A stretch of 64,000 nt of DNA, taken from contig OZ020258.1 in the NCBI GenBank assembly GCA_963971285.1, positions 5,084,001 through 5,148,000 of the forward strand, given 5' to 3'. This DNA comes from Astropecten irregularis (taxonomy: Eukaryota; Echinodermata; Asteroidea; Paxillosida; Astropectinidae). This document shows, piece by piece, positions 1 to 64,000 of this stretch; position 1 is the stretch's first letter; each line of letters starts with the position of its first letter. The notes under the pieces were generated by a model. That model worked only from the letters and a program-made list of their open reading frames with translations. It did no database searches and was not told where the DNA came from. The translations under genes were made by a program, and so were the position numbers.

Positions 1-219
1 CAATACTATATACATCAACAAGAAACATATGCCTCATGACCAGTGGTTTTACCAATGCCAAATCTAATTCTGAAACTATTGGTTTCACATCTCTTTGTAG
101 ATTGTGAGCACAGCACTGTTATGAGTAACCGTTTTGTATCTTTTATCTATTTTGAACCTCAATGCGTTCGTCGATCATTGTACAACGCGTGATACAATGA
201 CTTTTGTGTTTAACATAAT

Positions 220-300
220 CAGTGGCGGATCTTGGGGGGGGGGGGGGGGGGGGTGGGGGGGGGGGGGTTAGGGGGTTTAACACTCCCCCCCCCCCCCCTT
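220..300. repeat. hAT-like terminus with long G and C runs, in TINAGL intron 5
   Basis: CAGTGGCGGATC at 220 resembles a hAT-type terminal inverted repeat. It is followed by a run of more than 30 G with one T, then a run of C. I see no matching right end with a target duplication, so this is a fragment or a highly diverged copy. Confidence 0.45.
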
Positions 301-366
301 GGGCTCCCTAAAAGAAAAATTAAAAAAAAGCTCCCTACCAAAGAAAGGGGGACACCCCCTTAACCA

Positions 367-432
367 TCTTTCTCAAAGGCTACCTTTGAGAAAGATCCTG
401 CAAGGATCGAAACGCGTCAGGCCCTCCTAACT
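367..432. repeat. Family D palindromic repeat, partial
   Basis: A perfect 13-bp hairpin (367-379 and 383-395, loop CTA) is followed by CCTGCAAGGATCGAAAC and CAGGCCCTCCTAA. The same sequence recurs at 13553, 26310 and 63632. Confidence 0.6.
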
Positions 433-479
433 AGGTCTACCAACAGTAACATTATGGCAGTGACTGCATCCTTGCTCAC

Positions 480-630
480 CCGTATCTGCGTACGTAGAAC
501 CAAGCCCGATCGATGCGTCCACCATTGCAACCCCTCTGGCCCCGTGTATTGCAAGACAGCAGATTCTGAGCGGACAAGGCTAGCTTCATGTTACCCATGG
601 ACTGTATGGCCAGGCGGTCTGATGCAACAG
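480..630 (-). CDS. TINAGL1: TINAGL exon 5: papain-like domain, continued
   Basis: The 151-bp exon has acceptor TATATACAG (ending at 631) and donor ACGG|GTGAGC at 479. It encodes AVASDRLAIQSMGNMKLALS, then AQNLLSCNTRGQRGCNGGRI, then DRAWFYVRRYG. The SxQNLLSC and GCxGG motifs are the papain-fold cysteines downstream of the active-site helix. The phase-1 join to exon 4 restores STTAVASDR. No further exon is visible to base 1. Confidence 0.95.
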
Positions 631-3600
631 CTGTATATAAAAAGCACATGCAAAACTATGATTATAAACCCTATTAATGGTCACGTGAGGGCGTTATAAC
701 GGACGCTTTCTCGGAGGGTACACGTCGGGAGAAAATTACACATAGGCCTACCTGAAGAATTAGCCCTGGTTAGAATGTCTGTTGTTTTCAAATTAGGAGA
801 AAATAACACTTTTGCTTAGACTCCAGACTGGGCCCTTATATACATTGCCTGATGATGTCACTTCATTGCATCTGATGAAGTAGTAGTTGCTACAAAAGCT
901 TAGGCTAAGCACAATTTTACCCTAGTTATTCATTAGAATGCCACTTGTATTTTTAATTATAAATAATAAATAATACATCATCATGATATTTTTACCTTTT
1001 GGGCAAAATGGTACCTGTATCCCAAACAAGGTGTTCGGTATAGCGCCTCCATCCGGCAAAACAAATGGTCTACTGGCGTATTTTCATTCTCCTGAAACTT
1101 TTTTAAAAACATCTCCCATCATTTTATGTTTTCTTGCTAAAAAATTGGCACGATTTTAAAAGAAAATTGTCAAGTAAACCACACCTGTTGTCGAGACAGC
1201 CCAGGAACTCCCACAATTCCCCTGGTCCATGACGCCTTCTAGCCAGCCTGGCCACTTTTGGCGGGAATCGAAATCGTCTGGCAGGCCTTCGACGGGCTCC
1301 ACTACGATTTCCCTCATGGCGGCGACGGTGGGACCGGGTTTCAACGTGCCCAGCCGCCGCTGTTTGCCCTCCTCCAGAGTCATGCCCCACAAAAAGGAGT
1401 AATTACCGGCCTTCCATCTTGTAAAGGGAAAGGACGAATATCAACAGAAAGGCTGAATGATCTGTTTTCTTCAAACCGTATGGTCGTTAATAATCAAGTT
1501 TGATCACTACCAAGGTACATGAATCGTTTCAATTTAGATGTCTGTTTGTTTTTTGGTATGTTTTTTCACCAACCAATTAATGTTAGTGTACAAATGGATA
1601 TCTCCCAACTTTCCAATTTCAATTTCAACTCAATTCACATTTAATTCCATTCTGTACAGGTCAATTGAAATTTGAAAACAAATGAAGATATATCAAGTAT
1701 AATTGCCGGCACATAACTGGAGGCATGTTCTCGACCAAATTTCAACTTCCACAAAATAATGAGTTATTTCACAGCTTAATGAAAGCTGCAATATAGTTCT
1801 GGTTTAAACACCCATCATAACCAAATCAGAAATTGGTGCTATTTTCTGTGCAACCATTACGATGCCGCATTTTGAAAGCGTTTAACGTCGGAGAGCAACA
1901 CAATTCAGACGGATGAATCGCTCAAATTTAGATGTCTGATTGTTTTTTTGGTTGAAATTAAGGCCTAAGTACGGTGCATGCGGCTACAAATGTGACAGGG
2001 TGAATAAATTGATGTATGCTTATGCGTCTGTTATGCCGTAATGGGCTATGGGAATGTGTTATCTTTTATTGAATGGCACACAACGTGCAATCGGTAAATC
2101 AAATGTGTTTATGGCGCAATGTCTATTTATTATACGGTTATTGCTTAGTGATCGTCCTCGGCTTGAAATTACCTCATTTTTTAGAATTACGGTGAATGTA
2201 ATAACGGCACATTATACAGTCATTACAAAGACACAACATGCCAATTTAATACATTCAAATCTACCTAATTGTCTCAGGTTTCAACACTAGGAGTAGACAG
2301 CACCCCAAGTGTCGCATACCGTTGGAAAGCTCTGTTCATGCTGAATCCAATGGTAACAATTGTGGATGGATTTGTGCCAATTTTCCACCAATTTTTCTGG
2401 TACTGGCTATTTAGCATCCAACAGCGAGTCATTGGCCAGGACAATGGAGGTTATACGTACCCATGATTTCCAGAGTTCACATGGTCAATTATGTCTTCTC
2501 TGATGAGGCAGACCTTTTCTTCGCACTCTACCTGGTAGCCACCGACCATCGGCAGGCAGGTACTAAAAAAGATACAAGAAAGAAATAAAAAACAAAGTTA
2601 GCTTTCCTTTGGGAATCAGAAGAGATTCCAGAACATTATTTTTTGACGTACTAAACGTGATATACATTAATTTTGTAATTGCAATGGAGTGAAAGCTTTT
2701 AGTACGCACCACATGTTGCAGTTGTTTCTGATTGAATCTCCCGCGAATAAATCCATGCCTTTGTAGACACAGTCGCCTAGGAACGATATAAGAAGTAAAT
2801 CAACACAATATAATTAAAGGTTTACTGTAATCAAAACTCATATGAAGTTAAATATACATCTGTATTGCTATAAACATCAACCTGTCTATCATTGTTTGTG
2901 CTAAAAGATATTGTATATAGAAAAAAGAGGTATTTTAGACCCATAATTTAGCACCCCATTTTTCGCGACGAAAACCATTGCTTACGTACGTCACATGCAG
3001 AGCGTCACGCCTATACTGTTTAGTTCTGTTTCTTACGTCTCACGCTATTGTCGTGTGGATCGGTTCCAAGGGGGACTTTTTTGGGGGGCGGGGCATACAT
3101 GTACTGATTTTGTAACTTTTTGGTTAAAATTTAGCACTTACATAGAAATATAAATTTATAAAGTCATGAATTATGTATTAAGCAATAACTTTAAAGCATT
3201 TTCACCCCTTTCCCAAATTTGATTACAGTAAACCTTTAATCTCTTAAGGTGCTACCGTATCGTAATGTTTACGGTAGGCCTAACACGGTATAGTACTATA
3301 GTTATAGAGCACTTTCACCCCTTTCTCAAATTTGATTACAGTAAACCTTTAACATTGCCCTTGACCAATTACATTCGGATTGCTGAATAATTTGCCAGGA
3401 AAACAAGTTTCGAAAATGTAAAAAATAATAGTTCTGTGAGATACTTTAAACCTCGAACACTGAATTGTTAAATTCACGAACCTTTGGTTAAAGGGTTTGG
3501 GCTGAGAGGTTGTTGGGTCACGGGCTGCGGCAGCCCCGTGCAGTTGTTGAAGACATCGGGGCAGCAGTCCGAGCTATTGGACCGCAGACAGAACTCGTCG

Positions 3601-3785
3601 CAGTAGCAGAGCGTGTCTCCTCTGGGCGCCGTGCAGGAGTCGTCCCGACCGGGGCAACATCCTCCCGGACGCTCGGAACAGAACTGGGACCGCACAGCGC
3701 TGGGACAAACTACCAACACCAAGACGGCGACGACGAGAGCGAGGAATGCCAGGGGACCGGTCCGAAATCTGGGCAACTGAGGCAT
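480..3785 (-). CDS. TINAGL1: Tubulointerstitial nephritis antigen-like gene, 5' five exons (3' end outside window)
   Basis: The product is a secreted matricellular/basement-membrane protein: a cysteine-rich N-terminus joined to a catalytically dead papain-like (C1A) domain. Five exons on the minus strand (3785-3482, 2776-2710, 2562-2461, 1417-1185, 630-480) join with matching phases into 857 coding bases, 285 codons plus two bases. Residues 1-33 look like a signal peptide. Residues 36-82 are a ten-Cys somatomedin-B domain with RGD at 55-57. Residues 84-99 are a Pro-rich linker. Cys104-Cys142 form a second Cys-rich unit. Residues 159-168 (WKAGNYSFLW) match the TINAG linker. The C1-like domain begins near Leu203. 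Its motif DQGNCGSSW (222-230) has Ser229 where papain has the catalytic Cys, a family hallmark. Exon 5 gives SAQNLLSC and GCNGG motifs. The frame is open to 480 and the next exon must lie left of base 1. It could be co-orthologous to both vertebrate TINAG and TINAGL1. Recognition is from recalled family patterns. Confidence 0.95.
1185..1417 (-). CDS. TINAGL1: TINAGL exon 4: linker and start of papain-like domain
   Basis: The 233-bp exon has acceptor CCCTTTACAAG (ending at 1418) and donor ACAG|GTGTGG at 1184. It encodes WKAGNYSFLWGMTLEEG, RLGTLKPGPTVAAM, LPDDFDSRQKWPGW and DQGNCGSSWAVSTT. The Ser-Ser-Trp sequence replaces the papain Ser-Cys-Trp active site, so no protease activity is expected. 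Phase 2 in and phase 1 out both fit. Confidence 0.95.
1418..2460 (-). other. TINAGL intron 3
   Basis: No exon is seen here. The only internal structure noticed is a near-duplicate of about 30 bp (AATTTAGATGTCTG followed by a T-rich tract) at about 1531 and 1925, probably the two edges of an old insertion. The open frame 2269-2466 on the other strand is antisense to exon 3 and its intron. Intron 4 (631-1184) holds nothing I recognise. Confidence 0.5.
2461..2562 (-). CDS. TINAGL1: TINAGL exon 3: second cysteine-rich segment and linker
   Basis: The 102-bp exon has acceptor TTTTTTAG and donor GG|GTACGT at 2460. It encodes TCLPMVGGYQVECEEKVC, then LIREDIIDHVNSGNHG, with the final Gly codon split. 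The ECE-x-x-xC-L-acidic-N-x-GN-x-G pattern is characteristic of TINAG-family proteins. Intron 2 (2563-2709) is only 147 bp. Confidence 0.92.
2710..2776 (-). CDS. TINAGL1: TINAGL exon 2: start of second cysteine-rich segment
   Basis: The 67-bp exon has acceptor TTCCTAG (bases 2778-2777) and donor TG|GTGCGT (2709). It encodes DCVYKGMDLFAGDSIRNNCN followed by M and a split Cys codon. Phase 1 in and phase 2 out match both neighbours. It is too short to show as an open reading frame by itself. It matches the CxxxGxxxxxGxxxxxNCNxCxC pattern of TINAG proteins. Confidence 0.9.
2814..3239. mobile_element. Family F MITE (in TINAGL intron 1)
   Basis: Terminal inverted repeats AAAGGTTTACTGTAATCAAA and TTTGATTACAGTAAACCTTT are flanked by TTAA on both sides. 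The interior has TTTTTCGCGACGAAAA and a G-rich tract. A second full copy lies at 47609-48053. TTAA flanks suggest a piggyBac- or Kolobok-type source (inference). Confidence 0.85.
3306..3352. repeat. Isolated family F right end
   Basis: CACCCCTTTCTCAAATTTG then ATTACAGTAAACCTTTAA repeats the right terminus of the neighbouring F copy without its left half. It may be left from a tandem or aborted insertion. Confidence 0.6.
3482..3785 (-). CDS. TINAGL1: TINAGL exon 1: signal peptide and somatomedin-B domain
   Basis: The ATG at 3785 has A at -3 (AAAGAATG) and opens a hydrophobic leader with the core AFLALVVAVLVLVVC. The likely signal cleavage is near Ser33/Gln34. The somatomedin-B cysteines are C36, C43, C44, C51, C60, C62, C66, C74, C75 and C82, with RGD between C51 and C60. 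N70-S-S and N81-C-T are potential N-glycosylation sites. The donor is AAAG|GTTCGT at 3481, phase 1; reading through it would reach a stop at 3474. Confidence 0.93.
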
Positions 3786-3864
3786 TCTTTCGTGTCCTCG
3801 TCGTTCAATAGTACACCTTCGAGAAGAAAAAGAAAACTGTTTTTAAAATCCAAATACAAGCAAG

Positions 3865-4068
3865 CAGTGGCGTCGCCAAGGGGGGGCCGGGGGGGGGGGC
3901 ACGTGCCCCCCCCCCCCCTGAAAACCTCGTGCCCCCCCGCGTGCCCCCCATTTGAGATTTGGGTTGGTGAAAAAAAATATAATATATATTGTAGTGCCCC
4001 CCCCCCAACAATTGCTAGTGCCCCCCTTGTGCCCCCCCCCCAGACTCAAAAGTCTGTTGACGCCACTG
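3865..4068. mobile_element. hAT-type MITE with perfect 8-bp target duplication, just upstream of TINAGL
   Basis: The 204-bp element has termini CAGTGGCGTCGCCA and GACGCCACTG and is flanked on both sides by the exact 8-bp duplication CAAGCAAG (3857-3864 and 4069-4076). An 8-bp duplication and CAG/CTG ends fit the hAT superfamily. It is rich in G/C homopolymers and has no coding capacity. A near-identical sibling lies inverted at 12560-12764. Confidence 0.92.
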
Positions 4069-4130
4069 CAAGCAAGTGAATGAACATAATTATTAATCTT
4101 TCAGACGACTTAACCGAGGAACAGAGTTTC

Positions 4131-4366
4131 ATAGAGTTGGCACCAACATTTGCTTAAGCACCAAACACCTTTCTTAGTAAAATCAGAATGGCAGCCAAAA
4201 CTCCCAATGGATGTTATGCTCAGCAAACAATGGCCGAATACAAGTCAAAAGGAGTAAACGTCACACATTAATTGGTTGGTTAGTCCTGTTTGTTCAAGGA
4301 AGACTTTTCATGCTTAAGCAATTTTTTTGCTTAAGCAGCTCGCTATGAAATTGGCCCCAGGTCTAT
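4131..4366. repeat. Family H-like inverted repeat, diverged
   Basis: TTGGCACCAACATTTGCTTAAGCA on the left pairs loosely with TGCTTAAGCA and CTATGAAATTGGCCCC on the right. This resembles the better preserved family H copies at 43238, 56238 and 62471, but similarity is limited to the ends. Confidence 0.4.
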
Positions 4367-4726
4367 GATCAACCCCACAATGTCCACAAATGTGCCAGCT
4401 TTCAACAAACAGAGGAACACCTCCTCAAGTTGAATACAAGAATCACCCTCCTTTAGATTTGTTTTCTCCTGTTAAGAATAGGCTTAATCAGCGTTCGTCT
4501 GCTGGATGGAACATTCTAAATGCTACAAATCTTTTCATGTGAGAACAATATCAACCCATAAAACACGAACAACGACGTAAATTAGGTTCACAGCAAGGTC
4601 AGAAACAACACTGAATTGATGCCGCTCGTAGATAAAACACAATTTGCCGTTAAATATGCTACACTGTGCTGATTGCTCATGCAATTCTTCATTTAACATC
4701 AAATTGTATCTCAGACAGCTATTTAG

Positions 4727-4949
4727 CTAAATTTCATCCTGGTAGATTCTCGACAGATCATCTAAACAAAGCTCATTAAAGAATTGCTCGGTCGTAAATT
4801 CTGACTGACAAACCTCATCGCGGGGCTTCCAACGACAGTTAACCTTTACGACTTTCTGGGTCGGTAGATATGATAGAGGTTTACGCACGGTTGTTTCGAG
4901 AGCACGTAGAATAGAGAACAGCAAAGGAAGCAGTGAGTTCAAAGAGGCT
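4727..4949 (-). CDS. Possible terminal exon of an unknown gene
   Basis: An acceptor-like CTAATATTGCAG precedes a frame open for about 74 codons that ends in TAG at 4727. It contains SLNSLLPLLFSILRALETTV, then a segment with VNCRWKPRDEVC and FFNELCLDDLSRIYQDEI. Three cysteines and mixed composition look protein-like, but I recognise no family, there is no ATG, and frames of this length occur by chance here. Upstream exons were not found. Confidence 0.22.
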
Positions 4950-7900
4950 CTGCAATATTAGAAGCTTAAAAGCGATACATTAGTGACTGAAGATGTTTCC
5001 AACTCAACTAATGTGTTCTACTTACGGTGCTGACTTTCTCTCTCTCTCTTAAAACTCGAGGCAAGTAAGGAGATTTGATTAGCATAAGTCAACCAAAATA
5101 TTGTCCTTGAAGCCGAAGAGGGGACATGGTGATGGCACCCGGTGAATTTTCAATGCATGATGTTTGCGATATGTTGTGAATTACACGCTGTGTAATAACC
5201 CATCCGTGGGTGTATATATACCTACCTGTTTTTGTTATTGATGGAACCTATTTGTTATCCCGGATTCCTCTAAGGCATTGAGAAAAAAAAACCTTTTCCT
5301 TGTTCAAATTATTTTTCAGGCCAAAAGTTCCCGATAGTCGTCTGTTTTTGGCTTTTTGCGGGAAAAGAATGCAGGCTTCAGTCAAAACATGTCAAAAACA
5401 CCCCAGATGATAAATACGTGTCAGCTTGTGCCATGGATCACAGACCGGGAAAATACAGCCCCCGGCTTTGAAAGGTTACACATCAACAGATCCGTGCGGT
5501 TAGAAAAATCGTTCCCATTATGCTCGTCACTCCCAGTGTTCATCACAACACCACAATGTTGAATATTGATAAACTTTTCTCCAATTTTGCAACCCATGAC
5601 ACATTATTGTTGACTTTCTTTTTTCAAACTGACAGGTTAATCCGTGGAAGTTTGATCACCCCTACCAACAAAATTGGCAGTGGGCCTAGATTTCGTCTGG
5701 GTTCCAGAAACTATGCGCTGTCAACACCGTATTATAGCAAACCTTTATCATTATTTTCATCCAAGGTTACATTCCAGGGCTCTTGAGAAGATTTACAAGG
5801 CTTTGTTCGGACATTTTTTCACAAGGGAATGAAATAAATCAATGATACAATGGCTTGCATTCATCTGTGTGCGTTCAGCTTCATGTTCACGTTTTGGAAA
5901 CGTCATATTAATGGACTTATGGATAGGACAACTGTTACAGATCGTATATGCATGCAAACTGCCTTGGTAGAGTTTACAATATAAGAAGGCCCTAATTTGT
6001 TTTGTTCTGCTAAAGGGACATTATTGTGAACCTAGAACTTGCTGAATGTACTAATTCCCCCGCAAGTAGCCAGCATTCCTGGGGGTAAACGATGTTATCA
6101 TCTGCATTCCCCCCTCCCCTTCCTATTCTCCCACCCTCCTCCTTTTGCTCTCTCTCTCCTCCCCTTTTATCGCGTCCCCATTTTTCAGGGTGCACCCAAG
6201 TAAATAGTCCCAAAATCCGTCTGCCGAGCCCATTAATAAAAGTTAATTGCAATCAATTTATAATAAATTAGAGAGTTCTGAGAGCTATGAAACTGAGTGA
6301 TTGAAGAAATATGGCACTGAACCTCCTGCCTGGACTCTGGGCTTCCATTTGTGACCATTTTTGGTCTATTTCAGCCGCTTTGCATGCAGATCTAGGGATG
6401 ATTTTTTTTTAAATGACTGAAGTGATCCATACCTTGTTTTAGGGGTGGTCAGCTGAGAATGAGTATATCTAAAAACAAATTCAATGGTCAACCCACCATA
6501 AAATGAAAAGAAAATGAAAGGTGACATGTTCATCATCATTTTTTTGTGCAACTTGAACACCTGTGAGAGTTCTGAGTTTTTTTTAATGCTAGCTCTGAGT
6601 TATTTTAATGATCTTTTTAAGTATTAGGATTTATCACTGTTGTCTATGGGAGTTTATTTAATTGGGTGCAACCTTTATTGCTTTTCCGTCGTCCACATTT
6701 TAGTCATCCGGGGGGTAGTCTGCCCCCTGCCTCAAACTCACTGGCTACGCTACTGAATCAGATAGTCATCAGTTATATTACAGAGATAATGATTACTAAC
6801 CTAACGGATTGCCCTAGCTGTATAGTAAGTCGGTTAAATTTATGTAGGTATTTGATAATGCGTATTTAACTTTACTGTATGTATTACGACATAATATGGG
6901 ATATAGACAAGCTTTATCAATATCAATGGATTAAATATCATTAACATATTTCACTTGGTATAATGCTCAATGAATATCCCAAATGGAATGGCTTGAGTAA
7001 AGAGTTGAAGACGTCAGGGGACTATGCCTATCATGGTGGTGTTACTATAAAGAGAGTGAGGGGCGTTGAATCTTGATCCCCTGGTACACTCTTGAAGTCT
7101 ATAGATCCAAAAAGAAAACTGTAATGCAGAGAGTTTAACTCATCTTGGCCTTCATCTTGAAAAAAACAAAACAATGCAGTACGTGAAATCCAAGTTTGAA
7201 TGACCTTGTTTTGGGTAACTGAACTAACATTTCGAAAGGCATGCAGTGAATTACACATTTCAAGCATAATGCTGGTGTATTAGATATTTTGACAAGACGG
7301 TCAACAAATCCGAAACTTGAATGTCTTTAAGTATAGGCCTACAGTAAAGTCGTGCTAACGAAACCCAAGTAACGGGAAATACTGAAGTATCTTTATGTGC
7401 CTTACTGGGAGTCCATCCCCTCCCCAACTTGAGGGTTGAGACCTTCTTCTGTCTCATGACGGCCGAAGCATTATAACCGCCCTTGTCAAATAAATATACT
7501 CCGGTTCTTTCAGAAACCACGTACCCAAGTCTTTTCCCGGCACAGTCCAGTAGGCCTACGTCACTGCACGTGAAAAATAGAAACCTCGATTCTACATCAA
7601 AATTATTTCTACCAAAATGAACACCCACATTCAAATTTCTCATACATTAGGAATTACCTGAAGTCTATCGGAATGCGTTGATGGAAGTACGAGGATCAGG
7701 AGTTTGTTTGATGACCCCCATGCGATGGCTCAAATAGCTCCGTATCCTAATGATTCGTCCGCGGATAGCTCTTACTTCTCACCGTCGAAGTCCCACCAAA
7801 AAAATGCCCTGGCCTTGGGCTGACGAACCCACACGGCAGGCGTTCAGCATAGAACTCGCCCAGTAAATAATGTTCAGCAAGCGTGGAGCCCCCGCACTGA

Positions 7901-10191
7901 ATACGGTACAACCAACTTGATGATCACCGGTGCTTCTTTATTTTCTTAGTACTCGAAGGCTAAAAAAAAATGTTATCGGAATATAATCATAATAATCCAA
8001 AAATGCCAGAAGCCTATCTTATCATTTTGATGACAAAAGTAAATACTCCCAAGTGTTTTGTTCGAGTCCACTAGTGCTCTTTTACAAAACCACAACTGCT
8101 ATGAGATATAACCAAACATCGCACTGTGCAAATATCATGCACACAGAATGATAATGGGCTTTTGACGGACTACTGACATTACCAGATTCTAAAGCTTTTA
8201 TTTGTGTTGGCGACAGCGCATGAAAGAAACGCATGCATTTGTGAGCGATAGAAATAATTATGACGGTCGTGGAACACACACAGCGTGTTTTTCGATAACC
8301 CAACTTCGTCTTCGTCAGCTGAAAGCTGCTATAAAAGTTATGACTTTTCCTCCTTGAAATTAACTTTCCATTATCTTGCCAAAGTTTGGTTTGACACCTA
8401 GCTGTTGCTTTGAGATAAATTTATTATTATTATTATTTACTTATTATCTTTTTCTGGTTATGATAAGTACACTTATTAAATTCTCATTAAAATGTCTAGA
8501 TTTAAGAAGACATGTGTGTCACAAACAGGTCTTTAAAAAAGTGACTACTATATAGGTCTATAATAATTTTGTAGGCTAATTTAATATTATACTCCAAAAA
8601 GACTAAAGATTTCATTTTTGATTTTATATTTCGTTCTTTATTCAGAACATCTTAAGGAAGATGTTCTGAATATTATCATTGGTTCACCAACTGGTTATAG
8701 GCCTATGTGTTTAGAATGTCAGACATTTTAAGAAGCTTTTAAACTTCTCTCACACAGGCGCAATAATGTAGGCACCTGTTATGAAAGATGAAAGAATACG
8801 GTGGCAGTTGTAGAGACTTACAATGGCCAAGGAGTGTCACAACCTTAATAGTATGACCTGGATAATGCCAGACTATAGGTCCGGACGATAATATAACAAG
8901 GACGAATAGGATCAAGGAGGCGGTCGGACACTTATCACACCCGGGACAAGAGCCGTATCACACGGCAGGCAGAGGCTCGGCTAAAGGCATGTCCTTGCCC
9001 CGGAGTCCGGAGTCAGGAGGCCACATTCCACACCGGATTATACCACAAGTTGTTAGTTATTATCCCCTGTCAAAAGTATAAGTACCCAATAGAAATGACG
9101 TGAGATTACTGGAAAATAACTTGTGGCTCTGTAGATCTACGTTGAGTATTTATCTTCTTTTTTTTGTCACGAGGAGGAAAATGAAGGCCACACAGAGACG
9201 GTTACAAGTCACTTTGAATAGTGTCTCGATCTGAAGTGGGATTATTACAGTGAGATCAGCCTTATTAACCAGATTAACCAGAGCAGTCTTATCCACTGTG
9301 GATAATCCTCACCATAGCTCTTGAAGTCAACACATACAATTTCGTAAAATTCAAATTTTACATTTTTACCACAAAAAAAAGTAACCGTGCGAAAAAGGTA
9401 TCCTTCGTAGATAGCTAGTAGCGCCCTCAACGTTGAAATTAAATGTAAAACTCCCCCAATATTCATTGAATATGCTATTAATTGAGAATTGTGGAGTCCA
9501 CGATTTAGGCCAATCGGACCAAACTGTTAACATTTGAATTGCACTTTGCAATTTGTATTGATACATACACAGGTTTTAGTATTTTTACTATTTTATCACT
9601 TTTACTGTGTTTTCTTTTAATAGCAGCTTGTGACTATTCTATTTAACTTTTTCCAAGTAGTTTGATATAATTTTTCGTTAAGCTCTATTTTATATTTGGG
9701 ATTTTAAATAGTTTTTTTTTTAAATTGTTTGTTTTTTGTCTTGTGTTTCTCATTTTAATTGAGCTTTCTTTTTACTTTTTATGTCCAGTCTATCTTGGTG
9801 TCTTAACATTATTCGTTTTGTTTTTACTGTTATCAACTGTGACTTTTGTTTCAGGGCCCTGTGGAAGAACACATTAAGTGTGAACGGGCTACCCTGATTA
9901 AATATTAGAAATAAATGAATAAATACATGAAAGTATAAACAAGCTTTGGATTTATGAACAACACAAAAGGTCACTGCCAATTATTAAGTTAATAATCTTT
10001 AGGATCCCTATAGTTACTCACACGAATGTAACAGTTCCATCATATTTATGTGGAAAGCTTAATAATGTTTGCCTTGTACCATTCAGTAACCTTTTCCATG
10101 CATACCCACCATGTAACATTATTAGAAATCCTGAATTTATGCAAGACTAGTTAACATTCCTGGGACGATTTCACGAAGCCCTAAGCTTGAT
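4950..10191. other. Gene-poor stretch, no confident gene
   Basis: Seen here are CT microsatellites (5037-5050), a pyrimidine-rich tract (6108-6175), and a fragment with CCGGGGGGTAGTC ending in TGGCTACGCTACTG (6700-6756) that may be a hAT-type remnant. A minus-strand 127-codon frame at 7260-7643 and a short frame (7031-7178) behind the acceptor-like TTTTTTTCAAG could be exons but match nothing I know. Otherwise it is AT-rich unique-looking DNA. Confidence 0.4.
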
Positions 10192-10588
10192 CTTAGGTAA
10201 TATCATTCTTTGGTTTTTATCAAAGAAATACAGATTCCATGGGCAACACATTTTTGCCCATGGATCTTGATATTTAATATCAAGACAGATGCAGTAACAG
10301 TCATCTGTGAAAATTTCAGTCCCATACGGTGCCCACGTTTTGAGGAAACAGTAAAAAGATATAGCCACAAAATTTCTTAAGTCTTTTCTCTTTTATTTGT
10401 GATCTTGTAATAGATCAAAAAGATTTTCGGTCGTTGTTTTACTAATTTCTGGATAAATACACCACTTCAGACGGAAAATTGTAACGGTATGTTTCTACCA
10501 GCACCATCTTCATATACCCTGTAAGTTATACGTAAATCTGTGAACATTTCTGGTTTGATTTCTTACCAAAGTATGATACTATCTTTAA
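10192..10588 (-). mobile_element. Family A MITE
   Basis: It has family A ends (TTAGGTAATATCATTC left, AAGTATGATACTATCTTTAA right), the shared GTTCACAGATTTACGTATAACTT segment and the inner TTCGGTCGTTGTTTTAC. The copy is reversed and somewhat expanded near 10250. Confidence 0.85.
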
Positions 10589-12388
10589 GTGTGAATACAT
10601 CTAAATTGCTAAGCAATGTGTGATGTCACAATACAATCTATATGGTGATACTGAACAACTTATCTTAATATTAATCTTAATGGTCTGTGAAATCCAGCCC
10701 AGGCTCCCAAGTTTAACAGCATCCCAAGTAGAAAACCTTACGCAACCTACGCTGTGAATTACATCGTACATTTGGGATGGGAAAAGAACTTAAGTCGGAA
10801 TGCTCCTTACCTTAAATTGAACATCAAGTAGGCCTACAGCACAGATTCAAACCGACCTAAAAATGCAATTCTCTCCTGCACGTATTTACATTTTCAGTGT
10901 ATATTGAAGAGTAAGGACTAACGGTCTTAATCAATCTTAAGAACATCTTACCCAAAATGTCAACTTTCCTTCTTGTGAAAATGCAATCCTTCGCTAGCTT
11001 CGTTATAGGCAATGCCGGTCACGTCAAGAAATACTGTCACTGCCGCTCAGCCGAACTGTCACCAACATGCCATGAAAGTAACACCGGTGTTTCTGTGACT
11101 GACAACAAGTCTATTGATCTCCACATACATACAACACTTTCTTTTTTCTCAGGGAACAACAACCAACAAAAAACAACACTTCCAATCGAAGGTTATAAGC
11201 TAATTCGATTTCCATGGTTATCAGCAAGGCATAAAGGAATTATGACCATGCCGATGTCAGTATTGTTATTAATGGCCAACACACGTGGCAGAGTTTGGTA
11301 TGCGGGCGACGGAGTCAAAATGGAAAACATGTATGTGTGTAATACCCGGCCAGGAGCGGGGATATTTAGAAGGTAATTGGTTTTTGGGGAGGATTGACTC
11401 TCATTCACGAGACTTGACTGGATACCCGACCGTTAAGACTTTCAATTATGGAATACAGCCTTGCAATGGAGTTGCCTTTTTGTATTATCCTTTTTTCTTT
11501 TCGTCATCCTCATTGCGCTTAATTAACTGCCGTGCTACGACAATTACCCAAGAGCGACACGGATCAAGTCTAATCCGTGAGGATCTAAGGTTGATAATTA
11601 TACATCTTCATTGGCTGGATTTCAATTATGAACTGACAGCAGTAAAAATGACTGGAAATCTCCATCAATTTGTGAATGTCTTCAGTATATGAGCAGCTTT
11701 TTCAGGGCAAGGTATTACTTGTTGACTTATGAGGGGTTTTAACTGACAGTCATAAGTACGGATGTCCCTGGCGGACAAACCTTTATAGGATGTAAGGATG
11801 ACAAGCTCTTTTCGAAGGCACGCACGAAAAACAGCCACCTTGGGTTAATGAACTTATTTTGGGTCTCCAAGGGGGCGCTGTACCCAAATCTTTGGCTGCG
11901 GCCGCAAATAACACACACGTCTATGAAAACGGCTGCAGTCACTGGCTAGTGGCGCGTTAGCAGAAAATAATCACGGTCAGCCCAGAAATCCTTCGTTAAC
12001 CGAAAGTCTTGCTTACAGATTCCATGAAATAAAACTTCACGCAAAGCAGTGCACGTAAGCACAAAAATATAGGCCGTGATCGACGGATTCCATGAAATTG
12101 GGCCTATCAACGTACAAGTACGGTTTATTTACTATCAAACAAGGTTCATTATTTTAAGGTCCTTGTGCACACGCAATGATATATGGACGGGCTAATGATC
12201 CTTTGTTGAACTAAGGTCATTTTCTGCTAATTAAAGCCGCTGCCGTACTTAACCTATTTCGTCGAGCCTGGTTTCCGTGACAGCAAGAAAGTACAAGCTT
12301 GTGTTGGAACAGTGCGTGGGCATTACGTCTACACGAAATAGGTCTGTCGGTTTGAAACAGGGTCGGATCTCAGCAAAATATTTATTAT
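10589..12388. other. No confident gene
   Basis: Plus-strand frames of 139 and 135 codons (10957-11376, 11285-11692) overlap each other and lack recognisable motifs. GGGGGCGCTGT and CGGCCGC near 11875-11910 are GC-rich words without context. I see no repeats with clear ends. Confidence 0.4.
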
Positions 12389-12531
12389 GGGGTCGATTTC
12401 GCGAAGCCCTACGATTGATCGCAATTCGAGTTTACGCGGGAAGGATTACCCTCGTATCCTACGATAGGGCTGCAATGCATCGCAAGTCCTACGATTTATA
12501 GTAAGCTACGATGGGTTTGGTGAAATCGACC
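12389..12531. mobile_element. Family I palindromic MITE
   Basis: Terminal inverted repeats GGGGTCGATTTCGCGAAG and TTTGGTGAAATCGACC enclose about 140 bp with CCTACGAT/ATCGTAGG words on both arms. Similar elements occur at 27580, 58466 and (half) 62247. Confidence 0.8.
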
Positions 12532-12559
12532 TCTGAACATTTTTGTCAATGTATAAACG

Positions 12560-12764
12560 CAGTGGCGTCACCAGACTTTTGAGTCTGGGGGGGCACAAGG
12601 GGGGCACTAGCAATTGTTGGGGGGGGGGGGGGGGTGGCACTACAATATATATTATATTTTTTTTCACCAACCCAAATCTCAAATGGGGGGGCACAAGGGG
12701 GGGCACAAGGTTTTCCAGGGGGGGCACGTGCCCCCCCCCCGGCCCCCCCTTGGCGACGCCACTG
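12560..12764. mobile_element. hAT-type MITE, second copy, inverted
   Basis: The 205-bp element has termini CAGTGGCGTCACCA and TGGCGACGCCACTG and the exact 8-bp duplication TATAAACG at 12552-12559 and 12765-12772. It is the reverse orientation of the copy at 3865-4068. The overlapping short frames across it are low-complexity artefacts of the G and C runs. Confidence 0.93.
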
Positions 12765-13083
12765 TATAAACGATGCACTCACCTATTGCGATTTGTCGGA
12801 GCATCCTTGTGTTTCCCTTTCGATGGTTCCCTGGCCCTCTGCACTGTCCTATACCGCACGACTGCTGATAACCAGTGATGAGCAGCATCGCTCAAGAATC
12901 TGGCACCAAATAGCTGACGAGACTCGTACGGTCACTATTGCTGAGGTGCGGGAACGCTACACTCTTAGTCTACCATATCATGGTAGATACATCTGCCTTC
13001 TTCAAGTCTGCAATAAAATGGCATAATTTATTAATTTTATTAGAAAAATTCAAATAACAAAAATAACAAAACTATAATAATTA

Positions 13084-13380
13084 CCGATAATGGGTACTTA
13101 GGGAGACATTCCCATAGGGACGTGCACACGACTTTACTTACCTTTTTCTAAACATCCTCCAAACCAATGAACTTGAAATTGAAATATTAAAAATATTTGA
13201 AATATTGAAAAATATATATAATTGAAATATTAAAAATATTTGAAATATTGAAAAAATATATATAATTGAAATATTAAAATAATTGAATATTATTGGGGAG
13301 ACAACAAAATGTCTCCCTATTGACCGGTGTCTCCCAAATGTTAACTTTCAGATGCTAACCTGTCTCCCTATTATGCAATT
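13084..13380. repeat. Family J repeat with internal 53-bp tandem units
   Basis: GGGAGACATTCCCATAGGG, CGTGCACA and ACATCCTCCAAACCAATGAA recur at 57255-57540. Between them, about two and a half copies of an AATTGAAATATTAAAAATAT unit (period about 53 bp, 13185-13300) replace what is different sequence in the other copy. Both end with CTGTCTCCCTATTATGCAAT. Confidence 0.65.
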
Positions 13381-13552
13381 TAGAAAAAAATAAACCAATA
13401 AATAACAAACATAATTATTATACCTATGCAGTAGCGCTGCAGACTAGACATACCGAATTAGATAGCACAGGTTTGGATTTGTACAAGTAATAAACTGCTG
13501 CAAACTGCTCATCAGCCAAAATAATGACCTGAAATTTATAAAATGCTTCGAT

Positions 13553-13604
13553 TTAGGAGGGCCTGACGCATTTCGATCCTAGCAGGATCTTTCCCAAAGG
13601 CCAA
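13553..13604. repeat. Family D palindromic repeat, half
   Basis: TTAGGAGGGCCTGACG, TTTCGATCCTAGCAGGATCT and TTCCCAAAGGCC match the arm of the full family D palindrome at 26310-26407. Confidence 0.65.
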
Positions 13605-13836
13605 GAGAACTATCGCCAAGCAAAAAATCAGCCTTCCGCAAGTCAATTTTAATCCCTGCATAACACGGCTGAATGAAATTGGTCCCAAGGCAGGCTATAG
13701 GCACGGGCTTCATCAAGCAAACGACTTCCGCTTACAGTCACCGTTGGCCCAAGGGACACCACTCAGCAACAAAAGTAAATGATAGTCCTTGATTATTATC
13801 ATATATACACGGTGACCAAGGAGGAATATAGAGAGT

Positions 13837-13930
13837 ATCACCATGGTAACCACAGAGCGTAATTACTCAAAGCGACAGCAGAGCACATGTGGTTGCCATG
13901 GTGATATTTTCTCTTCTGTTACATAGCAAC
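13837..13930. promoter_or_regulatory. Cluster of three RFX X-box-like motifs
   Basis: ATCACCATGGTAACCACA (13837-13854), TGTGGTTGCCATGGTGAT (13888-13905) and GTTACATAGCAAC (13918-13930) each resemble the RFX X-box (GTNRCC, short gap, RGYAAC). The first two form an inverted pair matching at 17 of 18 bases. X-boxes typically control ciliary genes in animals, but no such gene is visible beside them. Function is inferred. Confidence 0.35.
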
Positions 13931-14799
13931 ATCGTCAAAACACGAAGGGGATATCCCTACTGAATTGTGAACGAAGTTTGGCAACGTTTTTTTTTTTTTT
14001 TGCTATAAGCCATATAATAGCTTTTTATAGAAAGTAAAAAATACATGATTGTATAATGCATCACGATGACATGTTTTTGTTGGTTTGCTTCAAAATTGTT
14101 ATATCTATGACACTGTTGACCAGTGGATTTTGTTGAACCCTTTTGACAGAAATACCCACGGAGGTACTGGTTTCTATGCAATTTAAAGAGGATTTTAAGG
14201 AGGTTTCTGTTTTGCTTAAAATCGGCTGTTTTGACCGAAACTGATGTCAGATTTCTTTTAAGCTGTTCACTCGATCATAACATTATATACTATAGTATGC
14301 ATCTAAAAAATAAAATGCCCATGTCGAAACTATGCAGTGATATCTTCGATGTTATACGTTTCCTAGTAGGCCAACATTTTAACAGCCAACATTTCTGAGC
14401 AAGAAAAATGCCAATCAACTTGTCTTGGAAGGATTTTGGTGTAATTTGAGGCCATTTTATTCATCAGTGAAACTTAACAAATTTCCTTTGGTCCCCCAAA
14501 TAATTTTTTTTTTCAATTCAATATTGGCCCAAAACTTACTTTTTCAGAATTACATGTCATCTTCCTTATATGTATTTATGACTACCAGGAACCATTTCTA
14601 GCAAGGAAAATGCAAGATCGACACAAAAATATTAAGGTATAACTGCATTGACTTAATGTAATGTGGCATTTTTTATATAACCAGGACATCTGCGCAAACT
14701 TGTTGAGCAATTTTTGAGTGAGTGCAGCCGCTCCATGTATATTTGTTTTTTATCCCGTGTTGCTCTTTAATCAATGCAAAGATCGGAGTGAGTGGATCA

Positions 14800-15591
14800 C
14801 TGGAATGCTCTATAACGCAGCCTTTCCCTGACTTACGTCGACGTACGTACACCCCAAGCTAGCTCACTAGCTCAGTCTGTCAAAAAGCATCAAGCGCGTT
14901 GCCTCGGGACTGCTGGCCGGGGTAGTGACAGTCATCAGATCAGGCATTCAGTGCAACTAGCTAGACTCGCCGCTCGTATCGTACCGTCGTACCAGGCTTC
15001 GCTCTCAAACAACCAAATAGCCATGCACTTTTAACCGCGGACGAAGCCGCTGCATGCAGCCGAGGCACCTAGCTCACTTCATTCGCAGCTGATGCTGACA
15101 GCGTCTCACACCGCCAAAATAAACCCCGTATGCTTGCATGATGTCAGATAGAGTGTGTCCCACATCTCTGCGCTCCGTTTGTGTGATACAAAAGATGAAG
15201 AAGGAGTAAGTGTCATCGATGATAAGACATCACGACACGTAGCATACTGACGGGAGGTGCGGTTATGAAAACACGGGGAGACTCGCTTGATCGGAGGCTC
15301 TTGATACGCTTTCAACCAGGCACGATCATGAAGAGAATCTAGTGGCCTTTTTTTTTGGTTGTATTTTGGCACTGTCAACCGGTGAATGTTGATGAACTGA
15401 TCGTCGTTGCTGCACTTTGTTCAGTTGCCATGCGTTTCTGATGATCAGCGTTGGTTTGCAAATGATTTTTGTTCTCCCCAAGGATGACACGGAAGGAGGG
15501 ACTGGCCTACTCTTTTTAATCGCCTCACCATTAGTCAAGATAGCTTTCTGATTACAAAACGGCTCCTCGGAACAAACTCTGCACTAGACAG
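14800..15591 (+). promoter_or_regulatory. GC-richer stretch ending in a consensus splice donor; possible promoter/5' UTR exon
   Basis: CpG density rises between about 14820 and 15300 compared with neighbours, and at 15591 the sequence GACAG|GTAAGA is a near-perfect donor. A second donor-like GA|GTAAGTG occurs at about 15204 after a short frame beginning MMSDRVCPTS. No downstream exon was found, so this could be coincidence. Confidence 0.22.
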
Positions 15592-15752
15592 GTAAGAAGA
15601 AACGACTTCATAATTTGAATAAGTTTGTATTTATATTCATCTAAAGATGTTGCTATTTCCCGCAAAAACCATGCGTTTTACTCTAACTTGCGAAAAACGC
15701 CATTCAATATCCCAAATTGTAACATGGTCATGAAACTGCCTTATTGTCAGAA

Positions 15753-15999
15753 TTAAAGGTATAATACATGATTGGTAAAGGTCACAGAACAACACTCAGT
15801 TTTGTCTGATCCAACATGCACATGAAATAATAAACCTGTGATAATTAATTGAGCTCAATCGGACATTTGAGTCACGGGAAAATAGATAACGGTGTGTTTC
15901 TAATAATGCGCACCATCTTCATACCCTGAAATGCATACGTAAATCTGTGAACATTTTTGTTGGGATTTGGGTATGTTACCAATCCTACTGTACCTTTAA
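15753..15999 (-). mobile_element. Family B MITE, internally deleted
   Basis: Ends TTAAAGGTATAATACATGAT and CTACTGTACCTTTAA match family B. Compared with full copies it jumps from GGGAAAATAG straight to ATAACGGTGTGTTTC, missing roughly 130 bp of centre. Confidence 0.85.
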
Positions 16000-16383
16000 T
16001 TTATGAAATTCTCAGTTAAAACTAAGCTCATTTTGTCCCTTTGTTTGCATAATAAACAAAGTATAATTATATGGGCGTCACTTTCAGCGAACTAAAAGGT
16101 TCCAATTAATTAACTCATGTATTTTATTTAATCTGTTAAAATAATACGGAACTTTGTTCAATAATTATGTAAATATGCTAATTAAACACATTTTTTAAAG
16201 CCAATTTTCTGTAAATTATACGCATTCTGAGGACAGGATGTACAAATATCAAAGGTGACAGAAATAGAACGACCGACCCCACACGCAGCTCATTAATCAC
16301 AGACAAATGGGTCCACTGGGAACATTTACCGGTGATGGTCGACAAAGTGTTAATAATTCAATTCCGGATATAGGCCTATATAC

Positions 16384-16739
16384 TTAAGGTAATATCATAC
16401 TTAAGTTGTTATCAAAGAAATCCAGATTCATGGGCAAACATTTCAAGACAAATACAGTAACAGTCATCTGTGAAAATTTCAGTCCCATACGGTGCCCACT
16501 TTTTGAGAAAACAGTGAGAAACGGCATTTTAAGTCTTTTTTTTTTTATATGTGATCTTTTAAAAGATCCAAAAGATTTTCGGTCGTTGTTTTACTAATTT
16601 CTGGATAAATACACCATTTCACACGGACAATTTCTAACGGTATGTTTCTACCACCACCATATTCATACCCTGTAAGTAATACGTAAATCTGTGAACATTT
16701 CTGTTTTGGTTTCTTACCAAAGTATGATACTACCTTTAA
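16384..16739 (-). mobile_element. Family A MITE
   Basis: It has TTAAGGTAATATCATACTTA and GTATGATACTACCTTTAA ends, the internal palindrome-like GATCTTTTAAAAGATC, and TTTCGGTCGTTGTTTTAC. The copy is reversed. Confidence 0.88.
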
Positions 16740-18476
16740 GATTGTGGACGCCAAAAATAAAACGGAATACCATTTTTCTATTACAGTTTCGCCATCCGAT
16801 ATCTAAATGCCAAACTATCGACATTCATAATACATGTACCTATGAAGGGAAAACAACCTGTTGACAATAATCAACATTTGTTTTGTTTTTTCCCTTTTCA
16901 CTGCGCGTTGAAACACCATTGTTCGTATACGCTGCATGCTGAGTGTATATTTCTATCAGGTTTTTTCTTTTCAATTCCCAGAAGACGAAAATGTTGTTTT
17001 TGACCTTTTCCAGTTTTAATGAAAGCAAATATATGCCGTTTGTCTTTTCTAATTTTTCTCATGTTGTGCTGGTGATTATGTGAACCGACGTGCATGCATA
17101 TAAGCACCAGCGAGACCGTGCACCGTATTAGCGATGTAAATGATAACGATGTGTCGTTGGAAAATGACGGGCGGTTTTTTTTTCAAGGGGGGAAATAGAA
17201 TAATGTTAAGAGAATATTTTCTACTCCATGGTTTCTAATGAATGCGACGCATGTGGGCTAAAGAGGGCGCCCTATCGTCGCCATATTTGGGTACACTCGG
17301 GCTTTTTTTCAAAAAGTCGGCTCGGGCTATAGGGCTCCGGTGTCGGATTCCATTTTGTACATTGATTTTCAGTATAACAGGTGTCAGGCTGAAAAGAAGG
17401 CACTTTGTTTGGACCAAAAATTTGAGATTTAATTGGTTTAAAAATCAAACAGCAAACATAAAATAATCAACACAGTCAAGCAGTAAACTTTTCTATGATC
17501 GAGACGAAGCCTGGGCTTGAGGCTTTCTATAAAGGGATCTTTTAGTTAATGTCCAAAGTCATAAGATATTACACCAATGTGTAAAATTGTTGTACTTTGA
17601 AATTAACAGTAAATTACAGGTACACGGTTCAGCTTTTACAATTTACTTCATGAAATGTGCAGTTTATTTTTCTTTTCCTACTGACTTCACCCCTTACCGA
17701 TGACGTCAGTTTCGGGTCTACAGCAAATGAGGACTTACTTACTTATTTCCGGCTGACTATAATCTATGAAAATATTAAGTTCATTTGCATTCTCGAAGTA
17801 CCTATATAACGAGTATATAAATCAAGAAAAAATGTCATTTGAAAGTGTGACCAGGTAGTGAATTGGAAGTGACATTTGGGAGGCTGAGCAGCGGGTACGT
17901 GACTTGCATATAGGTCCTATATACACGTGTGATGGGTTTACACTCGACACGTGCTATGAGAGACACACGTGCTGTATGATCATGGGAGCATGTTGACAGC
18001 TTGATTGAAGCAAAGCCCTGCTTCGGTGCGTCCATATAAATTGATAGAGAGAGAGTAGAGTGAAAGATTACTGGTCAAGGTATAAATCTACCGTGATAGC
18101 TGGAGGACTTTTAATATCATCTTGTCATCGTATACCCATACTATACGGCAGAGGAAGATTATAGCCCTTATGGACATTTTCCTCTGCAATGTCGTGGATC
18201 GGGTTTTGCTATAAAACGAGATTACAGAAAGTCTCGGGGGTATATCAAAGGAAAAAGAAACCCTGATAATCTTGATTCTTGCAGAATTTCGCATAAGCAT
18301 TGGAAACATAATTCAACAATAATGGGACGTAATTTTGTAAAGTTGAATGTCTATACAAACAGATGTTTGATTTGATTACAACGTGCTTAGTGTCTAGATG
18401 ATATCAGCGGCTTAGATTGGATGTAACTTGTTTTGGCTGTCTTTGTTAACCAGCACAGTGACAGTCCGTACTTCAA
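16740..18476. other. No confident gene
   Basis: Three CACGTG E-boxes lie within 60 bp at about 17927-17972 (ACACGTGTG, ACACGTGCT, ACACGTGCT), and a TGACGTCA site lies at 17701. No exon, repeat ends or RNA gene is recognised. Confidence 0.4.
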
Positions 18477-18755
18477 AAAGGACCTTTAGGGACACCAGGC
18501 TTGAGACTAGGCTTGGGACTTATTCAGTCGCTACCGACAATGAGGTATACGGGCCTTTACGAAACCTGGCTTAAGGCTAGGCTAGGTACTAATTTTGCTA
18601 CCGCCATTTGAGGCCCACGAAACGAAATGAAGGGATTGGGCCACATGATGAAGCAGAAGAAAGGTTCCAGCTTCGCCATGTATCTCAAGCCCTTCATTTC
18701 ATTGTATAGGGAAATGAATCCCAAGCCTAGCCTCAAGCCTTATTTCGTAAAGGCC
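18477..18755. mobile_element. Family G MITE plus adjacent half copy
   Basis: The full copy 18551-18755 has inverted ends GGGCCTTTACGAAACCTGGC and TTATTTCGTAAAGGCCC, with AGGCTAGGCT/AGCCTAGCCT inside and a CGAAACGAAATGAAGGGATT core. A half copy (18477-18530) precedes it. Other copies are at 25312, 52239, 53561 and 56967. Confidence 0.82.
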
Positions 18756-19751
18756 CTATATGTGTTTTATAATTGATTGTGTACCATGCACCGTCTTGGG
18801 TCACAAGTCAGGAACAAATCTCATAGATATATTCTTAATGAGGTAAATTCACAAAAAGGAGAGTCATTTCAAATATTGCATGCGACAAGACTGTCAAATA
18901 ATTAATTATACATTTTCCCTTGAACTTGACTTCAAGGAGTGCGCCCTCAGCGACAACGATCATGGGCTATTTACTCTAACATTAATGGCACACAAACATC
19001 AAGACATACGTTCATTGCGATCCCTGCCCAACAAAATGAATCAAAACTGTAAAGATTACAAAATAGGTTACATATCATCGCAGAATCTAGACAAAAAAAA
19101 AGAGGAGATGTCATTACAGGTTAACCTGACTGGAAAGAGCTTTTAGCGCTGTCTCCCTCTGTCTGTTGAAACCGGAGACTAGTGAAGGAGAAACGAATGG
19201 GATACGTCAACAGCCGGGGCATTGCCTTTAGAAGCTTGGCCCAGCTGATGGTGATGTAGACCTTGTATATACCTGGCGACTTCCCACTCTCAAAGAGAGA
19301 TGATTGTCAGGTCCTGGTTGGATGTCACTGCTAAGTATCGTCTTGTAGCGAATCGACCACTCGGCCTAGTTTATTTATCTATCTATTTCTTTTTGAGAGT
19401 GCTTTAGGGAAGGCATGGTGTCATGTAAACTACGCCCTGCATTATGGAGGAATGAAACAGAATATAATTTTGCAGGTGTCCGATCTCTTGCTGAATAAGC
19501 AAGGGGATAGGAATAAGATGAATACTGTTTATTTTGCACTGTGTATATAGTTTCCTGTCTCACACTGGATGGTCGGATAGAGTTCTACTCCATGACCAGA
19601 TCAACGTGTGTATAGTCACGTCTGATTACTTCACCTGTTACATGTTGATGAAGGCGGTATCAGACCCTCATCCTTTGATATTTACCAAGGGGGCGACTCA
19701 CAGTGCTTTGTCCTGATTGCAATGCCATCTCGTTTCACGCAGAGATTGTCT
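18756..19751. other. No confident gene
   Basis: Short plus-strand frames only (for example 18880-19146, 88 codons), with no recognised motif. AT-rich unique-looking sequence. Confidence 0.4.
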
Positions 19752-20128
19752 CCATCATTATAATAATAATAATTTTGGCATTTATATAGCGTTCTTACAC
19801 ACAAGAAGGGTATCACAACGCTTTATACATTATTATTATCCCCGGTCATCGGGCCCATTTACATTCCTGAAACAATCTCAGCTCCCTGGGGAGTATACAG
19901 CCTCGTGCCACCATAAGGTGCACAGAGGCTAATCACACACACAAAGCCATCTCTACCCTCACAGGTAGCCATTTACACCTGGGTGAAGAGGAGCAATATG
20001 TGATAAAGCGTCTTGCCCAAGGACGCAAGCACTGTGTTAGCCCATGACTGGATTCGAATCCACAATCTGTAGATTGACCACAAGATCTTGAGTATACAAT
20101 ACGCCAGACCACTCGGCCACAGTACCCC
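19752..20128 (-). mobile_element. tRNA-Leu-derived SINE
   Basis: Reading the minus strand from 20128, the head has an A box (TGGCCGAGTGG, 20109-20119), an anticodon-loop-like CTCAAGATC as in tRNA-Leu(CAA), and a B box (GGATTCGAATCC, 20050-20061). The body continues with GTCCTTGGGCAAGACGCTTT, CACCCAGGTGTAAATGG and AACGCTATATAAATGCC and ends in an ATT-rich tail (19757-19774). The design is that of a Pol III-transcribed SINE. The tRNA assignment is inferred from the loop. Confidence 0.85.
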
Positions 20129-20551
20129 ACTGCAATGCAAATGACGTTATTGCCTAGAGAGCAAGATAGATGACGTATCCTTTAAGGGATTTTTCTTTGA
20201 TTTCTTTAAAGGTAGTATCATACTTTGGTATGAAACCAAAACAGAAATGTTCACAGATTTACGTATAACTTACAGGGTACGAAGATGGTGGTGTTTGAAA
20301 CATACCGTTAAAGCCTGAAATAGTGTATTTATCCAGAACTCAGTAAAACAACGACCGAAAATCTTTTTGATCTTTTAAAAGATCACAAATAAAAGAGGAA
20401 AAACTTAAGAGATACTGTGGCCGTTTTTCCACTGTTTTCTCAAAAGGTGGGCACCGTGGGACTGAAATTTTCACAGATGACTGTTACTGTATCTGTCTTG
20501 ATATTTTTGCCCATGAATCTGTGTTTCTTTGATAAAAAAAAAAACAAAGTA

Positions 20552-23254
20552 CACTCAGAAAACGAATGTAAAAAATAAAATATGTAAAGAATATTGTGTA
20601 AAAAAATACTTAATTTATGTAAAATCCCATGAAAAAGCTATACAAATTTGTTTTGTAAAAATAATTTTTCATATTTTGGGAGTAAACATACAAGTTTACA
20701 ATGATTGTGTAAAGTTTACATAAGTGAAGTAAGTACTTTACATGTATCAAGTGGTAAGAAATTAGAGTTCATAACGTCATGGTAAGTTTTACAATACATA
20801 CATGACAGACATTCAATTTACACAACAAACAAGTACTTTCGGGAGTTCGAATATGCGTGGCTTCACTTGACGTACATAACAGCATGGAAATGGACAACAA
20901 ACTGAAGGCTTGGAGGTTTGGTCATCTTGTGAAGGTAATTAACCTTAGTTAATGTTTTCATGTTAATTTGTGTAATATTAAGGTACGGATGGCTGACTTG
21001 TGAATGGTTTACCTACATTTAATATGGATTTATAACATGTCAAATACATTACGCCATGGAAGTTATACGTCCGTTACAAGATGTGACATTCATATGCGTT
21101 GATTTCTGTGTAGTAATTTGAGGACAAACTAAATGGACAGAAGTCTCTGAAAAGATTCTATTAAAGCTTCGTCCTTAAATTTATTCTATCCTGGCAAACC
21201 CATCTTCTGAAGGATAAGGACGTCGATGTGGGGGAACTATCATCAGGTAGAATCTAGTTGGGCCCATTTTCCGGACAGTTGATAATGGTGGTGGTGCAAA
21301 CCAGTATTGTTCACAGAAGATAATTATGGGGTTATTTTTTTAAATTTTCTTCAGGTGAAAGCAACTTGGAATTGTCTGCTCTCCAACTTCCTCTGTTCAC
21401 TGGCCGACGAAAGGCGAAACGTGTACGACAACATATAATCCTTCACATGAGGCTTCATCAGTTTTTATCGATGTTCATTCGGTAAGTACAAATATTTACT
21501 AAGATGTTGCAGAGTCTTTTTTTACATGAAGTCAAATATCAAAATTACAATGTATCAACAGGATCCATGACTGAAAACCGCTAAAAATGAAGACCCACAA
21601 TAAACTTCAGGAATGCTCGTAGGATCTGAAAGACATTTAGGTCATATGAATCATAGAAAACTACATAATTATGCGGCAGACGATTCACGTGTCCCAGGTT
21701 TGAATGAAAATTTACCCTAAAGTGTGTTTTTTCCAATAATTATTCCATAGTGCCTCTGATAAATACAGTCGTTGTACGTAGTCTAATTATTTGCTTTCAA
21801 TTTTTGTTTCCATTTCTTCAGGGGAACAATCACCAAGAAGATGGAACAACAAAATCACAGCCGTTCTGATTCTTGTCCTGTGGTGACACCAATAGCTCTT
21901 CAGCAAGTGCTCCTAGTTCGCCAAGCACCTCCACAGATGTATCTTTATCGGAAGAATAGGACATTTGTTTTAAGACATACTTCGTCTGAGACTTGCAGTA
22001 CCACTAACAAGACAAAATTGTTCAGGTATATGTGACTTCATGGAGTCTGTCATCTTTGAGCTCAAAGACAATGTAAAGGGATGTGCCATCAGAGATTTCC
22101 TGGTATTTTGCTGTTTTAACATTCATTGTTTTATCTGAAAGTTCACATTTCTTGGTAATCATCATGCATTGTTCATGTCTCATTTCCCATAATCAAGAGA
22201 AGGTCTATGGCTTTAAAATGAAATATTTACATGTACATGTAAATGGCCAGATTTGTTTTCAACTGACATCTGGGTTTTGTTAACCAGTAGCAGACAGGTA
22301 ATGGTCAATATGTTTTCCTGTACTTTCCAATAGATGTTTACTGTCTTATATTGATGTTTATAACATGTACATTTGTTGTTTATAATTATTCCATTGCAGG
22401 TTCAGTACAATGTTTAAACTTGAAAATTAAAGGGCCATAAAAATTAATTATCAGTTGATTCTTAAATGTGATTTCCAAATGACACAGAGGTAAAACAATA
22501 TACCTGAACCCTGCAGTGGATGAGTACAGTGAATAGAAGGGACAGTTCAGTTTCAATGTGTACTATTATGCTGACAATTGTTTCATTTGGCAAGGAGCAT
22601 TTATAGAAAGTTCTAGGCATCTTGCTCCCATAAACATTTAGCGTCCATCTTGGTTTTTTTTTAACTACCTCTAGGTTTTGAGGTTTCTTTTCTACTTCAT
22701 AAGAGAGGAATTTAAGAGGAATTTGGGAGGTCTTGTATTTTGCACAAATACACCTTGCTTGATCGCATTAATGATGTTGATTTTTAAAGTATGTCAGAAA
22801 TAGAAATAAAGCTCACAGCATTCAAGTTTGAAATTTGACATTTCTATGTGTGTTTTATTTTATGTATAACGGTTTGTGATTTTGAAAAAAGGGATTTACC
22901 TATAAACTCGGTAAAGAGAAACAAGTTAACATATCTAACATGTAAAAACAATGCCGAAAATACATAGATAAACGGTAAAATTTTTACTTAATAAACAAGT
23001 AAATTGATTTATCTTACACAGAATAGTGGTAAAATTTTTACCTATTATCAGTGTAAAATTTTACATAACAGGGTTTTACCTAGAAATTAGGTAAAATATG
23101 TTACACAATTTAAAAGTAAAAAATTACCTAACTATTGTGTAACATTTTACCAAACACTTGTTATGTAAGTTTTACCTAGTAATGTCGCATGTGCGCCCGT
23201 TACATGTAAAACACGGTAAATTTTACTTATCTTGTGTAAATTTTTCTCTGTGTG
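20552..23254. mobile_element. 2.7-kb nested TIR element carrying a decayed gene
   Basis: The insert starts CACTCAGAAAAC and ends TTTCTCTGTGTG, so the ends are imperfect inverted repeats (9 of the first 12 positions match). It is flanked by duplicated TA. About 280 bp at the left and 400 bp at the right are packed with GTAAA/TTTAC words, reminiscent of subterminal transposase-binding arrays. The middle contains a spliced, broken gene (20884-22430) and a poly(A)-signal-like AATAAA at 22805. A TA duplication fits Tc1/mariner-like integration, but the ends and subterminal arrays are not typical of it. The superfamily is unresolved. Confidence 0.72.
20884..22430 (+). pseudogene. Decayed multi-exon gene in nested element, SAM-domain-like N-terminus
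   Basis: Five segments join in frame: 20884-20934 (MEMDNKLKAWRFGHLVK, donor AAG|GTAATT), 21114-21246 (acceptor TGTGTAG, donor CATCAG|GTAGAA), 21355-21481 (acceptor TTTTCTTCAG, donor ATTCG|GTAAGT), 21822-22025 (acceptor CCATTTCTTCAG, donor TTCAG|GTATAT) and 22400-22430 (acceptor CCATTGCAG, ending in TAA). Phases agree at every join. Exon 2 has in-frame stops at 21114-21116 and 21162-21164, so it is probably not functional. LKAWRFGHLVK-x-FEDKL resembles the start of SAM domains of the SAMD3-like type (recalled pattern). Later parts (LPLFTGRRKAKRVRQHIILH and a Ser/Gln-rich tail) are unrecognised. It could be a transposon-encoded protein or a captured host gene. Confidence 0.5.
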
Positions 23255-23271
23255 TATGATATTACCTTTAA

Positions 23272-25311
23272 ACCAGAACCAATACATTTTCGAACTTCCA
23301 TTCTCTGACAGTATGGCATTTAGTAGAAGTCAATGCGCTCTCTCTCTATATTTGGGTCTTAATATTCTTCTCAAAACCGTTTTTTAATCTTTAACATTTT
23401 TGTTTAATACATGGAACCTTTTTAGGTATAGACCTAAAATAAAGCCAACACCGGATTAAAAAACAGCCGAATCACACACAAAAAGAGAGATTTAAACAAC
23501 ATTTGGCAGGCTGCCAAAATTCCAGATACCCGGCTCTCAGTGCCTGCATGCACTGACAGGTCAGTTTGCCCTACGACTTTTTGTAAATGGCCTGCATTGG
23601 CTACTTCTTGCTGTTTGCTCGATGGAGAGGCGCATGCATGCCGAGACAAAAAAATAAGCATCAGTGAAGATTTCCTTCTCTTTTCCCAAAGGAGAGATCT
23701 AGTCTGGCTCGCCCTATTGATTCGGCTATGATCGTTACACAAAAACGGGCCGTTCTGCATAAAACATCAGCGCCTGTGAGTGTTACGGTTTTACGCGTCG
23801 GCCGAAGTTGTACAACCAACCATCTTCTTTTATATAAGGTGTCCCACTTCTTCTATTTTTACAGCAGTTTGGAGTCGATACTCGCGCAATCGATCTGTCG
23901 GAAACTGGAATCGATCAGATCGACTGGATATTTTCTCATGTGTAAATAATGGATGAGAGAGAGACCTCTTTTTGATATCAATGTGCTTGCAATAGACTGT
24001 CTGCGTGTAAAGACTGTCAAGTCTGGTTGCCGCCTCGCGGTGACAGGATGTCTGGTAAGGTGGTGGGTTTGCCGAGACCCACATACAAAGGTCTGATACA
24101 ATTTAAAATGTTACCACAATTCAGCATGTCAGCAGCATAATTGTCTCATCTGGGTCGTGATGAAATATCCCATATAACCCATATATCTCACCAATGACGT
24201 ACACGAAGAATGACCGGTAAAATAAATATGCTTGCCCCTCCTTACCAAGTCATTGATCGGTAGTGAATTGCGCCCTCTTTCAGTCCTCGTGTCTAGCATG
24301 CATGTGTACTACCATATTTTTTAGATAATCATTGATATTGTGCGTATTTCGGTGCAATGGCAAATCACTGATAATCTTATAAAATGTAATTTGAACACAT
24401 CGTACGGGAATTGTGGGTAGTGAGAGATGCCAAACGCGCCAAAGTCGCCCCACATCGCCCAAAGCAGCCAGTATGATAAACAAAAACCATTCGAGCCTGA
24501 AAAAGAGAGGCCGTAAATATTTATACAACAGTATGAACAAGATCAATAAAGGTAAATATTTTCTTATGTGCCTAAATGAAATTCGATTCAAGTTCAACCC
24601 ACGCCGTGCATGCATGTATGTGCATGTATTTAGTGTATGAGAGAAGCTGTATGCATGTTTGCCTGGAGTGCTGTAGAGACGATGATATACGGAGGCCTTC
24701 CTGCACTTACAGGACACCCTTGAAACAAGTCAATAATTTGCGACCAGCGGGTACGCCAGTTGGAAGTCTAGGTGCAAATGCAGCGTGACATTGATCGAGC
24801 TGTACGTGCCGACAGATTTACAAATACGACGGCTACGACGAGCCGTGGCGTGCAGCATGACGGCGACTTGTTCGTAGACTATACCATAACGATTACTATC
24901 AATAACAAGAAAGCACGTTAGTCCTCGAATTTTACCCAGCTTATATTAACGCGTTAGAATTGTTTAGATGAGTTTTTAAAGTGTCAGCACAGTCACTTGT
25001 TTGTGACGTCAATACCTCCCTCAGCAATATTAAGATTAATATTGCACTTTAGGACCAACCATTTTGCCAACGATAAGCCGTATACCCAAATGTAAACAGG
25101 ATGCAGACTTACAGTGAAGAGGTTCAATCTGTAGAGATGGAAGATGTGAAGATAATGGGCTTGTCTTTTATTTGCAAGGGTCTCTTCGTACTCTATTGTT
25201 TCTTATCTTGTTCGACAGTCTCCAGACTATTACAAGATAAGCTCCTATAAATGCTAACTGTCTGCAGTCAGGTCACGGACTCTCCTAACATTACCTTGTC
25301 TTTGACAGTAT
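23272..25311. other. No confident gene
   Basis: Several 70-145 codon frames on both strands lack motifs. A minus-strand 145-codon frame at 24280-24717 is Leu/His-rich and unassigned. A TGACGTCA site lies at 25004. No repeat ends are recognised. Confidence 0.4.
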
Positions 25312-25555
25312 GGGCGTTTACGAAACGGAGGTTTAGGCTCAGGCTCAGGCTCCAGCTCTTGCATCCATATGCTGAAAATATAGGTTGTGTTTTTTCATTG
25401 AAGCTGAAGCTCTGTTTTCCTTTTCAAACCAGAGAATCTATATCAGAACCGCAGCCAAAAGCCTCTTTATGATACCCGTTATTTCAGAATGGATTCACGA
25501 AATGGAACCATGCAGAGCCCTAGACGGAGCCTATGCCTCCGTTTCGTAAACACCC
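25312..25555. mobile_element. Family G MITE, variant
   Basis: Inverted ends GGGCGTTTACGAAACGGAGG and CCTCCGTTTCGTAAACACCC enclose CAGGCTCAGGCTC-rich arms. It is a variant subgroup of the family G element at 18551. Confidence 0.82.
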
Positions 25556-26309
25556 ATAATGCCAGCGATGCCCTGACCTCACGGGGGCGCTGCCACGCCA
25601 TCGCACGCCATATTCATTGGGGTGCGCGGTCAGAAATAAATCTCACGGAGAACATGCAAACTCTCCACAAAGCGAATAATACTATACGAATTTAACCTTA
25701 AAATGTGCGAACTTAGAATAATGGACTATTTTGAAAATTGGCTGGAAGGTGTCCGTATATAGAGTATACATCTTCTCAGGTTAAACTAATGCCCTGTGAG
25801 TTCACCAGTATAGTTTGGCATGCATGCATGCAGACGAATCACGATCTTCTTCGTATGCTAATATGTAATTTAAATGCATTTCTCTTGTGATTTGGGATAA
25901 TTTTATGTAGGATAGACACACTATAAGGGTCGAGGGAAGCATTTTATCATGGACGTTATTGTGAAGACTGGCTCCTGGTAGCCTTTTTGCCTTTTTTTAG
26001 CCTTTGTGCATGGGCAATAAATATCATCATTTTTGTCTCTGGAATTTGACAGAGGGCGGCAATAAAATGCCACCTGCCTCCCTTCGACAGAAATCCAAAA
26101 TTCACTTCTTAATTGCGCCCAACCGTCACTTCATAATACGTTAAAAACTAAAAAATACGACATCTGATATTATCAAGTGGTGTTAGATTTAAGGAAATTC
26201 AGCTTGTGGATTATTTTGAATTTCTAGTTTATTGCCATAGTAATCAATACGAGTAATAAACTGCTCATCATCAACCAATGACATGAAATATATTACATGC
26301 TTGAAATGT
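25556..26309. other. No confident gene
   Basis: ATGCATGCATGCA (25820) and a short CpG-rich patch (25570-25630) are the only notable words. No exon is recognised. Confidence 0.4.
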
Positions 26310-26407
26310 AGGAGAGCCTGATCATAACAGGATCTTTCGCAAAGGCTTGAAAAGAAAAGGGCATTTAAGAAAGATCCTGCTAGGGTTGGAACGTCAGGCC
26401 CTCCTAA
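26310..26407. repeat. Family D palindromic repeat, most complete copy
   Basis: The arms TAGGAGAGCCTGA...CAGGATCTTTCGCAAAGGC and GAAAGATCCTG...CGTCAGGCCCTCCTA are inverted repeats around a short spacer. Fragments occur at 367, 13553 and 63632. Confidence 0.75.
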
Positions 26408-26784
26408 CCACAAGCATTGTATTTATTTCCAGTGTGTTCATTAAAAATAGGTCTTTACAAACAAATAAACCTACCTTCCAATTCGTGTGGCTTATGGATG
26501 CACAGCTCAAGTTGAAGTGTACCATATTTCGAGTTAATCATTGTGTTGATCGTTGGTGTGATGTTTGATGTATGTCAGAATGGCCAATAATGGACAAAAG
26601 GAAATTAAATTTAAACAAATAACAGAGGTAAACTAGGGTGGCACGTTTTTTTTATTGTGTCCTTGTTTGATCTTTTAACCAATCAACACACTTATTTCCG
26701 AATAGAATAAAGGTTCGTTGAAATAAATGTACATAAGATAGCTTTTAAAACATGTTGCATTTGGTAGTTTAGGGCCACGAAATA

Positions 26785-27006
26785 AAGGGGATTCTAAATA
26801 GTGCGGCATCAAGTGTTTGCAACACGTCGGCCAATCACAATGCGTGGAATCCGTAGTCTGGTTCCAAGACAAAGAATCTTGGACTATTCTTAAAAGAGGC
26901 GTCAGGATGAATTTTTGGGCGGGGAACCAGACTATGGAATCCGTTGTGATTGGCCAACGTGTGGCAAAAATCTTGGTGGCGTGGCGTACTATTCGGAATC
27001 GCCCTT
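26785..27006. mobile_element. 222-bp fold-back element with CCAAT motifs
   Basis: Inverted arms: AAGGGGATTCTAAATAGT with ACTATTCGGAATCGCCCTT at the ends, then CGTCGGCCAATCACAA with TTGTGATTGGCCAACGTG, and TAGTCTGGTTCC with GGAACCAGACTA. About 80 bp per arm pair around a 60-bp loop. No second copy seen in the window. Confidence 0.78.
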
Positions 27007-27070
27007 ATGAAACACCATTGTTTTTTGTTTTTTTTATTTCCGGGTGAAATTTGTTGAAACGAACTCTTCA

Positions 27071-27327
27071 TTAAAAGAACAGCCTCCCATATGTGACGTC
27101 ACGAAATCACACAGATTTGTCTGCTGCCCTCATTGACGAAATTCAGACAGTTTCAATTTTGGGGTAGCTTGCGGGTTGAACATGTTGAGAGAAAAATCAT
27201 CAAAAAAGACTCTCTTTCTGTGTTCAGTGTGAGATTAATATTTTTTCTCATGTCAAGTATTATTAAAATGATTATAGTTCTAACAAATAAAGCGAGGTTT
27301 GTTGAGTGTTGAAAATCCTCTTTAAAC
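27071..27327. mobile_element. Family L repeat, full copy
   Basis: Bounded by TTAA on both sides, with TGTGACGTCACGAAATCACA, GTCTGCTGCCC, TTTTGGGGTAGCTTGCGGGT and AACAAATAAAGCGAGGTTTG. Copies occur at 55198-55350 (left half) and inverted at 63840-64000 (cut by the window end). Confidence 0.82.
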
Positions 27328-27579
27328 TGTACAAGAAATGTAATGAAAAGTGATCGGAATTAACAAAGTAGTAGGCTTATGTGACCCCTGATTGAATGTT
27401 ATTCATAGAACGATGACTCGGCATATCACTTTTGATGATTCATAGTAATGGTGATAATGAGGGTTTATTCTTGAAACTGATGGGGATATAATAGTTCTGA
27501 ACTCGGCTGACATGTATATACCTCTACACGTATACATGTCAGTTAAATATCCAACCATGTTGAACTAGATAATAGGCCA

Positions 27580-27709
27580 GTGGTCGATTTCACCAAACTC
27601 ATCGTAACTTACTATCAATAAGGACTTATGATACATTGCAGCCCTACGATATGCTATCCTTCGTAACTAGAGTTATGATCGATCGTAGAGCTACGTGTAA
27701 TCGACCACT
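27580..27709. mobile_element. Family I palindromic MITE
   Basis: GGTCGATTTCACCAAACTC at the left and GTAATCGACC at the right enclose TCGTAACTTAC and ATGATCGATCGTAG arms, matching copies at 12389 and 58466. Confidence 0.8.
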
Positions 27710-28684
27710 GTCTTGCTCGATACATTGGAAACTATAAACGTCTGCGACAACGTTGAGATACACAACTTGCTTAGTTGTGTTGATGTTTATGTGGGAATGA
27801 TAATTATATGAATGACAATAAATTATTTTCTAAAGGCTTACGAAGAGCATTTCTAGTTGTGGGATTGTGGTTAAAATGAATCTTCATGTATTTGTAACGA
27901 TTCGTGTCTATCCACTACCGAGAAATTAGACTGATTAGAAATGCACATAATCATTACATCAAACTTGATTTTCATATAGCTTATATTCATTGGAACAGAA
28001 TTTCAATGACTATAGCTTAAGGCTTGTCTATCTAACGTCCGCTTCAACCCCCCCCCCCCCCCCCCCCCGCCGACAATGTAATTTGACAACCGAATTACTA
28101 TGGCAAAATATAAAAGCAGAACAAAATGTGGATCTAGAACAACAAGACACAAGGGAAATTGATCTTATATCCCTCATGACGCAGCTACCCATGGAAATCC
28201 CGCGAACAAACACGAGAAAATGATATTCATTGGAAATCAGAGAGTGCCAGTCACTTTTAAGGGGAAAACAAAGAAAAAAAAACGAAAAGGGATTTGGCCT
28301 GCCTGTTTTTCGAAAAAATGAAAAACAATATTTACGCAAGTGTTCAGAGTGATATTTGACGGATTGTTTGAATACTTTCTTTTCCCTTCTGTTTGAGAGT
28401 ACATCTGGTGCTCGCCTTTAATGAATAATTCTCTCTTGTGCACAGCGCAGCGTGCAGTCCTAACTTGCCCCAAAACAAGTTCGACATGAAGTTTAAAATG
28501 GCGGGAAAATATTGACCAGAGGTCCGATGATGTCCAGCGCTCTAATTATAAGGACCAAACTCTTAAAATCAGCATTGACTACATTTCAAAATGTGCATAA
28601 TGGGTGGGAACAACAATTGTATTCAAGCCACGTGCCATAAGTTAGGCCTACCATGTCGTTTTGAGGATTTCGGGGATCAGTTCT
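27710..28684. other. No confident gene; poly-C tract
   Basis: A C homopolymer of about 20 bases lies at 28049-28068. Short plus and minus frames on either side are low complexity. Nothing else is recognised. Confidence 0.4.
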
Positions 28685-28942
28685 GTGTCACGAGAAAATG
28701 CAGAAAAATCCGACTCATAGAATTCTTATAAAACATAAAGAATGGTTTTGATCTTACCCCTAAATCAAAACTGTCAGGTTCGGTCTTTGTTTGACTAATT
28801 TATATGGAGAAATATACCATTTCAGGCGGATATATTTCAACGGTATGTTTCTACCACCACCATCTTCATACCCAGAAAGTTATAGGTAAATCTGTGAAAA
28901 TTTATGTTTGGGTATGTTGCCAATCCTGTACTGTACCTTTAA
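28685..28942 (-). mobile_element. Family B MITE, 5'-truncated
   Basis: CACGAGAAAATGCAGAAAAA, TTTTGATCTTACCCC, AACGGTATGTTTCTACC and CTGTACTGTACCTTTAA match the family B series. The TTAAAGGTATAATACATG end is missing. Confidence 0.82.
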
Positions 28943-30667
28943 ATACTGATAAGATATTCGATAAGATATAAGATATTCATTGGGTTCAATGCACCGGACG
29001 GTCTCTACAAACATTCAAAGCGTTTGGTTTGTGTTTTTTTTTTACATTGCAATTTCTTCAAGCCAAAGGGTGGATTAAGTACGGGCCGTCTGTTATTGTT
29101 TTTCCCATTCGCTGTCAGAAATCACCGGGGGAAGCTCTCGTATTAGTCACTCAAAACTGACACGCACATCACAAAGAAAAGTGCCGAAAGACGCATTAGG
29201 CAACATTATAGATATTAGCATCCCCTTAAATCGGCTTGGGGAAATGACAACAACAAAAGAACAAGAAGATTTCTGATGATGACTAGAGCAGGCGAGTCGA
29301 AACGTTGAGACCTTACGAGAAGTGCGAACGAAATAGAAGTGCGAAAGTACGAACAATTCTTACATGGTGTTTCGGCTAATCGATCCACATACCAATAATT
29401 GACACCATGCAAAGTCTTGAATCATTCAAGAAGCTTTTTTTAAAGGTCTTTATGACATCAAAAGTGTTAACGTACTTTGATAAAACCGCAGTACAATCTC
29501 TTTCTAAAAGTTTGTTTGCTTTTACAAAAATATACACTTCAACAAGATGTCGATACATTTTAAAAGCTGTGCTGGACAATGGCATATGGTATTATGCATA
29601 TAGCATTTAGCATATAGTATTATTTTTTCCTGCAAGTCAGCGCAATATTGCATGCTTGCATAATACAAGAAGGCTTAACTGCGCTGCGAGCAAGATTTCA
29701 TTCGAGTATCACCCCTTTTCAGCAGGGGAAACCATTCTTTATACGTGGGCGTCTGCTGTTCAAGAAGAGGAAAAAAAAAACAAGAAGAACAACGATAACA
29801 TGACGGACAAATACATCAACTACAAGGCAGTAAGCGATTGTGAAAGACGTCAAACAGAGTATAGATTTGCAAAAATTAATGTTTTCCCTAAAAAAACGAA
29901 GAAATTTCGAGTGTTTTTCGAGGCTCTCACGGTCGACCTCAATCCCACCAGGGTATGGACAAGAGGTGCGGTAACCAAGCCGAGACGAGCCGCGGCAGAC
30001 GGCCACCGGGCGATTTTGCGGGGGTTCGGGCGATTTACTCCTTCATAAGTGGGTGTTGCCTTTTTTGGCAATTCTGCGTGGGCGCATGGGGAAAACAAAC
30101 TTCGGCCCCTTTAAGATAACAAACTCCTTTTGAATTAACACATCATAAATTCTGTTTCTGAGAAAAGTAGAAGACGAAGACATGTTTGACTTAAAAAAAA
30201 AAACCTGCATTTTTCATCACAACATGTACCAAACAAAAAACACACAATTTTATTAACAAAAACAAAATCGAGTAAATAGAAAAGAAATATAGAAATTAAA
30301 CTGAGTTTTATGAAAATCGAGCTTACAAATTTAAATGATAAACATCGTATAAAATAAGACGAAGGGTACATAATGGTAATCTCATTGTACATTATGTTAA
30401 GGCATAGATATAATCAAAATAGCGAAGCGTGAAAGCAATAGCAAGTACCTGGGAAAAAAAGTAGGAAAACGTAACGCCAAAAGGATGGGTAGGCGAAGAA
30501 GAAGAAGAAGATTTTGACTGTTCCATTCCTTTCAAAGAAACATGTACATATTTTGTTTTTACATAAGAAGGTTTATAGAAACAAAAGAAAAGTCAACGAA
30601 ATCAAACCGGAAAAAACAAAAGGATTATGAAAGAATTAAATCAAGTTATATTGCACAAACACAAGCG
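28943..30667. other. No confident gene
   Basis: A short TTTCTGATGATGACTAGAGC-CGAAACGTTGAGACC motif at 29268-29310 resembles retroelement-end sequences that recur in invertebrate genomes (weak). GAAGAAGAAGAAGAAG microsatellite lies at 30497. A 130-codon plus frame (29656-30048) has no motif. Confidence 0.35.
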
Positions 30668-31034
30668 TTAAAGGTAGTATATCATACTTTGGGTTTTGTC
30701 AAAGAAAAACAGATTCATGGGCACAAATATCAAGGAAGATACAATAACAGTCATCTGTAAAATTTTCAGTCCGTAGGTTGCCCACTTCTTGAGAAAACAG
30801 TGAAAACTCAGCCAAAGTATTTCTTAAGTCTTTTCTCTTTTATTTTTGATCTTTTAAAAGATCAAAAAGATGTTCGGTCGTTGTTTTACTCTTTTCTTGA
30901 TAAATACAGCATTCCAGGCGGAAAAATTTGAACAGTATGTTTCTACCATCACCATCTTTATACCCTGTAAGTTATACGTAAATCTGTGAACATTTCTGTT
31001 TTGGTATGTTACCAAAGTATGATATTACCTTTAA
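30668..31034 (-). mobile_element. Family A MITE
   Basis: TTAAAGGTAGTATATCATAC to GTATGATATTACCTTTAA, flanked by TTAA, reversed. It has the standard GATCTTTTAAAAGATC centre. It lies about 280 bp upstream of the candidate promoter at 31316. Confidence 0.9.
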
Positions 31035-31315
31035 AATTGACCCCCCAAAACGAAGAAGAAGAAGAAGTAACATAACCGACCAATAAATAATGTCCTGAAT
31101 AATATCGGATAAAGTGACAGATTTGGATGAAGGAATCGCTTGCCTCTGTTGATTTTTTCTGGGGCGAGTGAGGCAGTCAAACTCTGCTTGAACTGCCTGT
31201 CAAGTCCAGAGACCTCGCTACATCATCAATATTTATGACATGCGTTGCCCAGGGGACATAATGGCCGCGTCGTCTGAGCACTGCATGCGCACTGCATGCT
31301 CACTGCACTGTCAGC

Positions 31316-31349
31316 TATAAATCCCTGCTTCCGAAGCTTTGTTCCTTCA
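31316..31349 (+). promoter_or_regulatory. Candidate core promoter: TATA box and initiator
   Basis: TATAAATC at 31316-31323 is followed 33 bp later by TTCATTTTC, an initiator-like pyrimidine-A context with A at 31349. A GC-richer leader (TGCATGCGCACTGCATGC) precedes it. The spacing is ideal for a Pol II TATA promoter. No transcript data are available. Confidence 0.45.
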
Positions 31350-31379
31350 TTTTCTGCTCTACTTTTTTCGAAGTCTAAG

Positions 31380-31475
31380 ATGGCGAAAGCGACCACGATG
31401 CTGAAGTTTGTGAATCTCGGCTTGATGACGGTCAACCTTTACATATCTCTCTCTCATTTTTGCTTTTTCTTAAAG
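31380..31475 (+). CDS. Candidate first coding exon of an unknown gene, hit by family B MITE
   Basis: AAGATGGCG gives a strong start context 31 bp after the predicted initiator. The frame reads MAKATTMLKFVNLGLMTVNL then YISLSHFCFFLK, a short basic start followed by a hydrophobic stretch that could be a signal anchor or first membrane segment. Of the first 25 codons, 18 end in G or C, against an AT-rich background. A family B element begins at 31470 inside the frame. Its TTAAAGGTACAG edge also provides a donor-like AAAG|GTACAG. I recognise no family, and downstream exons were not found. Confidence 0.42.
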
Positions 31476-31803
31476 GTACAGTACAGAATTGGTAACATAC
31501 CCGAACAGAAATGTTCACAGATTTATCTATAACTTTCAGTGTATGAAAATGGTACAGTTACAAACATGCCGTTAAAGTATTTCCGTCTGAAATATTGTGT
31601 ACTTATCCAGAAATTTGTAAAACAACGACCGAAAACAATTTGATCTCGGAGTAAGATCAAAACCATTCTTTATGTTTTACAAGAAAAACTATAAGAGATT
31701 GATGAGCTCTAATTTTCACAGGTTCATTATTCATGTACATGTTAGATTATATAGACAAAGTGTGGGTGCTGTTCTGTGACCTTTACTAATCACGTAGTTT
31801 TAA
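31470..31803 (+). mobile_element. Family B MITE, full length
   Basis: TTAAAGGTACAGTACAGAAT at the left, GTGACCTTTACTAATCACGT and TTAA at the right, with AACGACCGAAAACAATTTGA and GGAGTAAGATCAAAACC inside. It is the most complete forward B copy and lies within the candidate exon or its first intron. Confidence 0.88.
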
Positions 31804-31930
31804 TTATTGTAGCCCGGAGAATATTTTTCAATCCGAATGCCAATTGAAATAAGGCTCTGGAAATAAAAAGGGAAGATGAAGAAGAAAACAAATTGAGCCG
31901 GAGACAGGAATTCACTCCATTCTGCTACCA

Positions 31931-32292
31931 TTAAAGGTAATAACATACTTTGGTTTTTGTTGAAGAAATACAGATTCGAGGGCAAAAATATCAAGGAAGA
32001 TAAAGTAAAAGTAATCTCTGGAATTTTCAGTCCCATACGGTGCCCACTTTTTGAGAAAAAAAAACAGTGAAAACGGCCACAGTATTTCTTAAGTCTTTTC
32101 TCTTTTATTTTTGATTTTTTAAAAGATCAAAAAGATTTGGGTCGTTGTTTTACACATTTTTGGATAAATACACCATTTCAGGCGGAAACATTTTAATGGT
32201 ATGTTTCTACCAGCACTATCTTTATACCCTATAAGTTATAGGTAAATCTGTGAACATTTCTGTTTTTTACCAAAGTATGATACTACCTTTAA
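31931..32292 (-). mobile_element. Family A MITE
   Basis: TTAAAGGTAATAACATACTT to GTATGATACTACCTTTAA, reversed, with TTAA flanks. It lies 127 bp from the preceding B copy. Confidence 0.9.
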
Positions 32293-32516
32293 GGCAAGGT
32301 CTGTCTGACATAATGTAGGAATTGGCCTGACGTTGTGTATACACGGCATAATTATGGTGCTCATCAGTCAGTGTCCTTGAGTTTAAAATGGATTGGTCTC
32401 ATTTTAATGAAGATATGCTGGCTCGGGTATAAACAGTAAAAATGCCTTAATGAGAAAGCATTATTAAAGTATATAAAGTATATGAAAGTATATAATTTAA
32501 TGTATACGCCAGTTGA

Positions 32517-32992
32517 TGTCAAATGTACGGTGCTCCAGAGGTGCCATTCCACAGATAACCACACAAGTTATCTCGCCAAGTCGACTTATTAAGCCTTAAA
32601 AATAGACTTATCGAGATACTTTATTCGTACAAGATGACTTAGTGAAAACTAAGAAGTCGACATATCCTGATAATTTATCTCGCCAAGATGACTTAGGCCT
32701 ACTGAAAGAAGGATGTCGACTTGTCCTGATAGTTTACCTTATAAAGACGACTTAATAAAACTGAGGTTATTCATCATGCCAGGATAAGACGACTTTTTAG
32801 ATGCACTTCGTTGACTTGGCCAGATAAATGATCAGGATATGTCGACTTCTTAGTTTTTCACTAAAAGTCATCTTGTTGAGATATTATTATTGAAACAAGA
32901 CGACTTTTACCACTCCAAAAGTCGATTTGGCAAGATTCTTTGGTTATCTGGACAAGGGGAATGGCACTCGTGGAGCTCCGTACAAATAATGC
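32517..32992. mobile_element. 475-bp fold-back element rich in AAGTCGACTT-type motifs
   Basis: Ends GTGCTCCAGAGGTGCCATTC and GAATGGCACTCGTGGAGCTC are imperfect inverted repeats. Inner arms pair AACTAAGAAGTCGACATATC with GATATGTCGACTTCTTAGTT. Half-motifs (GTCGACTT, GATGACTTA, AGACGACTT) recur at least ten times, alternating with TATCTCGCCAAG-like words. The whole could fold into a long hairpin. Confidence 0.8.
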
Positions 32993-33662
32993 TTTCTTAA
33001 AATGCTATACGCAAAGTTAATTAGTCTTGGTGAAATCGGTATGGCCACTTATTTTTGTATGTGACTTGTCGTCATGGTTTTTCATCATTTTTGGTTTGGC
33101 AATTAACTGATGACACGTATATTCATGCATGCATGGTACCGTGACGCTGAGTATATAACACTGTACACTGCACTGTTGTCGCTAATTCCCTCGAAATCGA
33201 CCAAGCGAATGTCGATTACGGGTGTCATGGCAACTGACTGAAATCATATCCGCCCTGGATGAGCCTAGGCTTCCGAGCGCGGGAAACTCGTGCTCACTTT
33301 TGTCTTGAAACATAACTCGCCTGTTTATTGACTTACACTTCACGCGCTGTGCCCGATATATTTATACGGAATTATCATGTACGCTCAAAAAGCAAGTTGA
33401 ACGTTTGGGGACAGCTCGATCGGCCGGTTGAATCCGGGCAAACGATTAATCGCAAAACATCAGCCTTAAACCCTTGGGGAAATCGGAGGGAATATTATAC
33501 ATGTCGCCCCGTGACGATAGGAGGAATATTACTATTTACTAGCCTATCACTACTTCCTATTATTTATTTTGTTTTTTGGTTTTGAAAGACGGCTATTTTG
33601 CATTCGTAGCCGAGTTTCCTCCCGAAATAAGACGAACGATTTTTTAAGGCTCTTGTTGAAGC
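32993..33662. other. No confident gene
   Basis: A plus-strand 85-codon frame (33328-33585) follows GC-richer sequence but has no motif. GCATGCATGG words lie at 33126. Confidence 0.35.
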
Positions 33663-34150
33663 CAGTTAAATGTATTAATAACTGACTGATTAATATATCA
33701 ACCTATTGATAGATTGATCAGTTGATCGACTGATTGCTTAGTTGATTGTTTGGTTGCTTTGTTGATTGGCTGATTGGCAGCATGGGTGAACAATCAATTG
33801 ATAGATCAATTAGTTGATTTTACTGATTGCTTAGTTAATAGATTATTTTGTTGTTTTGTCGATTGGCTAATTGTCAGCATGGGTGAACGATTAATTGATA
33901 AATCGATTAGTTGATTGACTGATTGCTTAGTTGATTGCTTGTTTAGTTGCTTTGTTGATTGGCTGATTGGCAGCATGGGTAAACAGTCAATTCATAGATC
34001 GATTACTTGATTGACTGATTGCTTAGTTCATATATATTTAATTGGTTTGTGGATTGGCTGATTGGTTGGGTGATCAATCAATTGATCGATTGTTTAATAT
34101 ACTGATTGGTCGATTGATTATTTAGCTACTGGCTTATTTGTTAATCTATT
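33663..34150. repeat. Degenerate TTGATTGA-type satellite, higher-order period about 96 bp
   Basis: CAGCATGGGTGAACAATCA, CAGCATGGGTGAACGATTA and CAGCATGGGTAAACAGTCA recur at about 33779, 33877 and 33971, each followed by TTGATNGATNNATTAGTTGA-like sequence and CTGATTGCTTAGTT. The base unit is a degenerate GATT/TTGA tetramer; edges fade near 34150. Confidence 0.8.
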
Positions 34151-34938
34151 TTAAATTGGCATTTTGGTGGATTAAATGGTTGATCGGTTGACGTCATGTT
34201 GATAAGTTAAATCAATAGAATGGTAAATTGGAGGATTGATACTGCCTGACTTATTAATATTGGTTTCGACCATCTCAATGGTGATTGGTTCATTGTTTGA
34301 TTGGCTGAAATGCTTCATGGTATTATCATTATTATTCACATTCACATTTTAAGCATCATGCCATACATCTTTGCTTGCTTATTCAGAAGGCTTCTTTCAT
34401 ATTCCCTTTCATGCACTGAACAAAACACAAGAAAGGAAGCAGAAAGCCTCTATGACGTTTCAACACTCTGTTGACTCTTTGGCGCATTCAGCTCTATTTT
34501 GGAACTAAGACGTTTTTGTCGATGGCAGAAAGAAAGCTTTCCTGGCCACAAGAGATATCAGTTTTCAATGAGCTGATATTAAATAGAAGTCAGAGTTAAA
34601 CGCAGGATGCACGGCGACGGGAGAACGCCGTTCCAAGTGTTTTGGGGGTAAACATCCGACGACCAGCGTGAAGCGAGAAAACATCCTACGGGCATTTTCC
34701 TGCGTGGTTCAGAGTTGGACCAAAGACTGCTTTGAACGGGGAGGCTGACGGAGAGAATATGGATCGAGTGACAAACAATAATTGTCACTATTCTATTCGG
34801 GTCCTCTCTTGTCTGTCCTTCTATACTGATACAGAAAGGAGGGTGAAGATGCTTAGTGAATTCACATCAGTGTATCAGTCCCCGTTGGACTGTGTTAACC
34901 CGTGTAGCTACGATGGGAGCAATAGTATTACCACCATA
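34151..34938. other. No confident gene
   Basis: The sequence becomes GC-richer at 34595-34760, with short frames on both strands and no recognised motif or splice pattern. Confidence 0.35.
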
Positions 34939-35479
34939 GAGCTATAATCATTACATGTAAAAATTACTAGAGCGCTAGCTCCATTGATCTCCATTATACA
35001 TTATGGAGATCAATGGCTAGCTCCGTGTACAGAGTGATGCCTGCTGGGCTCATCCATGTTTGTGCACAAACCTATGGAAAACACAACATTTTGTACGTTT
35101 GTTACACGTTCATTTGCATATCTGCGTTGTGTTATATACAAATGCGTTATCGAAGCCAAATAACGCCCAAAATCCGACGCACCTCCGGTAAATAAAATGC
35201 GCGTTTCATTTTGCACAGTCCGCGTACGTACACGCGCTGCACTTAAATTTTATCATGACGTTGAATTTTATCAGCAGTCGAGTTACGTACCCCAGCAGCG
35301 TTCAGAAGTACTTACTTGCGCGTTGCATAGAGAACACTCTTCGAAAGGCATTCCAGTCAAAGTTTTCTTGTTCTACAGACACGCACACAAATTCGAAATG
35401 ACTGCGCCCAGGACGGCTTCAAAGCGTCTATACGCACGGAGAACGCAGAGCTAGCGCTCTAGTAATTTTAATATAGCTC
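34939..35479. mobile_element. 541-bp inverted-repeat element with internal palindrome
   Basis: The left end GAGCTATA...AAAATTACTAGAGCGCTAGC and right end GCTAGCGCTCTAGTAATTTT...TATAGCTC are inverted repeats. Just inside the left end a hairpin pairs CCATTGATCTCCAT with ATGGAGATCAATGG. The interior is CpG-richer (GTACGTACACGCGC). Small frames inside are unassigned. Confidence 0.75.
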
Positions 35480-36282
35480 CAAAATGCCAACATAACAAAG
35501 AAAAAGACATAGCATAAAAACAAACAGGCCTTTATTTGCACCCAACACAATGTCTATAATTTTAATGTCTAAGTTTATAGCGAGCGAATAAGGCGTCAGA
35601 CGTGGGGATATGAAACAAGAATCATGTTTTCGTTTGTGGGGGAAGAGTAAAAGCACTATGATAAAAGATGTAAGACATGTTATAGACGTGTTTAAGCAGT
35701 TGCTTTGCAAAATGTGTGGGTTTTTCTTAATAGCAGCTATAGGGCCTACATGTTATATAAAGAACTAGCATGCATTTTGCTCAACGCTTCTTGTGGTAAA
35801 CCTGTTCAACACTGCAAAGTCCCTCTGAATAGCCTGCGTTCCGCACTAATGACGTCACACCATGCATGCACACCTCCACTCACCACACGTTTGCATGGCC
35901 ACGTTGCAATGTTTGTCTGAAGTTCGGTGCTATTTTTAGCGCAAGTGCGCAGCGCTATTCACACACTCTGCACACGTTTTGCTGTCTTGTTGCAAAGTGC
36001 TTTCATAAAGACGTGCTACTTCCCTCGCCATTTTGAAGTCCATGTATTCTTCTTTGTAAAGAATAGAAATTGTAGTCAATTCTATCATGGCAAAAGAGGG
36101 ACACTTTGGATACTTTTCAGGGAAAATATCTGTGATTTGTGAGCTGTCCCACGTCTCCTATCGAGTCTGAGTTCGGTTGCTGCAGTGGAAACTAAATATG
36201 CTCTTGTAATTTGGGCGAAATTAGGTTTCTTCGAAGATCGTAGATTTTCAGAAACATCTGTTACACAAGGCGGTTGATATCA
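35480..36282. other. No confident gene
   Basis: A TGACGTCA site (35850) next to GCATGCA is the only notable word. The frames are short. Confidence 0.35.
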
Positions 36283-36641
36283 AAGTTAGTATCATACTTT
36301 GGTAAGAGACCAAAACAGAAATGAGATTTACGTATAACTTACAGGGTTGAAGGTGGTGGTGGTAGAAACATACCGTTAACATTTTTTCGACTGAAATGGT
36401 GTATTTATCCAGAAATTAGTAAGACAACGACCGAAAATCTTTTTGATCTTTTAAAAGATCAAAAATAAAAGAGACAAAAACCTAAGAAATACTATATGGC
36501 CATTTTTCACTTCTTCTTTTTTTTCAAAAAGTGGGCACCGTATGGGACTGACATTTTCACTGTATCTATATTGATATTTTTGCTCATTTTTTCTGCAATT
36601 CTTTTATAAAAAAAACTAATTAAGTATGATATTACCATTTA
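36283..36641 (+). mobile_element. Family A MITE
   Basis: AAGTTAGTATCATACTTTGG to GTATGATATTACC, forward, with the left TTAA eroded to CAAAG and the standard GATCTTTTAAAAGATC centre. The GTTCACAG word is deleted. Confidence 0.86.
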
Positions 36642-37372
36642 CATCAACTTTCCATCGCAGTTAACTTTCACAATGGAATTTAACAGCCTTTCTGTTTTTT
36701 ATATATCCCGGCAAATTACTAATTCTGCACCATACATAATATGATCCACAATCCTCTGATTACCACGGTAACCGGATGTATAAATATTCATATATATTCC
36801 TGTCATCAGATGAAGCCAATAACATTCACTCTCTGGGGATATGGCGACTGATCTGCCATACCTGGCATAATATAAGCAGAATATTGCCAAATAAGCAGCA
36901 GGGTTAATCTGAATGTGTTTTGTACCCCATGTAAAAAATGTCAAGGCCAGGATTTTTTTTTTTTTTTTTTTTTTTTACATATTCATCTCATATTCCTCGA
37001 AAACCCCAACGGCTTGTAAATCGTCCAGACAGATTGCAATCGAAGAACCAGCCCGCAGTTTACAATCGACTGAGTAGCAAACTCTTTTTTCATGTCTATA
37101 AAATCCATTTTTTTTTTGGTGTAAAGAAATGGATTTGACTCCTATGTCGCCACTTTTCTGTGCTGTGGCGTTTCCCCGGGAGTGAATGTCTCTTGGAAAA
37201 CATGCCCTTGGGCGGAATGATGGCGAGATGGGAGAAAAAAATACAAAAACTGATTATTGGTGGTCGGGAAGTGTTATGAGCAATACAATGCGAGACTTCT
37301 TTCTTCTCGTATGCTATTATACTGTTTGCTGTGTTCAATTCACCGCGGGCTCTAAATTGAAGCTGGGCTGTG
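36642..37372. other. No confident gene; poly-T tract
   Basis: A T run of about 24 bases lies at 36953-36976. Plus-strand frames around 37186-37551 run into the repeat region and have no motif. Confidence 0.35.
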
Positions 37373-38130
37373 AGGTAGAATATAAAAGCGAGCCAGCCTG
37401 CAAGTCATTAGGAAGGCAGGTCATCTGGGAGAGCCATCGATTCATCCAGGGAGCCAGCGAGCTAGCCAGACGGGGTGTCCCATCTATTTTATCCATCTAT
37501 CGAGGGGAGCCAGCCAACCGGACAGACAGGCATCTTGGTATAACCATCTAGCCTGCCACCAGTAAACCAAGCACACATCTATCTCTCCCGCAGGCGAGCC
37601 AGAGAGTTCCAGCAATGCTGCCATCATGTCAGCTACAAAACCAGCCATCCTGTAAGCCCGCCAAAACCCAGCCTGCCAGCCAGCCAAAAGACAACCTGCC
37701 AGCTACCTTGCCAACCAGACAAAAGGCACTCTGCCAGCCAACCAAATGCTAGCCAAAAGGCACTCTGTCAGCCAGCCAAAAGGCACCCTGCCAGCCAACC
37801 AATATGTACCCTGCCAGCCAACCAAAAGGCACCCTTGCCAGCCAACCAAAAGACACACTACCAGCCAGCCAAAAGGCACCCTGCCAGCCAACCAAAAGGC
37901 ACCTTGCCAGACAACCAAAACACGCACTACCAGCCAGCCAAAAGGCACCCTGCCAGCCAACCAAAAGGCACCCTGCCAACCAACCAAAAGGCACTCTGCC
38001 AGCTAGCCAAAAGCCACCCTGCCAGCCAAAAGCCACCCTCCAAGCCAGCCAAAAGCCTGCCAACCTGCCCGTCATCCTAAAGCCAACCATCCAACCAGCT
38101 AGTCATGGCTATCTTCCGAGCTAACCGCTC
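37373..38130. repeat. Minisatellite, 24-bp period (CCAGCCAACCAAAAGGCACC-like)
   Basis: The core 37714-38060 holds about a dozen near-identical 24-bp units, CAGCCAACCAAAAGGCACCC plus TGC. Looser GCCAGCCAGCC/AACCAGCC variants extend to both sides. Because 24 is divisible by 3 and the unit lacks stops, several overlapping frames stay open on both strands (up to 113 codons). These encode only Pro/Thr/Lys/Gln or Trp/Gly/Leu/Phe repeats and are not genes. Confidence 0.9.
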
Positions 38131-38883
38131 GGCCATCCGGCTAGCCAACCAGCCAAAGTAAACGTGGGAATTCAAACCAAACAAGCAAACATTTGGCCAG
38201 GTTTCCATGTCCAAAACTACCATTCAACCTGCCCACATATAAATAATGAAAGTATCACAATCCTTAAAATGTCCTGTACACGGCACACCACTGAAACGCT
38301 TCGAAAAACCGTCACAAGAAAATTCCGAATAATTTTGCACCTCCCTTTGCAGAACCACAGTCAGAATCATAATTGAAATAAAACTACGCGAAACGATTAA
38401 AAAACAAAAACAAATTTCATTCTCCGTGTAATTTATTTCCTGAGTTGCTACTCGAAGCTGCATTTCAATGAAGCCGCACCTTCAAGCAATTGTATTTGCT
38501 TCGCAGTCTGAAATATGAAATAACAAGAAATTAATGTATACTTCCGCTGATTCTTCCCTAAGGGGTTCAACTAAACGGTGTATACCGCAGTAAGTTTGAT
38601 GCCTTAGGAAAAAACATCTTCCACTTCGTTAATACTTTCACTTGGATCGTTTGTCTAAAGTGAAATTGCTAGACATATTACAGTCCCTCGGGCCAGACAG
38701 ATGTTAAGAGGTTTGAGAAATGTTTGAAAAAAAAAAGTCTTTTATCATTCAGCGTCGGGAAGTAATCAAAGCGACACGGACAATTACGAGAGACTGGAGC
38801 TCGCGTCTAGCTCTAGGTCTTGTAAGGGAAAGTTCTGTATGCTATAATTGGCCAGATGACGATCGATGCAGTGTTACTGGACT
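38131..38883. other. No confident gene
   Basis: No repeat ends or exon-like frames are recognised. A10 at 38728. Confidence 0.35.
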
Positions 38884-39204
38884 AAGTACAGTACAGAATT
38901 AGTAACATACCCAAACAGAAATGTTCACAGGTTAACGTATTAATTTCAGGATATGAAGATGGTGCTGGTACAAATATACTGTTAAAATGAATGTTTCTGC
39001 CTGAAATGCTGTATTTTTACAAAGAAATGAGTAAAACATGGACCGAAAACAGTTTTGATCTCGGGGTAAGATCAAAACCATTCTTTATGTTTTCTAAGAA
39101 GACTTGAGTCGGTCTTTCGCTATTTTCTCGTGACTCAGATGTCCGATTGAGCTCAAATTTTCACAGTGTGTGTAATGACCTCTACCATGCAGTCATACCT
39201 TTAA
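38884..39204 (+). mobile_element. Family B MITE
   Basis: GTACAGTACAGAATTAGTAA to TCATACCTTTAAG, forward, with GATCTCGGGGTAAGATCAAA centre and TCTCGTGACTCAGATGTCCG in the right half. The last 40 bp are eroded. Confidence 0.87.
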
Positions 39205-39555
39205 GTTACACCACAGCCGTGGGTATCACTTTGCTTGTGTCCTTGAGTAAGACAATTTGCGCAAATTGCTTCTCTGGACCTAGGAGTATACCGGCAAATG
39301 CGACTTGTGCTATGTGTGATAATAGGAGCCGTGCTGCGCACCCAACTGAGATCAAAATGACTCCCAGCAGTAATAATTAGGCAAAGTGTCCTGGAGGTTC
39401 CGTATTTAAGGAGAAGATACATTTTGCTGTGACATGAGAAAAGACCAATGACTCTATTACTATATACGACATCTGCGAGGTAAGCGTGAGTCTTCGCTTC
39501 CTGCAGTGTATCCTTCAGGAAAACATACTCTTTTTGACGTGAACACGATTTTATT

Positions 39556-39925
39556 TTAAAAGGTAGTATCATACTTTGGTAGGAAACCAAAACAGATATG
39601 TTCACAGATTTACGTATAACTTACAGGGTATGAAGATGGTGGTGGTAGAAACATACCGTTAATTTGTTCGCCTGAAATGGTGTATTTATCCAGAAATTAG
39701 TTAAACAACGACCGAAAATCTGTTTGATCTTTTAAAAGATAAAAAATATAAGAGAAAAGACTTAAGAAAAATTGTCGCTGTTTTTCACCGTTTTCTCAAG
39801 AAGTGGGCACCGTGGGAGACTGAAATTTTCACAGATGACTGTTACTGTATCTGTCGTGATATTTTTGCCCGTGAATCTGTATTTTTTTTTTATAAAAACC
39901 AAACTATGATATTTATTTTACCTTG
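39556..39925 (+). mobile_element. Family A MITE
   Basis: TTAAAAGGTAGTATCATACT to the eroded end ATGATATTTATTTTACCTTG. Forward, with the canonical middle including AACAACGACCGAAAATC. Confidence 0.88.
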
Positions 39926-40289
39926 AATGACGGCAGCTTAAAAACGTGACAGTAGGTGGCCCACACGACGAGGCCGTACAACGAGCTTAGGGTTGGTGGC
40001 TTCCGGAGGGAAAACTTATTGGATTAAGACTTGTTACTGGGGGACTTTGGCGGTGAAACTAATTGGCTTGTATTTTTTGTGAAGTTGTTGGGCGGACTGC
40101 TGGTTAATGAAGCTTTTGGCCTTAAATACAGCTGCTGCCTTTAACCTCTGCGACACAGAGATATAGAAAAGTGAAATGATGTGTGCGTATTACAAGGCTG
40201 AATATCCTTGTAATTAACAGTTATTTGTTCTATCATACTAACGTTGATAGAACAGTTACGGCACATTCATAATGATTTGCCATGGAATA

Positions 40290-40579
40290 CAAACAAACCT
40301 GTGCATTTTTACATCAATTGATCATTGGGAAAAGTATAGAAAACAGCAAAAAACTTTGCAATTTGATACTCGAGATTGTAAGGAAATTGTTATTGTGAGG
40401 TTTTGATCTCGGATACCAAAACTGTGTTCGGTCTTTTGTTTTACTCATTTCTGGATATATACAGCATTTTAGACGGAAATATTTTAACGACATGTTTGTA
40501 CCAGGTCCATCTTTGTACGTAAATCTGCATGTGAACATTTCTGTTTTGGTTTACTACCAAAGTATGATAGTACCTTTAA
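40290..40579 (-). mobile_element. Family C MITE
   Basis: The right half (ACGTAAATCTGC, TTTACTACCAAAGTATGATA, GTACCTTTAA) is shared with family A. The left half (CAATTGATCATTGGGAAAAG, TAGAAAACAGC) is instead shared with the copy at 60935-61297. Left edge uncertain. Confidence 0.7.
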
Positions 40580-41036
40580 TAACCTGTAAATTGTGGGAAA
40601 TTTAATAATTAAGCCTTCTGGCCTGCCCAATTAAGATTTCACAGTGCTCCTGTGGTCATAAAACACCTGTTTCATAATAAGGGACAGAGATTCAGCAGCT
40701 GTTGGAAAAATTAATTAATAAACTGATATCATTGCCGGATTAAAATTGTGAGTCCTTCAGCCCCTTAATGCTATACAATGATGGGCCAAACGATCTGGAT
40801 TTGAGAAATGAAACTAGCTGAACAGATCAGAAGCCTTGATTGAAAAATAATGAGGCCCTGCTGGGATGGAATGAAGATAGGATTTTGCGTCGGTGGAGAG
40901 ATTATGCGTGGTAATTGGAATGATGTTGTTAGGTCAGTGAGGACACGGATTCCGCAATTAAGCCATGTATTGCCTTGGTCTGAATAAGGTTGTATAATAC
41001 TCCTTGTAAACAAGAGGCTCATGGTAAATAGGTATA
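40580..41036. other. No confident gene
   Basis: Nothing recognised except the start of the long minus-strand frame that is explained by the adjacent 33-bp repeat. Confidence 0.35.
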
Positions 41037-41460
41037 GCCCGCTGTAAGATGGTAATGATGACAGCCTTGTAAAAGGTATTATTGATAAGGATGTACTTTT
41101 GGTATAGAAGGTGATGTTGGTAAATGTCTGCGCCATGTAGAAGGTAGCATCGATGAGGACACAAGTCTGGTAGAATGTGATGTTGGCAAAGATGTGTCTG
41201 GTAGGAAATGATATCGAGAAAGATAGATGCTTGGAAGACGGTGATGGAAGTACAAGACAGTTGTACATGTACTGGATGCTAATAGGAAGGATGCAAGCGA
41301 ATTGTAGAGGTGTTGTTAGTAGCAGGGATGTAAACCTGGGGTACTTCTGGAAGGTACGGAGGCCAGGTAGAAGGTGCTTTTGGTGTGTTAGAGGTCTGAT
41401 AGACTGTGCCATTGGCTTAGAGGCAATCGGGGTTACCATTGTAGAGGTTGCTGTTGGTAA
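41037..41460. repeat. Degenerate minisatellite, about 33-bp period
   Basis: Units like TGGTAGAAGGTGATGTTGG-TAAAGATGT repeat at roughly 33-bp spacing from 41043 (41069, 41102, 41137, 41170, 41201, 41233) and more loosely to 41460. As 33 is 11 codons, the minus strand stays open for 222 codons (41439-40771), reading T-N-I-T-F-Y-like repeats. It is an artefact of the tandem repeat rather than a recognised protein. Confidence 0.75.
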
Positions 41461-43237
41461 GGATGATGTGATCTCCTTTTGTCCCCTCTCCTCTGCAAGT
41501 CCATACCTTCTGATAGGAAATTCTGGAAGTCAATTTGTGGGTGCAAAATCGAGATTGCTTTATACCGCCTATTTGGTAGATATCTTTGTTCGGGGTCTTC
41601 TTTGTATCCACGTTATCTTAGAAGAATTGTCAGGGCATCTTCATAGCGGACTTTGATCTTCCAAATCATGAATGAAGGGAGGAGGAATGACGCATCTAAG
41701 ATGTGTAATCATAAACCCGAAAGCCCTATGGAGTTTATGTACACCACGCAGCTGTGGCAACACTTTCATCGTCTATGGCAGACTTGTTTCTGTTTGCCAG
41801 CCAGAACACACACACACACCTTCGTCTCATTGATCACGGATGCTTGATGCCATGCAAGACAGAGAGATGCACAGACCCTTGAAACCTCCGTACGGAGCTT
41901 TCCAGTGATGTTGATATTTCATTCAGGATACACTGTCCTGCCACTGATGGACGATATGGGCGTTTTGGGGATTTGGTATACGACAGATTGATGGATCTTT
42001 ATGGTCCGCCATAAACACCATATGCCATATGCTACATCTGCCTATAGACTATTAAAGGTACACACAATACTTGGGTTGAAAAGCAGACTCTTGGCAAGGA
42101 ATACATCTTTGCTTTCTAGTACATTTACTATACATTTTATGGTCTTTGATTTTATTGCTGTTCTCTAGGACTTTCGTCTTTAAGCACTTTAAACTTTATA
42201 TACGGTACCACACCTTAGACTGATACTGACAATTAATGACCACTGTCATTTACACTCACGGTGCCGGCTGTTTAAGCCACTCTCGTGCAATCTCAGACGT
42301 CTACAGATCCCAATGTATACTCTTATCACCACCAAACAAAAGGCCAAGGAATTCCAAGTCGCCTATGTATTTGACACTAAATACACGGGTTTACACCATG
42401 GTGGCCATCTTAGATTTTGATCGCAACTTCAAAACGAGGCACTTCCACGCACGCGCACTTTTCGAAGTGTAAGCCCGTCCATTGTCGAAGACAATACACT
42501 TCAAAACGAGGCACTATCACGCAAGCGCTTTTTTCGAAGTGTAAACCCGTGTATGGAAAATCCAATTGCAGAGCATGGACTATTTCTGACGCTAGGTGGC
42601 AGCAGACAGCTTTCCAAAACGGGCTGTGCGCAAAGCACTCTGGGAAAAAATTTGTTGCTAGGGCTGGCGAAGAGTGCAGAGGCCTACTATACGGACATAC
42701 AAAGTTCAACCATGAATAAGTACTCAACTTCACACCGCTGGAACAAGTGCATGACTCGACAGTGACCGTCCATGGGCAGTTGTGCAGCATTGCATGTCAG
42801 GGCGTAGATCAGGGGGGAGGAGGTGCACACCCTATGTTTTCATTCTTTAAAAATATGTATGTATTTGTGCACAAACGTGCCGGTTTCTTCCTCGATTCGT
42901 GTCTCAGGAAATGGAGATATAATTTCTCCTTAGTCAGAATTGATAGTCAGATTTCAAGCGTGTGTGAGATCGTGTCTACCTGTACAGTATATTGACATTG
43001 ACGTTGGGCGGGGACCAGCGAGCGCCAGAGCAGTGTGCTGATTACGGGTCTATCCAGTGGTTTTATACAAAAAAAGGGTTACCATCTAATAGGTCACCAT
43101 CACAGATCACCATGATATGACCGACTTACCCGAAATTAGAGGAGCAAATTCTATCTTTCTTTTTACCTTTCCGTTTTAACATCGCATCGGAAAGAACACG
43201 GATGTTTGGGATGTCACTTGGATGCAGGCCAGCATTC
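41461..43237. other. No confident gene; one short tandem duplication
   Basis: CTTCAAAACGAGGCACT(T/A) and TTTTCGAAGTGTAA-CCCGT occur twice about 73 bp apart (42427-42550), which keeps a minus-strand frame open across both copies. A GGGGGGAGGAGG patch lies at 42812. No exon is recognised. Confidence 0.45.
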
Positions 43238-43470
43238 TGGGGCCAATTTCATAAAACTGTTAAGCACAAAAATGTACTTAGCACAAAAATGTCTCACCCA
43301 ATAAAACAAACCACCATTGAAAATTTCATTTGATATTCATGGACAGCGAACAACAGCCAAAGAACAATCACAAGTGATACCGGTACAAAACACGTGGAAA
43401 TTTGGTTGTTATCCCTGTTTTTATTAAGACACAAATGTCATGCTTAGCAGTTTTATGAAATTGGTCCCTG
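43238..43470. mobile_element. Family H MITE, best copy
   Basis: Inverted ends GGGGCCAATTTCATAAAACT and AGTTTTATGAAATTGGTCCC, with GCTTAGCA/TTAAGCACA words, CCAATAAAACAAACCACCAT and GAACAATCACAAGTGATAC inside. Other copies are at 56238, 62471 and (diverged) 4131. Confidence 0.83.
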
Positions 43471-45604
43471 ACAAAGTTCAATTTCACTTCTTGTGATAAA
43501 AAAAACACTCAAACTGCTATTGATTTTTCAGGGTGTAAACTTTTTCTAATGGCCAAGTAGTAACTCAAAGCTAGTTTTGTCAACTTGTAAAGTTAATTCC
43601 CCTGGCGTTAAGTTTCCTGTGTACATAATTCAGATACATCTTTGGTGGATCGTTCAAAATGTTAATTTTAAAATAATCAAAGGCTAATTTGCGGTTTTCG
43701 ATCGAGTGATATCAGCTAATAAATCTTCAGGAGACTAGGCCTATACATTTTCATTTTGCACTTCGCCCATTAAGCCAAGAGCATGCTCGATCTAAACACA
43801 ACTATCTAATTGTAATAATGGGCCGTAGCAAGTAGGGAACATCTCAAGGAGATATCCCCGTAGTGTACCCGGCGGGCACCGGCAGGGTGAGCGGTAGAGC
43901 TGCTTGCCTCTTCGGACTCTCATTCTGAATAAGTATTTGCTTGTTTGGCCTTAACCAGCCCAAACTCATGCTTCTCCTTTTTTAATCAGCGGCGCAACAC
44001 AGCGATGTTTGTCTTTCGGCTTGTCCGATGGAGATATATTTTTATCGTTGTTATTATTTTACAGGATTCGCCAAAATAAACGCAATAAAACAGCCAGCTT
44101 TCCCTAGACAGGCGAGATTAAACGCAAATTCCACCGCCCCTGAGACAAAGCACAGACATGATGGCACGTATACATACACACACGTGCGACGCGCCAGGTT
44201 TGGTATGTATCTTGGCAAGTACACAAGTCAACAAAATTATACATCTGCTCTCACTGCAGTAGTAGAATATAGTAGCATCTTTGTTTGTAATTGATCTAGT
44301 CAGTATAGGAAAACGCGTGGTCGAAAACAATATTAATGAATTTAATAATCACACCATGCTTGGACATACTGCGACAACCTGATGACAATTTTCGAAATTT
44401 CTATTTCTTGACAATATTTTAAGGATCTAAGGTACAAAGTTCAATGATCAGTCCCCAGTAATGTAAATGATTATAAGCCATGCCCAACCAAACGGTCATT
44501 AAATGTAATACGTGACAAATGTAGAAAACAAGTCGACAGCGTCCGAGTGCAAATGGCGTGCTGGTATGGACGGCAATTTATCAGTTCTTAGAGCATCTCA
44601 TTTCATCTGGCGTCTGTACAAAATGTACAGGATGTAGGCCCCTATAGTATATGCTCATTATTATGAAGGTAGATATAGACTACCTCCATTCTGCCTCATC
44701 CTAATTTAAAATTCAGGTGTGTTTCTTCCCTAAACTGGTTGGGTTCTTGTATTCCTTCATCAGTCAGACCCTTAAACAATTCTGGAGATTTTGAATGAAA
44801 TTAGTTATGCTTTTTAAAGCTAGCTAGGGATGCCTTTCCACTCATTCGTCTGGTAATGTCTGATAGTCCAATTAGATATAATTACCCAAACCCTGTACTC
44901 GCATAATGGATTGCATCCGGCAACAGTTTGATCTTCATTGAAAGACAACGCACACGCTGGACGATACAACAGCAAACCTCGTCATTATTACGTAACAGGG
45001 GGAGGGTTATTTGGTCACATGACGTAGAATGACGTCATTTATATCCCTCGGGCAAAAGGCAGTTCATCACTTTGAGGCTATAGGCCTTAAGGCTATATAC
45101 GTATATACGATTTGCAAAATTAATGACGTACATATATTGTTCTGTAAGACAGGAACCGGAAAGATGGGGCTCCCAGCCTTGTAAAAATGTATGGGCCCAT
45201 AAAGAAATTAAGTAAATAAATAACCCAAACCACGGAGTTTTATGGTAGCATCAACTCTCAACAACATCTTGTTGATATGTCAGAAAACAGCCGTAAACTT
45301 CTCATTGGTTTTAATGGCATCTAAAACAAAAATTGAAATAATGCTACTGTGGCGCCATTTCAATATCCAGCCATTTTCTATGGAATGGACATCTTTTTAA
45401 CGGATTAGTGGAAGACAAACACCATTTAGATGTTTAGTATTATATGCCTTATGTTTTACCTTATGGAGCGGGGTACTCTATTTAATCCCCCATAGCATTG
45501 TTTGAAATGTCACCAAATGTTACAATAATGTATTGGGGTTTTGGTAAAGTGTACTACTCAAATTGATTGAAATGTGTGTAAACTGACTTCATTATAGGAA
45601 TGAT
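43471..45604. other. No confident gene
   Basis: GTCACATGACG and TGACGTCA lie within 25 bp at 45015-45037. Frames up to 88 codons show no motif. Confidence 0.35.
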
Positions 45605-45787
45605 TTAAAGGTATGGATATGATTGGTAAAGGTCAAAGATTCACAGAACAAGAGTCATACTTCATTTGATTTCTGGATAGGTACACCATTTCCAACTGGA
45701 ATACAATGTTCCTGATTATACGTAAATCTGTAAATACGTAAAACATTTCTGTTTGGTTATGTAACCAACCCTGTACTGTACCTTGAA
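45605..45787 (-). mobile_element. Family B MITE, internally deleted
   Basis: TTAAAGGTATGGATATGATT, GGTAAAGGTCAAAGATTCAC, then directly TTTCTGGATAGGTACACCAT and CTGTACTGTACCTTGAA. The middle is missing, as in the 15753 copy but with different breakpoints. Confidence 0.82.
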
Positions 45788-47232
45788 GGGTTGTTTGTTT
45801 GAATATGAGTGCAGATTAGTTCACAATTTCCCACAGGCTCCCACGAAAAATTGCTAATTAAAATAAATAATTAGAAATACCCTCAAGTTTCTGAGGCAAT
45901 TGACCTATGCGGCAAAATAAAGCTGAAATCGTAATTTTTAATTTTCTTTAAATTTCGTATATGTTAACCCATGACTTTTTAAGTTCATTCAAAGAAAAAT
46001 AACCCTAAAAGTGTCCAATTGACCGGTACCAGACTTGAATAGTACCCCTCCACTACATGCCAAAAATAGAGCAATTTTAGGGCCTGATTTCATCCAAACG
46101 GTAAGGTGAAATTCCAAACTCTGGTGACGGATCGGGTTCCATCCATTTTGTCTACAAGACTTCCCATGTAGAGCTCACCAGACGCTTTAAGAGAACAGAT
46201 TTTGAGGGTATACAAAAAATTAATGAGCTCCGTGGACTGATTTGGGCTTATTTACTGGTCTGCACTAATAATAATGCACTTCTAAGTATGGTGCTCGAAA
46301 GAGCGCCCCCAACCGAGCAAAAGTAAAAAATACAAAGGATAAAGAAACTGGTTGAAACGCATTACGACCAAAAGAAAACTGGTGAAAAATATGGAACCTG
46401 TTTGGCAAAAACTGTGCCCAACTGCAACATTTTTGTTGCGAACGTCCCAGCCGCTTACGAAAAATATTTCAAACTGCTGTTAACGGATTTCTTTTCAACA
46501 AATTGAATGCAATTTTCTTTTCATGCAACATTGTGCACAAACTATGACCGTCCATTCTTTTTTTATATAATTTTGTTATCATCTTTCATTTGACCAAATT
46601 AATTTGCATTTCTTTGGCAAATGGGCGTTGTATGACAGTAAAGCTAAGATGCATAACACTGCGTTTACTGTGTAACAAGTGGAGCTATTTTTGGAATAGA
46701 AACAACGGAAGGCCTTTAATAATCGATGATGCATCAGCGCACAGTGCTGAAACATTCATTACTTCCCGAATTAGCTTTTTATCTTGACGGAAATGATATG
46801 GCCATCTCGCTTTTCAAACCAGTTGATCCTCCTCTGAAATAACCCCGGGGCCGAAGAGTCTTTATCACCCGTATTGCTGCCTGGCACCGTGCGTCCGGCG
46901 CAGCGAAGCCGGTACAAATTACATCAAGTTTCGCTCTCCGGTAAATCCCGAGCGTAATACACTCTGGCCATATTTTTTTTCATTTTATAATCATTATTTT
47001 TCTTATCAACCATCCATTTTGAAACAAATCGTCGGGTCCCATCGGTCCCGTGCCTGGGTAGTCCGAAACAAGGGGCCGCCGCTTCTAAACGCACTGCGCC
47101 AGGGTTGAAGCTTAAAAGCTGAGGTTGAAACTTCACTGACAGGTATTAAAGATCCCTGATCCCTAGAAATTGTGGACTTTCCTTGTGGGGCAAACTTCAT
47201 AACAGCGAAATACAATGCAACGCAGAGCTCAG
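45788..47232. other. No confident gene
   Basis: A GC-richer patch (46840-47120, with GCGTCCGGCGCAGCGAAGCC) is open in two minus-strand frames (46924-47136 and 47006-47281), without motifs or splice signals I trust. Confidence 0.35.
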
Positions 47233-47586
47233 TTAATGGCAGTATCATACCTTGGTAAGACACCAAAACAGAAATGTTCACAGATTTACGTATAACTTAC
47301 AGGGTATGAAGATGGTGGTGGTAGAAACATACCGTTAAGATTGGTCCGCCAGAAATGGTGTGTTTATACATAAATTAGTCAAACAACGACCGAAAATCTT
47401 TTTGATCCTTTAAAAGATCAAAAATAAAAGAGAAAAGACTGTAGCCGTTTTTCACTGTTTTCACAAAATGTGGGCACCGTATGGCACTGAAATTTTCACA
47501 GATGACTATCACTGTTTCGACCTTGATATTTTTGCCCATGAATCTATATTTCTTTGATAAAAACCAAAGTATGATATTACCTTTAA
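47233..47586 (+). mobile_element. Family A MITE
   Basis: TTAATGGCAGTATCATACCT to GTATGATATTACCTTTAA, forward, full length except for a small deletion after AAAAGACT. It ends 22 bp before a family F element. Confidence 0.9.
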
Positions 47587-47608
47587 GGACTTTATCATGG
47601 TACTAGCT

Positions 47609-48053
47609 CAAAGGTTTACTGTAATCAAAACACATGTGAAGTTCAATACATCGGTATTGTTATAAAACTCAACATGTCTATCATTATTTGTGCAAAAAAA
47701 ACTATTGTATAATAGAAAAGGAGGCATTTTACACCCATAATTCAGCACCCCACTTTTCGCGACGAAAAACCTTGCTTACGTCACATGCAGAACCCCACGC
47801 AGTTAACTGTGTGGCGAGCCTATACTAGTTCTGTAGGTGACGTCACACGCTATTGTTGCGTGGATCGGTTCCAAGGGGGACTTCCTTGGGGGCGGGGCAT
47901 ACATGTACTGATTTTTGTAACTTTTTGGTCAAAATTAAGCACTTATACAAATATGAATTTATATATAGTCTCATTAAATATAATTTTTAAAAAAAGCAAC
48001 AACTTTAAGGCACGTTCACCCCTTTCCCGAATTTGATTACAGTAAACGTTTAA
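47609..48053. mobile_element. Family F MITE, second copy
   Basis: CAAAGGTTTACTGTAATCAA to TTTGATTACAGTAAACGTTT, with TTTTCGCGACGAAAA, GGATCGGTTCCAAGGGGGAC and GGGGCGGGGCATACATGTAC as in the TINAGL intron-1 copy. It also carries TGACGTCA. Confidence 0.87.
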
Positions 48054-51000
48054 CCTCCTTGGGGAGGTTAAATGGCTTTAAAAGAAATCGTTAAACAAAA
48101 AAGTTAAACTTTTAACCTTTTAACCATTAATCTCTTAATGTACTACCATGAATGTCCATGGTAGGCCTACTACTACTTCAAAATCATACGGAATTTCATT
48201 CTTGGTACTATCGTGATTATAATTATAATATTATGGCTATAGACACGGTGTAGCAGGTACAAAACCACGCCTAAAGGTAAACGTTGTTTACAGTAATTGA
48301 AAATATTTTCTTTTCATTTTCTTTTCCAAAATTAAATAGTTGTATTCCATCAGTTATTCCTGACTCTCGCGAGAATCCCGCTAAATAAATTCCATACATT
48401 TTACAAGAACATTAGAATTTTAATGTAAAAATGGACTATACATGTATATACCGCGACCGTTGTTTTTGAATAATTATTTTGCGCAGGAAGTGTTAGTGAT
48501 GGAATGGTTTTTCAATTTATTATTTCAAAATGTGAACATATTTTCTCTACGGCTTAATGAAACATAATTATTTTCCAGTTTTCTATAATAATTGGAAACG
48601 CTGGCTTACGAAGGTTCTGAAATGCAGAGGCGCTGTGTGGTATTTTGTTTACGATGGGGAGGTTGTTCCATAAGGGCAAGCTAAGCACTCCTGTGGGCCT
48701 CGCTGCGGCAGCAGGGTGTGTTTTGCTGTTACAAAAGCAGTTCAGCAACACGATCATGCCGAAGTATTTACTTGTGTGCCGGCAAATGTCAGAGTCGGTA
48801 TATGGTTTACCCTGCATTCGATATAGTAACGTATATATCCGAAAGGGAATAAACTCGTAGGTTTCGATTTCAAATCTGTTAAGTATAGATAGAACGTGTC
48901 TGACTTATGCAAACAAGCAATCAAACGAACGGACAAAATTAAACGGTTAGCAACGGACAAACGGGCATCATGCCGTTATTTATTGGTCAGCGGACCAACA
49001 AACCAATCGAATCATAACCATAAACAAAAAGGCAAGCAAACAAGTAACCAGCCACCAAAAAAACAAACAAACACCACTTCAACGAACAACCAATTGACCT
49101 ATGAAGTGTTAATTCTTAGATTTTAGGATCATGATACTTCGAAGGACGTATAATGGATGAAAATTAAGCCCAAAACGTTTGCAAAAAATGCATTGGCCTT
49201 CAATTTTCTAGAGAGGATTACGGAATTGCCTTGTGTGTTTGTTTGTTTGTTTGTCCATTAAGGCCCCATCCAGATCCACGACACTGACAACTGATCTATA
49301 CACCACGTGTTTGTTGCCGCTTGGCATTTTTGGCGCGCTCTTATACTCAGTCACTGCCCGGCGTTAAGTCATTCAATCCCCAGCGAGAGAATACCCGGGA
49401 TTTGGCGTGATATCCCCTACGACACGGGCCACGCGGCTAGATTTATATTCTCACACTCAACAAACCAATTCGCTAACGGTGTTCTCGGCACTTGATGCCC
49501 CCGGCTTGTATTACCTCGTCAGCGCATGAAGGAGAAAAAAAAACCACACTGAACCACGACTCGGAAAGTTAGACATATCCGGCTTTGTAATCGAGAGTCA
49601 GAAATTAGCAGAGACGAAGGCTTGTAAGAGTGAGACTTCCACTCGAACTTGCGGCGGTCCCATGCACACAATAGTTAGATATGATATCTGAACGTATAGA
49701 GAGCGTAGATGTATACGTACATGTTATTCCGTGTATACTTTGTTTAAATTTGATACATTAACCTCATACGGAGAAGCACTCTTGAGTGGATTTATGAGTG
49801 TTTGTCAGTACGGTCAGAAAGTAAATGCATTTATAATGATATACGTCTGTGTATAGGTTGATATTTTATATTCTCAAAGTGTGTGCCTAATTATGAAATG
49901 ATTGTATGAAAGCTAACAGTAACAAAGACAGTGTGTGTGGTAACTACCAAAAGATACACGAGTCTCAGTTTGGTGATAAAAAATGTAACGTTGTTGAACA
50001 ATTCGAGGAAAGTTTTTCTAAAGGTCAGTATACAGCAACTTACCACTTATACTAGACGTTCATTAACTTCCTTGGCGAAGGTCGTGGATTTGTAGATGCC
50101 GTGGAGTAGGTGTGTGTATTCGGCTTAAGGTTGGCTATAGCCTATACTACGGTCAACGCCACAGTTGAAAACATCTGCTCGATATCTATGAAGGTGAAAT
50201 AGATAACATGTAATTAACACACACTACATTGACGTCTTTCACAGTACAGCACCTCTGACGCACATGCAGTATTAAATACTAGTATGGATACCTATAATAT
50301 TATTGAGTCGTAAGTCTGAATCTCTGGAATCATTTGGAGTTGTGTGTTTTTAATACCATTGGTCCCTAATATATAGCATAGGCGCTACCTGTTCAAAGAA
50401 TGCCTTTAGTATTCGTATCAGTAAAAAAGGAGAAAAGAAAAGAAATTTCGACATAAAATATGTTGCTTTGTGAACAAAGAATTGGAGTCCGTGCCCAAAT
50501 GCACACTATAGTAGCCACTACATGGCCCTTGATACGTTTTTCAGGCCTACTTCCACGATTGCAACTCAGTTTAGGACTTGATTTCATCGAAATGACACTT
50601 TTTGATTTTCAACCTCCCTGTTTCCTGAAAGCTAGATCCGCCTGCCCCCCCCCCCCCCCCCCCGGCTGAGGAACGCCTGGTGTGCACCCATTATGCGAAG
50701 AACAGCCCCTTAAAATGTGACAAAATCATAAATGACCACTATACATGATATCCATGAAAACCAGGATGCCTGTGTCTTTTGCATGCCTTGCAGTTGAGGA
50801 TGTCGCTGCACATGATGTTGACTAGAGTTAATAGGCAAATCTGGATGCAAGTCAAGGTGTATTAATTCGTACTGATTTATTACCGTCAACTCATATAGGC
50901 TATACACAACGTCAGTGAAAAATGAACTGACATCGCATCATCATTCTTAATGTGTCGAACCCACGTCTTTGACCAAAGGCATTTTCCCTTCATCATTGTC

Positions 51001-51453
51001 GTTGTGTCGCTCACCTACAGAACGCCTATACATAAAATCATTCCCATATACGGAAAAGAAAAGGGTGATCTCTACTCTGTATAAGGTATGAGGCTAGCCG
51101 AAATTAAATAAAGACTGCAGTATAGATCTTCATCCCAAATAATATGGAGAAACTATTTATCAAAGAAGCGAAACTGATGACATATCATATGGGCACTGCA
51201 AGGCAGCAATTTATAATGCATCCTCTCCCGATGCTGCGGGGAGGCCGGTCCCATACCCTGGGCATGGGGGAGACTGGCGATCTCTGCACAGTTCAAATAG
51301 AGAGTGAAAGCTGTGCCTGGATCGTGTATATACCAAACTTAAGTCGTCGATTACCGCTGTGCCTATCTTGGGAGACTTTGGCTTACTAAAATAGATTAAT
51401 TTCGCTATGTATATAATAACTGTACTGGCAATATTGCGGCATTATTAGCCTCC
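48054..51453. other. No confident gene; low-complexity patches
   Basis: An AAAC/AACC-rich patch at 48905-49095, GTTTGTTTGTTTGTTTGT at 49227 and a C run at 50645-50663. The minus-strand frame 48554-48817 (LSLPLWNNLPIVNKIPHSAS...) loosely resembles the C-terminal tail of non-LTR retrotransposon ORF2 proteins, but too weakly to call. Confidence 0.35.
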
Positions 51454-51803
51454 TTAAAGGTAGTATCATACTTTGATTTTTGTCCAAGAAATATAGATTC
51501 ATGGGCAAAAATATCAAGGACGATACAGTAATAGTCATCTGTGAAAATGTCAGTCCCATACGGTGCCCACTTTTTGAGAAAACAGTGAAAAACGGCCACA
51601 GTCTTTTCTCTTTTATTTTTGATCTTTTGATCAAAAAGATTTTCGGTTGTTGTTTGACTAATTTCTGGTTAAATACACCATTTCAGGCGGAAAAAAATTA
51701 ACGGTATGTTTCTACCACCACCATCTTCATACCCTGTAAGTTATACGTAAATCTGTGAACATTTCTGTTTTTGTGTCTTACCAAAATATGATACTACCTT
51801 TAA
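51454..51803 (-). mobile_element. Family A MITE abutting a family B copy
   Basis: TTAAAGGTAGTATCATACTT to ATATGATACTACCTTTAA, reversed. Its terminal TTAA (51800-51803) is also the first TTAA of the B element that follows. Confidence 0.9.
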
Positions 51804-52152
51804 AGGTATAATACATGATTGGTAAATATCACAGAGCGGCACTCAAACTTTGTCTTATCCAACATGTACATAGAATAATACACCTGTGAAAATTTGAGCT
51901 CAATCGGACATCTGAGTCACGAGAAAATAGCGAAAAACCGACTCAATTGTTCTTATAAAATATGACGATTTTTTTTTTATCTTATACCCCGGTCTTTATT
52001 TGACTAATTTCTGGATAAATACACGATTTCAGGATGAAATATTTTAACGGTATGTTTCTATACCACCATCTTCATATCATGAAAGTTTTAGGTAAATTTG
52101 TGAACATTTCTGCTTTGGTTTGTTAGCGGTCCTGTATTAAAAGTACCTTTAA
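51800..52152 (-). mobile_element. Family B MITE abutting a family A copy
   Basis: TTAAAGGTATAATACATGAT to AAAGTACCTTTAA, reversed, full length, with GAGCTCAATCGGACATCTGA and GTCACGAGAAAATAGCG. It shares CCTTTAAAGG with the adjacent A element. Confidence 0.88.
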
Positions 52153-52238
52153 ATGATGTATGGTCGGTTTTGCTATACTCTGGCAATCAAGTAAGCAAAT
52201 CATCTACCCCAGTAATCTTCCTTGCATTATGGAGTCAT

Positions 52239-52443
52239 AGGCCCTTTAATGAGGCTTGAGGCTAGGCTTGGGATTTATTTTGCTACTGCCATTTTATGTC
52301 CTAAATAAAATGAAGGGTTTGAGATACATGGCGAAGCTGGAGCCTTTCATCGGCTTCGTCGTGTGGCCCAATCCCTTCACTGAACATTTCGTTCTGTGGG
52401 CCTCAAATGGCGCTCAGCCTCAAGCCAGGTTTCTAGAGACCCA
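52239..52443. mobile_element. Family G MITE
   Basis: AGGCTTGAGGCTAGGCTTGG at the left and GCTCAGCCTCAAGCCAGGTT at the right, with ACATGGCGAAGCTGGAGCCT in the core. The ends are eroded to GGCCCTTTAAT and TTCTAGAGACCC. Confidence 0.75.
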
Positions 52444-52668
52444 CACAAATACAAGTTTGTAACGTGAACAACGTCACAAACTGTGACCGACCTGTAGTTG
52501 AGTGACCCTTATCAATCATACTATATCGATCATGAGCGATGATGAACACGATGAGTATAATTCTATAGTCTTGATGGATTTGTACAGAGATTCAACGACC
52601 TCTTCTGAGCAAATTAAGCGATGCAATTTCAACCGACCGTACGTGGATACGATTTCTTTATGCTCGCC

Positions 52669-52980
52669 TTAAAGGTAGTACCATACTTTGGTAAGAAACC
52701 AAAACAGAAATGTTCACATATTTACGATTAACTTACAAGGTATAAAGATGGTGGTGGTAGAAATAAACTAGCTGTTAAAATGTTTTCGCCTGAAATGGTA
52801 TATTTATCCAGAAACTTGCAAAACAACGAAAAAAGAGAAAAGACTTAAAAAATACTGTGGCTGTTTTTCACTGTTTTCTCAAAAAGTGGGCACCGTATGG
52901 CACTGAAATTTTCACAGATGACTGTTGCTGTATCTGTCTTCATATTTTTGCCCATGAATCTGTACTTCAACTACCTTTAA
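52669..52980 (+). mobile_element. Family A MITE with central deletion
   Basis: TTAAAGGTAGTACCATACTT to TCAACTACCTTTAA, forward. The AACGACCGAAAATCTTTTTG-GATC palindrome is deleted, leaving AACAACGAAAAAAGAG. Confidence 0.88.
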
Positions 52981-53560
52981 GGAACGACAAACAGCCAGAA
53001 TTATGAAATGAATGGAACGGGGGGCTATAGGCTCTGCGCAGCCTGCAAGCGATGGGACCTCAGGGAAAAATGACGGCAGCGAGTCACTTGGAGAAGAAAG
53101 AGACTTTTCCCTTTATATCCTTTCCTAGAATATGAACCTTTTGCTTCATCACGTACTGACATAATCTCCTGTCTGATCTCTCTCTCTTTCCGTCTCTCTG
53201 GACATGGCAGAATGATGAATTCCAAGGTATCATATCCCCCGAAGATAATTCATTCCACTCGGTACAGAGACAGGATGCTGGATGCAGTTTTTGTTTTTCA
53301 GTCTTCGTTAGCTAAGGCTGAACCGGTCCGCCGAGAGGTGGCATTATTCGAGGAATATAACCTCAGAGTCTAATGTCTGCTTCAAATCTTTAGCTTAAAG
53401 CCGCTATATCTATATCAGTCATCACTTGTCAACATGATTGTCGGAAATAGAGCCGAAACCTAAGCCACAGCCGGAGCCGGCCATCAGCAGGCCTAAAGCA
53501 TTCCAGAAATGTTACAGTTTGAAATCAAAGATGGCTACTGGCTCACTCTGCGTATACTAT

Positions 53561-53779
53561 GGGACCTTTTTACAAGACCGCTTGAGGCTAGGTGTGGGAG
53601 GTATTCTGCTACCGCCATTTTGTGTCCAAAACGAAATGAAAGGATTGAGATACAGTTATGGCGAAGCTGGAACCTTTCTTCGGCTTCGTCATGAGGCCAA
53701 TGATCCCTTCGTTACCCCTCTGGGGGTAGCGAAATAAGTACAAAGCCTAAGAGCCTCAAGCATGGTTTCGTAAAGGCCC
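53561..53779. mobile_element. Family G MITE
   Basis: GGGACCTTTTTACAAGACCG-CTTGAGGCTAGG at the left and GAGCCTCAAGCATGGTTTCG-TAAAGGCCC at the right. The overlapping 61- and 99-codon plus frames are inside the repeat and are not genes. Confidence 0.78.
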
Positions 53780-53898
53780 TATGAGGGTGTGCGCACGTAG
53801 TACGGGGTCGATTTGGTTCTAGCTTTCACGTCGTACATTTATCAGTGAAATCGCCCCAAGCTTTTAAGGCAGGGTACAAAATCTCACCGTCAACTTCA

Positions 53899-54253
53899 AA
53901 GGTAAAAGTACTATCATACTTTGGTAGCACGCTGAAACAGAAATCTCCACAGATTTACTTATAACTTACAGTGTATAAGGATGGTGATGGTGGAAACATA
54001 CCATAACAATGTATCTGCCTGAAATTCTGTATTTCAGAAAAGAGTAAAGCCAATGACCAAAAACAATTATGATGTTTTTAAGTTAAAACATAATGGTAAC
54101 TAGATTTTTGAAATACCATGGGCGTTTTTTTTACGGTGTTCTCAAAAAATTGGCACCGTAGGGACTGAACATTTCACAGACGACTGTTGTGTGCCCCTCG
54201 AATCCGCATTTCTTTGTCAATAAAAAACACCAAAGTCGGATATTACCTTATCT
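53899..54253 (+). mobile_element. Family A MITE, diverged
   Basis: AAAGTACTATCATACTTTGG to AAAGTCGGATATTACCTTA, forward. The subtype shares GTAGCA(C/T)GC with the copy at 59994. The central GATC palindrome is altered. Confidence 0.84.
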
Positions 54254-55197
54254 AATATGGTTGATCTAACTTTTTGGTCCATTGAGGGCGCTGTTTTGGA
54301 CGGCCATCTTTGGATACAAGTCAGACGTGAAAAATCCATGAATACACATTGAATGAATTTCATTACGCACATTGTGTAAATCAAAATCAATTCGAATATT
54401 CGACTACAGTATTCGACAGCATTAATCTGACACGTGGGCATGAATGGGTGTTATGTCGCGCCACGTGTACCCAAAGAAAGAGCGCCCTCTCTGGGTAAAA
54501 TGCGCGCCCTGTTGAATCGCCAAATCAGCAAAGTGTTTGCATGAATATACAATGTATATCAGTGTTCAGAGTTATTCTCCCTTGCCATTTGTCCATTCTA
54601 CACTTCATCTAGAATTGTCGTCACTTCGTGCGTGTCTGCATTGTATAATACAATACAAATGACGTATTTAGCGTGTCGTTATTTATAGTACGAGTGGTTT
54701 CATTAACAAAGCACGTAAACGATATGGGGGTAGATATTATTACGATTGTATTATTTTGAGATAAGGCAGGGTTTCTCTCCATGACGTCACGATGTACACT
54801 GCAACTAAATTCTAATTAAAGACAGTGGAAAGTGAGCTTGTTTAATGGAATAAGTCTATACGATATTACACTCAATTTTCATAGACATTTCAACTGTTTT
54901 CCACAAGGTGTTTTGGCTGGCATGCTGATTTTATTTACGAAGGTTGTTCGTGCTTAAGAAAATTGTGGTGCTTAAAGCAGATAGATTTGCTTAAGTACAA
55001 AAATTGCTTGAGCGTAAACAATCTGTCCTGATCAAATAGGATTACCCACCAAATTTTCCTACGACGTTTCAACTGCTTTAGACTTGTATTTGGAGTTGGA
55101 CATTGTTTACTGTGCATAACATTCACAAGGAGTTTTTGTTGACATGCTGATTTTGTATACCAAAGCCTTTGGTGCTCAAGCTGAAATGTTGGTGCTT
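54254..55197. other. No confident gene
   Basis: TGAGGGCGCTGTTTTGGACG and GTACCC-AAAG-AAAGAGCGCCCTCT (54283 and 54469) form a loose inverted pair that may bound an old element. A TGACGTCA lies at 54782. GTGCTTAAG-like words at 54948-55015 recall family H. Confidence 0.35.
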
Positions 55198-55350
55198 TTA
55201 AAGGCTCCGAAATGTGACGTCACAAAATCACACAGATTTGTCTGCTGCCCCCATTGACGAAATTCAGACAGTTTCAATTTTGGGGTAGGGTGCGGGTTGA
55301 GCATGTTGAGAGAAAAACTCAGATCATAGTGAAACTAACATTTTTTTCAT
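55198..55350. mobile_element. Family L repeat, left half
   Basis: TTAAAGGCTCCGAAATGTGA, CGTCACAAAATCACACAGAT and TTCAATTTTGGGGTAGGGTG match 27071-27220. The right half with AACAAATAAAGCGAGG is absent. Confidence 0.78.
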
Positions 55351-55849
55351 TTCATGCTGTGGGAGGTAATTTGGAAATAATAATGATGTCGTCGTAAAGG
55401 CTTATCCGTTAGGCCTAGGGATGGAGGGGGGGGGGGCAAAAGGGGGCATTTTATTGTACTGAACCTCCTCGTGCAGGTGACTTCGTAAATTCTGGATTTC
55501 CATCAAATGAATGGAGCACCGGTTGATCGCATACATGGCCACATCGCTAGGCTCACTGTAAAGGGATACACGCTAAGCCCCAAGAATAACAATATATCTT
55601 CTCCCGGTCCAATATTATACACACAGATGAAATGACACAGCTGGAAAAATGTTTACTCGATACGCGCTTGGCTTTCATGAAAAAAATGTCAAATGCAGAG
55701 GTTTTTTTTTAACTGTGATCTTGTGCACGTCCATGAGGTTGTTTCAGATCTCAGCAGAAACGTGACATGCTTTTATAGTTGTTTATGCCGTATGTCTTTC
55801 AAAACGGAACTAGAATAACAAGCCGAAATAATGTGATTGCATGGAACAT
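55351..55849. other. No confident gene
   Basis: A GGATGGAGGGGGGGGGGG tract lies at 55418-55436. Nothing else is recognised. Confidence 0.35.
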
Positions 55850-56197
55850 TTAATTGTATAATACAGTCATGATTGGTAAAGGTCACTCAGAGAACAGCAC
55901 TCACACTTTGTCCGATCAAACATTGTACATGATATAATAAACCTGAGAAAATTTGAGCTCAATCGGACATCTGATGAGTCTTGGGAAAATAGAGGAAACC
56001 CTACTCAATTTGTCTTTAAAGAATGGTTTTGATCTTACCCCGAGATCAAAACGGTTTTCGGTCTTGGTTTTACTCATTTCTGGATAAATACAGCATTTCA
56101 GACGGAAATATTTTAACGGTATGTTTCCACCAACACCATCTTAATACCTTGAAAGTTATACGTGAACATTTCTGTTTGGGTACGATACCAATCCTTT
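55850..56197 (-). mobile_element. Family B MITE
   Basis: TTAATTGTATAATACAGTCA, GGTCACTCAGAGAACAGCAC, GAGCTCAATCGGACATCTGA and AACGGTATGTTTCCACCAAC, reversed. The 3' TACCTTTAA end is missing. The 89-codon plus frame at 56023 is part of this repeat. Confidence 0.83.
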
Positions 56198-56237
56198 CAC
56201 TGGACAATGGTGTTTTTTCGTCAATATCAGTCCAGCT

Positions 56238-56488
56238 AGGACCAATTTCACTTCCCTGCTTAAGCTTAGCACAAAAAAGTTGCTTACCATGAAATATCTG
56301 CCTTCATAAAAACAGGATTGACAACCAAAACGTCCATGTGCTTTATATCACTTGTGATTGTTCTTTGGCTGATTTTCGCTGGCCATGAATACCAAATGGA
56401 ATTTTTAATGGAGGTTTGTTTTATTGGGCAAGACGTTATGTGCTAAGCATTTTTTCGTAATGCTTAACAGCTCCATGCAGTTGACCCC
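56238..56488. mobile_element. Family H MITE
   Basis: GGACCAATTTCAC at the left and CATGCAGTTGACCCC at the right, with TTGTTTTATTGGGCAAGACG and ATCACTTGTGATTGTTCTTT inside, matching 43238-43470 in reverse. Confidence 0.75.
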
Positions 56489-56966
56489 AGTGCTCTACCT
56501 GTAAAACGCACCCAGCTCGCCATTCCCGGCACAAGGGACGGACTGGGGTTCTTGTTCTCGTTTTGTCGGTGTTTTTTTTGACGAGACGATGTCATCTGAC
56601 CGACAGGGTACTATTAAATATGCCAGTCAGAGTGCCTGTTTATCTTCATCCAAGTAGGCCTATACACCCTCGATAGAGATAGCTTAATGCTTCAGCCACG
56701 CGAGAACTATAAAACATGTTCATGATAGATGACCGCTATGATGCGAAAACGCGCCCCAATAACAAACTGCAGACGCACCCTTTCAGCAATAAAGCAATCT
56801 ATGTCCATCTTGTCCCATATACACACGAACAATCCTGCAGCAATCGTAAATCACTTCTTCTATTTATAGAGAGGTATAAAGCATTTTTGAAACGATGGCT
56901 GGCTATTATCATTCAACCACATACACCGACCGGAAGACATTACTTCGAGTTTAAATTAAACTCTTA
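56489..56966. other. No confident gene
   Basis: An 83-codon plus frame (56716-56967) runs up to the next repeat without motif. Confidence 0.35.
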
Positions 56967-57185
56967 GGGCCTTTACGAAATGGGGCTTGAAGTTGGGCTT
57001 GAGATTTATTTTGCTTATGCCGCCATTTTGTGTCCTACATGAAAATGAAGGGCTTGGGACACATGGCGAAGCTGGAGCCTTTCTTCGGCTTCGTCATAAT
57101 GGGGAGCCCAAACCCTTCGTTTTGTTTTGTGGAAGGGAGCGAAATCAGTCCCAAACTCCTAAGATTCAGGTTGTCTATTTCGTCA
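56967..57185. mobile_element. Family G MITE, right end eroded
   Basis: GGGCCTTTACGAAATGGGGC, TTTTGCTTATGCCGCCATTT, GACACATGGCGAAGCTGGAG and the eroded right end CAGGTTGTCTATTTCGTCAC. Confidence 0.75.
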
Positions 57186-57254
57186 CAAAAATGGTCTAAA
57201 AACAGCTGAATAACATTACATAACCTCAATAGTGATAATAATGATAATTATATT

Positions 57255-57540
57255 CATAACCAAGAACGGGTACTAATAAGGGAAACTTTCCCATAGGGAC
57301 GTGCACAAACTCGACTTACCTATTTCTAAACATCCTCCAAACCAATGAATTTGAAATTGACATATGTTCATATTGAGAGCATTCTCTATCTTCTATTAAA
57401 ATATAGACAATACAAACATGTCTTTCAAAGGTAGCTGATACCTTAGGGAGACATAACATGTCTTCCTAATTCCCGATGTCTCCCAAAATTGTTCACTTTC
57501 AGATGATAACCTGTCTCCCTATTATGCAATTTACCAATTA
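57255..57540. repeat. Family J repeat, second copy, with partial internal duplication
   Basis: CCCATAGGGACGTGCACA, AAACATCCTCCAAACCAATG and CTGTCTCCCTATTATGCAAT as at 13084. TGACATATGTTCATATTGAG-AGCATTCT recurs at 57549 together with GGTAGCTGATACCTTAGG-like sequence, so the repeat may extend to about 57640. Confidence 0.65.
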
Positions 57541-57640
57541 ACCAGAAATTGACATGTACATATTGAGAGCATTCTGATATGCCTTTCATTAAAATATGGA
57601 CAATACAAATATGTCTCTAAAAGTTAGCTGATACCTTAGG

Positions 57641-58465
57641 AGCTAATCGCCGATGATATATCGGGATGTATAATCCTTAAGGTGCTTTTTTAATACCTCA
57701 TTTTTTCTTTGTGGAAACGTCAAATCTGTTTTTCCCCTCCATCATACCTTTAACAACAAAGACATTAATGCAATACACGTGTACATCAACAAATGTATAC
57801 TGGAACCTTGTATACACCAGCTCTTTAAGGTTAAATGATACCACCAGAGAAATCTTCTGGGCGAAAACTGAACTTAACCTGACACAATGTCTATTTGATG
57901 ACACGACTTAATATCTGAAGTACCCACAGCACTGATAACGAACATCAGAAGAGGGGAAAAGCTTTTTCGATAATTGTTCCAAGCAATTTTGAATTCAATA
58001 TCGCCGCCATTTGATATAGCAGACAAACACGACATGAGATTACGGACCGGCTCAACATTTTAATCAGCGCGGTAGGCCTATATACCCTCCGAGTTGACTC
58101 GGGCCCGCTCTCTTGCCAAACACAAGCCCAGGGACACTGGATATATGCAAGCAAGCCCGTCGCACTCGTTCAATCCAGCCCCAGACAAAAAATTTTCCAC
58201 ACAGTGGACGAGAGGGCAAGAACCTATACAAAATTTGGCGCCACTTTAATAAATGTGATCAGGCGTGGAAAGGTTTGGCCAAAATAATATTTGCTGTCAT
58301 GCTACAAAAACAACGGAGATAATGAGTGTTTACATTACGTGTGTTTGCTGTTGCATCCGGCAGTGCTTTGGTTGGTTGTGCACTTGTTTCGAACCAATTT
58401 TAATTCCGAATTGGGCGGTCTCTTTCTGAGTTTTCGGCTTCGTTTTGTCGCAGCTATAGGCAAAA
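57641..58465. other. No confident gene
   Basis: Short opposing frames around 57700-57910 overlap each other. No motif is recognised. Confidence 0.35.
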
Positions 58466-58606
58466 GGGGCGATTTCACGAAGCACTATGATCGATCGTAA
58501 CTCGAGTTACGAAGGATAACCCACCGTATCCTACGTCGGGAAGCAGTTCATCATAAGTCCTATACGATTGATAGCAAATTACGACGAGTTTGGTGAAATC
58601 AACCCC
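58466..58606. mobile_element. Family I palindromic MITE
   Basis: GGGGCGATTTCACGAAGCAC and GTTTGGTGAAATCAACCCC ends, with ATGATCGATCGTAACTCGAG and CGATTGATAGCAAATTACGA inside. 141 bp. Confidence 0.82.
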
Positions 58607-59707
58607 TGGCCATTCAGGATTGCATGCCTACAACTCGGCCCCCGAAAAAAACGCAAACCACCTTGCAGACGATATCTAGAAGTTGAGAACGGACCAACCG
58701 TTTTCCAAACGTCTGCAAGTCGCACCGATTTGATTACATAATTGTTTTTGGTGGCATAGGGAAATACTTTAAGTCCCTCAGTTGGCTCCCTACCTGGTTC
58801 CCTCCACATAACATTAATTTTAGAGCGCAAAATCACATAAATTTCTTGTTTTAGTGAGCGCCGCCATGTTGAAAATCGTAACCGATCGCAAGGCAGTCAA
58901 GTTGGTATAGTCTCACGCTTATCGCATGCTGTCTGCGAAGTCTCCGTAAGCCTAACGATATGACAACTATGTTTAGGTGTTTGACCATTTAGTCACACGG
59001 ATCTTGTCGCTATAGCCTTTTGCTGAGGCGATTATTTTACGCCGAGTGATTTTCAGAGTGTCTGTACCTAGAGCCTGATTGAAGTACATGTATAAGCAAT
59101 GAGTGCATTCTCAGGAATATCAGAGAGACCGCTGCGGAACTCTTGGGAGTGTTGCTGAGACGATTTACGGTTGAAATGCCGCTCCGTGACATAAAGATGA
59201 GCGAGAGCACTGAACCTCTGGGGTGGAGGATGAAGATGCTACAAGTGGAACCGCACTGATAACGCTATAGCTTAGTACCAGGCACTCTTTCGACTGTGTA
59301 TAAAGCCTATGTGCGCTGCCTATTGGGATTACACCAACAAGTGATTCTTGTTATTTCCTTACTAACAGCTAGGGACACGAAGGCGAATACATTAATGTAA
59401 GTTGTACTTAATTGTATCATTTGTATTCATAAGATGTGACTAACGTAGGACTTTCACCTCTCCATGTTCTTTGTTTATATCTCTGTTATTGTGTTTTTTT
59501 TCTATCAAAACAATACCAAGTTTCAATGGAGCAGAGAAACAGTGTTTGGAGTGCTCAACGTACATATATTGGAAGATTGATTATAATACAAAATATTTGA
59601 ATGATTCTGCGACTCTGAAAATTTATGGCTGATTAAATTCCACACTAAAATATTTACAGAATGGGATAAGATATGTATTGAAGAAAAATGAACAAAGAAG
59701 AATTAAC
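58607..59707. other. No confident gene
   Basis: On the minus strand AACATGGCGGCGCTCAC (about 58875) has a good start context but the frame closes after 15 codons. On the plus strand GCCGCCATGTTG (58860) closes after 14. GTGTATAAAGCC (59296) is TATA-like. None is convincing alone. Confidence 0.3.
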
Positions 59708-59785
59708 ATGAGCGGGATTCGAACCATCGAGTCTCGAAATATCGTACCGGTGCCGCGCTCTTACCAACTGAGCTATCTAACCCTG
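59708..59785 (-). tRNA. tRNA-like sequence (pseudo-tRNA or SINE head), probably not functional
   Basis: The minus strand has an intact Pol III A box (TAGCTCAGTTGG, 59764-59775) and B box (GGTTCGAATCC, 59715-59725) with GCTC/GAGC forming a D-stem. The anticodon stem, T-stem and acceptor do not pair properly, and no SINE body is seen downstream. Best read as a tRNA pseudogene or SINE fragment. Confidence 0.45.
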
Positions 59786-59824
59786 TGTTGGCGGTGTCCC
59801 TAATACAGATTTGCCTATACAGTG

Positions 59825-59945
59825 TATTAGATGGTGAATGTAGTAACATAACATTAAAATATTTCTGCCTGAAATGCTGTATGTTATTCAGAAAAGAGTA
59901 AAAATGAATTACCTTTAAACAATTTTGATCTCAGGGAGACATACA
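59825..59945 (+). repeat. Fragment of the A/B MITE group
   Basis: ATTAAAATATTTCTGCCTGA-AATGCTGTATGTTATTCAGA-AAAGAGTAAAA and a displaced TACCTTTAA followed by TTTTGATCTCAGG. A scrambled remnant. Confidence 0.6.
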
Positions 59946-59993
59946 CCAATGGTTTTGGTGGCCACAAAACGAAAACCGTCAGACATGAACTAG

Positions 59994-60358
59994 TTCAAGG
60001 TACTATCATACTTTGGTAGCATGCCGAATCAGAAATCTTCACTGATTTACCTATAACTTACAGGGTATGAAGATGGTGATGGTAGAAACATACTGTTAAA
60101 AATCTTCTGCCTGAAATGCTGATATTTATCCAGAAAAGAGTAAAACCAGTGACCAAAATCATGTTTGATCTTTTAAAGATCAAAAGTTAAAGAGAAAACA
60201 CTTAAGAAATACTGTGGCCGTTTTTCATTTTTTTTCTCAAAAAGTGGGCACCATATGGAACTGAAATTTTCACAGATGATTGATACTGTATCTTTCTTGA
60301 AATTTTTGCCAATGAATCTGTATTTCTTTGAAAAATACCGAAGCATTATTACCTTTAA
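59994..60358 (+). mobile_element. Family A MITE
   Basis: TTCAAGGTACTATCATACTT to GCATTATTACCTTTAA, forward, full length, same subtype as 53899 (GTAGCATGCCGAA). Confidence 0.88.
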
Positions 60359-60934
60359 GGGAGAAATATCGTATACCCTTTGGTCTCTTTTTTGTCAATT
60401 TTAATCAAGGCCGTTTGAAGCCTTCTTTCTATACTGTCTAGATATTTACAAAGTAACTATGTATCATCATCATCATCTATGCTATTGTATGAAGTGTGCG
60501 CTGTGGCTACGTAGGTCTATGCGCTCACTGGGGAACATGTCGCCAGTCAACGCAGCGGGTGCCGATCGTCCTCTACCTCGGCCCGTTGCCTAGTGACGCA
60601 GCTCCCATTCCTTGGCTCCAAGGAAGACGAGACAAACAAGAAAAAAAAGCGCGGGAAAAGAATGACCGATCGCGTTGCCTGGATACGTATAAAGTGGTGG
60701 ATGAAAAAGAGAAGAAATAACAAAAAAATAGCGTTGATGTATGACATTAACATTTCGATTTCTATTCACAAGCGACTTGATCTGTTCTCTCTTGCTTCCT
60801 ATTTACCCTGAAGGAAACAAAGTAAATAAAACATCACTAAAAGACAGAAAAAGAAGTAAAAGTTCATAGGGACTGAGTAATAAATAGGACCGTTCTTGTG
60901 ACAACCAGAGTGCATGGGATAGGAACGCTGAGCT
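60359..60934. other. No confident gene
   Basis: TCATCATCATCATC microsatellite at 60462. Plus frames 60496-60720 and 60593-60811 are Lys/Arg-rich at their ends because of AAG/AAA runs. Confidence 0.35.
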
Positions 60935-61297
60935 TTAAAGGTATGTTGGTATTTAAGATGATAGAATAACTGCGGTCTTTTCGTAATTTTATTCGTCATG
61001 AAATAAAAACAAACTTGTGAAGTATTCAGCTCAATTGATCATTGGAAACAATAGAAAACAGCGAAAAACCATTGCAATTGTTACGGGACATTGAGAGGTA
61101 ATTGTAAGGTTTTTGATCTCGGAAATCAAAACGGTATTTTGTTTTAACCATTTCTTGAAATATACATCATTTTAGGCAGAAATATGTTAATGTTATGTTA
61201 ATACCATATCGATATTTAGACCCAGTAAGTTATAGGCTACGTAAATCTGTGAATCTGTAAATGTTTATGTTGGTGTTTCCTACCTAAGTACCTTTAA
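60935..61297 (-). mobile_element. Family C MITE, full copy
   Basis: TTAAAGGTATGTTGGTATTT to CCTAAGTACCTTTAA, with CTCAATTGATCATTGGAAAC-AATAGAAAACAGCG shared only with 40290, and ACGTAAATCTGTGAA shared with families A and B. Confidence 0.75.
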
Positions 61298-62246
61298 ATC
61301 CATCGGGAAAAAACAATGAGTTTGTGTAAAGTGTTTCAATATTCACTCATTCAGTCTTGACTAATACTGTACTTGTGGACTTTTATACATCTGACTACAA
61401 GTGTATTTATTTTTAATCCGACTACCGAAAAAGCATAAAAAGACGCCATTACGTCGAATGAAATAAGTGCCGTTCCATCATCGATCGGAAATGACTACTG
61501 TCATCTGTATCTAATACCATGCTATATATATAACTCTCTGACGTCATGGAGATTTCATTTTTTACATGTTCCTGTTGGGATAATCTTTAAAACAAAATCT
61601 GAGTACTAATGCATTATGAACCCCCCCCCCCTACAAAAAAAAAATAGCCGTTGAATTTGAGATAACCAGAGTTCAACAACCATCGACTGAAGTTGATTAA
61701 TCATTTTCCTTTCTCAGAATATAATGTCCATCTGATTATTTCTTTGCTAGCAAATAATATATGAGGGCAGATAATTTCTTCCTAATTGAAACAATGATAC
61801 ACGGATTGTACTTTTTTGTATCGAAAAGCAGCGCATTTCGACGTGTTGATATCAACGAACATGGATGAAAACTGACATAAATGAATTTGCTTTTTTTTTA
61901 TTTTACACCACGAGAACTTCACTCCATGTTTGTTTCGCCAGCGTGCACCGACCGTGAGGTTATACGGTTCGGTCCCGTCCCTTTACGATGCTTAGTTCTT
62001 CAAATCTCAACAATACAACAAAGTACAAAATCTTGAAGCTGCGGGGTCTGATAGATTGAGTTACGCAGATTAGTTTGAGCGGAGTCGGGTCGCATTACCA
62101 AGACACATTCTTCATCTTCCTTTTTAATTCGACAATGGTTTATTTTTCTACCTCTATTTTTTTTCCTTTTAGAAATGGACACGAGCGCACTGACGTTCTT
62201 AAGTTGGGATCCAATCAGACATGTACATGTTATAATCTGTGCTTAA
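61298..62246. other. No confident gene
   Basis: TGACGTCA at 61539 and a C run at 61621. No exon or repeat ends are recognised. Confidence 0.35.
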
Positions 62247-62306
62247 AGCTTTATAAGTCTTACGATTGGTAGTAAGTTACGATGAGTTATGTGATACCGA
62301 CCACTG
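62247..62306. repeat. Family I half copy
   Basis: GCTTTATAAGTCTTACGATT-GGTAGTAAGTTACGATGAGT and GATACCGACCACTGG match one arm of the family I palindrome. Confidence 0.65.
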
Positions 62307-62470
62307 GTCCCTGGATAGAGGCCCTTGAAGACTTGCAGTCTCCGCAAGCTTATGTCGTTGTCAGTGTTACTTTTCTAAGATGCTTCTGACTTGCTACTAA
62401 ACTCCACTGAAGTCTTGGTATTTCAATTAGCAATCATGAAACATGATCTTTATCGTTATTACAGTCGATC

Positions 62471-62711
62471 TGGGGCCAAATTCATGGAGCTGTCAAGCAC
62501 ACACACACAAATACTTGGCACAAAATGTCTTGCTCAATAAAACAAATGATTAAAATTTTTATTTGATATTCATAGTCAGAAAGCAGCAGCCAGAGAACAA
62601 TAGCAAACGATACATGACACATGGAAATGTTGTAATCCTATTTTTATTAAGACAGACATTTCATGGTTAGCAAATTTTTGTGCAAAGCAGGGCTGTTAAA
62701 TTGGCGCCATA
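62471..62711. mobile_element. Family H MITE
   Basis: GGGGCCAAATTCATGGAGCT at the left, AAATTGGCGCC at the right, CTTGCTCAATAAAACAAATG and AGAGAACAATAGCAAACGAT inside. A CA microsatellite (62502-62514) has expanded near the left end. Confidence 0.75.
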
Positions 62712-63631
62712 GTACACTCCAGCCAGCTCATTACGTCCACACTACCCAAAATTGCCATATTATACACGCCCTTCGTGGAATGTAATTTAACGGATGCCAG
62801 TGACTTGGTCCGATGGGGCAAGCAAAATCTTTGCCGGCATCCACATGTGTAAAATCAGTTGAATAATGTTTATCTTTAACTTCGTGGATGCAACCGAATG
62901 CTACAGTGGATCCATCCAAACAATCAAAGGGGTATTGGTGCTTTTAATTTCTTCGACGAACTCAATGCCAATGGGGAAAGGCAAAATACGCTTCGGCATT
63001 TTTAGTCCTAAGGGCGCCCTCTGTGGAAGTTTGAAAGCAACTGACGTTTTCTGGATGTATATAGGGCTATACGTCGCAACGCTTCTTTGTTTTGTTTAGG
63101 CCTTTTCATTGATCATTACTATTTTTATTCCAGGCTTAAAGTATCTATTTCATGATTGTAATCTTCATCTTCAACACGAAAACGGTCTCAATTTCTCCTT
63201 TAGTAAATTGATTGGCCCTAAAGCATTTAATTAATTTTTGCGATGACCGATTCGCGCACGTGCTCCCATGGAGCCAATGTAATTTGTACTAATTAACCTT
63301 TTCAATCTATCATACTCGAATTACCGGATCTTGCTCTCGAATTACCATGATTCCACGTGATTTTGTTGGCTTTTTCCATGATCAATACTCATGGTGGTTG
63401 CCTTAAGGGTTCGAGGGTTAATGACTCCTTGATTGGTCATGGGTTCAAGTCCTGAAGCGATTTTGTTTTACAATTTGCAACGTGACTATATGCCTGCAGT
63501 ATAGTCAAACAGTCATCCCGCTAAACGTCGCTTCTTACTAAAGATTTAAGCGAGGATAAAGTCCGACTTCACAAATCAATCATTCAAGTCTGACAAGATT
63601 GTATGCAAAAAGCTTGGAGTTGGGAATTGGG
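62712..63631. other. No confident gene
   Basis: The 77-codon plus frame 62866-63099 and its antisense show no motif. CTCGAATTACC is tandemly repeated at about 63313 and 63336. Confidence 0.35.
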
Positions 63632-63680
63632 ACCTGAGGTTTCGATCTTTAGCAGGATCTTTCACGAAGGCTAAATGACA
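63632..63680. repeat. Family D palindromic repeat, half
   Basis: ACCTGAGGTTTCGATCTTTA-GCAGGATCTTTCACGAAGGC matches the arm of the 26310 palindrome. Confidence 0.6.
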
Positions 63681-63839
63681 AGAACATGCAAGGAAAGATA
63701 CAGATAAATGGATGAGAGGATCAGAACAAAAAGGGGGTCCAGTGTGACCAGGCAGGGTGGGTGTAGGCAAGTGTGGTCAGGGGAAGGGGTTGTATAAAGA
63801 TTGTAGGAATTGCTGAAAAATTGTATGCAGTTTGGACAA

Positions 63840-64000
63840 TTAAAGAGGATCTTCAACACTCAACAAACCTCGCTTTATTTGTTAGAACTATAATCATTGA
63901 ATTACTTGACATGAGAAAAAAAAAATTATCTCACACTGAACACAGAAAGAGAGTCTTTTTGATGATTTTTCTCTCCACATGCTCAACCCGCAAGCTAACC
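63840..64000. mobile_element. Family L repeat, inverted, cut by window end
   Basis: TTAAAGAGGATCTTCAACAC, CAACAAACCTCGCTTTATTT, GAACACAGAAAGAGAGTCTT and ATGCTCAACCCGCAAGCTA are the reverse complement of 27160-27327. The rest lies beyond base 64000. Confidence 0.82.

Follow-up and report, generated by a model that had tools for sequence, protein, structure and literature searches.

The 2.7-kb insert found in the window (the whole 64,000-nucleotide stretch of Astropecten irregularis DNA analyzed here) is very probably a non-autonomous internal-deletion derivative of a two-gene cut-and-paste transposon of the CACTA/EnSpm-like type. The superfamily is named from four lines of evidence that fit it, namely the ends, the length of the target duplications, the subterminal arrays, and the catalytic motif of the transposase, and thus ends that the original prediction could not assign to any superfamily have found a place. 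The window copy itself is an ordinary member of its family. The interest sits in the parent system, in which a gene with a SAM domain accompanies the transposase.

The window copy and the short family

The insert is exact to the base, and the MITE that it interrupts resumes on either side of it, matching the uninterrupted copies of the same MITE in the window (Table 1). In several cases these uninterrupted copies read ...AAAGTATGATATTACCTTTAA..., and the insert has TA on both of its sides. Thus, the earlier description of a MITE split at its TA, with the TA duplicated, is correct in its coordinates. The imperfect inverted ends proposed at the same time recur in other copies and are therefore not a matter of chance.

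Table 1. Features of the 2.7-kb element and of its insertion site, in window coordinates
Feature	Position	Strand	Basis
Interrupted MITE, left part	20205..20549	+	MITE copy comparison
Left target duplication, TA	20550..20551	.	Sequence and MITE comparison
2.7-kb non-autonomous CACTA-like element, very probably an internal-deletion derivative	20552..23254	+	Exact ends common to other copies; collinear with long copy A
Left terminal inverted repeat, CACTCAGAAAAC	20552..20563	+	Seen in window; recurs in copies
Left subterminal GTAAA/TTTAC array	20552..20881	.	12 in 330 bp; shuffle maximum 6
Exon 1 remnant, first half of SAM domain, 10-bp deletion	20884..20934	+	Comparison with long copies
Unaligned stretch at the ~7-kb deletion junction (A 556-7599 missing)	21065..21128	.	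Alignment to A
Exon 8 remnant, 3' part, frameshifted	21129..21246	+	Comparison with long copies
Exon 9 remnant, 7-bp insertion	21355..21481	+	Comparison with long copies
Exon 10 (last exon) remnant, +2, -1, +2 frameshifts	21822..22119	+	Comparison with long copies
Right subterminal GTAAA/TTTAC array	22775..23254	.	19 in 480 bp; shuffle maximum 7
Right terminal inverted repeat, CACACAGAGAAA on the minus strand	23243..23254	-	Seen in window; recurs in copies
Right target duplication, TA	23255..23256	.	Sequence and MITE comparison
Interrupted MITE, right end	23257..23271	+	MITE copy comparison

The MITE family, about 340 bp long, is dense in the window; its ends lie near AAAGGTA..TACCTTT, and its target duplications are possibly TTAA. 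Besides the interrupted copy (20205-20540), it is represented at 39555-39898, 16406-16739, 30694-31035, 51477-51805, 47233-47563, 59994-60335, and 31954-32292. The window also contains a 23-bp unit in 12 tandem copies (37753-38029), located within a 178-codon open frame (37544-38080). Searches of the window for tRNAs and for Rfam families reaching the gathering score had no match.

The original prediction proposed a search for other copies with the same termini, and these are numerous. The assembly containing the window (G000; 475.7 Mb, 168 contigs) gave at least 46 matches to the element, of which 22 cover the query in full and 2 almost in full; some of the other matches are fragments of broken copies. 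The genome therefore holds at least 24 near-full-length 2.7-kb copies with identity of 89-100% and common ends. For further comparison, L035, L038, L039, and L040 were aligned with these 24, making 28 short copies. Wherever the left end is present, the first 12 bases are identical, the exception being one base in L012. Identity within some copy pairs reaches 99.0-99.5% (L018/L020, L010/L013), so the short family probably moved recently.

Both ends can be read in 27 short copies, that is, in all but L013, which has an N at the left end. All 27 have CAC..GTG ends, and in all 27 the target duplication is 2 bp (18 TA, 3 TG, 3 CA, 1 TT, 1 AT, and 1 AA). A 3-bp duplication was found in 0 of 26 copies, L015 with its deletion near the right end being set aside as well. 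TA is a preferred, but not a required, target of the short family. The subterminal regions are rich in GTAAA/TTTAC: in the window copy and in long copies A and B described below, it occurs 2.9-4.4 times per 100 bp in the ends vs 0.3-0.5 inside, which is about 8 to 13 times denser, and its count in each end exceeds the maximum of 500 mononucleotide shuffles.

The window copy (L009) aligns with long copy A in four blocks, 1-513 with 1-555, 578-1066 with 7600-8074, 1125-1568 with 8274-8739, and 1853-2703 with 9313-10096. About 7 kb are absent from it, including exons 2-7 of the SAM gene, 52 bp at the start of exon 8, and the transposase. Accordingly, the short copies keep remnants of exons 1, 8, 9, and 10 only. 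The SAM-like character ascribed earlier to the first exon is borne out, exon 1 being the first half of a SAM domain. The splice signals of the original gene model are present in the window (donors after 20934, 21246, and 21481; acceptors before 21114, 21355, and 21822), as is AATAAA at 22805, and an AG is seen at the start of its fifth exon (22400 on). The donors of exons 1 and 8, both ends of exon 9, and the acceptor of exon 10 derive from a gene whose frame is open in a long relative. However, the acceptor before 21114 is not ancestral, the original one having been lost in the deletion together with the beginning of exon 8.

Other parts of that model need revision. The two stops in its exon 2 are present in the frame used, but the decay is wider, with frameshifts in exons 1, 9, and 10. 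In the ancestral frame of the last exon, window positions 21798-22013 contain two TGA, one TAG, and one TAA; thus, the open frame with matching phases that was drawn through this exon is not the original one. Identical frameshifts, the 10-bp deletion in exon 1 and the 7-bp insertion in exon 9, occur in 25 of 25 short copies (L009-L032 and L035, the set taken apart from the third subfamily L038-L040), and so do the +2, -1, and +2 shifts of exon 10 relative to A. That the short family has a functional SAM gene was rejected for this reason, and with regard to the copies with an intact exon 2 that were to be sought originally, none of the 25 has an unbroken gene. The polymorphic columns among short copies are spread over codon positions without bias (42/33/39 of 197/198/197), whereas the differences between A and the short copy L018 are biased (37/45/86 of 197/198/196). 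In the simplest reading, the short line would have left the line of A while the SAM gene still worked; then the gene would have died, and the deleted form would have spread as non-coding DNA.

Long relatives with a SAM gene and a transposase

Copy A (C1:5654737-5664832, 10096 bp) has the same ends as the short copies and TA on both sides, and its outer parts are 87% identical to the short element. Within it are ORFs resembling a transposase, together with exons belonging to a second gene. Its relative B on contig C25 (joined 3509-13354, 9846 bp) is likewise flanked by TA, has CAC..GTG ends, and contains the same second gene. The transposase is a single frame of 829 codons from ATG in B and is split in A into two overlapping frames, of 404 codons from an ATG and of 424 codons; because of this break in A, the search yielded no unbroken element with precisely these ends. 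The B-type family is, on the sequence data, recently active.

In both A and B, the second gene has ten predicted exons and nine GT..AG introns with phases 1,0,0,2,0,1,0,1,0, and is open over 541 codons in A and 568 codons in B. As the exons were placed by comparing A with B, the two copies are not independent tests of this gene model. Exons 1 and 2 together make up the SAM domain, and the transposase ORF lies within intron 2. The transposases of A and B are 69% identical, and the order, orientation, and intron position are the same. In six of the ten exons of the second gene, A and B differ at 118/90/192 of 321/324/324 sites at codon positions 1/2/3, and pN is 0.283 and pS 0.755 over 526 codons. 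Judged by these substitution patterns, the SAM gene is under constraint. For the transposases, dN/dS is 0.098 over 424 codons, with dS of 2.26 and hence near saturation.

Four further B-type copies (C25:11886635, C1:624964, C25:13193784, and C1:14705895; L053-L055 and L047-L050) are 99.5-99.9% identical to B over the fetched stretches, and their transposase frames have 835 codons in three cases and 770 in one. A fifth, at C1:12606105, is 98.4% identical and has a 431-codon frame.

Element C on contig C10 (L060 and L061) has the same two-gene layout as A and B, with a transposase about 41% identical; its proposed ends, CACTC..GAGTG between TA at 1472-11114, are less certain than those of A and B. 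In C, SAM exon 2 reads without a stop into the transposase, forming a 901-codon frame in L060, and the same is observed in a copy on contig C14 (L065), where the frame has no stop as far as the retrieved sequence extends. Since exon 2 is open in this way, splicing at its end in these two families would give a SAM-tail protein and the lack of splicing a SAM-transposase; a donor-like GTGAGT directly follows exon 2 in C. In A and B, the transposase is preceded by an acceptor-like site (TTTACAG and TTTGCAG, respectively) with an in-frame TAA at once after it, and an alternative AG slightly further on would keep the transposase frame open. Element D (C1:8083500-8095999) has the last SAM-gene exon, and SAM exon 2 was not found in that interval. 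Element E, from a more distant family (C29, L064), has a 928-codon transposase frame bearing C2H2 and, downstream of it, a SAM_TNK-like stretch scoring 22.7 of 25 bits; its match to the last exon is at chance level (E-value 0.41). Element E hints that the SAM-transposase pairing may be wider than the close families.

With exons 1 and 2 joined, Pfam SAM_2 exceeds its cut-off of 20.5 in C (23.9 bits) and in the C14 copy (23.7 bits), and SAM scores are below cut-off in A and B (SAM_2 13.1, SAM_1 14.4). For A, a SAM domain assembled with a three-X spacer had no Pfam match, and the whole predicted second protein of B had no SAM match and only a chance-level Pfam match. A SAM profile yielded nine weak matches in the PDB (best E-value 0.092), six of them to proteins that we take to have SAM domains. 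Animal SAMD3 and SAMD3-like proteins are composed of a SAM domain, a serine-rich linker, and a conserved C-terminal region, and the second gene may be SAMD3-like. Pfam Transposase_21, a weak test for diverged animal members, is above its cut-off of 28.6 in none of the transposases (B 20.2, E 17.5, C 13.0, and A 11.3; no match in L051). In A and C, it is outscored by unrelated models that are also below cut-off (MTP18 18.7, OspG_kinase 18.1), and D scores for Pfam Plavaka (17.6 of 26.3) and not for Transposase_21. A profile of four transposases matched only four unrelated entries in the PDB (best E-value 0.3). In the four aligned transposases, D300, D395, C415, C418, H622, H626, and E646 are invariant; they form the catalytic layout D, D, C(2)C, H(3)H, E, in which residue roles are assigned by motif alone.

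Linkage of the two genes was analyzed genome-wide: from a list of 96 transposase matches, 56 of the first 57 were compared with 66 of 105 last-exon matches; the sample stands apart from the 39 last-exon matches inside short copies and from the lower-ranked transposase matches. Of the 24 transposase rows with at least 45% identity, 21 were used, the other three (C1:13371453, C1:13371857, and C8:24241769) being pieces of copies already counted. In 17 of these 21, the last SAM-gene exon lies 3.7-11.9 kb downstream on the same strand; one of the remaining four has it at 19.7 kb, and three, all fragments, have none on the same strand within 25 kb. Among the matches compared at 30-44% identity, the partner exon is downstream in 5 of 16 and 2.8 kb upstream in 2 more, and below 30% identity it is found with 0 of 19. 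For 66 exon rows in 475.7 Mb, a chance neighbor within 15 kb is expected for about 0.2% of transposases.

Known systems, alternative readings, and a possible mechanism

The target duplication of CACTA/EnSpm elements is 3 bp in plants and 2 bp in animal TRC elements. In maize Spm, tnpD is located within intron 1 of tnpA (PMC2613891). Similarly, maize En/Spm has two products, which here are predicted, with the transposase ORF in an early intron of its partner, as well as subterminal repeats and deletion derivatives keeping both ends (PMC2613891). The window copy, which keeps both ends and the subterminal arrays, resembles such a derivative. The system differs from maize En/Spm in the 2-bp rather than 3-bp duplications, in the mostly TA targets, in the non-plant genome, and in a second protein that starts with a SAM domain. 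An animal CACTA element, SmTRC1, also has 2-bp direct repeats (7 of 14 SmTRC1 copies; PMC1636069). Further likenesses are its Transposase_21 domain, scored here below cut-off, and its alternatively spliced transcripts, predicted here (PMC1636069). The ends of CACTA elements start with CACTA, akin to the CAC observed here, and those of SmTRC1 begin with CCC (PMC1636069).

The CMCT clade is marked by C(2)C and H(3-4)H between the second D and E (PMC12730594). Its EnSpm, Plavaka, and ESTA families share these motifs with the transposases described here and mostly have 5'-CA..TG-3' ends and duplications of 2 to 5 bp, in agreement with our elements (PMC12730594). The accessory gene studied in that article is a TET/JBP dioxygenase, with no SAM domain found in the portion of its text consulted, whereas the gene here is a SAM gene. 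It is possible, though we think it unlikely, that the same two-gene system uses a transposase of another CMCT branch (Plavaka-, Mirage-, or ESTA-like) and not of EnSpm proper. The 2-bp, mostly TA duplications are consistent with such a branch, as are the Plavaka score of D and the fact that every Transposase_21 score is below cut-off. However, A, B, C, and E do score for Transposase_21, if weakly, and the CAC..GTG ends fit EnSpm rather than PlavakaA (TGT..ACA) or PlavakaB (CATCA..TGATG) (PMC12730594).

A different origin was suggested in the original prediction, namely that a transposon captured a host SAM gene, which then decayed inside it. The element is indeed mobile and nested and contains a decayed SAM-type gene, and the genome has last-exon matches with none of the listed transposases nearby, which leaves room for possible stand-alone genes. 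However, the gene is the family's own, from the 10-kb parent: the short copies align collinearly to a 10-kb element holding the same exons and a transposase, and the SAM gene is constrained and, in 17 of 21 close matches, found with the transposase. A recent host gene capture was rejected on this collinearity, which leaves the capture reading improbable to a high degree; an ancient version, in which the SAM gene was taken up at the origin of the transposon lineage, is possible. Even less credit is due to the view that two separate elements, one with the SAM gene and one with the transposase, lie nested or side by side and seem to be one. SAM exons do occur on either side of the transposase ORF, an arrangement expected from a nested insertion, and the partner is missing from some distant transposases, but A and B agree in order, orientation, and intron position with transposases 69% identical, C agrees in layout at about 41%, and the TA-flanked ends of A and B enclose both genes. 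Least plausible of all, and rejected, is a Tc1/mariner-type element with a TA target: TA is duplicated at the window copy and in 18 of 27 copies, but the other 9 have TG, CA, TT, AT, or AA, and the long copies encode a different type of transposase.

In the favored CACTA/EnSpm-like reading, the parent type is an element of ~10 kb with CAC..GTG ends, a ten-exon predicted SAM gene, and a DDE-type transposase ORF of ~830 codons in intron 2. One transcription unit may yield both proteins by alternative splicing. The transposase would cut and join, and the SAM protein may bind or assemble on the subterminal arrays, by analogy with TNPA in maize Spm (PMC2613891). The short copies, having kept both ends, would be moved in trans by the proteins of a full-length relative. 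A more speculative scenario, which we put forward tentatively, is that the SAM domain serves as a coupling module in both proteins: a splice made behind SAM exon 2 would give a SAM-tail protein coating the subterminal arrays, retention or re-routing of the same intron would give a SAM-transposase, and the two would assemble by SAM-SAM contacts. Animal SAMD3-like genes would in that case be domesticated or stray copies of the transposon's helper gene.

Novelty and further occurrences of the last exon

In the open-licence literature, covered by titles and abstract starts and lying apart from Repbase reports, no paper linking SAM or SAMD3 to CACTA/EnSpm was found. Within that literature, two observations are apparently new: the pairing of a conserved SAM gene with an animal CACTA-like transposase, and the in-frame continuation of SAM exon 2 into the transposase in two families. 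If a SAM gene under constraint stays with the transposase, the lineage would have a recognizable helper. Such a gene would also show the En/Spm layout, with the transposase ORF in the partner's intron, outside plants and with a different-looking protein, and would offer a testable origin for SAM-domain genes resembling SAMD3. For one animal CACTA element, the second proteins are described as lacking detectable relatives among elements of other animals or of fungi (PMC1636069).

The last exon also occurs in less regular arrangements. At C2:69619-72419 and C4:186063-188887, it is located 2.8 kb upstream of the transposase on the same strand, possibly reflecting a swapped gene order in another family. 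At C15:8507664-8511376, it is present six times in tandem with a spacing of 659-684 bp, downstream of a same-strand transposase and with a stop in five of the six. Ten last-exon matches, all on the minus strand, are found at C11:20.0-21.9 Mb, with small transposase fragments tens of kb or more away; these are either host genes or a diverged element family. By eye, the transposase matches of the clade seem crowded on contig C1, mostly at 5-15 Mb.
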